Assembly: GCA_030280995.1 (NCBI GenBank)
Contig: JASXTE010000001.1
Coordinates: 17,486,606-17,550,605, forward strand
From: Hemileia vastatrix
Taxonomy: Eukaryota; Basidiomycota; Pucciniomycetes; Pucciniales; Zaghouaniaceae
Length of the DNA stretch: 64,000 nt
Reading direction: 5' to 3'
Shown here: one piece after another, positions 1-64,000 of the stretch
Layout of the letters: each line of letters starts with the position of its first letter
Numbering within the stretch: position 1 is the stretch's first letter
Notes under the pieces: generated by a model
Told to the model about the DNA's origin: nothing
Databases searched by the model: none
Seen by the model: only the letters and a program-made list of their open reading frames with translations
Translations under genes and position numbers: made by a program

Positions 1-2236
1 AAAGCACTACTACCTACTAAAAACCTATCCACCTGTGGCCATATGGACTAATCATCCCTATATATTTTGGGCTCATCATGAGGAGATCCAGGGGACACCT
101 CCTGGTACTGTTTGTACATAAATTGTATTGATATTTAAAGCATTTTATTTCTCACCCAAAAAAACTGTTTTAAGAGTTCAAACAAAAATGAACATACATG
201 GGATACCTTAATCTGTTAGAGCATGATCAATTGTGTAGCTAAAACCACTTGATATGTAGCTTATGTTTAACTCAACAACTGTGGATAAAAGCCACTTTTT
301 TTTGGTTTATTTACCCCCTTTTTTTTCTAGAAACTGAATCACTTTAGAAAAGCCTCTCAAAACCATCTTAACATAAATATTTATTCTTAAAATATATATA
401 TTCATTTTTATCACACATTCAATTGACAAATTTTCTTCCCTTGCTGCTACTTTTTACTATGAGTCTAAATTCCTCCATAGTTTTCTGATCATCTAGTACT
501 TGTCCACCTATTACTTTATCACTAGAATTTTGAAATCAACAATTTTATATATCAAGTCAAAAAAATCAAAAAAACGGCATGGAAACAATATTTTTTGCTT
601 TATTTTTATAATTTTTTAGAATTTTACCACTCAAATAGCTAACTGGACCCTGCTAGTGGGTTACAATCCTTAAACTCTTTCCTAATTATTATCAAAAACA
701 TCTTTGGTACTGTGCAAGACTAGTGCACTGAGTGTAAATTATACAATACATTAGAAAATGATTAGTAAAAACAAATTCACAGAGACTTGTTATTTTCATC
801 AATTTACTTCATTTGTCCCCTATTTCTTGTCCTGTCTCTTCAGCCACACATAAATCCAACTTGGGTCACACATAAATTCCAAAAAGAATAAAAGCCACAG
901 CCAAAAGTGTCCTTCTTTCATAGAATTGTATAAATTTGATGGATTTTGTGCCACAGATGGAAAAAAAAATCCACTTTTTGATTTCTATCTCAATGATTGT
1001 GTGAGTTTGTGAATATTTAAGAGTTTTTTTGCATATCAAACTAACTTTAAGAAATGATAGTGCTGAGCCTGGTTTACTGTTAAAAACTTAGAACACTTAA
1101 GACCAAAGTGGTGCAGAAAAGGGATAAACACTTGTAATTGGAGGGAAAATTAATGAAGGAACTGTGAGATTACAACTTTATGCTAAGTTAAGGACCCTGA
1201 TTTTTGGGCTTCACAAAGCATCTGTGGATTTTGGTGAGTAAACTTAAAAATGTGGCATTTTTTTGGCAATATTTTTATCAAATTTGATATACAGTTGTAC
1301 ATACTCTTACCAAAATTTTACAATGATTCATGTTACCTCAAATGCTTTTCTTTAAATAGTGAATCAAAGTTGACCAGATGTGTGGTGTTTGTAGTGGCAT
1401 ATTGCATTTTTATTCACTGGAGGCTAGACCATGTCATGTTTGCATTTCGGATGTCAATGTCCTGAAATAAAATGTGACACAATGCAAGATCACATGCTCT
1501 GTTTTAATGCAAGAAATCAAGTCCTGAAATAATGTGTGACACAATGCAGGTCCCCATTTCATGTTATATTGTGAGACTCAATTTCATGTTTTGCTTTTTG
1601 GACCTTGACACCCAAAATGAAAATGTGACAGTTTTGCCTGTGATCCTTTATAGTGTACAGGCAAAATTATATCACATTTCCAGTTTTGGTGTCAATGTCC
1701 CACAATAAAACATGAAAAGTTGCAAGATCTCATGTCACACTTTATTATGAGACATCAAGTCTTGCAACAAAACATGAAAAAATGCGGGTTCACCATGTCA
1801 CATTTTATTGAAAGATTCAATGTCATGTTTTGGGTGAAGAACTTTCACATACAAAACACAATGTGACACAGTTTTTCCCCTGGTGATTGCAATTAGCATC
1901 AGTAAAGTTATTTGTAGAAAATGATGCCTTTCAGAACAAGGGAAAGGTCTCCAATGTGCTCAGAGGCTACATTATATACTGATGAGAGACTAGCTAAGTA
2001 CATAGTATGGTAACACCATAACATTATTTGACCCTTTATTACATAACTAGAAGGGAAATGACATATTTTATTATATTTAAAAGTTATATTTGAAGATAGC
2101 ACTATTAAGAAAAGTAATACTTAAATAATCACAGATTTGTAATTTCTGGAGTAAATGATAGTAAGAAGATTTTCAATTGTATATAATTTTACAAAAAATT
2201 TTGTCACACTACAAAAAATTTCTTGTTGCATTAAGC
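1..2236. other. AT-rich non-coding stretch left of the LINE
   Basis: I see no gene here. Short open frames (for example near 1250-1465 and 1908-2102) have no recognisable domain and the composition of AT-rich spacer. The only structure seen is the direct repeat at about 1452-1885, listed separately. The stretch ends in the left copy of the LINE target-site duplication. Confidence 0.6.
1452..1885. repeat. Degenerate two-copy direct repeat, period about 239 bp
   Basis: A unit starting at 1452 (GTCAATGTCCTGAAATAAAA) recurs at 1691 (GTCAATGTCCCACAATAAAA). The order of sub-motifs is kept: 'gcaagat..catg', 'aatcaagtc / catcaagtc', 'aatgcaggt / aatgcgggt', a run ending 'tcaatttcatgtttt / tcaatgtcatgtttt', then 'aaaatgtgacag / acaatgtgacacag'. 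Within each unit the phrase 'gtgacacaatgc' or a variant recurs. It does not code. It could be an old tandem duplication or part of an unrecognised element. Confidence 0.6.
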
Positions 2237-2250
2237 ATGATTTAATAGTA
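2237..2250. repeat. Left copy of LINE target-site duplication
   Basis: The 14-mer ATGATTTAATAGTA is directly repeated at 8608-8621, just after the poly-A-like tail. It marks the 5' boundary of the LINE. Confidence 0.9.
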
Positions 2251-2255
2251 CACTC

Positions 2256-3739
2256 ATGGATTCTAACCAGAGCAACCATGTTATGCTGGTCAATGCAACC
2301 CTGCCTCCTCTGAAAATTGATGCACCCCCAACACCACCTGAGCCTCCTCATCCTCCTCTGGCTCCAGAATCCCCCTCCCAAACTGATGCTCCTCTGCCTT
2401 CCAAGGATAATGACACCCCAATGTCTGAAGGTTCAGCCACCCCAGTTCCTTCACCCAAAGGCCAGAATTCTCCCCTCCCCATCTGCCCTCAACCAGCCCA
2501 AGCTCTGAGTTCCCTGGAGGCCTCAATTCATAACCCCACAAACGCCTTCCCCAATTTTGGCCTCACCTCAGAACCACAGGCCCCCCTTCCTCTGTTGGTG
2601 GACCCCAATGCCCCCTCTGCTTGGGTCATTTGATTGGTTGGTCTCAATCAGGCCAATGACCCCAGGGTGTTGGTCTCATGCCTCAATAATCTTCTAGAAA
2701 CCATCAGGGAGCCCCCAAGAAAGTGTGCGCACAAAAATGCTCACACAGCCATCATGTCTCATATTAGGGCCCTCACTGCTGCTCTGTCCCCCCTTTCAAA
2801 CCAGGCTGCATTTCACCAGCCAACCCCCTCAGTTGCTTCCCATTCCCCGCATAGTGAAACCATGCTGAAATCGGTCAACCAGAAGCTTGATTCTCTCTTG
2901 GAACACCTTTCTCATTCCAGGAACACTTCATGCACTCTTCCCCCTCATGGTCCCCCTGGAACCTCTCCCACTCACTAATCTAGACCAACCTTTGCTCAAG
3001 CTGCGGCTTCAGGAATTCACCCCCATGTCTGCCCTTCCCCCACAACTACTCCCCACCCTGGCCCTCCTTCATTTACCATTAAAAAATCTAATCCTGCCTC
3101 CCCAGTCTTGAAAGACCTTCCCAATCCTAAACTACTTTCACTTATCAACAATCAAACTTCCTCCAAAAAATAGTCAGTTCATCAACCAATTCTATCATAC
3201 GTGTCAAAGGAGTAATGTGCCATAGGTCTAATGACCTGAAAATCATCACAAACTCTGCTGAAGATCAGTCTACCCTCACTAGCTCCTGGAAAGAATGGAT
3301 TCCTCAGGGACTTATTTACAAGCCTCCCACATTTCCAGTTGTTCCTCATGGAATTCCAACCTAATTTGACCTCAATGATCAATTGCACATCAATTCACTG
3401 ATTGATTATTACCCAGAATCTCTCAAGTCTTTATACAGGATCTCATGTATTAGGCACCCCAAAGCTAGGGCCAGAAAGAACCACTCCTTGGTTGTACTCC
3501 ATCTTCACAACAAATTAGATACCGATTCCCTTACTTCTCCCTTCCCTCCCTCCCACATCATTTTTGAAGGTCAAATCTGCTGCACTGAAGCCATAAACCA
3601 TGAGAGGAGCACTTGTTTTCAGTGCTGGAGCAGAGGTCATATTTCAATTCATTTTTCCTTCCCCCCTCACTGCTTAAATTGTGCTGGTCACCACAGCACC
3701 AAGCTTTGCAAGGCTGAAAAACTTTCATCCCCAGTTTGA
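2256..3739 (+). pseudogene. LINE ORF1 (gag-like nucleic-acid-binding protein), broken
   Basis: ORF1 proteins of I/Tad-type LINEs coat the element RNA. The frame opening at 2256 gives a proline-rich N-terminus (many PP, PPxPP) and runs through a single in-frame TGA (2631-2633) to a TAA at 2976-2978. A different frame (3383-3739) continues with a region carrying two Cys/His clusters near its end (C-F-Q-C-W...H, then C-L-N-C-A-G-H-H...C), resembling the zinc knuckles of this protein class. At least one frameshift and two stops therefore break the gene. The exact frameshift position between 2980 and 3383 is not resolved. Confidence 0.65.
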
Positions 3740-3879
3740 TTCTGCTGTGTCAACTCTCTCCCCCATGATCATCCACTCAAAAACTCTCTCAAATCTCTCC
3801 CCCTCCTCCTTGAAAAACCTCATGACTCCCCTCCTATCTTCCACCTCCCACATCTTTCAATCTGTCCTCACAATAACCC

Positions 3880-4665
3880 ATGAGTAGTACACACACTACA
3901 AAATTCTCATCTAGTTCCCCTTTTTTCTCTTTCTTTCAACTCAATTGTCATAGATCTTTTTATGTTTTTCACACATTATTTAACAGCCCTATCATTAACT
4001 CCTATGACATACTTGTTTTCCAGGAGCCCTTCCTCTCCCCTGACCACTTCACCCCCGCCCTGTCCAGGGGATGGCACCTGATCACTCCTTTTCATACTCC
4101 ATCATCTCCCCCCTCTTTACCCGTAAGCTGTTGCTTTTATGTCAACAAGTGACTCCCTATTCATCTCTTCTCCTCCATCCCTAGCCCATTGCCTGATTTC
4201 ACTCTTGTTCAACTAAATTTCTCACCTTCCCCCATTATCTGCACTAATCTATATAAACCTCCTGTTGCTTTTTCCTCTTCCCAATTTATTTTCCCCTCTC
4301 TCCTCCCTTTTTGCCACCTCCCCACCTTCTTCCTTGCTGACTCAAATTTACATCATGATTTGTGGGAAGACCTGTCCAAATACCACTCAAATAATCCAGA
4401 AGCATCCCTGTTTATTGACTCCCTTTCTTATCTGAAGATGTCTCTTATTTCCCAAGCTGGCATCCCTAACTTTTGTAACTCATGGTGCTTCACTTTGGTG
4501 ATTGACCTTGTATTTGCAAATGGGAAGGCAGCCGGCTGGGTAATTAGTTGCATCACAGACAGTGATGGGTCCTCTTCACACCTTTCCAACCACAGATCAA
4601 TCTCCACCAAAATTTCCCCCCTACCATGCCCCCCCTCAATACCTCCCTTTCAGAAATTGGAATAG
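3880..4665 (+). pseudogene. LINE ORF2, endonuclease (EEP) domain, frameshifted
   Basis: The N-terminal part of ORF2 nicks target DNA in this class. The first piece (3880-4152) holds the start of an endonuclease/exonuclease/phosphatase fold: an F-Q-L-N-C-H strand, then D-I-L-V-F-Q-E-P with the expected Glu. The second piece (4189-4665) continues with VQLNF and Y-K-P-P, and then L-A-D-S-N-L-H-H-D-L-W, the usual D-x-N-x-H metal/catalytic motif changed to D-S-N. The two pieces are split by a stop at 4150-4152 and a frame change. ORF2 then continues in broken frames to the insertion at about 4855. Confidence 0.7.
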
Positions 4666-4854
4666 TTTTGATGATTTCTCTCTCCACTCCTCCCTTTCCT
4701 CCCTATCCCCTATTCTCACACTCTCCTCCCTGTCACGCGCCATGTGAAACTCAAGGCAAAAGCAGCTCATTAAATCAATAATACAGAGGTCTAAATCCAT
4801 ACTCAAAGCGCAGAAAACAATTCTACATAGCAACTGCGACTTTCCTTTGTGTAC

Positions 4855-5335
4855 TCACTATTCAACCGCGCTAATTTAAAATTTAAATCTAAATTAGTCA
4901 ATCTCTCAATAGTTAATTAAGTATCTGTGGGTTATTAACAGGGATTGTGAGCATGGATGGGATGGTTAGTGGAGGATTAAAGGGTTAACAGATGTTAGTG
5001 AGGAGGGTCCAGGTGTAACGGGTGTATTTTTGGTGGTCTGTGGTGTGCGGAATGATGGATGGATATGAGGTCAATGCAAAGAGGAGTAATGGATATAAAA
5101 GGGGTTGGATTTTGGTTTGATATTTCTTTAGAATTAAATTATAAAACATATATATAGTTAATAGTGGTAAAGCTTCAGGTTAAATCATTATTATTGTACA
5201 TTTCCTTATTTTTCTCAGTAATCATTTCTAAAACTTAAATATTTGATTATTGAGTTTTCCAACCCTTTGTGAGAACTTAAGAATATTAATATTACCTTTA
5301 AATTATATTAGAATTCTTATCAAACATATCTCAAA
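4855..5335 (+). other. Non-LINE insertion inside ORF2, possibly a solo LTR
   Basis: The C-rich, coding-like composition of the LINE stops near 4855 and returns near 5335, where ORF2-like sequence resumes. The intervening 480 bp is AT/TG-rich, with a plus-strand promoter-like piece (TATAAAAGGGG at about 5094-5104) followed by an AT-rich leader. This resembles the layout of the gypsy LTRs in this window (compare TATAAAAGGAGG near 38545). I could not find a clean target-site duplication or TG...CA ends, so the class is unproven. Confidence 0.4.
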
Positions 5336-5443
5336 GCAGTAGCTCTTCTTTTGAGTCATCTTCAAATCACTTCCTCAAACATTTCCTCTGTGCTTCGAAG
5401 AAGTTTCTAAACTACTCCCTCCATCTCACTTCCAGGAACACCC

Positions 5444-5998
5444 TTGACCTTGTGCGTAGGTCGTCTGGTGACACTCCCCCTGTTTTATCAACTTGGCTGC
5501 CAAACAAGTCACTTCCCTTTTTATAAAACTAATGGAATCCTTTGTCCCACTGCAGCAGCCCAGCTTGTTGTGTCACTCCTGGTGGAACTGCAGCATTTTG
5601 GACCCCCTCAAAAAATACTGCTATTGAGCCCTCCATCACATGAGGCTCTCCCCTGCTCCACACCTCAAGTCTGAGTTCCTGTTAGCAAGAAAAGTATTCC
5701 ATGCCAAAATTAAATTCCTCCACAAACAACATTGGAGAAACTATCTCTCTTCCCTCACACCTCAGTCATTATTCAGACCTGCTAAGTCCTTTTCTCATGT
5801 ATCCTCCTCATGCTCTAACCCTCCCCTCTTGAATCCAGATGGTTCACTGGTGACTGACAATCTACTGAAGGCCCAAATGCTTTTTGAGGGCACTTCAGTA
5901 GCATCCATCCCCTGTGACCTTTCAGATATCTCCTCCCCTCCCCCTCCCTTAGTCTCCCCTTTCCCACCCCTTTCACTGTCCAAGAGATCACCACTGCC
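5444..5998 (+). pseudogene. LINE ORF2, linker before reverse transcriptase, broken frames
   Basis: This is the stretch between endonuclease and reverse transcriptase, readable only in pieces. The piece 5640-6005 contains residues typical of the pre-RT linker of these LINEs (H-W-R-N-Y-L-S-S-L-T, then D-N-L-L-K-A). A frame change moves the reading to the frame of the RT domain at about 5999. Confidence 0.55.
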
Positions 5999-8467
5999 CT
6001 TTTAAAGAACAAGAAAGGCCATGCTCCTGGTCCAGATGGTATACCCAATTCCCTCTTACACTGCAACCCTCAAGCAGTCACTTCCCTGCTTCTTCCCATT
6101 TTTCAGAAGTGCCTTGATCTTGGTCACCACCCTGAACCTTGGAAAGTTGCAAGAACAGTAATAATTCCCAAGCCAAACTGGCCAGATTATTCTGTCACTG
6201 GTGCTTATTGCCCCATAGCCCTTCTCAACACCATGGGCAAACTTCTTGAAGCCCTACTAACTAAACACCTCTCATATCATGTTGAATCAGCTTCCCTCCT
6301 TCCTGATACTCATTATGGAGGCCACCCTTTTAGAAGCGCCTCTGACACACTTCTCCATCTTACAACATGGACAAAGGATCAATGGATGAAGGGTAATGTT
6401 TTTGGTGCCTTTTCCTTGGATGTTAACGGGGCTTTCCCTTCAGTGAATGTCAATAGACTTGCCCAGATCCTTCTTTCTTTACCCCTCCCTTGCAATCTAA
6501 TATCTCTAATCATTGACTCTCTCAATAGAAGGAAAACTAACATTTCTTTTTCCTCTTTCAAATCTCCCATTTCCTTCTCCCCCAAAGGACTCCCACAAGG
6601 GTCTCCTTTATCCCCACTGCTTTACGTGATCTACAATGCTGATCTATTGTCTCTCCCATCTCTCTCCAACTCTTCTCTTGCCTTGGGTTACCTAGACAAT
6701 GTGGTATACCTTTCTGCTAAAAAAGACCTGGAAATTGTGGTAGAATCACTCACCAAGCTGGGATCTGAGGCAGTTACCTGGGGCTCCAAGCACGCAGCTG
6801 TCTTTGATTTCCCCAAAACTAAGTGGATCCTTTTCACTAAATGCAAAAAAGTTCATTCCTCCCCCCCCTCCCTCACCTTCAAAGGCAATGCGCTTAGTCC
6901 CTCCCCCTCCTTAAAATGGCTGGGGGTTCTCCTTGACCCCTCCCTTTTGTTCATCCCAAATGGAAACAGGTTGATTGCAGTGGGACTTCAAGAAGCAGCT
7001 GCTATCCACCATCTAGTATCTTCAGGTTGGGGTATTCCATTGAAACAATATTGCACCCTGATCACCTCTTTAGTTCATTCTAGAATGGATTACACTGCTA
7101 TTATCTGGCACAAACCCAGGAAGAACTCCCAAACCATGAGGCTTTTGCAGGTGGTTGACAACAAGGCGCTGAGAAGAGCACTTGGTTGTTTCCACTCCAC
7201 CCCTGTTTCCCACCTCTTACATGACTCATCTTCTCTCCCTTGCAAACAGTGTCTAGATATTATTGTGAATAAGGTGTGGGCAAAGCTTCTCACCATCCCC
7301 CTCTCAAACCCAATGGCTTGCCTGGAAAAATTGCTCCTGTCATCCCCCTCCCCCAAAGCTCACCTAGACCAACTACACATCCTCTCTAGGACAAACATCT
7401 TTCCCTCCTCTTTTCACCTCGCCAACCTAGACACCCGGCACTCCTCCCCTTTTCCACCCTGGCGCCCTCCCTTATTTTCTTCCCACATCAGTAATACTAG
7501 TGACCTAGCATGTGCTGAAACATAGAAACTCATCTCTTCCCGCCCCCACTCTATTTATTTGATATACACTGATGCATCGAAGTCTGATTTGGGATCTTTT
7601 GCAGCAGCTTTTGACCCGGGTCAGAATCTTCCCTTTGTGGCCTGTCTAGGTGACCAACATCTCTTCTCAGTATTTGAGACCAAGTTGTTTGGGATATTCC
7701 TCGGACTCCGCCTCTTTATCACTAACTCCTTCCACTCACTTTACAATTCACTCACCTTACTCACTGATAGCCAGTCTGCCATTAAGGCCTTGTCCTCTCC
7801 TTCTAACCCAACTCACAATTCCACGCTACTTCACTCAATAGCAGTCTCTGTCTCCGCTATCTTGGATGCCAACCCAGGAGTGTCCCTCACTCTCCATTGG
7901 TGCCCAGGACATGTGGGTATTCCAGGCAATGAGGTTGCAGACACACTCGCCAATGGCTTTCATACCATGTCTTCCCTCGCTGAGTCTCTTCTTTCCTTCA
8001 CTGCTCCTCTTCCCTCTATCTCTTCTCTTAAGTCCCACATTAAAAAACATTACAAAATCCTTCTTCACTCCCCTCCCAGCAGAGACACATTGAGGAAACT
8101 AAGAGGACAGTTTAACCCATCCCTTTGTTTTAAAATGCTGTCCTCCCTCCCAAGAGCACATACTACTGCATTTGTTCAATGCCGTTCTGGCCACTCCCCC
8201 TTGAAACACTATCTTTTTCACTTCAAGGCGGCCTCCTCACCTATCTGCTCACATTGCTCTCTCAATGCTCCTGATACCCCCAAACATGTCCTTCTCTTTT
8301 GCCCCGCCCACTCCAGAGAACACGCAGCGCTCTTTGTAGTGGCTAAAAAACACAAGATTAAATTTGACTCCTCTTCTCTTTTGTCTCCTTCTCCGATTAC
8401 CTTTCACGTTGCTTCTTTTCTGATTAACTCAAACAGATTCCTTAACAACATCCCACTATCTCAGTAG
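5999..8467 (+). pseudogene. LINE ORF2, reverse transcriptase plus RNase H, one in-frame stop
   Basis: From 5999 to 8467 the frame is continuous except for one TAG at 7523-7525, so RT and RNase H were one protein. RT motifs: G-H-A-P-G-P-D-G-I-P early, F-S-L-D-V-N-G-A-F (catalytic Asp), L-P-Q-G-S-P-L-S-P-L, then G-Y-L-D-N-V where the usual Y-x-D-D has lost its second Asp. RNase H motifs: Y-T-D-A-S, F-E-T-K-L, L-T-D-S-Q-S-A and G-N-E-V-A-D, i.e. the full D-E-D-D set. A Cys/His cluster (C-S-H-C...H...C...H) closes the protein. The damaged Y-x-D-D motif and the stop make it inactive. The RT/RNase H order is that of I-clade LINEs such as Tad. Confidence 0.85.
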
Positions 8468-8607
8468 TCCCTACTTTGTTTTAACTCTGAATTGCCCTAG
8501 TTATCTCCCCCCCCCCCCATTTGTCCCATTCTCTTTTGTACCTAGTCATTATTGTCCCTGTCGTTCATGCCCCTAGTTGGGTGAGATTGTAAGAAAAAGA
8601 AAAAAAA

Positions 8608-8621
8608 ATGATTTAATAGTA
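8608..8621. repeat. Right copy of LINE target-site duplication
   Basis: Perfect match to 2237-2250, directly following the A-rich tail of the LINE. The first A could equally belong to the tail. Confidence 0.9.
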
Positions 8622-8744
8622 AACTTACTCAAACACTACAACCATTTTTTTTTGTGGCATCATGCCTGATGCCACTGTCAGTCGCATGCATCTCCCACCA
8701 AATATGTGTAGACGAGATTTGCATAGCACATTGTGAATAACAGT

Positions 8745-8815
8745 TCCGAGTTAGTATATCGGCTAGTATGACCGCCTCTCACGCGGTAGAGACGGGTTCG
8801 ACTCCCGTACTCGGA
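8745..8815 (+). tRNA. tRNA-Glu (anticodon CTC)
   Basis: A cloverleaf can be drawn directly. The seven-base acceptor stem TCCGAGT (8745-8751) pairs perfectly with ACTCGGA (8809-8815). The anticodon stem ACCGC/GCGGT (8771-8775 / 8783-8787) encloses the loop CTCTCAC with anticodon CTC at 8778-8780. The T-arm has GGGTTCGACTCCC. No intron is seen. It reads GAG glutamate codons. A run of seven T (8827-8833) follows as a pol III terminator. Confidence 0.95.
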
Positions 8816-8826
8816 GTTCATATTAC

Positions 8827-8833
8827 TTTTTTT
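8827..8833 (+). terminator. RNA polymerase III terminator of tRNA-Glu
   Basis: Seven consecutive T on the coding strand, 11 bases after the tRNA 3' end, is the usual pol III stop signal. Confidence 0.85.
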
Positions 8834-9446
8834 CTTCTATGGGCCGATAGATTTTATTATGAGCTTTAGCTATTGCAGTTAAATTCTAAGCGATATAGTT
8901 GACCATCAAGATGATACAATCTATCTGATATTTCTCTCCAATCACTAAGGCCTGGTAAGACCTATATATTCTAAAATTTAGAAAAAAATTTTTTTTGCCC
9001 ATGAGTTTGCCATCTAACCATTTAAATCTTATATACTTTCTTCATGCTCGTTGAAGTGAAAAAACTCGGATGAAAAATAGCAACTTAGCTTTCATCAGTA
9101 GCTAGGAAGAATGATAATTGTAATAATTGTTAGACCTGGGCTTTGGCTCTTATTTACATTAATATTTACCGATTTGACTGCCAAATTGAAATTTAATCAT
9201 CCAAAATACTACCATTTAAAATTAACCACACTCAACGGTTTTGCATTTTGAGCATTATTTTCACTGGCTAAGGACAAACACTCTGCTTATATATTTCAAT
9301 ACTTTGAATTGTAAATGAAATCCTTGCTACTAAAAAGCTCGGCAACGTCCACGCTGGTTTCATTTTGCACATCATTTAAATTGTTGACCTTCGATTAGAG
9401 AGTGTATTCTTTGCTAATTAAGCAGACAATTGCCTTTCGAGATACT
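8834..9446. other. Intergenic region between tRNA-Glu and the transporter
   Basis: Non-coding and AT-rich, with no ORF or repeat recognised. It should hold the promoter of the transporter gene starting at 9447, but I see no convincing TATA or other defined element. Confidence 0.5.
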
Positions 9447-11192
9447 ATGACATTTTCTACTTCATTCTCATTACGCCAACAGACAACATTCGCCTGTGCA
9501 ATCCTTGTTTCACTGAGTGCAGGGACAAATTGTCGGTTTCTTTCTTGCTGATTTAAACTTTGAAATGCCACAGATGATAACTCCTTTTGTATTTCTTCAG
9601 ATGCCTTCTCTGCCTACAGCCCTCAACTTGCACAGAAACTCCATTTTTCTTCCACATATCTCAATGCGGTGGGCGTGGCTGGAAATATTGGAATGTACTT
9701 GTCTAGTCCTCTAGTCGGCATCGTTGTCGATAAACGGGGTCCTACTCTCCCTCTTACTGTTGCTTCGGTGCTTTTGTATGTTGGGTATGGCATCGTATGG
9801 AAAATGTTTCGAGATCCCTGGGATATCCCGCCCGATTCTTCATCCGCAAGCCTTTCATCACTCGCAGTCGTGTCTTTTGGAATGTTTCTAACGGGGGTAG
9901 GCTCGTCTGTTGCGCACAGCTCGGCCGTCAATGCCACTGCAAGATCTTTCGGTGACCACATTCGGGCTACCTGTATTGCTGTCGTCTTGGCTAGCTTTGG
10001 GTTATCTGCCTTTTTTTGGACCAGTGTGAACCAATTATTTCTGAGCGACAATCCAGAAGGTTTGCTTCTTGTTCTTGGTCTTGGAACTGGAACCTGTGTA
10101 GCCATCGGTGCTTTTTGCATCAATCCTCCACCCATTTACCCAGGTAGCCATCGAGATCAGTCACAATCCTACCAAGCTATTTCACAAGAAAGTCCTTGTT
10201 CTTCAGATGATAGTCCAGCGTCAGGTTCTCAAATCCCCAACTCGACCCCGTTTTCCGAAGCACAAAATCAAGACATTGCAGATGAGAATGAAGATCACAT
10301 CATCACTGTATCATCAAGCAAAAGCACTCCCATCAGCAATCGTGAACAATCCCTTGACATTTATGGATCACAATTAATCAAATCCACAGATTTTAGTTTT
10401 ATTTTTTTTATCAATGCCATCTGTGCTGGAACGGGGCTGGCAATGATAAACAATCTGGGAACAATTATTAACACTTTATATTTCTACGAGAATCGTGCTC
10501 CCTCACTCAATCCCCGCTCCTTGGGAGTCTTATCGTCTCCCTCCAGGCCCAAAAGTGTCACCAAGCTTCAAGGAGAACAAGTTTCCCTTCTTTCTATCTT
10601 CAACTGTTTTGGAAGAATATTTGCAGGAATGGGTTCAGATTTGTTACAGGCCCGTTTTCATTTTGTGCGGGCATGGTGGTTGACATGGGTGGCCACAATA
10701 TTTCTTCTTGGTCAGCTTTCGGGGTTTCTTTATGTTGACACCGTCTCAAAAGTTCCATTGATTACTGCTCTATCGGGTTTTGCCTATGGCCAAACCTTTG
10801 GTATCGCACCGTCAGTGATATTGATATTCTTTTGTGTAATTTTCAGTTGCTCACAATTATTTTCTTGCAGAGTGTTATTTCTTGAATATTTCGGAACCCC
10901 TCATTTCGCGACCAACTTTGGCATTTTGAACATTGGTCCCATCCTTTCCAGTCAAGTCTTTAATTTTGCTTTTGGAAGAATATACGACTCTCACATTTCT
11001 TCGGTTGACAATCCCAACCAAAAACATGGTCCACACATGTGTCTGTTGGGGAAAGGTTGTTATGAGGATATATTCAAGGTAACGATAACCGCTTGCTCAT
11101 TGGCCCTGGCTTCTTCCTTGATCATTGGCTGGAAGAAACATAACCAAAAGAAAAACACCAAAGCATTACCATTCCTTGGAGATGAGGAATAG
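9447..11192 (+). CDS. Major facilitator superfamily transporter, nodulin-like family
   Basis: Proposed exons are 9447-9531 and 9601-11192, with a 69 bp intron (donor GTCGGT, acceptor TTCTTCAG), giving 558 residues. Splicing recreates the family signature S-A-G-T-N-Y-A-F-S-A-Y-S-P-Q-L across the junction, which is why I extend upstream of the ATG at 9669. Visible features: paired hydrophobic helices, V-D-K-R-G-P in the first cytoplasmic loop, a long hydrophilic central loop rich in Ser/Asp/Glu (about residues 190-290), then I-F-N-C-F-G-R-I-F-A-G and F-G-R-I-Y-D in the second half. The family (yeast YMR155W/MCH1-like and plant nodulin-like proteins) moves small organic solutes across membranes; the substrate here is unknown. 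A stretch near 10825-10870 reads through as coding but looks intron-like (TTTTCAG, TTCTTGCAG), so a second intron is possible. It appears to be an intact host gene. Confidence 0.85.
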
Positions 11193-12280
11193 AATTTTAA
11201 ATCATGCGAGCCATTGTCAATTTTTTTTTTCTTTTCAAAACTTCATAACTCCCCTACTTCTTTGACTTTTCTCGATTTAATCATTTCACTAAATTATTAG
11301 CATTATATCATTTGATCGGCAAATCTCTTTGTCAAATAATTGTGATACTATCATTTCTGAAAAATGACACGCAACAAGGAGTAGATGCTGAAGTGGTTGA
11401 AAAAATTGTTTTCACTGTACGACTGTGCTTTGTATTTTTAGAGTATTCATAAATTTTCATTAATCATTAATGGCATTCATGCCATGTTTCTTTTTTCCAA
11501 TATCTCCACAACGATGTTGCAGGCGTGGTTTACTTAGTATGCGATACTTCTTACAGTGGACATCCATTTCTATTGTTTTTATATAAAATGATTGCTATTG
11601 AAAATCTGATGTTTTACTTTGACCAAATGGGTTGGCATTAACTATCAAAGGAGAATACTTTGTGTAGTTAAGAATTTTGGATTAGTAGTGGAAACAGTAG
11701 GAAATCTGAGGTTGATAATGTGAATGGGTTCTGTGAAAAAAATAGAACACTAAACATTTCAATATACACCAGAAGAAACATCTAACAGCTACGTCTCATC
11801 TCTAATGGTGATTTATCGCGTAAAAAGATATAAAAACTTGCAAAACTTGCTTCTTTCCCTTCATACTATCATAGATATTATTTTTATCTTGGGAAGTTAG
11901 ATATCAATGCCAGATCATATCCTAGTATTATGATTTAATTTTCTGTACTCGTTAATTCTTAGGCTTCAACTTAGACATAAAGAAGTAAGTAAGGGAAGCT
12001 CATATAATTTTTATTTTTGGTTGTTTTTTGTAAGACATTCTATTTTTTTTAAAAAAAAAAAAATGAATGCTCCTTGTTTTTCATGTTCATTTAAAATGAA
12101 GATTTGTGAGGTGAATCAAGGCGAAATCATGTGAACAAATTGTACGTTAATAATTGATATTATTCAAATCTTTGAATATGATTCTTCAGATATAAAGATA
12201 CAATACTAATGATTTTTGTCTATCCATGAGAAAAATACATCAATGGAAAGAAAGATAAGGAAATCAAGAATAAGGAATTA
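11193..12280. other. Intergenic region downstream of the transporter
   Basis: AT-rich with no coding signal. A short T-run followed by an A-run (about 12042-12063) makes a simple hairpin. The 3' UTR of the transporter must lie in the first part. The right end abuts the MITE at 12281. Confidence 0.5.
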
Positions 12281-12477
12281 GGGGGTATCAAAGTTAGAAA
12301 TCTTCCATTTCAAAATACCTCTTTTTTCCACCAAATCAACCATGATTATTTTTTAAATATGCCATATTGTGACCCATGAACACCTTTTAACTGGGAATTA
12401 ATTTCAAGGTTGTGTCTTTCTACTTGTGTTGTGAAATAACTTTTAAAAAATTACAGATTTCTAACTTTGATAACCCC
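12281..12477. mobile_element. MITE copy 1 (197 bp, Harbinger-type ends)
   Basis: It starts GGGGGTATCAAAGTTAGAAA and ends with the inverted counterpart TTTCTAACTTTGATAACCCC. Copies of the same length lie at 32978, 33423 and 47254, sharing inner phrases such as 'ccaccaaatcaaccatgatta' and 'atgccatattgt'. It is flanked by AATTA on the left and TATTA on the right. The outermost bases match the Harbinger elements here (GGGGGTATCAA), so it was probably mobilised by their transposase. Its right flank is the left flank of the Harbinger element. Confidence 0.85.
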
Positions 12478-12864
12478 TATTAGGGGGTATCAATGTTCAG
12501 GGATCCACAATTAAATTAATTTCAGATAAAAATCCTTATACCCCAATTATCTTCCGCAATTATTTTTGCTAATAATTGGGTTATTAGACACTTTATGTGT
12601 CAATGTTCACCTCTTATCCAACATTTTCTACTCAATTTTTCATAACCACATCTTGGACTACTCTCTGGATATGGCTTCTACCTTACTGCACACTCCCATT
12701 CTCATCCCATCTTGTTCATTCTATCCACTCAGAATTTCTCCCCATTTCATCTATTTGATTCTGCTCCTTTTCATCTCACTCTCTCACCTGCTTGTTTCTG
12801 CTCCTTTTCATCTCGCTATCTCATCTGCTTGTTTCTGCTCCTTTTCATCTTTAATTATCTTAAC

Positions 12865-14258
12865 ATGCCTTGTCATCATAGATCTTTTCAAAGGCAGCCA
12901 TCACCCAGTTGTTCTTCAAATCCCACTACTCCCTCTTTCCCCCACTCTGCTGAGAAATCCAAAACAGTTCAACTAAAAAAAGATGATCATCTCATTCTTA
13001 TCAACTGGCTAAAAATAAAAACTAATTATGATTCTTGTTTTGGTACTGAGAATGCAACTAAAGTAGGATGGCCCCCTGCATCAAAAGTCAATGGCTATCT
13101 TCTAATGGCAAATGAATTAAGAAATAAGACTAAGGGAAGGATAGATATTTTACAAAAACAGATGTCTGAAGGCTTCAAGCATTATCAAGCCAAATACAAG
13201 AAGGCAAAGACTCTTTCATTTTATACTGGTTTTGGTATTACTGACCTTGATATCAGTAAGGGCATCAAATCCATAGATGATAAACTTGATTCTTAATGTC
13301 CTTACTTTAAAGAGATGGATGCTATTTTTGGAGAGCGGGCTGATGTTAATCATGCAAACATGTTGGATGGTGAAGATTCAATCTCCCAACATGATGTCAA
13401 AAGAAATCTTTTTCCTTCTTCTTCTACTCAAGCCTCCCCTCATTTAACTTCCACAAATCAAGATATCTTTTCAATAGATCCTTATGGCAATATAAACAAA
13501 CCTGATCTAACTCAAGTATGTTTTTTTTTCTTTTATATTACCATTTCTTTTTAAATTTACATTTTCTTATTTCTTAATAGGCTGAAGAACAAACGCAGGA
13601 GCCACAATCAACTGAGTCAGAAGCCAGCGACAATTTTGAGGAGGAAAATGTGACATTGAACAAAAAGCAAAGGGCTTCAAGTAGTCTAAATTTCCACTCT
13701 CAACAAAGGAGAAAAAGTGATACTTTATCTATAACCCCTTTTTCTTCTATCAAAGAATTTTTGGAGTAACATGATGCTGGTAAGTGATACCAAACCTCTT
13801 TATACTTTACTCTGCTTTTCTTCAACTTTATTTTAATATTTCTTATCACTCTAGAACAAGTGGAAATTGTTAAAGAGACTCTAAACTTTGAAGTGAAAAA
13901 ATACAAGCTCTCTTTAAGGAAGGATGACAGAGCACATGATTTGGAAGAGAAGAAGTTCTAACTCTCTTTACTGAAGGATGATAAGACACAAGTCTTGGAG
14001 GAGAGGAAGTATGAACTCTCTTTACGGAAGGATGATAGGGCACAAGACTTGGTGGAGAAGAAATTTGAGTTATCTCTAAGAATTGAAAAATCAAAGAAAG
14101 AGGAGAAAACACTTGAGCATCAAAACCTCATGGAACAGGTGAAATATAAGCTTGATTGTGAAGAAAATTCCAAAAAGAAAGATTTCTTGATAGAATGTGT
14201 TAAAGCTAATAAATCTGTTGAGGAAATTGAATGTTTAAAGAAATTGTTTGATGGCTAG
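12865..14258 (+). pseudogene. Harbinger second protein (Myb/SANT-like, coiled-coil tail), broken
   Basis: Harbinger elements encode a helper protein with a Myb/SANT-like fold that takes the transposase to the element ends. Exons: 12865-13515, 13581-13779, 13855-14258, with canonical introns (GTATGT...AATAG and GTAAGT...TCTAG). The N-terminal half has the fungal family look: I-L-I-N-W-L-K at the start of the domain, V-G-W-P-P-A-S-K-V-N-G-Y, then Q-M-S-E-G-F-K-H-Y-Q-A-K-Y-K-K-A-K. The C-terminal half is a charged coiled coil with a 20-residue repeat (core L-S-L-R-K-D-D-R-A, about four copies). Three in-frame TAA codons (13294, 13767, 13959) disable it. The ATG at 12865 is used because the homologous ATG is kept in the second copy. 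Confidence 0.72.
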
Positions 14259-14449
14259 TTTGTTTTATTTCTCTCACACTTCAACTGTTCATAATTAATT
14301 TTACATAATTTTTTTTCTCAATTTCCTTTATTTCTTTACTCTATCCATCATTAGTTGAATTTTAATATATTAATATTATAAATTCTCTTTTGAATAAAAT
14401 TTTCAAGAATTTTTAATGTTAAAAATTCTTTTTTAGTTAAAATTTTCAT

Positions 14450-14870
14450 GTCACATTTGGAATTTTCCTAATCCCACCCCTGAATTTGATTGAACTAAGG
14501 GGCAGGTATCACCAAAATTCTTTCAAGTAAAGAATTTTGCAAGTCTTATATAAAATTTTGGCAATACTCCCCCCTGAATTTCATTGAAGTAAGGGATGGG
14601 TATCACCAAAATTTCAAGTCAATTTTTTTTTGTAAGTCTCATATTAAAATTTGGCAATACCCTCCCCTGCATTTTATTGAGCAAGGGGTGGGTATCACCA
14701 AAAAATTTTCTAAGTCATCAATTTCACATGTCAGATATGAAAATTTGGCAATACCCCCTTTTTTTTTATTGAATTAAGGGAAGGGTATCATCAAATTTTC
14801 AAGTCAAATTTTTTTTAAAGTCTGATATGAAAATTTGGCAATACCTCCCCCTGAAATTTATTGAATCAAA
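14450..14870. repeat. Tandem repeat, about 4 copies of an 85-100 bp unit
   Basis: The phrase TTTGGCAATAC recurs at about 14562, 14652, 14745 and 14838, each followed by a C-rich run, then 'ttattga...aaggg..gggtatcacca', then T-rich sequence. It lies in the 3' spacer of the Myb/SANT-like gene. The second Harbinger copy has only one counterpart (near 51006-51065, inverted), so the array expanded in this copy. Confidence 0.75.
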
Positions 14871-14901
14871 GAAATCAAATGGAAAAAAAATTTAAAATTT
14901 A

Positions 14902-15266
14902 AAATTTCTACAACCAATTATTTTCACCAGTCCCAATCAAGTTTTCCTATTTTATATAATAGCCAGTAGAACAACCTAAGTCCAGATGCACCATTATATA
15001 AAAACAGTAATCTATCTTGATGTAACTTTAAAAAATAATTGCAAGAGACAAATCCAAAATTAAATGAAAAAAATTAAAATTGAAAATTTCTACAACCAAT
15101 TATTTTCACCAGTCCCAATCAAGTTTTTCTATTATATATAATAGCCAGTAGAATGACCTAAGGCCAGATGCACCATTGTATAATAACAATATTATATCTT
15201 GATGTAACTTTAAAAAATAATTGGAAGAGACAAATCCAAAATTAAATGAAAGAAATTAAAAAGGAT
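14902..15266. repeat. Tandem duplication, two copies of a 182 bp unit
   Basis: The unit beginning 'aatttctacaaccaattatt' near 14902 is repeated from about 15085 with few changes, through 'gccagtagaa', 'ccagatgcaccatt', 'cttgatgtaactttaaaa' to 'agagacaaatccaaaattaa'. Non-coding; inside Harbinger copy 1. It is followed by an A/G-rich tract (15260-15400). Confidence 0.8.
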
Positions 15267-15459
15267 AAATAAAATTGAAAAAGAGGAAAATAAAAAGGGG
15301 AATTAAAAAAAAAAGATAAAAAAAAATACAAATAAAAAAATTTAATAAAAGAGAAAAAAAAGAAAAAAAATATTGGAAAAAAATATTAAATGATAGAAAA
15401 AATATAATATTTTAGTTGCAATACTTGACAGATCTACTAAGAACAATTTTTTTATCTAT

Positions 15460-16162
15460 TTTTTTTTTGATTATTAATATGATTAATAAGACCTTCATTT
15501 ATTTGGAATGAACAGTCAAAATGGGTAAATTCTTGAAAAGAAACTAAAGTTGGAGGTGCTTTAGTTGTTTGATGCCAATGTTAAGATGAATTCCATATAG
15601 CCTCAACTATTCCATTGGCACTACCAAAATCAATAATACATTTATGGTCAGTAAAATAAAGGCCATGTCCCTCATAAGAAGAGGGCTATTGAATAGGAAC
15701 ACCAGTCTCTGGATTAATATAAGAGAAAATTCCAAATGTTAGACAATTCTTATCATGTTTATCTAGATGATCATTGTTGTAGAATCCTTTATAAGTGATG
15801 ATAACATTAGAACAAAAAACATAAGCATTTATTGCTTATTCCCATTCAGGATCAGACCAATTCAGTAAACCAGATTCTAAAGTAAGTTGATGGTTTTTTT
15901 GAAAAGCTTGCAAACATAATTCTTTAAATTGATTTGCCAAGAAAATACTAAATGGTCCTAAAGAATTTCATTGTTTCAGATCTTCCTCCATTTGCTCCAG
16001 TTTCAAATTTTTCAATAAAGAATAAATTCCTGAAATATATGACAAAATTAAAAATTACTTATAATAAAAAAAATATTTACATACCAAAAAAAACTCCTTG
16101 ATCATATCCTGGTCACCAACCAAAACCTTTCATAAAACCAGAAATAAAATTTTTACTTGATA
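15460..16162 (-). pseudogene. TET/JBP-like 2OG-Fe(II) dioxygenase, catalytic half (Harbinger copy 1)
   Basis: Read on the minus strand, this continues the frame of 25346-25983 across the gypsy insertion site. A canonical intron (GTATGT... to ATATTTCAG, about 16030-16084) is followed by coding-like sequence with N-W-S-D-P-E-W-E, then D-H-L-D (His-x-Asp metal ligands at 15761-15769), L-T-F-G-I-F-S-Y-I-N-P-E-T-G, G-L-Y-F-T-D-H-K-C-I-I-D-F-G, a tryptophan-containing W-N-S-S and T-H-F-D-C-S-F-Q-I-N. This order resembles fungal Tet-like oxygenases, which oxidise methylated bases in DNA in characterised relatives. Several stops (TAA/TAG/TGA replacing what look like Gln, Trp or Arg codons) break it. 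The family assignment is from pattern memory, not a search. Confidence 0.58.
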
Positions 16163-16167
16163 AGGGT

Positions 16168-17305
16168 TGTCAGCCAGGCTATTCCAGGAGTCCAGTAAAT
16201 GATATATAAATTATAAAACCTTAAAGAGTGGGTAAGACTTGTATTTAATGAATATAACTTAATATTTTATTGCATAATGAAATTATATAAGAATTTTATT
16301 ATATACAAATGTTACATTAAATTTATTGGTTATATATATTTTTATATACAATTAAATTGAGCATAATATAATATATTCTACAAATAATGGCGCATTTTTA
16401 TGTATTTAATAATTATAAATTTATATTTAATTAATTGAAAAACATATATTATAATTACAAGTGAAAAATTGATTTATAATATATTTAAATTAATTACTTA
16501 AATTTATATATTAAATAATACCTCTCATATGATACTAAACAATAACTAATGACGCTTCTTTTGGCCCTTAATTGTGTTAGAAAAAACAAATAAATTAATT
16601 TGGACTAAATTGAGATTAATTGCTTGTTTTGTTGCGTCAAATTATTTTTTGTTTCACTTAAAATGTCCTTTAATCAGAATGTACCATCTGTTTGGAATTA
16701 TTTTTCTCATAGTCCCTATGTTCCAATCTTGTTTAGTTATTCACTATTTTTGACTTACTGATTTGGGAATTAATGGCGGGGAAATTGGATTCGTAATTGG
16801 GGTTTTAATTATTTGTTTCATGTTTTTCTCTATATTGTTATGTTTCATTTACTCTTTTGATATATTTGTTTTATTCCATTCTAATCATTGTATTTACAAA
16901 GATAGTAGCGCTTCAGAGGGCCCATTGCCTATGAAAGGGCCTTGGATAATCCCCTGTAGCCTCATCACTTATTACACACTCAACAAATTAAATAACCAAT
17001 TTATTACGTTTATATTTTTTTTATTAGTAATACAAATCTAATTTAAATTCTATACAACAAATCAAAGGTTGCTTTAAGTCTGATAGTAATTAGAATTGTT
17101 TGCCGCGCAGAACCCTTACATTTAATAATATTATTGTTAATAAAATCTAAGTTTTTGTCACCTCTCAAAGTTGCTCACCGTTGTTTCCCTCTCAAATAAA
17201 TTATATATATATTCTTTGGTTTATTTCTTTATTTTCCCTTGTCCTCCTCCTTCTCTCCTCCTTTTCTCCTATTTTTCTTACCTTCTTCTAGACGACTGAC
17301 CAACA
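16168..17305 (+). repeat. Gypsy-1 5' LTR
   Basis: Begins TGTCAGCCAGGCTATTCC and ends ...GACTGACCAACA. It matches the 3' LTR (24204-25340) nearly base for base. Differences include single substitutions near 16549, 16697, 16787 and 16932, and the last bases (CCAACA against CTGACA). It carries the promoter and RNA start for the element. Confidence 0.92.
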
Positions 17306-17306
17306 A

Positions 17307-17322
17307 CTGGGGGCCTTTCCAA
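17307..17322 (+). other. Gypsy-1 primer-binding site
   Basis: Two bases after the 5' LTR, TGGGGGCCTTTCC begins with TGG, the complement of a tRNA CCA end. The second gypsy element has the related TGGGACCTTTCC at the same place (38880), supporting the call. The tRNA is not identified. Confidence 0.6.
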
Positions 17323-18000
17323 AACGACGACAACGATCAAGCCTGGCGACGAACAACAAAACGCACGGACCACCTAGCAAAACGAAACTTTTGCCGCGAC
17401 TGTGTTTCGAACTTGGGTTCAACATCTTAGGTTTATATAATATTAATTTTTATATTATTTTGAAGTGATTTTTTGATCACTATAGTAAGTTCACCTTTGC
17501 GCCTCTCACTCATATTACTATATTTTTATTGCAATAACAGTGATTGTGGCTTAATTGCTGATTCACTGAGTGTAAGTGTTCAATTTTAAAAATTTTTTTT
17601 TTCCTAGTTGACCATTATAGAGTGTTAAATCCTCTTAGTCCTAGAAGAATTGACATTATTATTAATACAAATTGAATTATTAATTTAATTTTTTTTTATT
17701 ATTAATTATTGTTAATTTTGGTTGACTTAAAAGTACATTGTGCTTAGTCCCAATATATTGCCATATTTAATATTGGTAATTAATTGGTTGAATTAACTTA
17801 CTTGTTATTCCCAATTTAACCTTGCAATCCATTTTTTTTTAAAAAAAAAATTAATTTTTTAATTATTACTTTATATTGAAAATTATTTTTTCTATAATTT
17901 AATTAATTAAATATTTTTTTTATTATTTGGAGCAATTATTGACTAACTTTTATTATTTTTTTTATAAAGTAAAAAGTAAATTATAAATCTTCCCACTAGT
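17323..18000. other. Gypsy-1 untranslated leader
   Basis: About 680 bp between the primer-binding site and the gag-pol ATG. It is very AT-rich after 17450, and no ORF is supported. It presumably contains packaging and translation-control sequences; none is recognisable by eye. Confidence 0.5.
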
Positions 18001-21000
18001 ATGTCCAACAATTTGGCAGAAAAAATGGATAACATGCAAGTGGATGAGATAGAAATTGACTATGATGCTGACACTGTAAGTTCTTCTAAAGTTGGTCATA
18101 AAAAATCTTATGCTAACACAAAGAATTCACATACTGCAGGATGTGGAAATGACAGGAAATGCAAACAAACCAAACCCCCTTCCCCCAGTACCACAGAAGG
18201 AAGTAAAGCCTCTAGTGCCTCAAGAAGGTCTTCCAAAAGGCTTCAAAATAAAAAAGCTTCCTCTGCCACAACAAATCAGCAACCTATCCAGTCATATAAA
18301 AGAGTTGAAGACAGAAAATATGACGTACAAAGCAAAGGTAGACACATTGTGGGATCAGGTCCAAGAACTCAGGAACCAGATTCAGGCCCAGGCCCCTCCT
18401 CAGTTGCCTCCCAATCAGCCTCAGTTTCAGGCTCAACCTTCACAGCCACCCAGCTCAACCATCCAAAATCCAAATACTATGGAAGTAGAGAAATGGAAAT
18501 GGGATTATCTAATGAGTCACTACCAACAGAATGTGCAACACCCTCCTCATCATCAGCCTGGCCCATCCAGAACACCCAATTTCCATCCACCTCCTCATCC
18601 CTACCAACAAGGCAGGAGAAAGAAGGCCCAAGCACAATCCCAAACCCAGTCCCAGGGGAAGTTTCCTCCTCTGCCATGGTAAGTAATTTGGTTGATAGTC
18701 ACTTGGGTATGTTTTCTAATAAATCTTCTTCTGCAGGTAATATTATTGAATATGGTGAAAGAACAGTTAAACCTGTTAAAAGACAGCTTCCTGTAACTAG
18801 TAGCCCTATTGATGTAATTATCAAATTGTCATTTGATGAACCTTTACATTTAACTTCTACATCTTTAATTAATCCTTCTCTTGCAATTAAAAATGATTCT
18901 GTTCCCCCTGAAATCTATACCTTAATTGAAAAAACTTCTGAGGAAATATTGAAAGATACCCTTGATTTTAATATTGTGAAAGACAAACATGTGAGAGATG
19001 TGTTAATCCATGAAAATGATAGATTAAATAATTTACACTTGCAATGTAAAGTGAGTTCTTCTGTACAAGATACAGCTTATTTAAAAATCAAAGAAACCTT
19101 GAATATTGTTCTTAGTCAACAAAAACAAATAAGAAGTGACCATAGAGCTATCTCAGATAGAAATATCAGTCTACATAAGACCTTGAGTGAATTGAAACCC
19201 CTTATTGAGGAAAATTATTCATTCAAGAATGAAATAAAATCTCTGCAAAATGAGTTTAAGAAGCTAAAAAATGATTTCCATGCACTAAGTACCAAACACT
19301 CAGTTTCTGAGGACAGAAATGTTCTATCTCTTGCAAAAGTAAATGACCATATGTCTGAAATTCCAAGAATAAGAAACTATGTGTCTGACCTACAGGAAAA
19401 GTTCTCAACCTTAACCATCAATAATGAATTAAATGAGATTTCTGCAAATAAGCTGCATAAAAATAAAGGGAAAAAACCTGAACAAAGTTCATCCTTTCTT
19501 CCTCATATTTCAACCATTAAACAAACTGACAATGAGTCTGTAAAATCTTTTGCTACTAGCAAAAAATCTTGTGATGGTCATGCACCAGCTGTTTCTGTAA
19601 ATAATGAAATTTCTGAACACCTGGCTAAACTTCAGGAATTATTACTAATGAATAATTCAAACCAAAAAGTGGACCATCCCAGTAGTCAGAAAAATTGGCC
19701 TAAGTTAGACCAATATCCTACCTTTGATGGTGATTCTTCCTCTGATTGGCAACACTTTATCCAGAGAATTGATAATTTAAAGAGATCTTATAAACTACCT
19801 GATGAGGAAATTGTTTCTAAGCTAATTTCTTTATTTTCCAATGTAGCCTTGATGTGGTATGAATCTGTCCTCTTAGATAACAATCATTATACATGGAATG
19901 ATTGGAAATCCTTGATTGAGAATCAGTTTGGTGGTTCAAAATTCAGGTTAGCTCAGCAGAGACTGTATGAGAATACTAGATATGTATCCTCCTCTGTTGA
20001 AAATCCCATTGTTTTTCTGATGAAAATAACTAAAATCCTTAGAGCAATTGATCCAAAGATGGATTATGATATTTGGAGAGATAAAATCTTGTATAAATTA
20101 CCAAATTCTCTTAGGGATTTGATTGTTGCTAGAACTGAGCATGTAAGGGAAAATTCTTCTTTCATTAATATCTGTAATGAAGTACTACTCAACCATAGAT
20201 ATGAACCAAAGAATTACCTTAGTAAATCTTATAATGATCAGAATAAACCTTCTATAAAGCTCCCAGAAAAATCTGGTAAATCCTCTGCCCCAGTTGCACC
20301 TAAAAAATATGCAACAAATACTTGTTATAAATGTAACAAACCGTGGCAGAAGGGTCATGTTTGTGACAAGAAAATTCATCTTGTTGAACAAAATGAAGAC
20401 ACTGATGAAGTTGAACTTGATGTCAATAATTCTTCCAGTGACTGTGAAAGTAATATCTCCTATGACAATGAATCTGTTAAAGATGTTTTAATGTTGGAAC
20501 ATGATGTCCATTATTTAAATAATATATCTGAAGATTGTGTATTGAATTTATCTTCAGTAGAAAATGCTGAGATGATTAAAGATATTACTAACAATTCTAT
20601 TCCTATATCCCCTTTAAAGGCACCTGTTATCATTAATGGTAAAAATGTTGATGTAGTTCTTGATTCTGGTGCTGGAGGAAGTGTAGTATCTGAAAAAGCT
20701 TTGGCTTCAGTGGATAAGGAATATTTGAGTAAATTATTGCCTATAACTTCTGAAAAATGGAGAGGGTATGGTTCTACCTTATTTCCTATTGGCAAATACA
20801 AAACCTCTGTATTCTTCAAATATAATGGTGGTTTTGTCAGAGCTATTTGTGAGTTTGTTGTCATGAAAAATGATAATTTTAGCAATTGGTTTATTATGGG
20901 AAATGATATTTTAACCATGTTTGGTGTGAAACTGGATCCAGCAAATAATTGCTTTACCTTAGGAATGAATGGGAAAAGAAAATTCAAAATTTCTTCTCCT

Positions 21001-24000
21001 AGACCTTCTGGGCATTTGTTGAAATCTTGTAACTCACTGACCCAATGTAAAGGTAGAACAACAACTGAAATGGATGATTTATTACATGAAATAAATACCG
21101 CTTCTTTTGGTGATCAGTTGACTAGTGAACAAAAGGATTCTATTGTTGCCTCTATTACCTCTTTCCCTATGGCTTTTGCTCATGGTTCTCATGTCTTGGG
21201 AATTGTTCAAGAAGAAATGAAGATTACCTTATCCTGTAATTTGAGTAATATTCCTCCTACCCTTAAGAAAAAACCATATCCTGCTTCTCCATCAAAAAGA
21301 AAAGATATTGAAGATAATATTGAAACATTATTGAAAATGAATATCATTGAGAAAGTGGATGTCACCCCCAAATATTGTGTCATCTCCCCAGTCTTAATTT
21401 CTTATGAAAAAGATAAAGCTAGATTATGTGGAGATTACAGAGCTTTAAATACTTATACTGTTGATGATATTTATCCTTTACCCAGAATTAATTCTATACA
21501 TGCTACCTTGCAAGGTGCAAAATTTATTAGTTGTCTGGATGGTAATAAAGGTTATCATCAAGTTCCAGTTGAGAAAAATTCTCAAAATTTTTTGCTTATT
21601 GCTACTCATATGGGAATATATAAGTATGTTAGGATGCCATTTGGCCCTAAAAATGCTCCTTCAGTTTTCCAGCAGGTCATGGATAACACTTTCCATCAAG
21701 AAATTATTGAAGGTTGGCTCATGGTTTATATTGATGATATTATTGTTTTTTCTAAAACTTTTGATGAACATATGATTCATTTGAATAGAGTTTTCCAAAA
21801 AATGGATGAAATCAATATGACCTTATCTTTAAAAAAGTGTAAATTTGGTTTTCAATCTTTGAAAGTCCTTGGCCATGTTGTGTCAGGCTTACAAATTTGT
21901 GTAGACCATAATAAAGTTGCTGCCATTCAAAATGTGAAAGCACCAACTTCTGTAAGAGAAATCCAAAGTTTTTTGGGTATGTGTGGCTATTATAGACAAT
22001 ATATTAAAAATTATCAGGTCATAGCCTTGCCTCTTACAAAACTAACCAGAAAAGATGTTGCTTTTCTCTGGAATAATGACTGTCAGAAAGCTTTTAATAC
22101 ATTGAAAAGTTGCTTAATGACAGCCCCTATATTGGCTCTTCCAGATTTTAACAAGCCATTTGTACTTTATACAGATGCTAGCTTTATTGGTCTGGGAGCT
22201 GCCCTTCACCAAAAGCAAATTATTAATGATAAATCCTCAGAGGTTGTAATTTGTTATATTTCAAGAACCTTAAGAAATAGTGAATTGAAATATGGTGCCA
22301 CTCAATTGGAGTGCTTAGCAGTTGTTTGGGCTCTTGAGAAACTTCATTACTACTTGGATGACCAAAAATTTGAGTTGGTAACTGACTGTAGTGCTGTGAA
22401 ATCTCTCTTAAACCTCAAAACACCTAACAGACATATGTTCAGGTGGCAACTTGCTGTTCAGGAATACAGAGGAAGGATGACTATTATCCATAGAGCTGGA
22501 AATGTTCACTCTAATGTTGATATGCTCTCCAGATTGCCTCTGCCAAATAATGACTCCAATCCTGCTTATGTACCTGAAGATGATACTGTTCATATACATG
22601 GTATATTTATAGTTGATATGGAAGAAGAGTTATTACAGTTAATACTGGATTCATATGATAAAGATTCTGACTTAAATAAATTAGTTACTATTTTGAATGA
22701 TCCTAAGAATGCTTCAATTCAAGCATTAATAAAAACTCTTCCTGCAAAGTACCAAAATGCTTTAAATAAAGGAAAGTTTTCTATTGAAGATGGTTATATA
22801 TATTATAGAAGGAAGCTTACCAATGTAATTGTTATTCCTCCTTCAATGAAAGAAACTATCCTCAAACTTTGTCATGATGACATATTAGCTGGTCATTTTG
22901 ATCTTGAAAAAACATTGATTAGAATCAAAAACACTGCATGGTGGGCTAATATGTCTGAAGACACAAAATTATATGTTGAATCTTGTGATTCCTGCCAAAA
23001 ATCTAAAAGGTTAACAGGTAAGAGAGCAGGGTTATTACAACATATTGAAGCACCTAGTGCTCCCTGGCAAATCATTAATATGGATTTTGTCACTGGTCTT
23101 CCTGTTGCAGGTAAAGACAGCTTTAACTCTTGTTGGGTAATAGTTGATAGATTCACAAAAATGTGCAAATTTATTCCAACCCACAAAGATGTATCCACCA
23201 AAGAATTAGCTTTCTTATGGTGGTCTTACATGTTTAATATTATTGGTTTTCCAAAAGCCATTATCTCTGATAGGGATCCAAAATTCACTTCTGAGTTTTG
23301 GACCTCTTTGATGGATATTTGTGGCTGTGAGTTAAAATTGTCTACAGCTCACCATCCTCAGACTGATGGTCTAGCTGAAAGAATGATTCAAACTCTGGAA
23401 GATATGATTAGAAGGTATTGTGCCTTTGGTTTAGAATATAAAGACAATGACAGATTTACTCATGATTGGGCCACTCTTTTGCCTGGTCTTGAATTTGCAT
23501 ATAATAGCACTGTTCATTCTGTCACTGAGAAAAAGCCTTTTGAGCTTTGGTTAGGTTATGTCCCAAACACTCCTGCTCAGATTCTCAATAATAAATTACC
23601 TAAGTTGGAACTACACCCTGGTGTAAAATCTTTTATGCAAATGCAACAGCTATGCAGAAAACATGCTCAGAGTTGTATTGATAAAGCATTTGAATATGAA
23701 AAGAAAAGATGGGATAAATCCCATAAAGAATACACATTTAACAAGGGTGATGAAGTGTTGATCTCTACTGTCCATTTCAATTTACAAGGTAACCACAAAT
23801 TAAAAGATCCTTTTGTAGGACCATTTGTTGTTAAAAGAATGGTTGGTGATAATGCAGTAGAAGTTGTATTGTATTCTCCATATGATAGGAAACATCCTGT
23901 CTTTCCCATTTCTTTGCTTAAACCTTATACTTCCAACAGTGACTTATTTCCAAAAAGAAGAGGAAGACCTAAGAAGAACCCTCAGGAAGTCACAGAAACA

Positions 24001-24168
24001 GCAGAAATTGATAAAATTCTCAATGATAGAATTATCACTTCTGAAAGAGGTACTGAATATTTATTGAGATATAAGAACCAATCATCTGAACATGATGCAT
24101 GGATACCTGGCAAGGAAATTTCAAATCTGCCTGCTCTGTTGAAAAAATACAAAAAGAAAAAATCTTAG
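18001..24168 (+). CDS. Gypsy-1 gag-pol polyprotein with chromodomain
   Basis: A single 2055-residue ORF. Order: Ser-rich N-terminus (1-260), coiled coil (about 320-500), capsid-like retrotrans-gag domain (about 560-740, K-N-W-P-K-L-D-Q-Y-P), zinc knuckle C-Y-K-C-N-K-P-W-Q-K-G-H-V-C (about 775), aspartic protease V-L-D-S-G-A (about 888), reverse transcriptase with Y-I-D-D (about 1243), RNase H with Y-T-D-A-S (about 1392), integrase with H-H-C-C finger (H-D-D-I-L-A-G-H ... C-D-S-C) and D-D-E core (N-M-D-F, S-D-R-D, L-A-E-R), then K-R-R-G-R-P-K-K, an AT-hook-like patch, and a C-terminal chromodomain (W-I-P-G-K). There is no stop between gag and pol, so both would be made as one chain. The chromodomain should steer integration to marked chromatin. 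Everything needed for transposition looks intact. Confidence 0.93.
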   Translation: MSNNLAEKMDNMQVDEIEIDYDADTVSSSKVGHKKSYANTKNSHTAGCGNDRKCKQTKPPSPSTTEGSKASSASRRSSKRLQNKKASSATTNQQPIQSYKRVEDRKYDVQSKGRHIVGSGPRTQEPDSGPGPSSVASQSASVSGSTFTATQLNHPKSKYYGSREMEMGLSNESLPTECATPSSSSAWPIQNTQFPSTSSSLPTRQEKEGPSTIPNPVPGEVSSSAMVSNLVDSHLGMFSNKSSSAGNIIEYGERTVKPVKRQLPVTSSPIDVIIKLSFDEPLHLTSTSLINPSLAIKNDSVPPEIYTLIEKTSEEILKDTLDFNIVKDKHVRDVLIHENDRLNNLHLQCKVSSSVQDTAYLKIKETLNIVLSQQKQIRSDHRAISDRNISLHKTLSELKPLIEENYSFKNEIKSLQNEFKKLKNDFHALSTKHSVSEDRNVLSLAKVNDHMSEIPRIRNYVSDLQEKFSTLTINNELNEISANKLHKNKGKKPEQSSSFLPHISTIKQTDNESVKSFATSKKSCDGHAPAVSVNNEISEHLAKLQELLLMNNSNQKVDHPSSQKNWPKLDQYPTFDGDSSSDWQHFIQRIDNLKRSYKLPDEEIVSKLISLFSNVALMWYESVLLDNNHYTWNDWKSLIENQFGGSKFRLAQQRLYENTRYVSSSVENPIVFLMKITKILRAIDPKMDYDIWRDKILYKLPNSLRDLIVARTEHVRENSSFINICNEVLLNHRYEPKNYLSKSYNDQNKPSIKLPEKSGKSSAPVAPKKYATNTCYKCNKPWQKGHVCDKKIHLVEQNEDTDEVELDVNNSSSDCESNISYDNESVKDVLMLEHDVHYLNNISEDCVLNLSSVENAEMIKDITNNSIPISPLKAPVIINGKNVDVVLDSGAGGSVVSEKALASVDKEYLSKLLPITSEKWRGYGSTLFPIGKYKTSVFFKYNGGFVRAICEFVVMKNDNFSNWFIMGNDILTMFGVKLDPANNCFTLGMNGKRKFKISSPRPSGHLLKSCNSLTQCKGRTTTEMDDLLHEINTASFGDQLTSEQKDSIVASITSFPMAFAHGSHVLGIVQEEMKITLSCNLSNIPPTLKKKPYPASPSKRKDIEDNIETLLKMNIIEKVDVTPKYCVISPVLISYEKDKARLCGDYRALNTYTVDDIYPLPRINSIHATLQGAKFISCLDGNKGYHQVPVEKNSQNFLLIATHMGIYKYVRMPFGPKNAPSVFQQVMDNTFHQEIIEGWLMVYIDDIIVFSKTFDEHMIHLNRVFQKMDEINMTLSLKKCKFGFQSLKVLGHVVSGLQICVDHNKVAAIQNVKAPTSVREIQSFLGMCGYYRQYIKNYQVIALPLTKLTRKDVAFLWNNDCQKAFNTLKSCLMTAPILALPDFNKPFVLYTDASFIGLGAALHQKQIINDKSSEVVICYISRTLRNSELKYGATQLECLAVVWALEKLHYYLDDQKFELVTDCSAVKSLLNLKTPNRHMFRWQLAVQEYRGRMTIIHRAGNVHSNVDMLSRLPLPNNDSNPAYVPEDDTVHIHGIFIVDMEEELLQLILDSYDKDSDLNKLVTILNDPKNASIQALIKTLPAKYQNALNKGKFSIEDGYIYYRRKLTNVIVIPPSMKETILKLCHDDILAGHFDLEKTLIRIKNTAWWANMSEDTKLYVESCDSCQKSKRLTGKRAGLLQHIEAPSAPWQIINMDFVTGLPVAGKDSFNSCWVIVDRFTKMCKFIPTHKDVSTKELAFLWWSYMFNIIGFPKAIISDRDPKFTSEFWTSLMDICGCELKLSTAHHPQTDGLAERMIQTLEDMIRRYCAFGLEYKDNDRFTHDWATLLPGLEFAYNSTVHSVTEKKPFELWLGYVPNTPAQILNNKLPKLELHPGVKSFMQMQQLCRKHAQSCIDKAFEYEKKRWDKSHKEYTFNKGDEVLISTVHFNLQGNHKLKDPFVGPFVVKRMVGDNAVEVVLYSPYDRKHPVFPISLLKPYTSNSDLFPKRRGRPKKNPQEVTETAEIDKILNDRIITSERGTEYLLRYKNQSSEHDAWIPGKEISNLPALLKKYKKKKS
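18092..18682 (+). CDS. Overlapping out-of-frame ORF in gypsy-1 gag N-terminus
   Basis: A 196-codon ORF lies in the +1 frame inside the start of gag-pol. The likely start is an internal ATG near 18149, in line with the second element. It has a predicted coiled coil, Pro/Gln-rich linkers, a V-E-K-W-K-W-D-Y motif, basic R-R-K-K and an ending P-P-L-P-W-stop. The decayed second gypsy element has an ORF of the same offset (39551-40000) with V-R-K-W-K-W-D-W, H-P-Y-x-x-x-x-R-R and an ending R-P-W-stop. The main-frame protein over this stretch is Ser-rich and poorly ordered. Shared features in two diverged elements suggest a real protein, but it is unproven and of unknown role. Confidence 0.5.
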   Translation: MVIKNLMLTQRIHILQDVEMTGNANKPNPLPPVPQKEVKPLVPQEGLPKGFKIKKLPLPQQISNLSSHIKELKTENMTYKAKVDTLWDQVQELRNQIQAQAPPQLPPNQPQFQAQPSQPPSSTIQNPNTMEVEKWKWDYLMSHYQQNVQHPPHHQPGPSRTPNFHPPPHPYQQGRRKKAQAQSQTQSQGKFPPLPW

Positions 24169-24192
24169 CATTTTTTTTTATTGTTTTTTTTA

Positions 24193-24203
24193 GAGTGAGG
24201 GAG
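24193..24203 (+). other. Gypsy-1 polypurine tract
   Basis: GAGTGAGGGAG directly precedes the 3' LTR and is the expected plus-strand priming site. Confidence 0.7.
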
Positions 24204-25340
24204 TGTCAGCCAGGCTATTCCAGGAGTCCAGTAAATGATATATAAATTATAAAACCTTAAAGAGTGGGTAAGACTTGTATTTAATGAATATAACTTAATA
24301 TTTTATTGCATAATGAAATTATATAAGAATTTTATTATATACAAATGTTACATTAAATTTATTGGTTATATATATTTTTATATACAATTAAATTGAGCAT
24401 AATATAATATATTCTACAAATAATGGCGCATTTTTATGTATTTAATAATTATAAATTTATATTTAATTAATTGAAAAACATATATTATAATTACAAGTGA
24501 AAAATTGATTTATAATATATTTAAATTAATTACTTAAATTTATATATTAAATAATACCTCTCATATGATACTAAACAATAATTAATGACGCTTCTTTTGG
24601 CCCTTAATTGTGTTAGAAAAAACAAATAAATTAATTTGGACTAAATTGAGATTAATTGCTTGTTTTGTTGCGTCAAATTATTTTTTGTTTCACTTAAAAT
24701 GTCCTTTAATCAGAATGTACCATCTGTTTGGAATTATATTTCTCATAGTTCCTATGTTTCCAATCTTGTTTAGTTATTCACTATTGTCACTTACTGATTT
24801 GGGAATTAATGGCGGGGAAATTGGATTCTTAATTGGGGTTTTAATTATTTGTTTCATGTTTTTCTCTATATTGTTATGTTTCATTTACTCTTTTGATATA
24901 TTTGTTTTATTCCATTCTAATCATTGTATTTACAAAGATAGTAGCGCTTCAGAGGGCCCATTGCCTATAAAAGGGCCTTGGATAATCCCCTGTAGCCTCA
25001 TCACTTATTACACACTCAACAAATTAAATAACCAATTTATTACGTTTATATTTTTTTATTAGTAATACAAATCTAATTTAAATTCTATACAACAAATCAA
25101 AGGTTGCTTTAAGTCTGATAGTAATTAGAATTGTTTGCCGCGCAGAACCCTTACATTTAATAATATTATTGTTAATAAAATCTAAGTTTTTGTCACCTCT
25201 CAAAGTTGCTCACCGTTGTTTCCCTCTCAAATAAATTAAATATATATTCTTTGGTTTATTTCTTTATTTTCCCTTGTCCTCCTCCTTCTCTCCTCCTTTT
25301 CTCCTATTTTTCTTACCTTCTTCTAGACGACTGACTGACA
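24204..25340 (+). repeat. Gypsy-1 3' LTR
   Basis: Begins TGTCAGCCAGGC and ends CTGACTGACA, followed by the target duplication AGGGT. It is about 99 percent identical to the 5' LTR by eye. Confidence 0.92.
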
Positions 25341-25345
25341 AGGGT

Positions 25346-25983
25346 TGTCAAACCAAAGCCATTTGATAGAGAGTAAAAATTAAATCAGAAAGCTGACAAA
25401 AAAATTCATCCTTTTTCCCATTAAATGAATGAACCTCTAAGATTAATTGAGGCTTGAATTTGTTATTGACAACAGCAACAATGAGATCTTTACCGTCTTC
25501 TGTAAGGTTTTTGATTTTTTTGTAAAATTTTTTTTTCTTAACATTTGATATTGAAGTCTTATAAAATTTGAGATTGTCCAAATGTCCAAATAATGTTTTG
25601 CAAAATATCTTCATCGTAATCAATTTTCTATTTTGATAAAATTTTGTCTTTGAATTTCTTGATTCTTTAGCTGGTTCCATGATTTTCTGCTTTTTATTTT
25701 CTGGTAAGGAAAGCTCAGATTGATTGGGAGAAGGAATAGAATTGAAGGACATTGAAGAGATAGAAGAAAGTAAAGATAAAGAATAATAATTTGAATATAT
25801 TGAAGGAATAGAATAGAAGGACATTGAAGAGAAAGAAGAAAGTAAAGATAAAGAAGAAGAAGCTGAATATATTTGATGATTATTCTTGGAGCTTTCAAGA
25901 TTTGAAGAGAAGGAAGAAAGAGTGGATAAAGATGATTCAGAAGAAATTGATGATAATGAAGATGAGTGAGTTAAATTTTCCAT
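25346..25983 (-). pseudogene. TET/JBP-like dioxygenase gene, N-terminal half (Harbinger copy 1)
   Basis: On the minus strand an ATG at 25983 opens a frame with a long Ser/Leu-rich region (S-S-L-S-S-I-S-S repeated) containing an internal duplication (L-L-S-S-x-S-S-M-S-F-x-S-I-P-S twice), then a Lys-rich segment and a folded-looking part (D-G-K-D-L-I-V-A-V-V-N-N-K-F-K). It reaches the gypsy insertion site without a stop and, once the insertion is ignored, continues at 16162 into the catalytic half after a TGA. Low-complexity N-termini before the fold are common in fungal Tet-like oxygenases. It is disrupted by the 9.2 kb insertion and by stops in the second half. Confidence 0.55.
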
Positions 25984-26019
25984 AGTAACTTCCTGAAAAA
26001 AAAATTTATAAAACAAATA

Positions 26020-26560
26020 AATAAAAAAATAAATATATTAAAAAAACCACCAACAATAAAAAATTATCAGTAAAATAATTGAAAAGAAAAAAAATTTTTT
26101 TTGTTAAAAAAAACAAAAAAAAAAATTGCAAAAAAATCAGTAATAATTTTTGAAAAAAATAAAAATTCAAAATAAAAACCTGAATTATGATTGAAATACC
26201 AGTTAAAACAAACTCACCAAAAAAAAGAGTAAATAAAAAAAATTAAATTAAATTCAGTAAATTTAATTGCAAAAAATAAATAAATAAATAAAAATTACTT
26301 ACTTGCTATTGGAAATACCTATTGATGTCATTCAATCCAATTTATTAAAATATAATTAAAAAAAATTAAATTCAGTAAATTTCAGAATAATTAATTATTT
26401 TCAAAAACAGAATAATTAATTATTTGCAAAAACAAACACACAAAAAAATTACCTGATTTATTTTGGAAACAGGGGGAAATGTCCAGAAACTAAGGAAAGG
26501 AAAAAAAATCTGTTAAAAAATTGAAATGCAGAGATTAGTCTTTTTTTTGCTTCAAAATGC
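26020..26560. other. A/T-rich spacer upstream of the dioxygenase gene
   Basis: Strongly A-rich on the plus strand, with runs of 'aaaaaat' and repeated phrases (aattaaattcagtaaattt twice near 26245 and 26365; cagaataattaattatttt twice near 26385 and 26410). No gene is seen. It should contain the promoter of the dioxygenase gene. Confidence 0.5.
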
Positions 26561-26569
26561 CCCCCAAAA

Positions 26570-27003
26570 GTCCCCCCCTTTATCCCCTCAATCCCCCCTT
26601 TCCCCCCCTTTCCCCCCCTTTCCCCCCCTTTCCCCCCCTTTCCCCCCCTTTCCCCCCCTTTCCCCCCCTTTCCCCCCCTTTCCCCCCCTTTCCCCCCCTT
26701 TCCCCCCCTTTCCCCCCCTTTCCCCCCCTTTCCCCCCTTTAACCCCTCCTTACCCACCTCAACCCCCCCTTTAGTCCCCCTTTACCCTCCCTTTACCCCC
26801 CTTTACCCCTTCTTTACCCCCCCTTGAATGCCTCCTTACCTGCCTCAAACCCCCCCTTTAGTCCCCCTTTACCCTCCCTTTACCCCCCCTTTACCCCCCC
26901 TTTACCCCCCCTTTACCCCCCCTTTACTCCCCTTTACCCCCCCTTTAACCTCTCCTTACCTGCCTCAAACCCCCCTTTAGTCCCCCTTTACCCCTTCTTT
27001 ACC
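26570..27003. repeat. C-rich satellite, 10 bp unit, followed by a related degenerate array
   Basis: From about 26595 to 26740 the unit TTTCCCCCCC repeats about 14 times almost perfectly. From 26765 to 27003 it decays into 'ttta(c)cccccc' units with repeated blocks ('tgcctcaaacccccc'). The minus strand is a G-run repeat able to form G-quadruplexes. Open frames over it (G-G-K-G-G repeats) are artefacts of the repeat. The second Harbinger copy lacks the array. Confidence 0.9.
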
Positions 27004-27217
27004 CTATGAGTGATGAATGAAAAAAAAACTGACAAAATATGCAAATTCAGAAAATATGCGATTTCATGTTGAGCTGGTGAAAGAAAACCAATGAGCCATC
27101 CAAAAAAAAGATATTCACCATAACTTCAAAAAAAAATGAATATGCAACAAACAAAAATACCAAACCAAGTGAATAAATTACACAAAGTGGACATTTGGAG
27201 AGCACCAAAATAAAATT

Positions 27218-28482
27218 TTAAAAGTGTTGTGAAGTGAAATGTTGGAGAGTAATAGGCATAATGACAGAGTGTATGCCAGTTGATTGAATGTTTTGTGATT
27301 CAAGGGAGGGGAGAGTTGGTGCTGGTTCAGGATCTTCTTCTTCATAAAGATCATCCCACTCATCCTTTAAATCAACTAGGATATTGTGGAGTATAACACA
27401 AGTCATGATCCAATGATTCACAGTTTTGATCTCCAATTTTTTTTGAAATTAGATTCTGAGCTTCTGAAGACTAGAAAATTGTCCCTTTAAAATTCCTATA
27501 GTGTGTTCAATCCATACTCTTGACTGGGCAAGGTGATAATTAAATTTAGTTTTGGGGTCATTTTCTAAACTTGAACCACAGAAAGCAGGTATAATGTACT
27601 TCCCACTTGCATATGCTGAGTCTGCAAGGAGGTACTGAGATTTGTAAAAGTATGAGTCTGGGGTTTGAGAAATCCTCATTCTTTGGAAGACAGAAGAGTC
27701 ATGACATGATCCAGGGCAGCCACTGTGAAAAGCAATAAATTTTTTATTGAAATCACATATAAAAGTTGAACGGCAATAGAGTATCTAGAAGGAAGATAAA
27801 AAGTTAGTTCATGAATGATGAGAAATTGGAGAAGATTTTGAATGAACCTTTTTTTGTGATCAAAATAATGGTTCCCATCATGAGCAGGCTTTTGAGTCAA
27901 AGTTATAGTTGTGCCATCAACAAAACCTACACAGCCAGGGAGACCTTTGGCTTGCATTACTTGAGAGGATTCAAGTCTCTGTTCTGGAGTTGGCCAAGCA
28001 AGTGTTTGAGACTTGAGGGAAAGGATAGCAATCATAAAGTGCTTGGTGTATAATATCACCGTACCATATCCTATGTTAAATAGATTATCCAAATGTCTTA
28101 CAGCAGCACCATTTCCATTTGAGCCAAAGCAACATAGTGCAACAGCAAGTTGAATGGCAGGATTACACTGTTTGTTATGGGAATTTTTATGAAAGATAGG
28201 ATTTTCAGAGATGAGTTGATAAGGTTTGAAGAAAGAATCGGGAGAATTTCTAAATAGTTGAGTGAATTTTAGTTGAGGAATGTTGAGAATGGAGCAGAGA
28301 TCATATTGGGGATCATGATAAAGATTTGGCCCCCTGGCAATGAGGTAACACTTTTTGGAAAGAAAACACAAATAGGCTAAAGCATCTTCCAAATCAGAGT
28401 CAGATTTATAGTAGAGAACTAAAAGTAAAGTGATAGCATTCATAGTGGAGTGAAGTAGCTGTCTAGTAGAGAGGTGCCTCAT
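27218..28482 (-). pseudogene. Harbinger DDE transposase (DDE_Tnp_4 type), frameshifted
   Basis: Minus strand, starting M-R-H-L-S-T-R at 28482. Residues about 130-160 carry an N-N-K-Q-C-N-P-A-I-Q-L-A-V-A-L helix typical of the family. Catalytic residues: G-F-V-D-G-T-T (first Asp), L-L-A-D-S-A-Y (second Asp) and W-I-E-H-T-I-G (Glu), all kept. A short intron probably ends near 27785 (TTCCTTCTAG). A frameshift near 27770 and a stop after L-Q-K-L-R-I near 27449 break it. The C-terminus is acidic (D-L-Y-E-E-E-D-P-E). The transposase cuts and pastes the element at TTA-like targets. It is inactive as it stands. Confidence 0.82.
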
Positions 28483-28755
28483 TGTTGTTGGTAGTATAGG
28501 TCATTGGTAGAAGGTTTAGGTGATGAGTGGTAAGTGGGAATTCACCACCAAATGTGCAGTTGGGGTGTGTGGATAGAAAAAAAACTTATGTGTTTTCCAC
28601 CAAAATTAGAGTGAGGAGAGACTTAAGGATGGCATCAGCAATTATAATTCATGTGACTTTCTTAAAAATCCATCATGGATGTGATGAGTTTGGGATCAGT
28701 AATTAGGAATGGAAATTGGGGTATAAAAGGCAGAATAATGCATTATTGTGGATTC

Positions 28756-28787
28756 CTTATCCACTAGCCCCAGGGCTAGTGGATAAG
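28756..28787. repeat. Subterminal perfect palindrome of the Harbinger element
   Basis: Two 15 bp arms (CTTATCCACTAGCCC and its inverse) separated by two bases. The same palindrome, with one arm slightly changed, occurs at the matching place in copy 2 (about 48320-48351). It lies between the transposase start and the terminal repeat. Confidence 0.85.
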
Positions 28788-28870
28788 AATCTTCTGCAAT
28801 TAATAATGTCTGATCCCAGGAAAAAAAATTCCTGATCCCTAATTGTGGATCCCTGAACATTGATACCCCC

Positions 28871-29045
28871 TATTGTGTTTATGCGCAGCCTTGTGGAGGT
28901 CACGCCTGGGATCAGAATGGGCGGGAGACATGAGAAGGACATGTTCAGGGTTATCTTTTGTGGAATTGGGGCAAAGGGGGCAGAAAGGGGAGTCCAAGGC
29001 TTTGAATCTGTACAAGTAGTATTTTAAGGGGGAAAGACAAATAGA
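28871..29045 (-). pseudogene. LINE RNase H C-terminal fragment
   Basis: Minus-strand translation gives S-P-L-K-Y-Y-L-Y-R-F-K-A-L, then C-P-L-C-P and P-E-H-V-L-L-M-S-P-A-H-S. This matches the C-terminal region of the LINE at 2251-8607 (S-P-L-K-H-Y-L-F-H-F-K-A; P-K-H-V-L-L-F-C-P-A-H-S). The Harbinger element therefore sits in an older LINE relic. The matching other half is not recognised left of 12281. Confidence 0.72.
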
Positions 29046-29800
29046 TGAGAAAGGAATATCACTCTATCATATTGTATTTATACTGTTGTCTTCAACTATA
29101 TGAAACACTATTTACATTGATATCAAATGACAATGTGTAGATGTAACCATGCTACAACTTCTGTATTGCAACTGGCATCCAGTAGCGTTGTGTGAGCCAA
29201 TGAACTAAGATGTTTTTGAAATCATGCCGAAGTATTTGTATACTTGGTATTGACTCGCCAGAATGCCAATATTGGTACTTGATTACATGAAACTTGACTT
29301 TACTCTAACAAGACTGAATAATTTTGCTACCCAAAATACCTTACCCAACCAATATGGGTTTTTATTAGTTTAGACAACGCTTATGACATTGTCTATAATT
29401 TTTACAATAACTTGCTAAACATTATTTATTTCCATAATATCCAATCAAGTATACCAAGGTTTTTTCCCCCCTGAGCTGGGAAGATAGAAGAAGAAGGAAC
29501 AGTGTTTATTCATTTTATCTCGTAATGAGATAATAAAACTAGCAGCTACACTATTATCAAGACAATGAGATACACGGGGACTCAGCTAAGGCTAACATTG
29601 GCGGCGAAGAAGGTACAGTATGCACAAAACTCATTATTGTGCATGAGCCACTCGCGTGGTTTCAATGCAGTTCATGCCAGGCGCTCTGAAGAGATTATAA
29701 TCTCAGGCAATGGAAGGATAGTGCAAAATTAATTTATAATTAAAGTTCAATATGGGTGCAGATGAAGAAATTAATGTGATAAGGCGTTTGGGTTCTTATT

Positions 29801-29893
29801 GTAGTTGTGCGTCAGTAACAAACTCCGAGAAGAATCATTAATTGCATCACTTTACCTGTAGTTGTGCGTCAGTAACAAACTCCGAGAAGAATC
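29801..29893. repeat. Two perfect 36 bp direct repeats, 57 bp apart
   Basis: GTAGTTGTGCGTCAGTAACA plus 16 further bases ending GAGAAGAATC occurs at 29801-29836 and 29858-29893. The perfect identity suggests a recent local duplication about 0.9 kb upstream of the secreted-protein gene. Confidence 0.9.
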
Positions 29894-30027
29894 GGAGTTA
29901 GTCAGACGCGCAATCTACAGCTTATATACAGAAGTCACGTGGTAGCTAAGTAATCTTATGTCTATGTACATAACACTTATGACTTCAGATAGAAATTCTT
30001 TCCGCAATTCTTTGCGCCATACTCAAT

Positions 30028-30118
30028 TTTTTTTTCAATTTTTTTTTCTTTTTTTTCATTTTCTTTTTTTTCATTTTTTTTCTTCTTTTTTCTTTCTTTT
30101 TTTTCTTTTCTTTTTTTT
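30028..30118. repeat. T-rich (pyrimidine) tract
   Basis: About 90 bp of T-runs broken by single C or short 'ttc'/'catt' groups. Low complexity; it could be the inverted A-rich tail of a lost retroposon, but no element body is recognisable beside it. Confidence 0.6.
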
Positions 30119-30815
30119 GGTCAAGCTCTAGCGCACAGTGATAGATCACTAAAATATTGCCCATTTGGTTATAATAGGTTGAATGACCAAATTACTTTCC
30201 AATGTCTTATTTTCGACCTTGATGGACTTGATTTCCGCGAAGTTAAGCCACTTTTCTTTAGAATTAGTGTTTACATGATGTTAAGAAAATCAAATAATCC
30301 CCTAAACTCGAGCTTGAAAAAGATCGAAACATTAAGAACGAAAAATGCTGCTTGACGCTATAAATATGAAGGAAATTCACGTTCACGAATTATCAAAACC
30401 TTTATCACAGCATCAATTGATATAATTTATTTTATTCAAACCAAATTTTCGCACGCAGGTCTATTACTTCATTTTGAGAAATTAAGAGCCTGGGTTCAGG
30501 CCCTCATTGAAATCATGCTGTTTTCAGAAAACGTGCATCTTTTTTTTTTATCTTTCGAAACTATTGATCATGCGCATTTAACTTTTCTCAGTTGGCAATA
30601 TCATTACCAACACAAACTGATGAAATCTCCAGATTCAAACTCCAGAATGAGGACTCTTTTACTATAAAGAGTGCTGGATTTATCTTCTTTTTTTTCCTCA
30701 TTCGCCAGTCAGTTTCTATTCTTGTTGCGTTTTTATTCTTTCCTTCTTTTCTATTTTTTCATCCTCTTCACTTAAGTTCCCGATTCACGAAAAACATCTT
30801 ATTTTTAAGACTAAA

Positions 30816-32400
30816 ATGGGACTCAGAAATATTTTGTTTCTTTCCTTTATTGCCTTTTCAACGATTCAAGGATCAGTGGTACAGAAAAGCTTACTAGAAC
30901 CTCGTTTGGTATACTTTTATTTTTCATTTTTTATTTCCAGATAACTTGTTTGAACTGATTAACTTAATTTAAAATCTTTTGCTTAACATTGATTTTAATG
31001 CAGAGTGTTGATACCAAGGTAGTACTGGAAGATTTTTCCCGATCCAACAACTTAATAACAGCAATAAACGCAAATGTCGACAATCTTCCAAGCTCAGTTA
31101 ATAACAGTCTAGTGTCATTAAGTGCTTCCACTTTCCAATCAAATATATTGGCACTTAATGCTCAAATTAACCTGGCAACAAAACATTTAGCGGTGAGCTT
31201 TTTCACTAATCTGGAGTTTAACCTTTATTTCTTACAGTTTTAATTTTCAACCACTCGCAGTCGGTGGGCGTCAGCGCAACAGTGGATGCTGCTTTGATTT
31301 CTCTGAAACTTAATACTGTATGTCTTCAGTATTCCCTTGAACACTTCAATATCTTTTTCTGTTAAATTTTTTTTGCATCTATGTTAGCTTGGTCAATCCT
31401 TGTTGGATTTACTCTCCGGGATACTCAGTGGGGCTACTATTTTAATAAAGCTTGACTCAGCCACAAAAGTGAATGCCGCAATTGTAGAACTTCAAGTTGC
31501 TATCCAGGTACGCATATTGTGGAATTTAATTCATCAAAATTATTTATGGTGGAGCTGATATTCTCCAATTGTCCATTAAGCTCTATTTAACTGCATTAAG
31601 CCAATATCTCCCCACTCAAACTTCTTTTATTGCCGACCTGAGAGCACGTTTAACAATCAGTCTACAAGCGGCGGTTAATGCCACTCTAGTTTCTTTGGTA
31701 AATTTCCCGTTGCATTTTATTTTTTTATAAAAATATGTTTATATGTTTTGAATAAATTACGACGCTAGGATGTGAATAGTAGGCTTGTCCTCGGCGACAT
31801 TAATGTGCAGATCAAGTTGGGGAACACTCTTGCAACATCTGTTACCACTACAGCAACTAATGCTACCATCATACTTTCTCAAGTGGCATTGATCAAGGGG
31901 ACCATGGATTTGGCAACTAATCGATTATTGGTAAGTACCAATGAAGTATTCATGGACTTTGTTAAATTAGAGCTAAAGTGAGTGTGACACAGGGCATTTC
32001 TTCAAATGTTGCGACTGACATTGATGTGGCTTTGATCGCTGGATTACAAGTGGTAAAACAACGCATGTTTTATATTTTATTTCAAGATGCACAAGCTAAT
32101 TTTTTTTTCAATAGCTCTCAAACATTTGGGTGAGAATACTTTTAGAAATATCTAATGATTGGAAATCATTACTCCCAGTCAGTGTAAAAGCAGAGATCCA
32201 CGCTGCTCTGCTGGGCCTTCAAGTTTCTATCGCGGTAAGTTCTTAGCTTGGATTTGATTGAGACATATGCTAATAGACCGATTTATCAGCTTTACATAAA
32301 AGCTTTACGTGAATGGCTTCCTGCGAAAAGGGCCATTATTTTAGCGATTGAAATGACTTTGAGGGACAACCTTGCAAAAGCACTGGTGGCAACGTCTTGA
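30816..32400 (+). CDS. Secreted helical protein with duplicated four-exon block (unknown family)
   Basis: Nine exons: 30816-30908, 31004-31192, 31261-31317, 31388-31507, 31581-31697, 31769-31930, 31993-32049, 32115-32234, 32290-32400, encoding 341 residues. Every intron is GT-AG, 55-95 bp and phase 0. Exon 1 is a signal peptide (M-G-L-R-N-I-L-F-L-S-F-I-A-F-S, cleavage probably after T-I-Q-G). Exons 2-5 and 6-9 are the same block: lengths 63/54, 19/19, 40/40 and 39/36 codons, with matching ends (exon 4 ELQVAIQ, exon 8 LGLQVSIA) and starts (exon 5 LYLTALSQYLP, exon 9 LYIKALREWLP). The sequence is rich in Ala/Leu/Ser/Thr with predicted amphipathic helices and has no cysteine. I recognise no domain. 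The open frame through nine exons argues for a real, selected gene; a secreted effector or cell-surface protein is a guess. Confidence 0.8.
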
Positions 32401-32977
32401 AGAAGTGTCATGTTCGATGACAGCGGTTTGTTCGGGATACTATGAGTGGATGAAAATATCACTGTAATTCTTGATATATTCTTGTTTTCTTGACGGTGAT
32501 TGAGCAACTGGCGCTCTAGTATTGGAAAGGAGTCGGAGAAGAGCATATTATTTTGGACCTTGTGCTGTAGAGGTTTTAGATGGTTCAAAGACAATGAAAA
32601 TGTAGCACGTGGGATAGAACTTCAAATTTAATTTGAGAGAAACAATTTAAATCTCGGCTTACTTTCTGGGATGTTCATTCAAAATTTACAACCCTTACCA
32701 GAAACTCGAAATCTTCACTTAAGAATATAAAATCAAAAGTCTGAGGGAGACACTGTATCACTCCAACATGAGGTTTGCGTTGCCAGCTAAAAGGTGGAGT
32801 TTTAAATAGAAAGCAAGGATAACTGAAAAGGAGGAAGTGGAGTTTTCAGTAAACATTGTAAAATACAACTGGGTTATGATTTGTGAGTAAAAAAACAGTC
32901 GCTTGATTTTAGAGTGACTTGCTCAATTTCTTTGATGATAATCAATATTTCTAAGTATAGTAAGTACATACATATTG
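32401..32977. other. Region downstream of the secreted-protein gene
   Basis: Contains the 3' UTR and no recognised gene. An open frame on the minus strand (32292-32594) only mirrors the last exon and its downstream sequence. Confidence 0.5.
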
Positions 32978-33173
32978 GGGGGTATCAAGGTTAGAATTTG
33001 TAATTATTTAAAAGGTATTTCACAACGCAAAAAGAAAGCCAAAAACTTGACATTAATTCTCAGTAAAAAGGTGTTTTTGGGCACAATATGGCATATTTTA
33101 AAAAATAATCATGGTTGATTTGGTGGAAAAAAGAGTTATTTTGAAATGGAAGATTTCTAACTTTGATACCCCC
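32978..33173. mobile_element. MITE copy 2 (196 bp)
   Basis: Starts GGGGGTATCAAGGTTAGAAT and ends TTTCTAACTTTGATACCCCC. The body matches copies at 12281, 33423 and 47254 in inverted order relative to 12281. It is flanked by TATTG and TATTA, one base different. Immediately to the right, GTGGGTATCAAAAT looks like a second, partial end. Confidence 0.87.
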
Positions 33174-33422
33174 TATTAGTGGGTATCAAAATTTCAAAAT
33201 ATTGTCTTACAAATCCAACACTGCGCTTAGGAGTTTGCGAAATCACACATCAGATTTTGGAAACTCATTAGCCCCAGAGCTGGTCAATTTCAAAGGAAGT
33301 GTCACCGGATGACCTATGCACTTAGTTGAGTGAGCTCAAGAGAACTGAGAGTCAAGAAATTAGAATAGCTTTGAATGTCCTTTGAGTTAATTAGGAACAC
33401 CAAGAAGTAACATACTGGATAA

Positions 33423-33619
33423 GGGGTATCAAAGTTAGAAATTTTCCATTTCAAAATACCTCTTTTTTCCACCAAAGCAACAATGATTATTTATTAAAAT
33501 ATGCCATATTGTACCCCTAAAACACCTTTTTACTGAGAATCAATGTCAAGTTTGTGGCTTTCTTTTTGTGTTGTGATATACCTTTTAAATAATTACAAAT
33601 TTCTAACTTTGATACCCCC
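33423..33619. mobile_element. MITE copy 3 (197 bp)
   Basis: Starts GGGGTATCAAAGTTAGAAAT and ends TTTCTAACTTTGATACCCCC, flanked by TAA on both sides. It lies only 250 bp from copy 2 and in opposite orientation (same as copy 1). Confidence 0.88.
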
Positions 33620-33798
33620 TAATATGTGTCAAAGAAAGGAAAACTCTTAGAATAGGTTTGAAACTCAGTAATTTAATTTCACTAATGATAAATGGTTTAA
33701 AATTTATACTTGGTAGAAAAATAGAGATAATGATTTAAACCTTATTTAAAGACATTTAAGGGTTCTAATCAAATGTTTTGTAATTGTATTGGTTATAT

Positions 33799-36700
33799 CA
33801 CCACGCAATATTTGGGGGGGACCTGCTAGAAAGTCCTCAACTTGAACTTAGATGGAACATATATGGAACTCAGACTGAACTTATAATGAACTGATACTGA
33901 AATTTACTTTGAAATCATATTGAGCTCTTCACCAAGTATGAATAATACTGTGCCGAGAAAATATTGAGAGTTTAATGAAAAATTAATAGAAATACAAAGT
34001 AGGGGAGCTTAAGAATCTGATAAATCCACAGTATTTTTTAATAAAACACAATTTAATGCTAATTTTGGATCTCACTTTATCAGTAAAAAGACTGAAAATC
34101 ATAGTACTTATTTCAAAATTATTACTTCTAAGCTTTCTAATGAGTTAATTAGCTTTTTGAGAAAAAATAAAAAATTATATATGTGGCTCTTTTTGTTGAA
34201 AACTCCTTTTAACCCAGAATTTGAAACTTTGATTTTTAAATTTAACCCATATGACCTGATTCTTTCTTTCATGTATTTTTATATTTTTTGTTCATTCAAT
34301 ATAATTATTTTCAATTCAGTTGAGTTATTTTTTAAAAAAATATTGAACCATCAAATATCTTATATTTTTATTTCTAGAATACAGTTAAACCACATATAAC
34401 TAAACAAAAAAATTATCAATGTGTTTTCTCAATCTCTCACTTAATGAATTACTCTAATATATTCCTTATACTCAACAGTAATATTTGAGAAATTATTTGA
34501 TTATATGTGTGTAAAAAATTATATATCTTATTATAGTAGATTTAATCCATCTTTTAAAATTTTTAAATGCAAGTCAATGTTTAAAATCAAAAGGAAATTC
34601 ATTTGTGAACTTTAATTTGTTCTTTTTATTCCTCAAATACTGAGTAATTTTGTAATCAGCATTTAGTTAACACAATAAATATATGAGATTCCAGAACTTT
34701 TCATGATTTAGTTTATAAAAATTCTATGAAAATATTGTCAGCTGGTGAGTGATCTCATGAGTTAAAATAATTAATCACTACTAAATAAATTTTCTGTATG
34801 TAGAACTGAAATCCAAACTAGAAATCAAATTTTAAAGATAAAACACAACAAAAAAGCATAATATTCTTTAAATTTAATATTAATGCTTAAGTGTACTTCC
34901 ATGCTATATGGTGGGATAATTGCTATGTCCACCTGGGAATAAGCACCATAGATTTTCAAAAGTGTTCTCATGTCAAAAAATGTGGTTCAGGTCAAATTTC
35001 AGAGTAAAATATTGTGGAAGAACTGAACTTAATAGGTAGAAGTTGTAATTTTTCATCATTATATTAGTTTCTCATTGAATAACTACCATATGATATTTTT
35101 TTTTTGTAAAAAAGACACAATAGGTATTTTGAGTTACACACATATAAAAAAGCTAGTTTTAAAGGGATTATATTTAAATTGCAATAAATAATGATGCATA
35201 TTTTAAATTAATAGACAGAATATTTCAATTCTATGTTGTTGATGAAAAATTTAAGTAAAAAGTTTCAGGTTTGCTTTTGTAGTCTTTGGAAAAAAGTTTT
35301 TGACAGGATTAATTCACAACTGAACATTTACACATAATTCTTAAATAGAATATATGAGTTAACAATTTATAAATCATTTATTAGAAAAATCATATTCACA
35401 CTTATAGGTAAAAATTATATTATTCTGCTATTAACTTTCTAATTCTTTAAAGTAAAATCCCTTTAATATTATATGTAAACAGAAATTTTTTAAAATCTTC
35501 TTGTAATTGGCCTTATAAATAACAAGTACTAGAATGAATATATTTAAGAAAAAATGAATTTGGATAGAGAATATTTCAACTCATCAGTACACATTTAAAA
35601 CAGAAACTTAAGGTTAAACTTGGAGTTTTTACAACAATATATATTTATTTGAAATATATTTATTTAATTTTTTAAAAAGATACCATATTTATCCTATGAG
35701 ATTTCCCTTTAATTTACACATGAAAATCAAGAAAAAAAAATTGAGGCTTTGAAGGATCTATATAATTTGTACTTAAAATGAACAAATAATTTTTTTGAGT
35801 TAGTATGAATCTAAAAAGAAGATCTTATACCTTCTTTATATGTTATAGTTGTATTAAAATAATTTTTAGTTATCTTCTTAATCTTTAATGGAGAAAAAAG
35901 AATAATTTCATAATATTAGAAAATAAGCATCCAAACGTTTTTAATAAGAAATTTCTCCAAAATGATTCATCATTTATATTTGTTTCAATAAATTTAAAGT
36001 ATTTAATATAAATCATTTCCATTTAAGAATATGCTTATTTTTACATATAAAAATATTTGATAAACATTTTAAAAAATTATATATTTTCTCACAGTTTAAC
36101 TTTGCTTGAACCACAGTTTGAAACAGGATCTCATTGTGAGTTCAATCTAAGTTCCACCAAAATTAAGATATATTATTTTTGGAAAATGTATATAGTCATT
36201 GAAATGAAAAAACTTTAGTAAAAGAATGACTCAAAATGTTTTTAATTATATTTAATAGATTATATAAAAGATATTGATGAAGATAACATACTCATTTTAT
36301 TAAATTTTTGTTATCATTACTAATTATTATTTCATGTACAGTAATTATAGAACTTAAAATAAAGGAGAAGGTTTACTATATATATTAATGTGTTTCATTT
36401 TAAATATTTATTTAAATTTTATTTTTGAATTTAAAAATATTATACATCTCACTAAAATTGTTCTGAACTGAATTAAAAGCTCTATACATTCATCTAATAA
36501 AAGAAAAAAAGTGCATTAGCTCAAAATTTTAATATAGGCTTTTTTACTTTTCCCAAATTGTTTCAAAAGTTTACCCATTTTATTGTTTTTCTATCTTATG
36601 TATATTCTTAATAAAAATTCTGTAAAAGACTTTTTAAAAAATTAAAATAGTATTTAATGGCTAGTTTTTACACTCCTGTAGATCTTCAGTCTCAATTTTC

Positions 36701-37377
36701 GGTACTTATTACAAACATTGAAGGACAGGGTGAACTCTGTAATTTTGCCAAAGGATAGAGTCCACCTTCAGTTTTTTTCCACCTCATTTCACATCCTTTT
36801 GAGCTCTATACATGCCTTTCTCTGCCTTATTATTCCTTCTAACTTCATTTAAATATCTCTTATTTTGATAAACATCACAAGGAAGTAACTGTAGTATCAA
36901 AAATTCATGAGTAAGTTTCCATACTCCTCACCCCTCCCCTCCCCTTTTAATTTTCATCCTTCCCACTACTCCTGATTCCCTCCTCATCTATACTCACCCC
37001 TTTCTCACTCCTCCCTACCCCACCCCACCCCAACCTTTCCTTTCCACCCTTTAACCCACCAAGCCCTTTTAGAGATATCTTAAACCTCTCTCTTCCAAAT
37101 CCAACCTTCTTGTTCCTCATCCCAGCCATTTAACCTTAAAATCATCTTGATCCTTTTGCTGCTCACCCCACCTCTTTGGCTTTTAAATTCACCCCTTTTT
37201 TCATATAGAGTAAGAGGGGTGAGAAGTAGATCATTTAAAGTTATTCTTAGTGATATGAGATATATAAGGGTGTATAGGGGATCAAAAGGGGTGATATGTG
37301 TAACAAATTTATTTAGGTGAGGTGAGGTGGGAGGGAGAGGGGTGGAGAAGGGGGATACAAGAAGTGGTGAGGGGAGA
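33799..37377. mobile_element. Fragment of large non-coding TIR element (CACTA-like family), reversed
   Basis: Begins CACCACGCAATATTTGGGGG followed by a decayed GACTTGCTAGCAAGTC-like palindrome (CCTGCTAGAAAGTC) and a run of 'gaactcagactgaac' phrases. This equals the reversed right end of the complete element 58953-61391. Further in, 36715-36810 matches the reverse of about 60440-60545, and 36930-37377 shows the same switch from pyrimidine-rich to purine-rich DNA. It ends where the gypsy-2 LTR starts, so gypsy-2 probably inserted into it. No gene is seen in its AT-rich interior (33850-36700). Confidence 0.65.
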
Positions 37378-38876
37378 TGTCAGCCTGTATATCCCCAGGA
37401 CTGATTAAAAAGTGCTTATAAGTTATGTTAAACACATGAACTATACATGGGAACTATAAATGAGAATACACAAACAGTATACATAAGTAAAATTATGATA
37501 ATACACAAAAACATGCCATTATAACACCTTATATACATGCATATATCCACCTTTTATAGGTCTTATGTACTTAATATTAAGTTTGAATATGTTAGGGTAA
37601 TCTTAAGAACCTTAAGTATAAGGCTACATAATTTTTAAGTACACTTAAAGCTGTTATATTCATTGTTTTACGCAAAAAACAAGAAATGTGCTTTATTTCA
37701 CTTAAAAGTTGACTATATGCGCTAAAAAATTGAGAATATCAAAATTGGGCTTTGACAGATCAATTGGGCTCATTTAGGACTATTGATTAGGCTATTTAAA
37801 TGCATAAAAATAACAGTTTTCAAATTTGGTGTTTTTTATGCCAGAAATGGCTTCTGTGTACTGGCCACATACTGCCTGCTTTTTTCCCGTGTGAATAGCT
37901 TCATTTTTAGCAAAGTTAGCTTTTTCAAACTATAATTACCCCACATTCTACGCCCACTGTGGGGAAACACACTAAAATAGGCGACAGGCGCTTAGTTAGT
38001 GTCCTAGCTTAATTAATAGTGCATTGACCCTGTTTATATGCACTAATTTCATTAATAATCTCACTCTTGGCATCTTATTTCATCACCACACTTAAATTTG
38101 CCTAATTTTAGTCAAGGATTTACCCGTGCAAGCGCCTGCCAAGGACTGCATGTAGTTACCCCACATCTCACACTCTTTTTTAAGTTTTTGGGTGGTTTCT
38201 CAGTCAATTTTGGTTATTTCTGGATGGGAATTTCACGTAGTATAATGTCAGGATTAGCCCCTCCATTTCTACAGTCAATCCCCCTTATTATTAAGCTATT
38301 ATTAACCTTAAAAAGTCTCTTTTAGTCTTTTATATTATTTTTATACGCATATACTCTCTTTTTATCTTTTCCTTTAATTTTGATGGTTTTCCCTTATTAG
38401 TACAGTATTTTGGTGGTGGTTACTTGTCTAATTATGTCATGGGTCACTAGGAATGTTGATGGGAAGGTCTATTAGTTGTTTTGAGGCGTCATTAACTGTG
38501 TATTGGATGGTACATCAAGGGATTTATTGAGGAACTCATTGTGTATAAAAGGAGGAGGTTTTTGGGTCTTGTTTCTACATTCTTTATCATTACAATTTAA
38601 CCAATATAAACAAATAAATTACAATAAATATCAATTAGTACTTTTATAAGACTTTTGAATAGTATCTGAACTATTAGAATCTATTTTTCTACCAACTAAA
38701 AAGATTGTAAGCCACATATAAAAATAGTGAGAATTATTTTACTGAGACCTTTATTCTGAATTATATTTTACTATTTGTTGGATTTATACTACAGTATTCA
38801 TATAGGACCATTTAAATCTTCTAGAAAAAGACTTTTCAAGCTATTTCACGTCCTTTAAGTTGATCTTAGCCTGACA
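37378..38876 (+). repeat. Gypsy-2 5' LTR
   Basis: Starts TGTCAGCCTGTATATCCCC, like gypsy-1 (TGTCAGCCAGGC), and ends CCTGACA, followed within a few bases by the primer-binding site. A promoter-like TATAAAAGGAGG lies near 38545. The first 300 bp recur inverted at 47120-47648. Confidence 0.8.
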
Positions 38877-38879
38877 ATT

Positions 38880-38892
38880 TGGGACCTTTCCT
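38880..38892 (+). other. Gypsy-2 primer-binding site
   Basis: TGGGACCTTTCC three bases after the LTR; nearly the same as gypsy-1 TGGGGGCCTTTCC. Starts with TGG as expected for pairing with a tRNA 3' end. Confidence 0.6.
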
Positions 38893-39462
38893 CAAGAATT
38901 CTGTTATAATCCAGTAAGTGAAAATTTCAAAGAAGGTACATGTAAATAATATCCCTATAGAAATATTTGGATAATTACAACAGGTTGGGGTCACTTATAT
39001 AGTGATTTCAGAAAAAGAAGCCCTGTTATATAATAAAATTGTGATATTGAATCAACAATTTTACCACTAATTTAACATAAAATTGTTATTAGTGGGAGTC
39101 TGTCAATAGACCAATTAAATTTGTGATCTTTGTAGATAATAAACCAATTAAACTGATTAATTGTTTTCTTTTATCAGGACTCTTAATCTTTTCTTTTTAT
39201 TGGTTTGTGACATTCATTAAATATTTAGAAAAAATCTTACTGACAGTTGTTTTCTTTTAAATATAAAAACATGGCTACATATTGTAGACCAGTTAAATCA
39301 AGTGACCACATAAAAGCATATTTGACTTTTGGCACTTAAAGATTCACTTCATACCAATAAGTAAGCAATAAAATTGTCCTCAGTGGTATTTATAAATACT
39401 GATAAAACTCCTTTTTCAAGTTTTCATATCTAAACTTTCAATTCTTTAAATTCCTCGTGAAA

Positions 39463-42400
39463 ATGTGTGACAACAATGACATTGTAAGTAATAAGGCAAA
39501 ACCTTATAACTTAAGACCTAGAGCTGAAAGACCTGTTACAGGACATTCAAATGGAGGGCCAGGACTCTCCCATAATCAACAACACTCCGCCAATATCTCT
39601 GGAGGAAAGGGAAAAGCTTTTAAAGCAAGTTTCAATAAAGAAAACAAAAAATACTTTACAAGAACAGGTTCACTCCCTATCCACCCTACTGAACACCTTG
39701 AGAATAAGAGTCAACAATATAGTGGACCAGATCAAAAATCTAGAGAAAAGAGCAGCTCAAGGTTTCATAGAAGTCAACCAAGCTCTAGTGGACATAAAGG
39801 CTCAACCACCAATAGTGGCACCCAACAATTCCATAGCAACATCTCCAGCCCAAGAGGAGGACCAAAAAATTACAGTAAGAAAATGGAAATGGGATTGGTA
39901 CGCCCAAAACTACAACAACCCTCCTCAACAAGGATCCAGCAGTCACCCTTACAGGGGAAAGCCAAGGAGAGGCAGGGGAAATGGAATAAGACCGTGGTAA
40001 GTCATCCATCTTCTCAGGATCAATTATATAATCCTAACAATGAATTACTTATAGGTAATGAAATTGATAGAGAGGTATTGGATATAATTGATAAGTATTT
40101 AAAAAATTATTCATTTGAAAATAACATGTTAGACTTGTCTTTCAATGAGGACAATGTACATAGTTTTATTGACCACCAGGAAAATACTATTAATATAAAA
40201 ATGGAATCAAATGAATTTAATCTTGACCCTGATGATGAGTCTTCTGAATTATACACAGACAAAATTGAATATTTTCTAAAAGAAAATCCAATGGAATCAT
40301 TAATAATTAGTAAATTATTATTAAGAATTGAAAAATTGGAAGAATTCTCTAAAGAGTCCAACAATAATACAGAAAGTGTATTGTTAAACCTCACACAATC
40401 ATTGAGTACAACAGCCAATAGGTTAAAGATTATTGAGAATTCAAATAATGATTTAATCAATGAAAACAAAAGATTAAACTCTGAGATTAAAGATTTAGAA
40501 AATAAATTAGAACATTCTCAGAATATTATGGCTACCATAGAGGGACGTGTAAAATTGTCTTTTTCAAATGTAAATGATACCTTAACTCATGTACCTGTAA
40601 TAAAAGATAGGTTACAAAGAGTAGAAATTGAAGTAGCTAACATTTTGAAAAATACTGAAAAAATAAAAGATAATACCTCTTATGTGGATAGAGTACCAGT
40701 TTTTATGAAACACTCTGATAATAAACCAATGATTGAACATGAACATAGTGTCATGGGCTCTGAGAATATAAAATCAGTAAAAGATGAAATAAATGATCAT
40801 CTTTCTAAAGTAAGTGAATTAATCAATATTCCTCAGGTTAGGGAAGCAAAAACTAGCCAAAAGAACTGGCCTAAGTTAGATCAATACCCTTCTTTTGACG
40901 GGGATTCAAAATCTGATTGGCAGCAATTCATACAAAGAATTGATAACTTAAAATTTTCATACAAATTACCTGATGAAGAAATTACTTCAAAGTTAATATC
41001 TTTATTTACAGATGTGGCCTTATTATGGTTTGAATCTGTATTGAGTGAGGGAATTAATTACTCCTGGAATGAATAGAAGGCACTAATTGAAAGGCAATTT
41101 GGTGGCCCAAAATTTAGAATCACTCAACAAAGATTGTATGAAAGAACCATATATAATCCAAATGCTGGAGATAAACCCATGGTCTTCTTAATGACTTTAA
41201 TAAAAATCATGAAAGCTATGGATCCAAAAATGGATTATGAAGAGTGGAAAAAAAATAATATACAAGTTGCCTATATCAGTTAGAGACATTATTGTGGCTA
41301 GAACTGAAACCATCAGAGATACCTCTGGATTCATTAATATATGCAATGAGATATTATTAAACCACAAGTATGAAACCAAGTATAGTAATTACAGACAAAG
41401 TGTTGACATGGTAAAACCTACTACAAGTAAGTTACCAGTGGAGAAGAAAAAACCTTCAGCTCCCCTTGTCCCTAAGAGACAAGAGAATAACACTTGTTGC
41501 AAATGTAATGAACCTTGGGTTAAGGGTCACACGTGTAAGAAGAGAATAAATGTTATTGAAACCTCACAGAATTCTGAACCAAGTAATCATGAAGATGAGA
41601 ACATGGAATCCAGTGAGGATAGTAAAAGTAACATATCTTACAGTGATGATGAAAATGAGATATTTGTATTAGAACAGGATATTATGTTCCTGAATGATGC
41701 TATACCTCATACAGACACATCTTTAACTTCCATAGAGGAAGCTGAAATAATTAAAGATGTATCTCATGATACTTACAACATAACACCTATCAGAGCACCT
41801 GTTATAATATGTGGAAAAGAAATGAATGCCATTCTTGACACTGGGGCTGCAGGTAGTGTAGTTTCAATTAATACATTAATGAAACTTGATATTAAGTACC
41901 AGGAAAAACTAGAACCTGTTCAGACAAAGAACTGGAGGGGTTTTGGTTCAGTATTAAATCCAATTGGAAAATACAAAACTGCTGTATTCTTTAAATATAA
42001 TAATGGATATGTTAGAGCAGTTTGTGAATTTTTAGTAATGGATAATAATAATTGCAGCGATTGGTTTATTATTGGCAAAGAATTATTGACAAAATTTGGC
42101 ATTAAACTAGATCCTGCAAACAGTTGCTTCACCATAGGCATGAATGGTAAGAGAAAATTCAAAATATGTTCTGAAAATTCAGTATATTCCATTTCTTATA
42201 GAGAAGATCAACTGCAAGGTGGAAGAACCACCACTGAAGTGGTTGAATTGGAAAATGAAATCCAAAAGGCCTCATTCAGTCCTCAACTCTCAAAAATTGA
42301 AGAAGAAAATATTTTGAGATTGATTTAATCATATCCTATGGCATTTGCTCATGGTTCAAATGAACTAGGATTGGTCAAAGACCATGAGATGAAAATCTCT

Positions 42401-44195
42401 CTAAGCTGTGATTTGGATAATATTCCTGGCAGCCTAAAAAAGAAACCTTACCCAGAATCTCCTGCAAAAAGGAAAGATATTGAAGACAATATAAAAATGT
42501 TGTTGGAAATGGGTATTGTTGAAAAAGTGGACACAACACCTAAGTATTGTGTCATTTCACCAGTATTAATATCTTATGAAAAAGATAAGGCAAGATCATG
42601 CGGTGATTATAGAGCTCTGAATGCATACACAGTAGATGATATTTACCCTCTACCAAGGATAGCTTCTATCCATGCTACTTTACAAGGAGCAAAATATATT
42701 TCCTGTCTGGATGGAAACAAGGGTTAGCACCAGATTCCTGTGGAAAGAAATTCTCAAAATTCCTTATTAATAACCACACATATGGGTATATATAAGTATG
42801 TGAGAATGCCATTTGGCCCAAAGAATGCGCCTTCAGTCTTCCAAAAATTGATGGATAGTGTTTTTTTCAGGAAATGGTTGAAGGATGGCTATTGGTCTAT
42901 ATTGATGACATCATAGTGTTTTCAAAAACATATGATGAAAATTTAAATCACCTGAAAAGAGTCTTTCAAAAAATGAATGAAATTAATATGACAATTGCAT
43001 TAAAGAAATGTAAATTTGGATTTCAATCCTTGAAAGTACTTGGACATGTTGTATCTGGATTACAAATTTGTGTTGACCAGAATAAGGTGGCAGCAATTAA
43101 AAACATTTGGATACCTAAAAATGTAAAAGAGGTTCAAAGTTTTTTGGGTATGTGTGGATATTATAGACAATATATCAAAAATTGCCAATCCATTGCAGCT
43201 CCCTTAACAACATTAATCAGGAAAAATGAGGCTTTCATTTGGAATAATGAAAGACAACACGCCTTTAATAAATTAAAGGAATGTTTAATTTCAGCTCCAA
43301 TATTGGGACTGCCAGATTTCACCCTACCTTTTATCTTGTACACTGATGCAAGCTTCATAGGTTTAGGTGCTGCTTTACAGCAGAAACAGATAATAAATGG
43401 AAAATTATCTGAAGTAGTTATCTGTTATATATCCAGAACCTTAAGAAAAACAGAGTTAAGGTATGGTTCCACACAGCTAGAATGCTTAGCCATGGTGTGG
43501 GCTTTGGAGAAGCTTCATTACTATCTGGAAGACCAGAAGTTTGAACTTATAACAGATTGCAGTGCAGTAAAATCATTACTAAACATGAAAACACCTAATA
43601 GGCACATGTTTAGATGGCAACTAGCTGTACAAGAGTACAGAGGAAGAATGAAAATCACTCACAGAGCAGGAACATTGCATTCTAATGTGGATTTATTATC
43701 CAGAAGTCCTTTGCCAAATGATGCTGACAACCCAGCTTATGTACCTGAAAATGAGGTTATACATATATTTGGGATTTATATAGTGGATTTAGAAGAAGAG
43801 TTTATGCAAACTATATTAGAAAATTATTCTTCTGATAAAGATTTGACTAAACTATCTACCATTCTTAATGATCCAACAAATGCCTCCATGAGTGCATTAA
43901 TTAAAACATTGCCTCCAAAGTATAAAAATGCATTGGAAAAAGGTAAACTATCAATTGAAGATGGATATATATATTACAGAAAAAAGTTAAGTAATGTAAT
44001 AGTAATACCACCTTTTATGAAAGAGTTAATGTTGAGTACTTGTCATGATGACATCTTAGCTGGTCATTTTGACTTTAACAAAACATTAACCAGAGTTAAA
44101 AATACAGCCTGGTGGATAAACATGAAACAAGATGTACAAAAATACATTGAAACATGTGACTCTTGTCAGAAATCTAAAAGATTAACTGGGAAGAG
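39463..44195 (+). pseudogene. Gypsy-2 gag-pol, broken and truncated
   Basis: Starts M-C-D-N-N-D with Y-N-L-R-P-R soon after. Domain order as in gypsy-1: low-complexity N-terminus, coiled coil, capsid domain (K-N-W-P-K-L-D-Q-Y-P), zinc knuckle (C-C-K-C-N-E-P-W-V-K-G-H-T-C), protease (I-L-D-T-G-A), reverse transcriptase (Y-I-D-D), RNase H (Y-T-D-A-S), integrase finger. Breaks: TAG at 41074-41076 (a Trp position in gypsy-1), a one-base loss in an A-run near 41251, TAA at 42326-42328, TAG at 42725-42727 (a Tyr position), and a frame change near 42860 just before Y-I-D-D. The protein stops at the junction with Copia-1. Confidence 0.88.
39551..40000 (+). CDS. Overlapping out-of-frame ORF in gypsy-2 gag N-terminus
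   Basis: A 149-codon ORF in the +1 frame relative to gag-pol, beginning M-E-G-Q-D-S-P. It has a coiled-coil part (L-Q-E-Q-V-H-S-L-S), then V-R-K-W-K-W-D-W, Asn/Gln/Pro linkers, H-P-Y-R-G-K-P-R-R-G-R-G and R-P-W-stop. It parallels the gypsy-1 ORF at 18092-18682 in offset, order of features and final P-W. It is still open although the main frame has decayed further downstream. Function unknown; it may be an RNA- or nucleic-acid-binding accessory protein, judging only from its basic tail. Confidence 0.48.
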   Translation: MEGQDSPIINNTPPISLEEREKLLKQVSIKKTKNTLQEQVHSLSTLLNTLRIRVNNIVDQIKNLEKRAAQGFIEVNQALVDIKAQPPIVAPNNSIATSPAQEEDQKITVRKWKWDWYAQNYNNPPQQGSSSHPYRGKPRRGRGNGIRPW

Positions 44196-44416
44196 AGTGA
44201 ATGAAATTCATCATCCTCATTATTGGTGGGAGTTGTAGCAGGATTGGGAATGTCACTCTCTATCTCTGGCTCTTGTCCAGTTTCAATGTATTTGTCCTCA
44301 ATAAAGAGATTGGGCCATAAGATTTTGGGCTTCATTGGTTCATCAAAAGGAATGCAGTCTTCATTAAAGATGATGTTGTGAGAGTAGAATGGTTTACTAG
44401 TCTCAAAATTGAGAAG

Positions 44417-45748
44417 TCAATAAGAATTATGCTCCTTGTGAAAGCCCAGCAGACATGCCTTAACAGCATTACTGCTAAACTTACCAGAGTGTACCTTCTT
44501 CTTGATTAGCACATAGGCTAAGCACCCAAAGGTCCTAAAATTGTTGATCTTTGGCCCTTTTTTGAAGAGTTTTTTGAATGGAGAGAGGAAATTGTCATTT
44601 GCTTTGGTAGGGATATGATTCTCAATGAAAACAGCAGTATTTATTGCTTCTCCCCAGAAATCATGAGGAATTTTAGCCTTGAAAATAATCGCTTTTGCCA
44701 TTTTGACAGATGTTTGATTGCCCCTTTCTGCAATCGGATTTTGTTGTGCAGTGTATGGTTATGTCACAATGATTTTAAACCCTTCTTTTTCTGCTAGATC
44801 ATGAAATCTTTTGTTGATGAATTCTCCACCACCATTGCATACAAGATTAAGAAGTTTCTTATTGGTGAGATTCTCAGCATATTTCTTAAATGAGACAAAT
44901 TTTTCAAAGGCATCCAATTTATTTTTGAGCAAGTACACAAATTTTTATGAGGAATACAAATCAGTTAATTTAAAGTAGTATTCATTGCAAGATTTAGTTT
45001 TAATCAATCTACCACTAAGGTCACAGTGAATGTACTCTAAAGGTCTTTTAGCCTTAGGAATGTGACCAGAAAACAGCAATCTATGAAACTTAGCTTTGAC
45101 GCAATGCTCGCAAAAGATAGAGGAAATACAGTCATCAAATGAGATTTTCAAGTGTCTAAGAAGCTTCTTAACGTAATCCAGGTTGATGTGACCCAAGAGT
45201 TTGTGCCAAGACAGCAAGTCAGATTTCTTGATGGACGCAATGAGTGATGACTGAGGGGATGTCAACTTACCACACTGTGCATGAATTAGATAGAGATTAG
45301 ATCCTGGAATCAATGCCCCTGATAAAACCTCATCTCCCGACTTGTTCTTAATTATAAAGGTACCATTGGATTCAGTGTTCATTTGGCAACCCTTTTTAAT
45401 AAAAGGGGCTAATGCAATGAGATTACAACTGATTTTTGGAACATGTAAGCATCTTGAAAGTAGAACGACCTTGTTGTTGTTGTTGATGAGTTGGACAGAA
45501 CCAATGCCTTTAGCGTAGATCATAGCTCCATTTCCTACTCTGATGGGTGTATAAATGTGACAATATGTGACAAAAGACTTGTTGTTGAGGAACATGTGAG
45601 AAGATGCCCCTGAGTCAAATATAAATTTCGGTGCTTCAGATGAATTAGTGACTACTTCTGAATAAAGGTGCAGTATCTCATGAGAGATGTTGGGGACTTT
45701 GACATTTGCAGAATCAGGTTTTGATTTTCCTTTTGCATTAGGGCGCAA
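44417..45748 (-). pseudogene. Copia-1 pol: protease, GAG-pre-integrase, integrase
   Basis: The first ORF (45748-44945) holds the protease motif F-D-S-G-A and the integrase start through Y-I-H-C-D-L-S-G, then stops at a TAA before the second integrase Asp. Sequence from 44944 to 44702 continues in other frames (N-G-G-G-E-F carries the second-Asp region, changed). The last piece (44701-44417) gives M-A-K-A-I-I-F-K-A-K-I-P-H-D-F-W-G-E-A-I-N-T-A. Inactive. Confidence 0.75.
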
Positions 45749-45763
45749 TTTGGGATGTAACGT

Positions 45764-46570
45764 CTAACATTGATCCTCAGAGTAGGGGCATTTCTGGTTG
45801 TGCTTGCCATTACTACAATACTCACGTTTCTTGCCTGAGCTTGTCATTTCTTTCTTAGTTGTGACAAGTGCTGTTTCAGGAAAATCAAGCCGGTCAGCAA
45901 TTAAGCAAAGTTTCTTGAGAACAATTTTGAAGGTTAGTGGTTTTCCGGTGTCCTCTGAGGTATTGATAATCATAGCACAATGCATTTCCAAGGAGTCAGG
46001 AAGCTTGTCAAGTATCAAGTAAGGGTAGTGCTGGTCCTCAAAATTTTGGCCAATCAAGGTTAGCTCGTTGATCGACAACTGGAGTTCTGTCAAGAAACCG
46101 CGAATGTTCCCTTCTGTTCATTTAATAGCACTAAACCGCATGTAAGCCACTGCCACATTTGTTGGACCAGTAGCTGAATATCCTTTGGCTAACTTTTTCC
46201 ATAATCTGATAGGATTCAATCTCTCAGTCTCATCAACCAAAGTATTTAGATTGGTATCATCCAGCTTTTGGACCATGATGTTTGAAGCTTGAAAACATTT
46301 GAGCAAATAAGCTGATTTGCTATCCACATCAGTGGGAAATGCCACTTTTCCTTCTACTAGGTCATCCAATTTGCATTGTGACAAATAAAATATCATTTTA
46401 CACCTCCATGTCAAATAATTGGATGAATTAAGGATTGGGTGTCTTGCAATAGCTGACCCAAGTGGCTGGTAGTGTCCATGGCCGCAATCTGAGCAAGTCA
46501 GACTTTTAATCTGTAGACTTTTATAAATTAATAAGACCTCGTGAGTCATAAAGTCAATGGGAGTTGGCAA
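45764..46570 (-). pseudogene. Copia-1 gag (UBN2-like), frameshifted
   Basis: 46570-46118 encodes the N-terminal part (H-P-I-L-N-S-S-N-Y-L-T-W and L-W-K-K-L-A-K-G-Y), and 46093-45764 the C-terminal part (L-D-K-L-P-D-S-L) ending in a Cys/His cluster of the zinc-knuckle type (C-S-N-G-K-H...C). The two are separated by a frame change near 46100. Confidence 0.72.
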
Positions 46571-46920
46571 GTGCTAATGAGCTAACCTATGAGTGACAGT
46601 AATAAACAGTCACAAATAATGTGTTGTTTATCAAATGAATTGGTTATTGAAAGTAACAAAATAACAATCAATGAGCTAAATACAAGTTGAGTTCTAACCT
46701 TTTATAAATTAATAAGACCTCATGAGTCACAAAGTAAATGGGAGTTGGCAAGTGTTAATGAGCCAACCTGAACAAGTAAATAACTAACAATTAATAAATA
46801 GACAAGTGAGTATAATGAGCAAATAAATACCTGTGAGTTACAGTAATAAAAAGTCACAAATAATGTGTTGTTGATCGAATGAATTGGTTATTGAAATTAA
46901 CACAATAACAAGCAATGAGA
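46518..46920. repeat. Two-copy direct repeat, period 181 bp
   Basis: CTTTTATAAATTAATAAGAC starts at 46518 and again at 46699. Both copies continue with 'tgagtca.aaagt.aatgggagttggcaagtg', and later both share 'cacaaataatgtgttgtt.atc.aatgaattggttattgaaa'. The second copy carries about 35 extra bases (near 46785-46835). The first copy overlaps the start of the Copia-1 gag frame, so this may be leader or LTR sequence of Copia-1. Confidence 0.8.
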
Positions 46921-47119
46921 AAGTAATACAGTAGTGAAGAAACCTATATATGAGAATGTTATCATCAAGTAAGACCTATTACTTTAACCTATCATAAGAT
47001 CATGTGGCACACATTACCAAAATAGTACCTGCTAAATATATATATGTATATGTTTTGGGAACAGGTAATGGGAAGCATGTCATCAGATGTGCATGAGTTA
47101 GGAGGCATGACAGGTGAAA
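46921..47119. other. Short unassigned spacer
   Basis: AT-rich, containing 'atatatatatgtatatg'. Nothing recognised. Confidence 0.4.
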
Positions 47120-47648
47120 ACTCAACAATTTAAGGTTCATTTATTATTTTTTCCATAAAACAATGAAAACAAAAGCTTAAGTCTACTTGAAAATTATGTA
47201 GCCTTATTTTTAAGGTTCTTAAGATTACTCAAACATATTCAAACTTAATATTAGGGGTATCAAAGCTCAAAATTTTTAATTATTTAAAAGGCATTTCACA
47301 ACACAAAAAGAAAGCCACAAACTTGACATTAATTCTCAATAAAAAGGTGTTTTGGGGACACAATATGTCATATTTTAAAAAATAGTCATGGTTGATTTGG
47401 TGGAAAAAAGAGGCTATTTAAAATGGAAGATTTCTAACTTTGATACCCCCTATTAAGTACATAAGACTTATAAAAGGTGGATATAAGCATGTATATAAGG
47501 TATTTTAATGGTATATATTGTATTTAATTGTTAATTTCACCTATTTATACATCTTGTATACCTTTATTTATTGTTCCCATGCATACTAAGTCTGTTTGAC
47601 ATAGTTTATAACAATTTTCACTCAGTCCTGTGAATATCCAGGCTGAAA
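47120..47648 (-). mobile_element. Inverted fragment of a gypsy-2-type LTR, holding MITE copy 4
   Basis: Read on the minus strand from 47648 it begins TCAGCCTGGATATTCACAGG and follows the first 300 bp of the gypsy-2 LTR (TCAGCCTGTATATCCCCAGG): 'catgggaac', 'aaggtggatat', 'tatgtagcc' and so on, clearly diverged. The MITE at 47254-47450 interrupts it. Confidence 0.78.
47254..47450. mobile_element. MITE copy 4 (197 bp), inside the inverted LTR fragment
   Basis: Starts GGGGTATCAAAGCTCAAAAT and ends TTTCTAACTTTGATACCCCC, flanked by TATTA on both sides (47249-47253, 47451-47455). The uninterrupted site exists in the gypsy-2 LTR at about 37571-37585 (ACTTAATATTAAGT on the plus strand, its own inverse here), proving a single TATTA (or TTA) before insertion. 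Confidence 0.92.
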
Positions 47649-48237
47649 ATTGTAGATATTAGAAATGTAATAATGTATTTATATATCTATGTTTATCATA
47701 TGTCTGAAATTTCATGGCATTACATTCAGAAATGAGTGTAATGTAAAGTTCAAGTAAAGATAATAATAAAATAAGTGAAGTTAGCACAGGAGGCCAAAAG
47801 ATAATGAAAGCTAACACTAAGCACAATTGTGCAGATAATGGGGGTTGGAAAAGTGGGGTAGGATGACAAAGTGGGGTGGTTTTTCCAGCCTTCACCTATG
47901 TTTCCATCCACTAGCAGGTTTCTGAGGGTAAATAGAGATATTGTGGGGAGTAAATTAAATTGACACCAGCATGAAAATGAGCATTCCAACCGTGAAAAAA
48001 GGGAGTGTTGTTAAAAAGGGGGGAAGCAGCACACAAGTCGAGGCTACTATTGACTATCTAAGAAATTATCTAACCACATAGACCATCTTTCACTTATTAC
48101 TAGGTTGTTTGATTTTTTAAATTTCTAAAGGCTTGGTGTACTAATCCCATGAATTATTATGTTTCAGGTTCATCAAAGACTCTAAACTTCATAAACTTTA
48201 TAATTTTTCCCTACCTTTTTTATTAAAATCTCTATTA
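47649..48237. other. Unassigned spacer left of Harbinger copy 2
   Basis: No gene or known repeat recognised. Open frames on the minus strand (47659-47989) have no support. It ends with CTATTA, the left target duplication of Harbinger copy 2. Confidence 0.45.
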
Positions 48238-48698
48238 GGGGGTATCAATGTTCAGGGATCTGCAATTAGGGATCAGGACTTTTTTTTCTGGGATCAGACA
48301 TTATTAATTGCAGAAGATTCCTACCCACTAGCCCCAGGGCTAGTGGATAAGGATTTCACAATAATGCATTATCCCGCCTCTTATACCCCAATTTCTGTTC
48401 CTAATTCCTGATCCCAAGCTCATCCCATCCATGGTTTATTTGTAAGAAATTCACATGACATATAATTGCAGATTCCATCCTTATGTGTCTCTTCACTCTA
48501 TGCTACTTGATTTTGGTGGCAAGCACATAACATTTTTTCTCATCCTTATGTGTCTCTTCACTCTATGATACTTTATTTTGGTGAAAAATAAATAACATTT
48601 TTTTCTATATACACACTTCAACTTTTCATTTGGTGGTGAATTCCCACTTCCCACTCATCACCTAAATCTTCTACCAACAACCTTCTCTACCAAAAATA

Positions 48699-48960
48699 AT
48701 GAAGGACCACTCTACTAGGAAGAAACTACACTCAGCTATGAATGCTATCACTTTAACTTTAGCTTCTGACTCAGGTTTGGAAGACACTTTAGCTTACATG
48801 TCTTTTTAATTATCTTTATGAAGAAGAGGATCCCAGACCTGAACCAGCTCTCCCCTACCTTGAATCACAAAACATTCTTTCCACCAGCATATGCTCTGTC
48901 ATTATGCCAATTACCCTCCAAAATTTTGAAATACAACCCTTTTAATTTTTTTCATACTCT
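48699..48960 (+). pseudogene. Harbinger copy 2 transposase remnant (internal deletion)
   Basis: The ATG at 48699 opens M-K-D-H-S-T-R-K-K-L-H-S-A-M-N-A-I-T-L, the counterpart of the copy-1 start (M-R-H-L-S-T-R-Q-L-L-H-S-T-M-N-A). After about 36 residues (G-L-E-D-T-L-A-Y) it jumps at about 48808 to the counterpart of the copy-1 C-terminus (acidic segment then '...aatcacaaaacatt'). All catalytic residues are lost. Confidence 0.8.
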
Positions 48961-49784
48961 TCAAATGTTCAACTTCTGTGCTTTATTCACTTGGTTTGGT
49001 GTTTTTGTTTTTTGGATATTCATTTTTATTTTGAATTTATGGTGAATGTCTCTTTTTTGGATGTCTCATGTGTTTTCATTCACCAGCTCAAGATGAAATC
49101 ACATATTTTTTGCAATCGCACAATTTTTCACTGTTTCTTTTTTTCATTCATTCCTCATATCCTTTTCCTCCTCTCCTCCAACATCCCTCAAAAAATTTGG
49201 TTTCATTTATTTTCTCATCTCATCTATCCAGGTAAGTCATTTTATCCTTTTTTTTGATATTTTGATTTCTAATTATAATTTTTTTTTCTTTTTTGTATCT
49301 AAAATTTTTTTAAGTGGTTATTTTTGATTTTAATGGAAAAATTAAAATTTTTTTCTCTCCCTCTTTACTTTCTTTTTTAGCTCCATCACCCTACTCTTCA
49401 TCCCTCCTTGTCATGGTTATTATCCCCCCTTTCCCCTACTTCACTGTCTTTTAGTTCCATGTCATTAAAACACATAAATTGCTCAATTATTACGCAATTC
49501 ACTTACTTCATATTCAATTTCCCCCAAATTCCAACATCAATCTTTCTCACTCTATTTTTTTCCTACTTTTCAATCAAGGTAAGTTTCATCTGCTTTTTTT
49601 CATGCCCATATGATATCTCATTCCTTCTATGAAAATTTCATACTTAAATATATGTATGACTCTTATCTTGATAACAGTGAACTTATTAAACTCCTTTTGT
49701 TCTCATCTCAATTACCACTTTTCAATTTTTGTAAAATTTTGAAAATAAGACTCAGAATTAGGATTAGGTTTATTAAAATATAAT

Positions 49785-50090
49785 GTCCTTTTTACTGAAG
49801 ATTCTCCTGAAGGCTAAATTTCATTTCCCAAAAATAGATTTGAATTTGGTTCAATGGTTGCTGAGATATTGACTGTTAAATTTGAGCCTCTTTTTCCCAA
49901 TTTAAACTTTTTTATTCCATTTTTTTATGTAACAAATTAGGGTCAGGTTTGTTTTAATCACATGTCCTTTAGCTGAAGACTCTCTGATGCCTATCTTTCA
50001 TTTCCCATAACCAGATTTGAATTTGGTTCAGTGGTTCATGAGATATTGACCTTCAAAGTTGAGTCTTTTTTTCCAAATATCATATAATTT
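49785..50090. repeat. Two-copy direct repeat, about 150 bp unit
   Basis: The first copy, near 49785-49900, reads 'atgtcctttttactgaagattctcctgaaggct' ... 'gatttgaatttggttcaatggttgctgagatattgac'. The second, near 49960-50065, reads 'atgtcctttagctgaagactctctgatgcct' ... 'gatttgaatttggttcagtggttcatgagatattgac'. Non-coding, within Harbinger copy 2 upstream of the dioxygenase remnant. Confidence 0.75.
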
Positions 50091-50235
50091 ATTTTGTGTT
50101 TTTATATTGCATAATTAGAGAATAAGGCTTCTGAAACTCTTATGTGATGATTATCTAGAATTTTTTTCTTAAAGCTTAGGATCACTCAATTATTTTTTGG
50201 CTATTTGCCTGAAAAAATTATATATTTGTGAATTT

Positions 50236-50658
50236 CAATCTAATCATAAACTGGCTAAGAAAGCTGGACTTCCCAATTGAACAGATATGGAATGGGTTGA
50301 ACTCAGTAAGGATTATATTTTTTATTCTAATGTTATCATCAACTATGGAGGATTTCATAGCCAGATCCCTGTTGAAAAATCAATTCTAATATGCTTACTT
50401 TTTGGCTTTTCTGTTATATCGATCATATTACTGGAAGACCAATCCCTTCCCCTGCTAAAATCAAAGGCTATGGACTATACTTTCCAGATCATAAATATAT
50501 CATGTGATTTGGTTTAGGAAATGGGATTATGTAAGTGATTTGAAATTATTCAAGAGATAATTATCAAACTACTAAGGCACCTCCTGGATTGGAATTTTTC
50601 AAAAATTTTACTCATTTCAGATGTTCTTTTCAGATAAATCAAATTTTGATAAACCAGG
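50236..50658 (+). pseudogene. TET/JBP-like dioxygenase remnant (Harbinger copy 2)
   Basis: Conceptual translation in shifting frames aligns with the copy-1 catalytic half: F-Q-S-N-H-K-L then T-D-M-E-W-V (copy 1 S-D-P-E-W-E), Y-S-N-V-I-I-N-Y-G-G-F, then after a frame change Y-I-D-H-I-T-G-R-P-I-P, G-L-Y-F-P-D-H-K-Y-I-M, Q-T-T-K-A-P-P and T-H-F-R-C-S-F-Q-I-N. The metal-binding His-x-Asp of copy 1 is replaced (P-V-E-K at the same place), and stops follow. This is an inactivated relic; its presence at the same relative place shows the gene belonged to the element. Confidence 0.6.
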
Positions 50659-51124
50659 TAAGTAAGGTAAGGGGTGAAGGTTCAATGGTTACTAGAAAAT
50701 GAGGGAGGGGCTCTTAATATGGTAATTAAATTATTTCCTATTTTTTATTTTTTTTCTTAAATTTTTAATTTATCAGTTATTAAAGATAATCAATAAGTTT
50801 AAGTATTGTACCATTGAGCCCTTATGCTGTATAAAGGTGTTCATTCAATTGTATTCTATGAATGAGTTCATAATACCATTCTTGTCATGTGTTTTCTTTG
50901 ACTTTTCTCTTTAAATCATTCACAGATAATATTTGGGACTCTTTTACTTGGTTTATTATCTTTTTTAATTGATTTATTTAATTATTAATGAAATAAAATG
51001 AAAATTTGGTAATCCTTACCCCCTCCCAGAGTAAATTGCAGGGGGGGGTATTGCTAAATTTTCAAATGAGATGTGTGAAATTTTTGACTTGAAAAAATTT
51101 GGAATGAAATATGAATGAAAAAAT

Positions 51125-51657
51125 AAAAAAACCCAGTCATCAAACATTTTCATTATGCAGTCAATTTCCTCAACAGACTTATTGGCTTTAATGCATTCTA
51201 TCAATGAAACTTTCTAAAAAAAATTGGAATGAAATATGTATGAAAAAAACTAGTCATAAAACATTTTCATTAAGCATTTAATTTCATAACAAAACCAGTG
51301 AAAGATAAAAAAGTCTTAGCCTTCTTGTATTTGGCTTGATATTGCTTGAATTGTTCAGACATATGTTTAGGCAAAAGATCAATCCTTCCCTTTGTCTTAT
51401 TTTGTAATTCATTTGCTATTAGAAGATATACATTGACTTTTGATGCAGGGGGCCATCCTACTTTAGTTTCATTCTCAGTAACAAAAAAGAATCATTATTA
51501 TTTTCAATTTTCAGCCAGTTGATAAGTATGAGATGATCATCTTTTTTTAGCCAAACAGTCTTTGATTTCTCAGCTGAGCAGGGGAAAGAGGGAGTAATGA
51601 GCATGGAAGAACAACTGAGGAAGGATGCCTTTGAGAAGATCTATGACAACAAGGCAT
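51125..51657 (-). pseudogene. Harbinger copy 2 Myb/SANT-like protein remnant
   Basis: Minus strand from the ATG at 51657 (M-P-C-C-H-R-S, matching copy 1 M-P-C-H-H-R-S). It keeps the W-L-K-I start and V-G-W-P-P-A-S-K-V-N of the N-terminal domain and Q-A-K-Y-K-K-A-K, then jumps directly to the C-terminal end (I-E-C-I-K-A-N-K-S-V-E-E-I-D). The middle and the coiled coil are gone. The last C-terminal piece occurs twice (51130-51200 and 51250-51300). Frameshifts are present. Confidence 0.7.
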
Positions 51658-51938
51658 GTTAAGATATTTGGAGATGAAAAGGAGAAGAAAAAAACAGATG
51701 AGATGGGGAGGGGTTCTGAATGGATAGAATGAATAGACAGGATGGGAGTGCGTAGCAAGGTAGGGAGACTGTCATATCCAGAAAGTTGTCCAAGATGTGG
51801 TTATGAAAAATAGAGGATAAAAATTTTAGATAGAGGTGAACATTGACACATAAAAGGTCTAATAACCCAATTATTAGCAAAGATAATTGCAGAAGATAAT
51901 TGGGGTATAATGATTTTTATCTGCAATTAATTTAATTG

Positions 51939-53303
51939 CCAATTAGTGTAGAAAGTTCTAAAGTACTAAGCAGTAGACAGAATGCAAGATGGGTTGGTTC
52001 TTCTTTTCAATTTCTAAAAAGAAGGGCCTGCCACTCTTATTTTAAAGACAGCACAATAATGTGTAACACTAATATCTGACTAAATATTTTATAAGTTGAG
52101 AGATGAGTTAAAAGATAAGGAAAAACAAATATCACTATCTGGATATTTCTATTCTTAATAAGCACTAATATCCACAGCTACTCCCTCTTGAAGTGCTCTC
52201 TTTGAATATGCCTTATTATAGCAGTAAAATAACTCTAATAATAGTTTATCCTACTGAATATATATGTTCTCTCTGTGTTGCGTTTTTTTACTATACTATA
52301 TGAAATACACATACAGACGCACAAACTCTAAAAGACTCAGAATATCTCCAATATGCCCTAAACACTTAATTGCAGAAAAAAAATCCAATATCTTACTTTT
52401 ATCAGAGTAATCACAAAATAGACAAATCATGATATATCACAATATATTTTGAAAGTATATAATATGAGGCTCTAATGTTTGTAATCTAATGACTGATTTG
52501 AATAATAATTTTCCTACCTAACAACTACTACAACTACTCCTATAAGATAGCCTTTCCTTCTTATATTTTTCAGCGCTCCAGACACAGTTTCCTAGTGGAT
52601 CTCCAGCTCTCTCTCTAGCACCACATTAGTAAAACAATAACTAATCCATTAGTAAACTAAATACACCACTTGTAAAAACTACAGCATCTAAACATATCCT
52701 ACGCTTACTAATACTAGTATTAACTTGTTTCACTCATATTCCACATGCGTGTTTATGACTGTACCTTTGCATTGTTTCAGCGCTACTTCCCATGTTGACA
52801 CCTTTCAGTGCTGATCCTTGTCTCTTTGAATCTTGGGTAGTTTTGTGATCAAGTCCCCATCCTCCTTGCTTCATTACTAAGTCCATAGTTCTGACAATTC
52901 ACTTAACTAGTTAGCCTCTGCAACTTACATTACCTATTTCAGTAAGTTACCACACTAGCCGCTGTGCAGTATACAATGTACTTGAGGCCTTCCTTGAGCC
53001 ATAATTCCTTCCTTAATGCATAACACACAATTATTGGAAAATCCAAATCCATAATTTTCAGCTCTTGCATTCCTAAGTTGATAACACACAATTCCCTTTG
53101 TGTGGCACATCTTGCTTCAAAATCTGAGTGCAAAGACCCTAAATCCTCTTCTGCGCTTCTCTTTCCCTTTGTTCTTTAAAAACACACAACTACATATTTA
53201 TAATAGTGCTATCTACTGCTCTATGATTCCCCTTTGTTCTTCCTGGGCTACACAAGCTGATTGGTCAAAAAGATAGGTTATCTGTGAGGCACGTACCACA
53301 TTG
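51939..53303. mobile_element. Unclassified 1.36 kb insertion near the right end of Harbinger copy 2
   Basis: Copy 1 shows what should lie here: TTTAATTG is followed at once by the terminal repeat. In copy 2 the homology stops after TTTAATTG (51938), and terminal-repeat-like sequence resumes at about 53304 (TCAACATTAATACCCCC). A possible solo LTR runs from TGTAGAAAG (51947) to GTACCACA (53300). Read on the minus strand it has TATAAATATGTAG near 53195 as a promoter-like site. I find no clean target duplication, and no coding capacity is supported. Confidence 0.45.
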
Positions 53304-53321
53304 GTCAACATTAATACCCCC

Positions 53322-53602
53322 TATTATAATCATCATCATTATTATAATTTTCATCCTCATTTATCTTCAGTCATTACCAAATTTTTGCTTTCAAAGGTTG
53401 ATAGCATGATATATACAAGGGGCTCTCATAGTTTAACCAGAAAATTTTAATAGATGTATCAGATTTGATAAAAATACACAACATACTTTTTCTTTTTTAA
53501 AGGTTTTTCAATTTAGTCAAAAGTTCCCCCAAAAACTGACACTGTATTGAGTGTTTGGAGCACCGCTCTCGAACGGTAAAATGACAATGGAGTACCCCCA
53601 AC
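53322..53602. other. Spacer between Harbinger copy 2 and the small secreted protein gene
   Basis: Non-coding; it should contain the 3' UTR of the minus-strand gene at 53603-53944. Nothing else recognised. Confidence 0.45.
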
Positions 53603-53944
53603 TCAAGATGAATAACACATTATCTTAATTCCTTCGATGCCATCAAAATTCTGGCATGGAAAGTTAGGTGAAAGACGGAGGCCCGATGGAAAACCGCAAT
53701 TAGGGTCGTAGTATAAATATCCTACACAAGCTCCTTTAAACCCTTGTGGTTGAATTACTTTTCCCGATTTAGCTGTTGCGTCCGCCTTAACGCATTCAGA
53801 AAGGACATTCACTTTCCTCGGAGGATTATTTACTGTGGCTACCACATCCAAAGCGCAACCAGGTGTACCGTAAAGTAGCCCCTGTTGTTGCTTCGAATAA
53901 CCAAGAAATAAAAATGCAAGGGAGACCATCAAAGGTATCTTCAT
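53603..53944 (-). CDS. Small secreted cysteine-containing protein, candidate effector
   Basis: 113 residues in a single exon. The N-terminus M-K-I-P-L-M-V-S-L-A-F-L-F-L-G-Y-S is a typical signal peptide with cleavage after about residue 17-22. The mature part has six cysteines (in P-G-C-A-L, S-E-C-V-K, G-A-C-V-G, P-N-C-G-F, F-P-C-Q-N, I-M-C-Y-S), enough for three disulfides, and a Y-L-Y-Y patch. GC content and codon look differ from the AT-rich transposon DNA around it. AT-rich TATATAAATATAT sequence lies 15-40 bases upstream of the ATG. No family is recognised. Small size, secretion signal, even cysteine number and position in repeat-rich DNA fit a rust effector candidate, but this is inference. 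Confidence 0.72.
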   Translation of the reverse strand: MKIPLMVSLAFLFLGYSKQQQGLLYGTPGCALDVVATVNNPPRKVNVLSECVKADATAKSGKVIQPQGFKGACVGYLYYDPNCGFPSGLRLSPNFPCQNFDGIEGIKIMCYSS

Positions 53945-54784
53945 GTTTTCGAACTTTTCATATATTTATATATATATGATATAGAAGATATAAGCATGAT
54001 GAGGTTTGAAAATAAGTTTGATGATGAAAGTTATATGTTACCTGTAAATGCATTTGAGTGAGAAGCCGTGTAAAATTGAAGGCTTCAATAACTGACGAAG
54101 ATGCGCTTCTGAGTGTATTTAGCAAAAATAAAATAGTGTGAGGTTCTTCCAATGATACCAATTTACAGCTTTCTTCGCAACAGCAATCGACGAAATAAGA
54201 ATAAAATAGCTAGCCTAAAAAATGATAGTCGAAATGTAAACTAGAATAATTTGATAACAGAAATATCATACCTTAGAGCAAAGGGAATTATTGCAGCACT
54301 GTACGGTAGGATTTGTAACGCAAGGTCACGCTGAAAAGAAGATATCTAGATAACAATGGTTGTAATTTAAGGAAGAGAAGACTGATATGAAAAAGTATTA
54401 AAAGAAATATTATACCTTCGACAAATTCTATTTTTTATGAACTCAATAATCAGATTGAATTTAAAAAGTTACACTCGATCGAAAATTTTGGTGAGGACTC
54501 TGGGGAAACCGGTGCAAAAGGTTGCCTTATATCTGCGTAGTTTAAAAATGATGACTAAGAATAAGTTTCCATATGAGCTTACATATTCTTGAACAACGAT
54601 GCGCCCTATCTTCCAGTTACTAGGATCATCTACAGCTTGAATATAGGCTATTCTGGATTACTGTACAAACAATGATTTTTTTGCAGTTGATTAGTTTTAC
54701 GGAAACGAAATCGCGGCACGTGGGCTGGTGCAATTTTTTAGCCTTTTGCACACAGTGAAAGTAACTTCTCAGTACGACACATTT
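53945..54784. other. Upstream region of the secreted protein gene
   Basis: No gene supported. Open frames at 53958-54161 and 54626-54808 lack features. It may include a 5' UTR and promoter. Confidence 0.4.
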
Positions 54785-54955
54785 TCGTTCCGCCATGGGG
54801 TGCAACAATTACGCAACAGTTGTGCAACAGTTACGAAACAATAGTTTTTTGCAGTTAAGACCCACTTAAGACCTTTAAGTGCTTAAACAATTGTTACATA
54901 ACTGTTGCGTAATCGTTGCGCCATTGTTGCGTTCCAAGACGAAACGAACATTTGC
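54785..54955. mobile_element. Foldback element of about 170 bp
   Basis: The left arm holds TGCAACAATTACGCAACAGT then 'tgtgcaacagttacgaaacaat'. The right arm, inverted, reads CGCAACAATGGCGCAACGAT then 'tacgcaacagttatgtaacaat'. The arms can pair over about 60 bases around a short centre (about 54845-54885). Within each arm the nine-mer GCAACAGTT or a variant repeats. It is a MITE-like or foldback structure with no coding; the exact ends are uncertain. Confidence 0.6.
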
Positions 54956-55074
54956 TGCAGTGTCTGTAGGCGGTGTTTTTGTGTTTTACATGGGTTAGCC
55001 TAAATACATACACTACGCACCAACACTCCGCATCAAGTACGTATCCCTGATGGGGATATCCAGCGCGAGTTACA

Positions 55075-55483
55075 CTACGCACCAAGTAAGATATCCCTGA
55101 TGGGGATATCCAGCGCGAGTAGGGGATATTGTAGGGAGGGACATAAGGATAGAAAAATATGTGTAAGAAAAATATAAGCAAAAATAAAAAATGTGAGAAA
55201 AAAAATACTTGCAACCATGGGAAATTTTGTTTTTTATATTTTATTTTTTCTCAAAAAAAGATTTTTATTTCATTTTTTTATTTTTTTCTGCTTTTTTACA
55301 AATTTTTTAGAAAAAAAAAAATTCTCATGATCGCAAATGATTTTTCTTGCACTTACTTTCCTTGCACTTATTTTTCTTGCGCTTACTTTTCTGACATTTA
55401 TCTTTCTTATCATATGTCCCATACTAAAATATCCCCAACTTGGACTGAATATCCCCCTCGGAGATATCTTACTTGGTGCGTAG
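55075..55483. mobile_element. MITE with 24 bp or longer terminal inverted repeats
   Basis: The left end CTACGCACCAAGTAAGATAT (55075) is matched by the inverted right end (ending 55483). Pairing continues through 'ccc.ga.ggggatat.cag'. Inside, both arms contain related 'gtaag.aaaaataa' and 'gcaag.aa' runs. A second partial copy of the left end with the motif ATCCCTGATGGGGATATCCA lies just outside (about 55012-55070). The element ends one base before the Copia-2 LTR. Confidence 0.8.
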
Positions 55484-55484
55484 T

Positions 55485-55625
55485 TGTTATAGTAGATGTT
55501 AGGTTTAGTTAGGTTACATGGCCAGTGTTGTATATAGTGTGCTGCGACCCACTCGTCTGTTCCTCATTCCTACTGGAGAGTAGAACAGGAGAGACTGACT
55601 ACCCGTGGGTTTGGGTACCAGCACA
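55485..55625 (+). repeat. Copia-2 5' LTR (about 141 bp)
   Basis: Starts TGTTATAGTAGATGTTAGGT. The 3' copy starts TGTTACTGTAGATGTTATTT at 62649 after GTGTGGGAG, a polypurine tract. The end at ...CCAGCACA is set by the primer-binding site just after it. Only 28 bases of the 3' LTR remain before the next insertion, so the length is not confirmed. Confidence 0.65.
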
Positions 55626-55628
55626 ATA

Positions 55629-55638
55629 GGTTATGGGC
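55629..55638 (+). other. Copia-2 primer-binding site (initiator-tRNA half-molecule type)
   Basis: GGTTATGGGC, four bases after the LTR, is one base off GGTTATGAGC, the complement of the anticodon stem-loop of initiator tRNA-Met. This internal site is the known priming mode of many Copia elements, where a tRNA half primes cDNA synthesis. Confidence 0.6.
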
Positions 55639-55979
55639 ATATAAGCCAGTTTTGCGTACCAGCTCCTCATCCTGCTATTTGTGTTCCAAAAGTTTTTTTT
55701 TATTTTTGCACTTGCTCCCTTCCTTGCACTCTCTCCTGTATGGTCATCACTTAATCAAAATCTTCCAAACAATGGTCTACATCCTCATCTTCATCATCTG
55801 ACTCATTCTCTGCTTCAATTTCCAATATGTCTGACCTTTTTACTTCAAAACCTCAAACATCTTTCAAGACAAAAGGAAAATTTTGTGATCTACCCCCTCA
55901 TCTTCCCGCTGAACAGGATACTTGTGTCTGACCAGAACTTGTCCAGGCCATTCTTCACGGTAACCACCTTTACAAGACT

Positions 55980-56766
55980 GTGAAGGAAATTCAACTCTTC
56001 AGTAGGAATAGTGTAATCCTAACTGATGATGGGTCTAATTTTAACACGTGGCATCTGAATATTGAACGAACCCTTGGAACTTTTCTTTTTACAGAAAATT
56101 ACCTTAAAGGTCCAATACCAAATGATCTGTTTGATGAAACAATTGATAAGCTGGCCTTTGAGATTGTCCTAAACTCTGTTGCTGATGTTCATAAGGAATC
56201 AATAGCATGCATCTGTCCTGCCTATGATGCTTTTATCCTTCTTGTTGACAAATTCAATGTTATTTCCTGTGGCTCAATTGTTATCGGACTACTTGAATTA
56301 TTTTTGATTATCTTTATGCCAAGTTTAACTGATATAACTGCTGACTTTGGAAAACTGTGTACTACCTATGAAATACTAATTTGTAAGGGATATAAAGGGA
56401 GTAACAATCAGCAGTTGGCTGCTTATTTTATGGTATCAATTGAGCCAGGTTCACGCTGGCTATTTCTATGATTAATCAAATTGACCAACAGCTTAGAAAC
56501 AACTCAACTGACCTGAAGTCAAGAGAAGTTGAAACACTAGTGACAAACCTTTTTCATGCTACCAATATGAAGAAGTCTAGTCATACGTTGTCAGAAGCTA
56601 TTGTCTTGAATGCTCAAGAGGCACCACTGTTTTATCCTTGTTTGTCTGACCTTGCAATTGAAGAAGTTGCTGAAACAAATGCAGGATGGGTAAACTATAA
56701 GGGATTGGGTTGTTTTCAATGTGGCAATCCTAACTATTGGAAAGCTTTGTGCCCTTTACCTCCTTG
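55980..56766 (+). pseudogene. Copia-2 gag, broken
   Basis: First piece 55980-56471 (S-N-F-N-T-W-H-L-N-I-E, the usual N-x-x-x-W gag start), second piece 56468-56767 in another frame ending with the zinc knuckle C-F-Q-C-G-N-P-N-Y-W-K-A-L-C (the knuckle His is replaced by Tyr). A stop and frame change split it. It packages the element RNA when intact. Confidence 0.72.
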
Positions 56767-56920
56767 ACCTAATAATCTACCCTTGATGCCTCAACAGTTT
56801 CCCCGACCTGGAAAGAGAAATATATGTGATTTCCACATTCACTTTGACCCCTGGTTGGCATATGGACCTCTATTTGTGCAACTACAAAATCAAAAGCAAT
56901 CCTCTGTACCTCCTTAACAA

Positions 56921-58952
56921 ATGGATTCTTATCGTCCAACTTATCCTTCACGTCAACCTCATGCTTCCCAGAATACTGCACCTCTGGCACAAAGAGTTAA
57001 AGCAAAGTTCACCAATTTATCATTGGATGATAACACATTGGACAATGCATTGCTGACTGCACTTGCAGTTCATTCAACATCCTGGACCTCAGATGGGGCT
57101 TCAGGCCTTTTTGATACAAGTGCAACTGAACATGTAAGTTGAGTTTGTGCTTGGTTTATTGATTTTCAGGAACTGACTTCTTCAATCCCTCTTATTGTGG
57201 CAAAAAAATCAAATGACTCAGCATGACTCACAGCAAGAGGTTCAATTTTGATAAGAGGAAGTGATGATTGTGATATCACAGTTTCACAGGTGTTTCACTG
57301 TCCAAGTGCTTTAGGGACTCTCATATTGGCATCTTCATTGATCAGACAGGGCACTACTTTTATGTTTGATTCTTGAAACAATGTTTCTGTTTCAAAAAAC
57401 AAAAATCTATTGTTCATTTCTTATTTTACAAATCATTGTAAATGGGTTGTACAGTTATCATCCCCTGTTGATTACAATGCTATACAAATTGTTCCGCCTT
57501 ACTCATCAGCCCCAGAAGCAAAACCTCCTTTAAGCCTTGTTACACCTAACCCTGATTATAAAGTGCCTTCCTTGAAGAAGGAACCCTTAATGTACTGGCA
57601 CTGTGCACTGGGTCATGTAAGGCTACAAGTCATTTGAAAGCTCATCTCTTCTTGTTTTGGTTTGGGTCTTCTGACATCTTTACCAGACGGTGACATTAAT
57701 TTAAAAACATTCAAAATAACAAAGAACTTGAATGCTATCTCCCTCTTACCAACAGAGAGAATTCTTGAGCCTTTGTTGCTTGTAGTATTGGATGTAATGG
57801 GACCATTTGAGGTTGAGACTTTCAATGGAGCTCTCTACCTGGTTTCCTTCAGAGATTTTTTTACCTCCTACTCTGTAAGTGAAATAATAAAAAACAAATA
57901 CAATGTTTTTTATTGTTTTTTACAATTCCATTGTCCATGGAAACAAAAAATTCATATAAATTCAAAAGCTTTAGATCCAATAATGGCACAGAATACATCA
58001 ATAGACATTTCTTAAAACTATTGGAGAAGGGGGCATTCAATTTGAACATTCAATGCCTTACCTTTCACAGCAAAATGGTGTTGCGGAACATTTTAACAGA
58101 ACTGTCTCTGACATTGGCTGTTCTGTACTATATGAAATTTGCCTTGGTAAAAAATTCTGGGGGGCTGCTTTCCTTTGGGAAGCCTATATTCATAATCAAA
58201 TCCCAAATTTGATTACAAGAAATAAAACACATGATGAATCCATGTTTGGAGTTAAGCCACAAATGGATATCATACAGATTTTTGGTGACATGGCTTATTT
58301 ACATGTACCAAAACAAAACTGTCAAAAGCTAGATGACTGTGGCTCCAAATTTTTTATAGGCTATGTAGATGGTGGAAAAGGCTGACCATTCTGGGATCCT
58401 TCCAGAAAAGTGATTTTTTAGTCTGCAGTAGCTGTGTTTCCAACCCTAACAAAACAACTTTTTTCACAGCCAGTGATATAGCATCCTACTCAAAAAGGCA
58501 ACCTTGATTATATTCTCAACACCTTAACACTTGGTGATAAAACAGTGGATGAGATGATTGAAGGTCAGGAAAAGCTTTCCTTCACTATTCAAACTGTTAC
58601 TGCACTAAAACAACCTGACTCTAATCTGTGGAAGCAAGCTTGTGAAACCAAATTAAAAAGTTTTGATGACAGAGGAGTTCAGGAACTAGTGGAAAGACCT
58701 ATGAATTTAAGTTTTGTGTGGGCACTGGGTTATATCTGTGAAAAAAGATGGTAAGACTGATAAAACAACAAAATATAAGGCAAGGTTTGTTGCCCAAGGA
58801 TTTTGTCAGGAGTATGGCAAAAATTTAGATGAAACTTTTGCGCCTACTGCAACCTTTACATCATTGTGCCTTATATTCACCCTTGAAGCATGTTGCAACT
58901 GGCATCTTCATTCCTTTGATGTAGTATCAGCTTATCTCAATGCACCAATAAA
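56921..58952 (+). pseudogene. Copia-2 pol: protease, integrase, start of reverse transcriptase
   Basis: 56921-57142 ends with F-D-T-S-A-T-E-H-V-S, a protease active-site region (usually D-S-G-A) with changed residues. 57410-57637 holds the GAG-pre-integrase piece (Y-W-H-C-A-L-G-H). 57662-58385 carries the integrase: D-V-M-G-P-F, S-N-N-G-T-E-Y-I-N, then Q-Q-N-G-V-A-E-H-F-N-R, in shifting frames. 58714-58952 carries the RT start: F-V-A-Q-G-F-C-Q and D-V-V-S-A-Y-L-N-A-P-I-N (catalytic Asp), where the next element is inserted. Confidence 0.8.
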
Positions 58953-61391
58953 CACCATGCAATATGGGGGGCGGACTTGCTAGCAAGTCGGCAACCTTGA
59001 ACCCTAATTCATATCTTTTTCAGAACACATTGAGGTGGTGATGAAACAATCATGAAGAAATATTGAATTTACTTTGAAAATACCTTGAAACTGATTTAAA
59101 CCTTCATTGAACCACAGTTGATTAATAGTTCAAAAAATATTCACAGCAGGAAAAAAGTGTGCACTAGACGTCTAGTGCTTTTTTTGCTTCCTGAAATAAT
59201 TCCTGGTAGAATTCCAAGTGGAACTTCCATCTGATACCTCCCTCCCCTAATTCTCCCTTATCTTCAATCTGCCTTCCTATCCTACCCCCCTTATCTTGTT
59301 TCTAAAATTTCCATCTACTTACCCTTTCTACCCTATCCCTTCCATTCACAGTGAGAAAACAACTATCCTCTCCTTCCACCCCTCTCCCTTCTCTTCTCTT
59401 TATTTCTCACACCTCCCCCAGAACCTCACTCACCTTTCCCAGCCCACTTTCATTATTTAGTTTTATTTTACTTTGTATTTTTTTCTTTTTTCATGTTTCT
59501 TCCCTACAAATATCTTCCTTTCTCAACACTTGGCCACAATTTTTTGGTAAACACAAGCAACTCAAATTCTGAAATATGTATTTAGTTACATTATTTACCA
59601 CTTGGAATGGTTTATAGTTCCTCAAGATTTTATTCTTTGTTATTTCTAATTTATACATTTTAATTATTCTCAAGTTTATCAAAAGTTGGCTACTTCCCTA
59701 GCAATTTTTTCACCTCTCCCATCTCATTGCTCACCTCACCCAGAAGAATCGAGGGACTTGGGAAGGCTGGGGAAGGTGAGAGAGGGGCTTTACAGGGCTG
59801 GGAGAGGTTATAAAATCCCCTAATCCACTTTGTGAAGGCTGGCAAAGGTGAGCAAGGGTCTTTAAAGAGCTAGGAGAGGTGATAAAAGCCTCTCACCTAC
59901 TACTCCCAGCCCTACTTAGTCTTTACAGCACCTTACTCACATCTCCAGCCAAATTAAGGGACTGGGGAGGCTGGAGGAGTTGATAAAATACTCCCACTCA
60001 CTTCTCCCAGCCCTCCTTAGTCTTTACAGCACCTCACTAACATCTCCAGCCAAAGTAAGGGACTAGGGGAGGCTGGGGGAGGTGAGTGAAGGGCTGGAAA
60101 AGGCTTTGGAAGGTGAGAAATGGATAGGAGAGGTAAAAAAGAGCTGGGGGATGTGGAAAATAGACTGGGGAGGTGAGTAATAGTTTGAGAATGTGAAAGA
60201 AAGGCTTGTGAGGGCTAATGGAGGTGATTGGTGTGAGTGAGGGGAATGGGAGGTGAGAGAGAGGTTGAAAAAGGGGTGGAGTTGTGTTAAAAGTGAAAAT
60301 AGAGTGGGGGGAGTAGTAAGGAGGGATTAAACTTAGATTTTGAAGCTGAAAGGGTGTAGCAAATGTATCAGGAGGGCAATAAAAGGGCGGGGAGTGGTAA
60401 TAGAATTAACAGAAATTACAAGGCAGAAAAAGTTGTGTGAAGAGATTGAGAGGTTGTCCATTGAGGTAGTGAAAAATGGAGAGTGAACTTTGTTCTTTGG
60501 GCAAACATCAGAGTCCACCCCCTAAATATACAGCTCTATTCTATCAGTATGGAAAATGATTGATAATTATTTTTTATTGATATTTTTGAACTTAAACCTA
60601 TAGTTTATACGTCTTTAATTTATATTTTTGATTTACAATGCACTTTAAGACTAAGAAAGTAATATAGTAAAATAATTGTTAATGAAATGCTATTTTGCTT
60701 TTTTACACAAGAATTCACAGAATGCTTCTGATAACTATACATGATATAAATAAATAATATAATAGGAAAATTGTAGCAAAAAGTTGAAAACTAGAACAAA
60801 ACATTTAAAGAAATTTTAAACTATTGAACTCATGTATTCTATGAGTTTATTGTATTTATTTTTAAATGTAATGGTAAAATATGTTGGTTATATTTCATAA
60901 TCAGAAATAATAAAAAAACTAAAAAAAAATCATGTAATATGGTTTAAATTAAAAAATAAAAGCTTCAAATTCTTGGTTAAAAGGAGTTATCAATAAAAAG
61001 AACCACTGATCTTATTTTATATTTTTTCAAAAAAAATAGAATAAAATCATTAGAGAGGTTAAAAGTGATGTTTTTGAAATAAATAGTATAATTTTCAGTC
61101 TGTTTAATGATCAAGTGAAATTCAAAATGAAAATGAAAATGAGTTTTATGAAAAAAATTCTGTGAATTGATCAGATTATTAATCTTCCCTTGTTATTATT
61201 TCTATAAATTATTCATTAAACTTTCACTATTATTCCAGCACAGACTCATCCATTTTTGGTTAAGAGCTCAAGATGAGTTCAAAGAAAAGTTCAGCCTGAG
61301 TCAAGTCTGAGTTCAGTCTGAGTCCAGTCTGAGTTCCATCTGACTTCAAGTTGAGGACTTGCTAGCAAGTCCCCCCAAATATTGCATGGTG
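58953..61391 (+). mobile_element. CACTA-like non-autonomous element, 2.4 kb, terminal inverted repeats
   Basis: Left end CACCATGCAATATGGGGGG; right end is its inverse (CCCCCCAAATATTGCATGGTG). Just inside each end is the perfect 16 bp palindrome GACTTGCTAGCAAGTC (58974-58989, 61356-61371). Removing it with one AAA restores the Copia-2 frame A-P-I-N-K-D-K-Y-I-E, so the target duplication is AAA (58950-58952, 61392-61394). CAC ends, a 3 bp duplication and structured subterminal repeats point to the CACTA/EnSpm group, by inference only. It has no coding capacity. The interior goes from pyrimidine-rich (59215-59430) to purine-rich (59740-60320) to AT-rich; it contains the palindrome GCACTAGACGTCTAGTGC (59161) and a tandem repeat of about 100 bp (59900-60090). 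Confidence 0.72.
59900..60090. repeat. Tandem duplication of about 100 bp inside the CACTA-like element
   Basis: The phrases 'cccagccctacttagtcttt' and 'cccagccctccttagtcttt' start two copies (about 59908 and 60007), each followed by 'acagcacct.act.acatctccagccaaa.taagggact.ggg'. Neighbouring GA-rich lines are looser variants of the same theme. Confidence 0.75.
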
Positions 61392-62549
61392 AAACAAAGA
61401 TAAATATATTGAAAAACCTGATGGTTTTACAAAGGACTTTAAAGACAAAGTTTACAAATAGAAGAAGGCCCTTTATAGTACCAAACAGGCTGCACGGTGT
61501 TGGTGGAAGTATACTTTATGAAAATTATGTAATTTAGATTATCAGCCATCTATTTTTGATTCATTGGTCTACATATTAACCAAAGAGTCAAAAAAATTAG
61601 TACTCTGGTTACACGTCAATGATGGTATTGTTGCTTCTTCTTCTTTAAGTTCTTGACAAAAGTTTAAATAAAATCTAAACACTTGTGTGGATATTAAATG
61701 GAAATCTGGAGCTGACCAGATTGTAGTCATTAAAGTAGAGAATGTGGAAAAAGGCTATCTCCTTTCACAAAATGCTCTTATTTCCAAAATCATTACTGAG
61801 AATAATTAAAGCAAAGTCCAAACTACAATTCCCTTGCCTTACAAAGCTCAATTAAAATCTGCTGACAAGAAATGTCCTCCTGAAAACTCAACAAAGTTTC
61901 TATCTATTGTGGGATCTCTCAGTTATTAAGCACAAGGCACAAGACGGGATATTTCATTTGCTGTTAACTAGTGGCTAGATTTGAAAGCTATCCTGCTTGG
62001 GATCATTGGGGTGCCATCCATCATTTGGTCCGCTATGTCACCAATTCTTCCAATCTTTCACTACAAATTTTCCCAAAGATGGATGAAAACTTTTCAATAA
62101 AAGTCTATGCAGACTCCAGCTGGGGAGGTGAGAATGATATAAGTGCACATAGTTATTTTTTCTAAGTACTAAACATTCTCATCTCATGGAGTGCCAGAAG
62201 ACAAAGGATGGTGGCTCCCTCCACATCTACCACTGTGTATATGGCACTTTCTTTTGCAGTAAATAATGGGCTATGGATTAAAAATCTACTGTTAGATTTT
62301 ATTAATTTTTCTGATTCTATTTATTTATATTGTGATAATAAAACTACAGTTGGAAATGGGAATGACTTTTCTTTTAATAAAGATACTAGACGTTGCAAGC
62401 ATGATTTCTATTTTGTTAACCAATAGATCTTTGATAAGGAAGTTAAAATTTTCTGGATTAGGACTAATGAACAAATAGCTAATGTTTTTACAAAACCCTT
62501 GGGTCAAATCAATATCAGAAAAGGGTTAAATGATTTGTGTATCTCTTAA
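61392..62549 (+). pseudogene. Copia-2 pol: rest of reverse transcriptase and RNase H
   Basis: After the insertion the RT continues K-P-D-G-F-T-K-D-F-K-D-K-V-Y-K, stop, K-K-A-L-Y-S-T-K-Q-A-A-R-C-W-W, then L-W-L-H-V-N-D-G-I-V where the usual Y-V-D-D is changed to H-V-N-D. RNase H pieces follow: V-Y-A-D-S-S-W-G-G (62100), M-A-L-S-F-A-V (normally Y-x-A), Y-C-D-N-K-T-T, and the C-terminal T-N-E-Q-I-A-N-V-F-T-K-P-L ending at 62549. Several stops are present. Confidence 0.78.
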
Positions 62550-62648
62550 TATTTAAACCATTTTACTATTTAATTTATATTGTCTATCATCTTCCTTTTC
62601 TTTTCTTTTACTTTATCTTGGGTGTTTGGAATTTGCCATGTGTGGGAG

Positions 62649-62676
62649 TGTTACTGTAGATGTTATTTTTAGTTAG
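62649..62676 (+). repeat. Start of Copia-2 3' LTR, cut by the next element
   Basis: TGTTACTGTAGATGTTATTT matches the start of the 5' LTR at 55485 and follows a purine tract (GTGTGGGAG). Homology stops at 62676. Confidence 0.7.
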
Positions 62677-64000
62677 AACCACACAATATGGGGGTTATTG
62701 TTGAATTAGAGGATTTTTTGAAGGGGTAAAGAGATAAATGAGCCCTACTATCAATCTAGCCTTGTGGCTTCATAAGATTTTGAAAAATTGTAAATTTTTT
62801 CATTTTTTGAATCTAATGAAACTCTCAGATACTTTGAATTATAAGAGATTTCACAAAAATTTACAGGGTACTTACCCTATGAATATATAGATAAAAAATC
62901 CAATATTATAAGAAATTCTTCATTAAGAAATATTTATTTAATTTCTATATTTCATTAAATTTTTATCAGTAAAAAATTGAGAAATAAACACCTTTTCTCC
63001 TTATATTAATCAATATTATTATTTATTTATCCATTTTCAAAATATTTGTGGAATTTGAAACACTCTTTAAAGTAATTTAACATTTAATTTAGTCAATAGA
63101 TTAATTTTTAAGATTGATTGACATCCCATATTTATATAAGTTAAAACAGGAAATGGGCTCAATTCTGTTAAAAATATAACTTATCATGATCTTCATTATA
63201 TCAAAGAATAAAAAATACAATTTTTATGAGAATAAAATCTATGGTTAATAAATATTGAAAATATTTTTGAGTTTTATTTGGGATGTTTCATACCATTATG
63301 ATTTTGAAGTCTCAAAATATATTATATAATTTTTGTGCTTACATTGTTTCAAAATTTTCCTTAAAAGTACTTTCCTCCCTCAAATTTCAAATCACATTCT
63401 TCTCCCATCTAAAATTTTCTCCCTCTTAAATTTTATTTAAGTCTACCAAGAACTGTCCCATCCCAAACCCATATTCCCCCTTCTACACCCCTAATCATCC
63501 TATTACACCCCTCCTCACTTATTTTGCACCCCTTAACACCCTATTTATTCACCTCTTCACCACTTTCCACCCCAACTTTCTTGATGTCACTCCTTTTTCT
63601 CCCCTTCTAACCCCTTTTACTCTATAGGCAGAAAAGAGGGTGATTTGGAAAGCCATAGGGGTTGGATGAAAATTGAAAGGGTGGATTGGGGTGGGGTGAA
63701 GGGTGAGAAAATGGGGGTTGAAAGCAAAAGCATTTTAATTAGTTATTAAAGGAGTGGGGTGGAGTTGAGGCAAAAATAGATAGGGTAAGGTTGAAAGGGG
63801 TGGAGTAGGGTAGGGAGAGGTAAGAAAGGAGTGGTGAGGGATGAGGATGGTAGCGAAAGGGGTGGAATTGTGTTTAAAGTGAAAATAGAGTGGAGGGGGA
63901 TAGTGAGGAGGGCTTAAACTTAGATTTTGAAGCTTAGAGGGTATAGTGAATGTATCAGGAGGGCAATAAAAGGCTGGGGGTGGTAATAGAATTAACAGAA
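62677..64000. mobile_element. Left part of a second CACTA-like family element, runs off the window
   Basis: Starts AACCACACAATATGGGGG, a changed form of CACCATGCAATATGGGGG. It is AT-rich to 63360, then pyrimidine-rich (63370-63620), then purine-rich (63630-63920). The last 160 bp (63841-64000) match 60260-60418 of the complete element closely and in the same order. It lacks the GACTTGCTAGCAAGTC palindrome. It inserted into the 3' LTR of Copia-2. No gene seen. Confidence 0.55.

Follow-up and report, generated by a model that had tools for sequence, protein, structure and literature searches.

A predicted secreted protein of Hemileia vastatrix encoded by nine exons, with an internal duplication of a four-exon block

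RESULTS

Gene structure

The window, a stretch of 64,000 nucleotides from the Hemileia vastatrix genome assembly (747.6 Mb, 791 contigs), had a GC content of 0.343. Nine exons joined at GT-AG sites yielded one open reading frame of 342 codons plus a stop codon (Table 1), and neither a stop codon nor a frame break interrupted the spliced 342 codons. The eight introns were 55 to 95 nt long, began with GT, ended with AG and were each of phase 0. The GC content was 0.41 in the exons versus 0.28 in the introns. The acceptor of exon 5 was AAG, a less usual type. An in-frame stop codon was located upstream at 30648, with no in-frame ATG from there to the start codon.

The initial annotation had described a single nine-exon GT-AG frame with phase-0 introns throughout, and both statements agreed with the splice model (eight of eight introns of phase 0). 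Its total of 341 codons was revised, as 19 codons in exon 7 would require the donor GTGGTA rather than GTAAAA. Because GTAAAA is the more ordinary donor, 20 codons for exon 7 and 342 in total were preferred. Of the exon pairs that had been given as equal in length, exons 4 and 8 had 40 codons each, whereas exons 3 and 7 had 19 and 20 codons and not 19 each.

Table 1. Positions of the gene and of neighbouring features in the window
Feature	Position	Strand	Description
TATA-like element	30663..30670	+	Putative, by pattern match alone; about 150 nt 5' of the start codon
Exon 1	30816..30908	+	31 codons; signal-peptide-like, hydrophobic core ILFLSFIAFSTI; from the splice model
Exon 2	31004..31192	+	63 codons; first exon of module A, counterpart of exon 6
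Exon 3	31261..31317	+	19 codons; second exon of module A, counterpart of exon 7
Exon 4	31388..31507	+	40 codons; third exon of module A, counterpart of exon 8
Exon 5	31581..31697	+	39 codons; fourth exon of module A, starts LYLTALSQYLP, counterpart of exon 9
Exon 6	31769..31930	+	54 codons; first exon of module B
Exon 7	31993..32052	+	20 codons (19 with the GTGGTA donor); second exon of module B
Exon 8	32115..32234	+	40 codons; third exon of module B
Exon 9	32290..32400	+	36 codons plus stop; fourth exon of module B, starts LYIKALREWLP
MFS/Nodulin-like transporter	9564-11192		542-codon frame
Gypsy element	17998-24165		Open gag-pol frame, 2056 codons
Second ORF of this element	18080-18682		Overlaps the gag-pol start
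Related Gypsy copy	39406-44238		Frame broken into several ORFs
Second ORF of this copy	39515-40000		Overlaps the gag-pol start
Repeat	32972-33188		About 205-215 bp; looks like a MITE
Inverted pair	32978 and 33163		11 bp, GGGGGTATCAA, near the repeat ends

Genomic neighborhood

The neighborhood was transposon-rich. Ten of the 19 listed ORFs were scanned: five contained reverse transcriptase, RNase H or retrotransposon domains, one was an MFS transporter, and four had no Pfam family at E ≤ 0.001. The transporter, of the MFS/Nodulin-like type, was the sole recognized non-transposon gene among the ten. The 686 bases upstream of the gene matched nothing but themselves in the genome.

Two related Gypsy elements were present in the window, one of them with an open gag-pol frame that carries a chromodomain at its end. 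In both elements the start of gag-pol was overlapped by a second ORF, each time in the +1 frame relative to it, and the two overlapping ORFs had a common K-W-K-W-D motif followed by a basic tail. A K-C-K-W-D stretch was visible at another locus (L011, about 1002-1310). Judged from these sequences, the overlapping ORF is possibly a conserved overlapping gene of that element family. A short repeat located 0.57 kb 3' of the nine-exon gene, with 91-97% matches at at least 39 other places in the genome (40 of 999 candidates scored) and an 11-bp inverted pair near its ends, looks like a MITE.

Duplication of exons 2-5 and 6-9

Block A (exons 2-5, 161 aa) was compared with block B (exons 6-9, 150 aa). 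BLASTP aligned the two blocks with 38.5 bits and E 5e-9, and 33 of 114 columns were identical (29%). The local BLOSUM62 alignment scored 121 (z about 10), which was reached by none of 1000 shuffles. HHalign yielded a score of 37.8 (probability 82%, E 1e-5), whereas 60 shuffled controls from one run averaged 11.9 and peaked at 20.7. When the shuffles kept the residue classes, and with them the hydrophobic/polar pattern, the maximum in 1000 was 92 versus the observed 121, and the reversed-block controls gave z values of 0.8 and 0.7; neither composition nor hydrophobic pattern therefore explains the match. Rotated block B scored up to 118, but rotation leaves the order mostly intact, so this score, which is as expected, was not used as a control.

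In the alignment, the exon ends of block A coincided with those of block B in all three cases, at columns 67, 88 and 128. The chance of three random positions all coinciding is about 2e-6, where the coincidence at column 88 depends on the 20-codon exon 7, picked by its donor before the alignment was made. Nucleotide identity at codon positions 1, 2 and 3 was 0.42, 0.55 and 0.35 in exons 4/8, and 0.51, 0.60 and 0.29 in the first 35 codons of exons 5/9. Position 2 was the most kept and position 3 the least, a pattern as expected of ancient coding duplicates that would have been under selection. Introns 2/6 and 4/8 retained no similarity, being no more alike than shuffles, and introns 3/7 demonstrated a weak trace that was reached by 12 of 300 shuffles. 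Because the intron positions coincide while the similarity of the intron sequences is nearly gone, the four-exon block, including its introns, was duplicated long ago.

Exons 2-5 and 6-9 are thus firmly supported as true duplicates from an old duplication. The initial annotation had proposed that the gene arose by internal duplication of a four-exon module and had named an HHalign comparison of exons 2-5 with 6-9 as a test of the idea; similarity was found in this comparison, well above the shuffled maximum, as it was by BLASTP, and all three intron positions coincided.

Exon pairs and search for a finer repeat

The single exon pairs were uneven. In global alignments, z was 4.5 for pair 2/6, 5.1 for 4/8 and 5.4 for 5/9; pair 3/7 was the weakest, with z 2.0 and 41 of 1000 shuffles reaching it. 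In local alignments, pair 5/9 was strong (z 7.9, none of 1000 shuffles), pairs 4/8 and 3/7 were moderate (reached by 10 and 17 of 1000 shuffles, respectively), and pair 2/6 was not significant (z 1.1, reached by 178 of 1000 shuffles). The pairing of exons 2 and 6 also requires gaps of 4 and 13 residues. Unpaired exons (3/8, 3/5 and 5/8) matched locally with z of about 4-6, as well as some true pairs did, and a short motif read by eye, AA-L-x-x-L, was behind these matches. Given the uneven single pairs and the unpaired matches, the evidence for duplication sits in the collinear block and not in each exon.

The exon lengths and the 3/5, 3/8 and 5/8 matches hinted at a repeat of about 20 residues within the modules. 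A lag scan gave z values of 0.7 at lag 19, -0.9 at 20 and 1.0 at 21, compared to 5.3 at the module lag of 153 and 2.6 at the next best lag. With no lag near 20 standing out, the inner repeat was set aside rather than rejected.

Frame length under free splicing

An unguided dynamic-programming splice search was performed with phase-0 introns of 50-110 nt and with A, C or T allowed before AG. The best path, obtained independently of the hand splice, had 342 codons in nine exons. In 100 dinucleotide shuffles the same search reached a mean of 83 and a maximum of 264 codons, and none reached 342. With introns of any phase the search yielded 352 codons in nine exons, which none of 100 shuffles reached (mean 128, maximum 313). 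When only C or T was allowed before AG, the AAG acceptor of exon 5 was missed and the path fell to 169 codons, exceeded by one of 40 shuffles. Among 74 other tiles of the window on both strands, three exceeded 342 codons with phase-0 introns (499, 480 and 409) and seven exceeded 352 codons with introns of any phase; the window contains ORFs of 535 to 2062 codons. Free splicing is a real hazard, and the length of the frame by itself is good but not overwhelming evidence. The strongest backing for the gene model is the internal duplication.

These lengths in shuffles and tiles are what would speak for an over-fitted path through non-coding DNA, or else for a decayed or untranscribed gene. However, the two blocks match in frame, at their intron positions and with substitutions of the coding type, which an over-fitted path would not yield, and an uninterrupted frame argues against decay. 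We consider this explanation very improbable. As the introns of the two modules share a common origin, about five of the eight phase-0 introns can be regarded as independent, a number that would not stand out among thousands of genes.

Properties and predicted fold of the protein

The predicted product had 342 residues, about 320 after the predicted signal peptide, and its N-terminus was signal-peptide-like on inspection. The mature part was rich in Leu (18%), Ala (13%), Ser (10%), Ile (9%) and Val (9%), and the protein contained three N-glycosylation sequons. The absence of cysteine and of a recognized domain, which the initial annotation had reported, was reproduced: the translation contained no Cys, and there was no match in Pfam or NCBIfam. 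The modules, each of about 150-160 residues, were strongly hydrophobic (GRAVY 0.64).

Three 19-residue windows (residues 117-135, 258-276 and 294-312) had mean Kyte-Doolittle values above 1.6, as they would if some of the hydrophobic helices were transmembrane segments of a membrane-bound or membrane-inserting protein. The peaks were low, however (at most 1.85), every window contained charged or polar residues, and, when the modules are compared, the single window of module A shares only part of its place with one of the two module B windows. A membrane protein is accordingly an unlikely reading of these modules.

The alternation of hydrophobicity at 170 degrees, which is strand-like, was clearly raised (0.292 versus 0.200 ± 0.021 in shuffles), and the helix-like periodicity at 100 degrees was slightly raised (0.233 versus 0.198 ± 0.018). 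The mean strand propensity (1.09) was slightly higher than the helix propensity (1.05). In view of the strong two-residue alternation and the strand propensity, an all-helix fold is not favored. Structure models covered exons 2 and 8, each as an isolated short piece. Exon 8, modeled in a two-row alignment with exon 4, formed a helical hairpin (residues 2-16 and 22-39, pLDDT 79.6). Exon 2, modeled in a two-row alignment with exon 6, formed two helices (residues 2-26 and 30-62), with a mean pLDDT of 88.7 in the best model and 58-69 in the other four. AlphaFold tends to render short pieces helical. On these models, moderate weight is given to the prediction that each module may be a small helical bundle.

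Searches for relatives

When the whole protein was searched against a protein database including NCBI fungal proteins, 7995 candidates were scored and not one passed E 0.001; with a two-block profile, none of 2164 candidates passed E 10; both searches rely on shared five-residue words, by which distant relatives could be missed. In its own genome the gene had ten matches, nine of which were the gene itself. The tenth (E 7.6) was located within sequence that by eye resembled the Gypsy gag of the window and was taken as chance. The gene is thus apparently without close paralogues, those as distant as the two blocks being invisible to this search, in which a block A query misses block B at E ≤ 10. 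Neither the genome nor the scored protein-database candidates contained a copy that differed in module number.

Neither the whole protein nor either block belonged to a Pfam family; block A matched DUF6114 with E 0.89, under the family cut-off. NCBIfam and a plasmid collection yielded no match. No PDB chain was matched by phmmer with the single sequence at E ≤ 10. The two-block profile retrieved six Sm D1 chains from the PDB with E 0.58-1.7, which were taken as chance. These two PDB searches are the sequence comparison that bears on an AvrM-like WY-type four-helix repeat.

Comparison with the HsbA family

The LY-x-AL-x-x-LP motif and the composition of the protein gave a lead to HsbA (PF12296), by which the gene would be a divergent member of this family with two domains in tandem. 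Size and composition were similar by eye, and the motif was near the site where the compared HsbA proteins carry a Phe followed by Leu or Val-Leu and then by Pro. The region of this motif was also the sole segment that HHalign aligned to an HsbA profile. This alignment had a probability of 0.05% and a score of 9.3, however, below the mean of 12.1 in 60 column-shuffled controls; the profile was narrow, with 11 sequences (10 of 12 database matches and one hand-spliced protein). PF12296 (cut-off 33.5 bits) gave no match at E ≤ 10 with the whole protein or with either block, whereas the positive control, a hand-spliced HsbA protein of the same genome, scored 77.5 bits. In pairwise alignments with HsbA proteins, 12 per block, no comparison exceeded z 2.8. 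In the hand-spliced HsbA gene the three introns were, on manual reading, of phases 1, 2 and 1, compared to phase 0 throughout here. HsbA membership was therefore rejected at the sequence level, and we regard a divergent HsbA gene as improbable.

Five HsbA matches were obtained in the same genome at E ≤ 10. They clustered at three sites on contigs roughly 100 kb long, and none exceeded the cut-off before splicing. The 3-kb stretches around three of these matches had a GC content of 0.45-0.47 versus 0.34 in the window. The named database matches to the hand-spliced HsbA protein were from Ustilago, Sporisorium and Tilletia. These contigs may be contaminants from an epiphyte or a smut-like fungus.

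DISCUSSION

Schistosome micro-exon genes are a parallel: their secreted products are encoded by numerous symmetric exons, any of which may be skipped with the frame kept. The exons described here, of 57-189 nt, are not micro-exons. Mp1p belongs to the HsbA/PF12296 family, has a helical fold and has domains close in size to the modules of the present protein.

Internal repeats in rust secreted proteins are already in print (PMC4617103), and this gene looks like a further example. That paper counts 493 repeat-containing members among the 1549 predicted secreted proteins of Melampsora larici-populina and reports none among 1852 in P. graminis f. sp. tritici. AvrM-A of the flax rust Melampsora lini is described there as a protein of 343 aa with two degenerate tandem repeats that have four-helix folds. 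It resembles our protein in being a secreted rust protein (secretion being predicted here) of similar length with two degenerate internal repeats, helical in AvrM-A and predicted to be so here. It differs in that its repeats are 68 aa long, hydrophilic and recognized only from structure, whereas the modules here are of 150-160 aa, hydrophobic, 29% identical and bounded by phase-0 introns. CTP1 of Melampsora larici-populina, likewise a rust secreted protein with two near-tandem, imperfect repeats, differs in that these are of 64 aa and accompanied by a predicted chloroplast transit peptide (PMC4617103). As far as the descriptions of AvrM-A and CTP1 go, retained intron positions and module size set our gene apart from both. 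Among the papers listed, titles and the opening lines of abstracts contained no report of exon-module duplication in rust secreted proteins, which is no proof of absence; PMC6170375, in its accessible part, is not about this subject.

The comparison with AvrM-A bears on a rival reading, in which the gene encodes a repeat-built rust effector that would be secreted at the haustorium and act on or in plant cells through two degenerate helical repeats. The signal-peptide-like start, the lack of a recognized domain or relatives, the transposon-rich setting, and the frequency of repeat-containing secreted proteins in M. larici-populina together with the AvrM-A precedent are all consistent with an effector. 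Against it are the finding of none in P. graminis f. sp. tritici, the contrast between the short hydrophilic repeats of AvrM-A and the long hydrophobic modules here, and the PDB search, in which the single sequence matched no chain. An effector is a possible reading, to which we give clearly less credence than to the one that follows.

We consider it probable (about 0.6) that this is an intact coding gene for a secreted two-module protein, formed by an ancient tandem duplication of four exons. Alongside the computed splice model, duplication, intron coincidence and coding-type conservation, we infer transcription and secretion. The ancient event would have been a tandem copying of a genomic segment with four exons and their introns. 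Unequal exchange between introns is its probable mechanism, which would be frame-neutral because phase-0 introns flank the block on both sides. The mature part of the protein would then consist of a pair of homologous modules, of about 150-160 residues and four phase-0 exons apiece.

The binding function, taken by itself, is a tentative proposal of low weight drawn by analogy: the modules might bind a hydrophobic ligand or surface outside the cell, in the manner of wall proteins with tandem lipid-binding domains such as Mp1p, and the duplication would then supply two binding units. Mp1p of Talaromyces marneffei is a lipid-binding wall or secreted protein with two lipid-binding domains (PMC5488042). 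Both proteins are two-unit proteins; PF12296 was not matched here, and the likeness is drawn from the accessible description of Mp1p and not from sequence.

A bolder extension would make this gene the first seen member of a secreted rust family built on a portable, intron-bounded module of 150 residues that folds independently. Members of this family would vary in module number and exon content between species or by exon skipping, and the phase-0 symmetry at every junction would have been selected. We think this quite unlikely. The initial annotation had likewise seen the phase-0 modular exons as a route to ready gain and loss of modules in a possibly host-facing protein. The searched genome and protein database, which yielded no close copy and no variant module number, and the old age of the duplication lend no support to such gain and loss; a host-facing role may be suggested by the signal-peptide-like start. 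Taken alone, the duplication is evolutionarily commonplace, and the protein has no recognized relatives. It is also a clear case, from one genome, of the duplication of an exon-intron block forming a predicted secreted protein, with the intron positions preserved despite divergence of the protein to 29% identity. If rust relatives differ in module number, the gene would offer a test of whether intron phase aids the diversification of secreted proteins.
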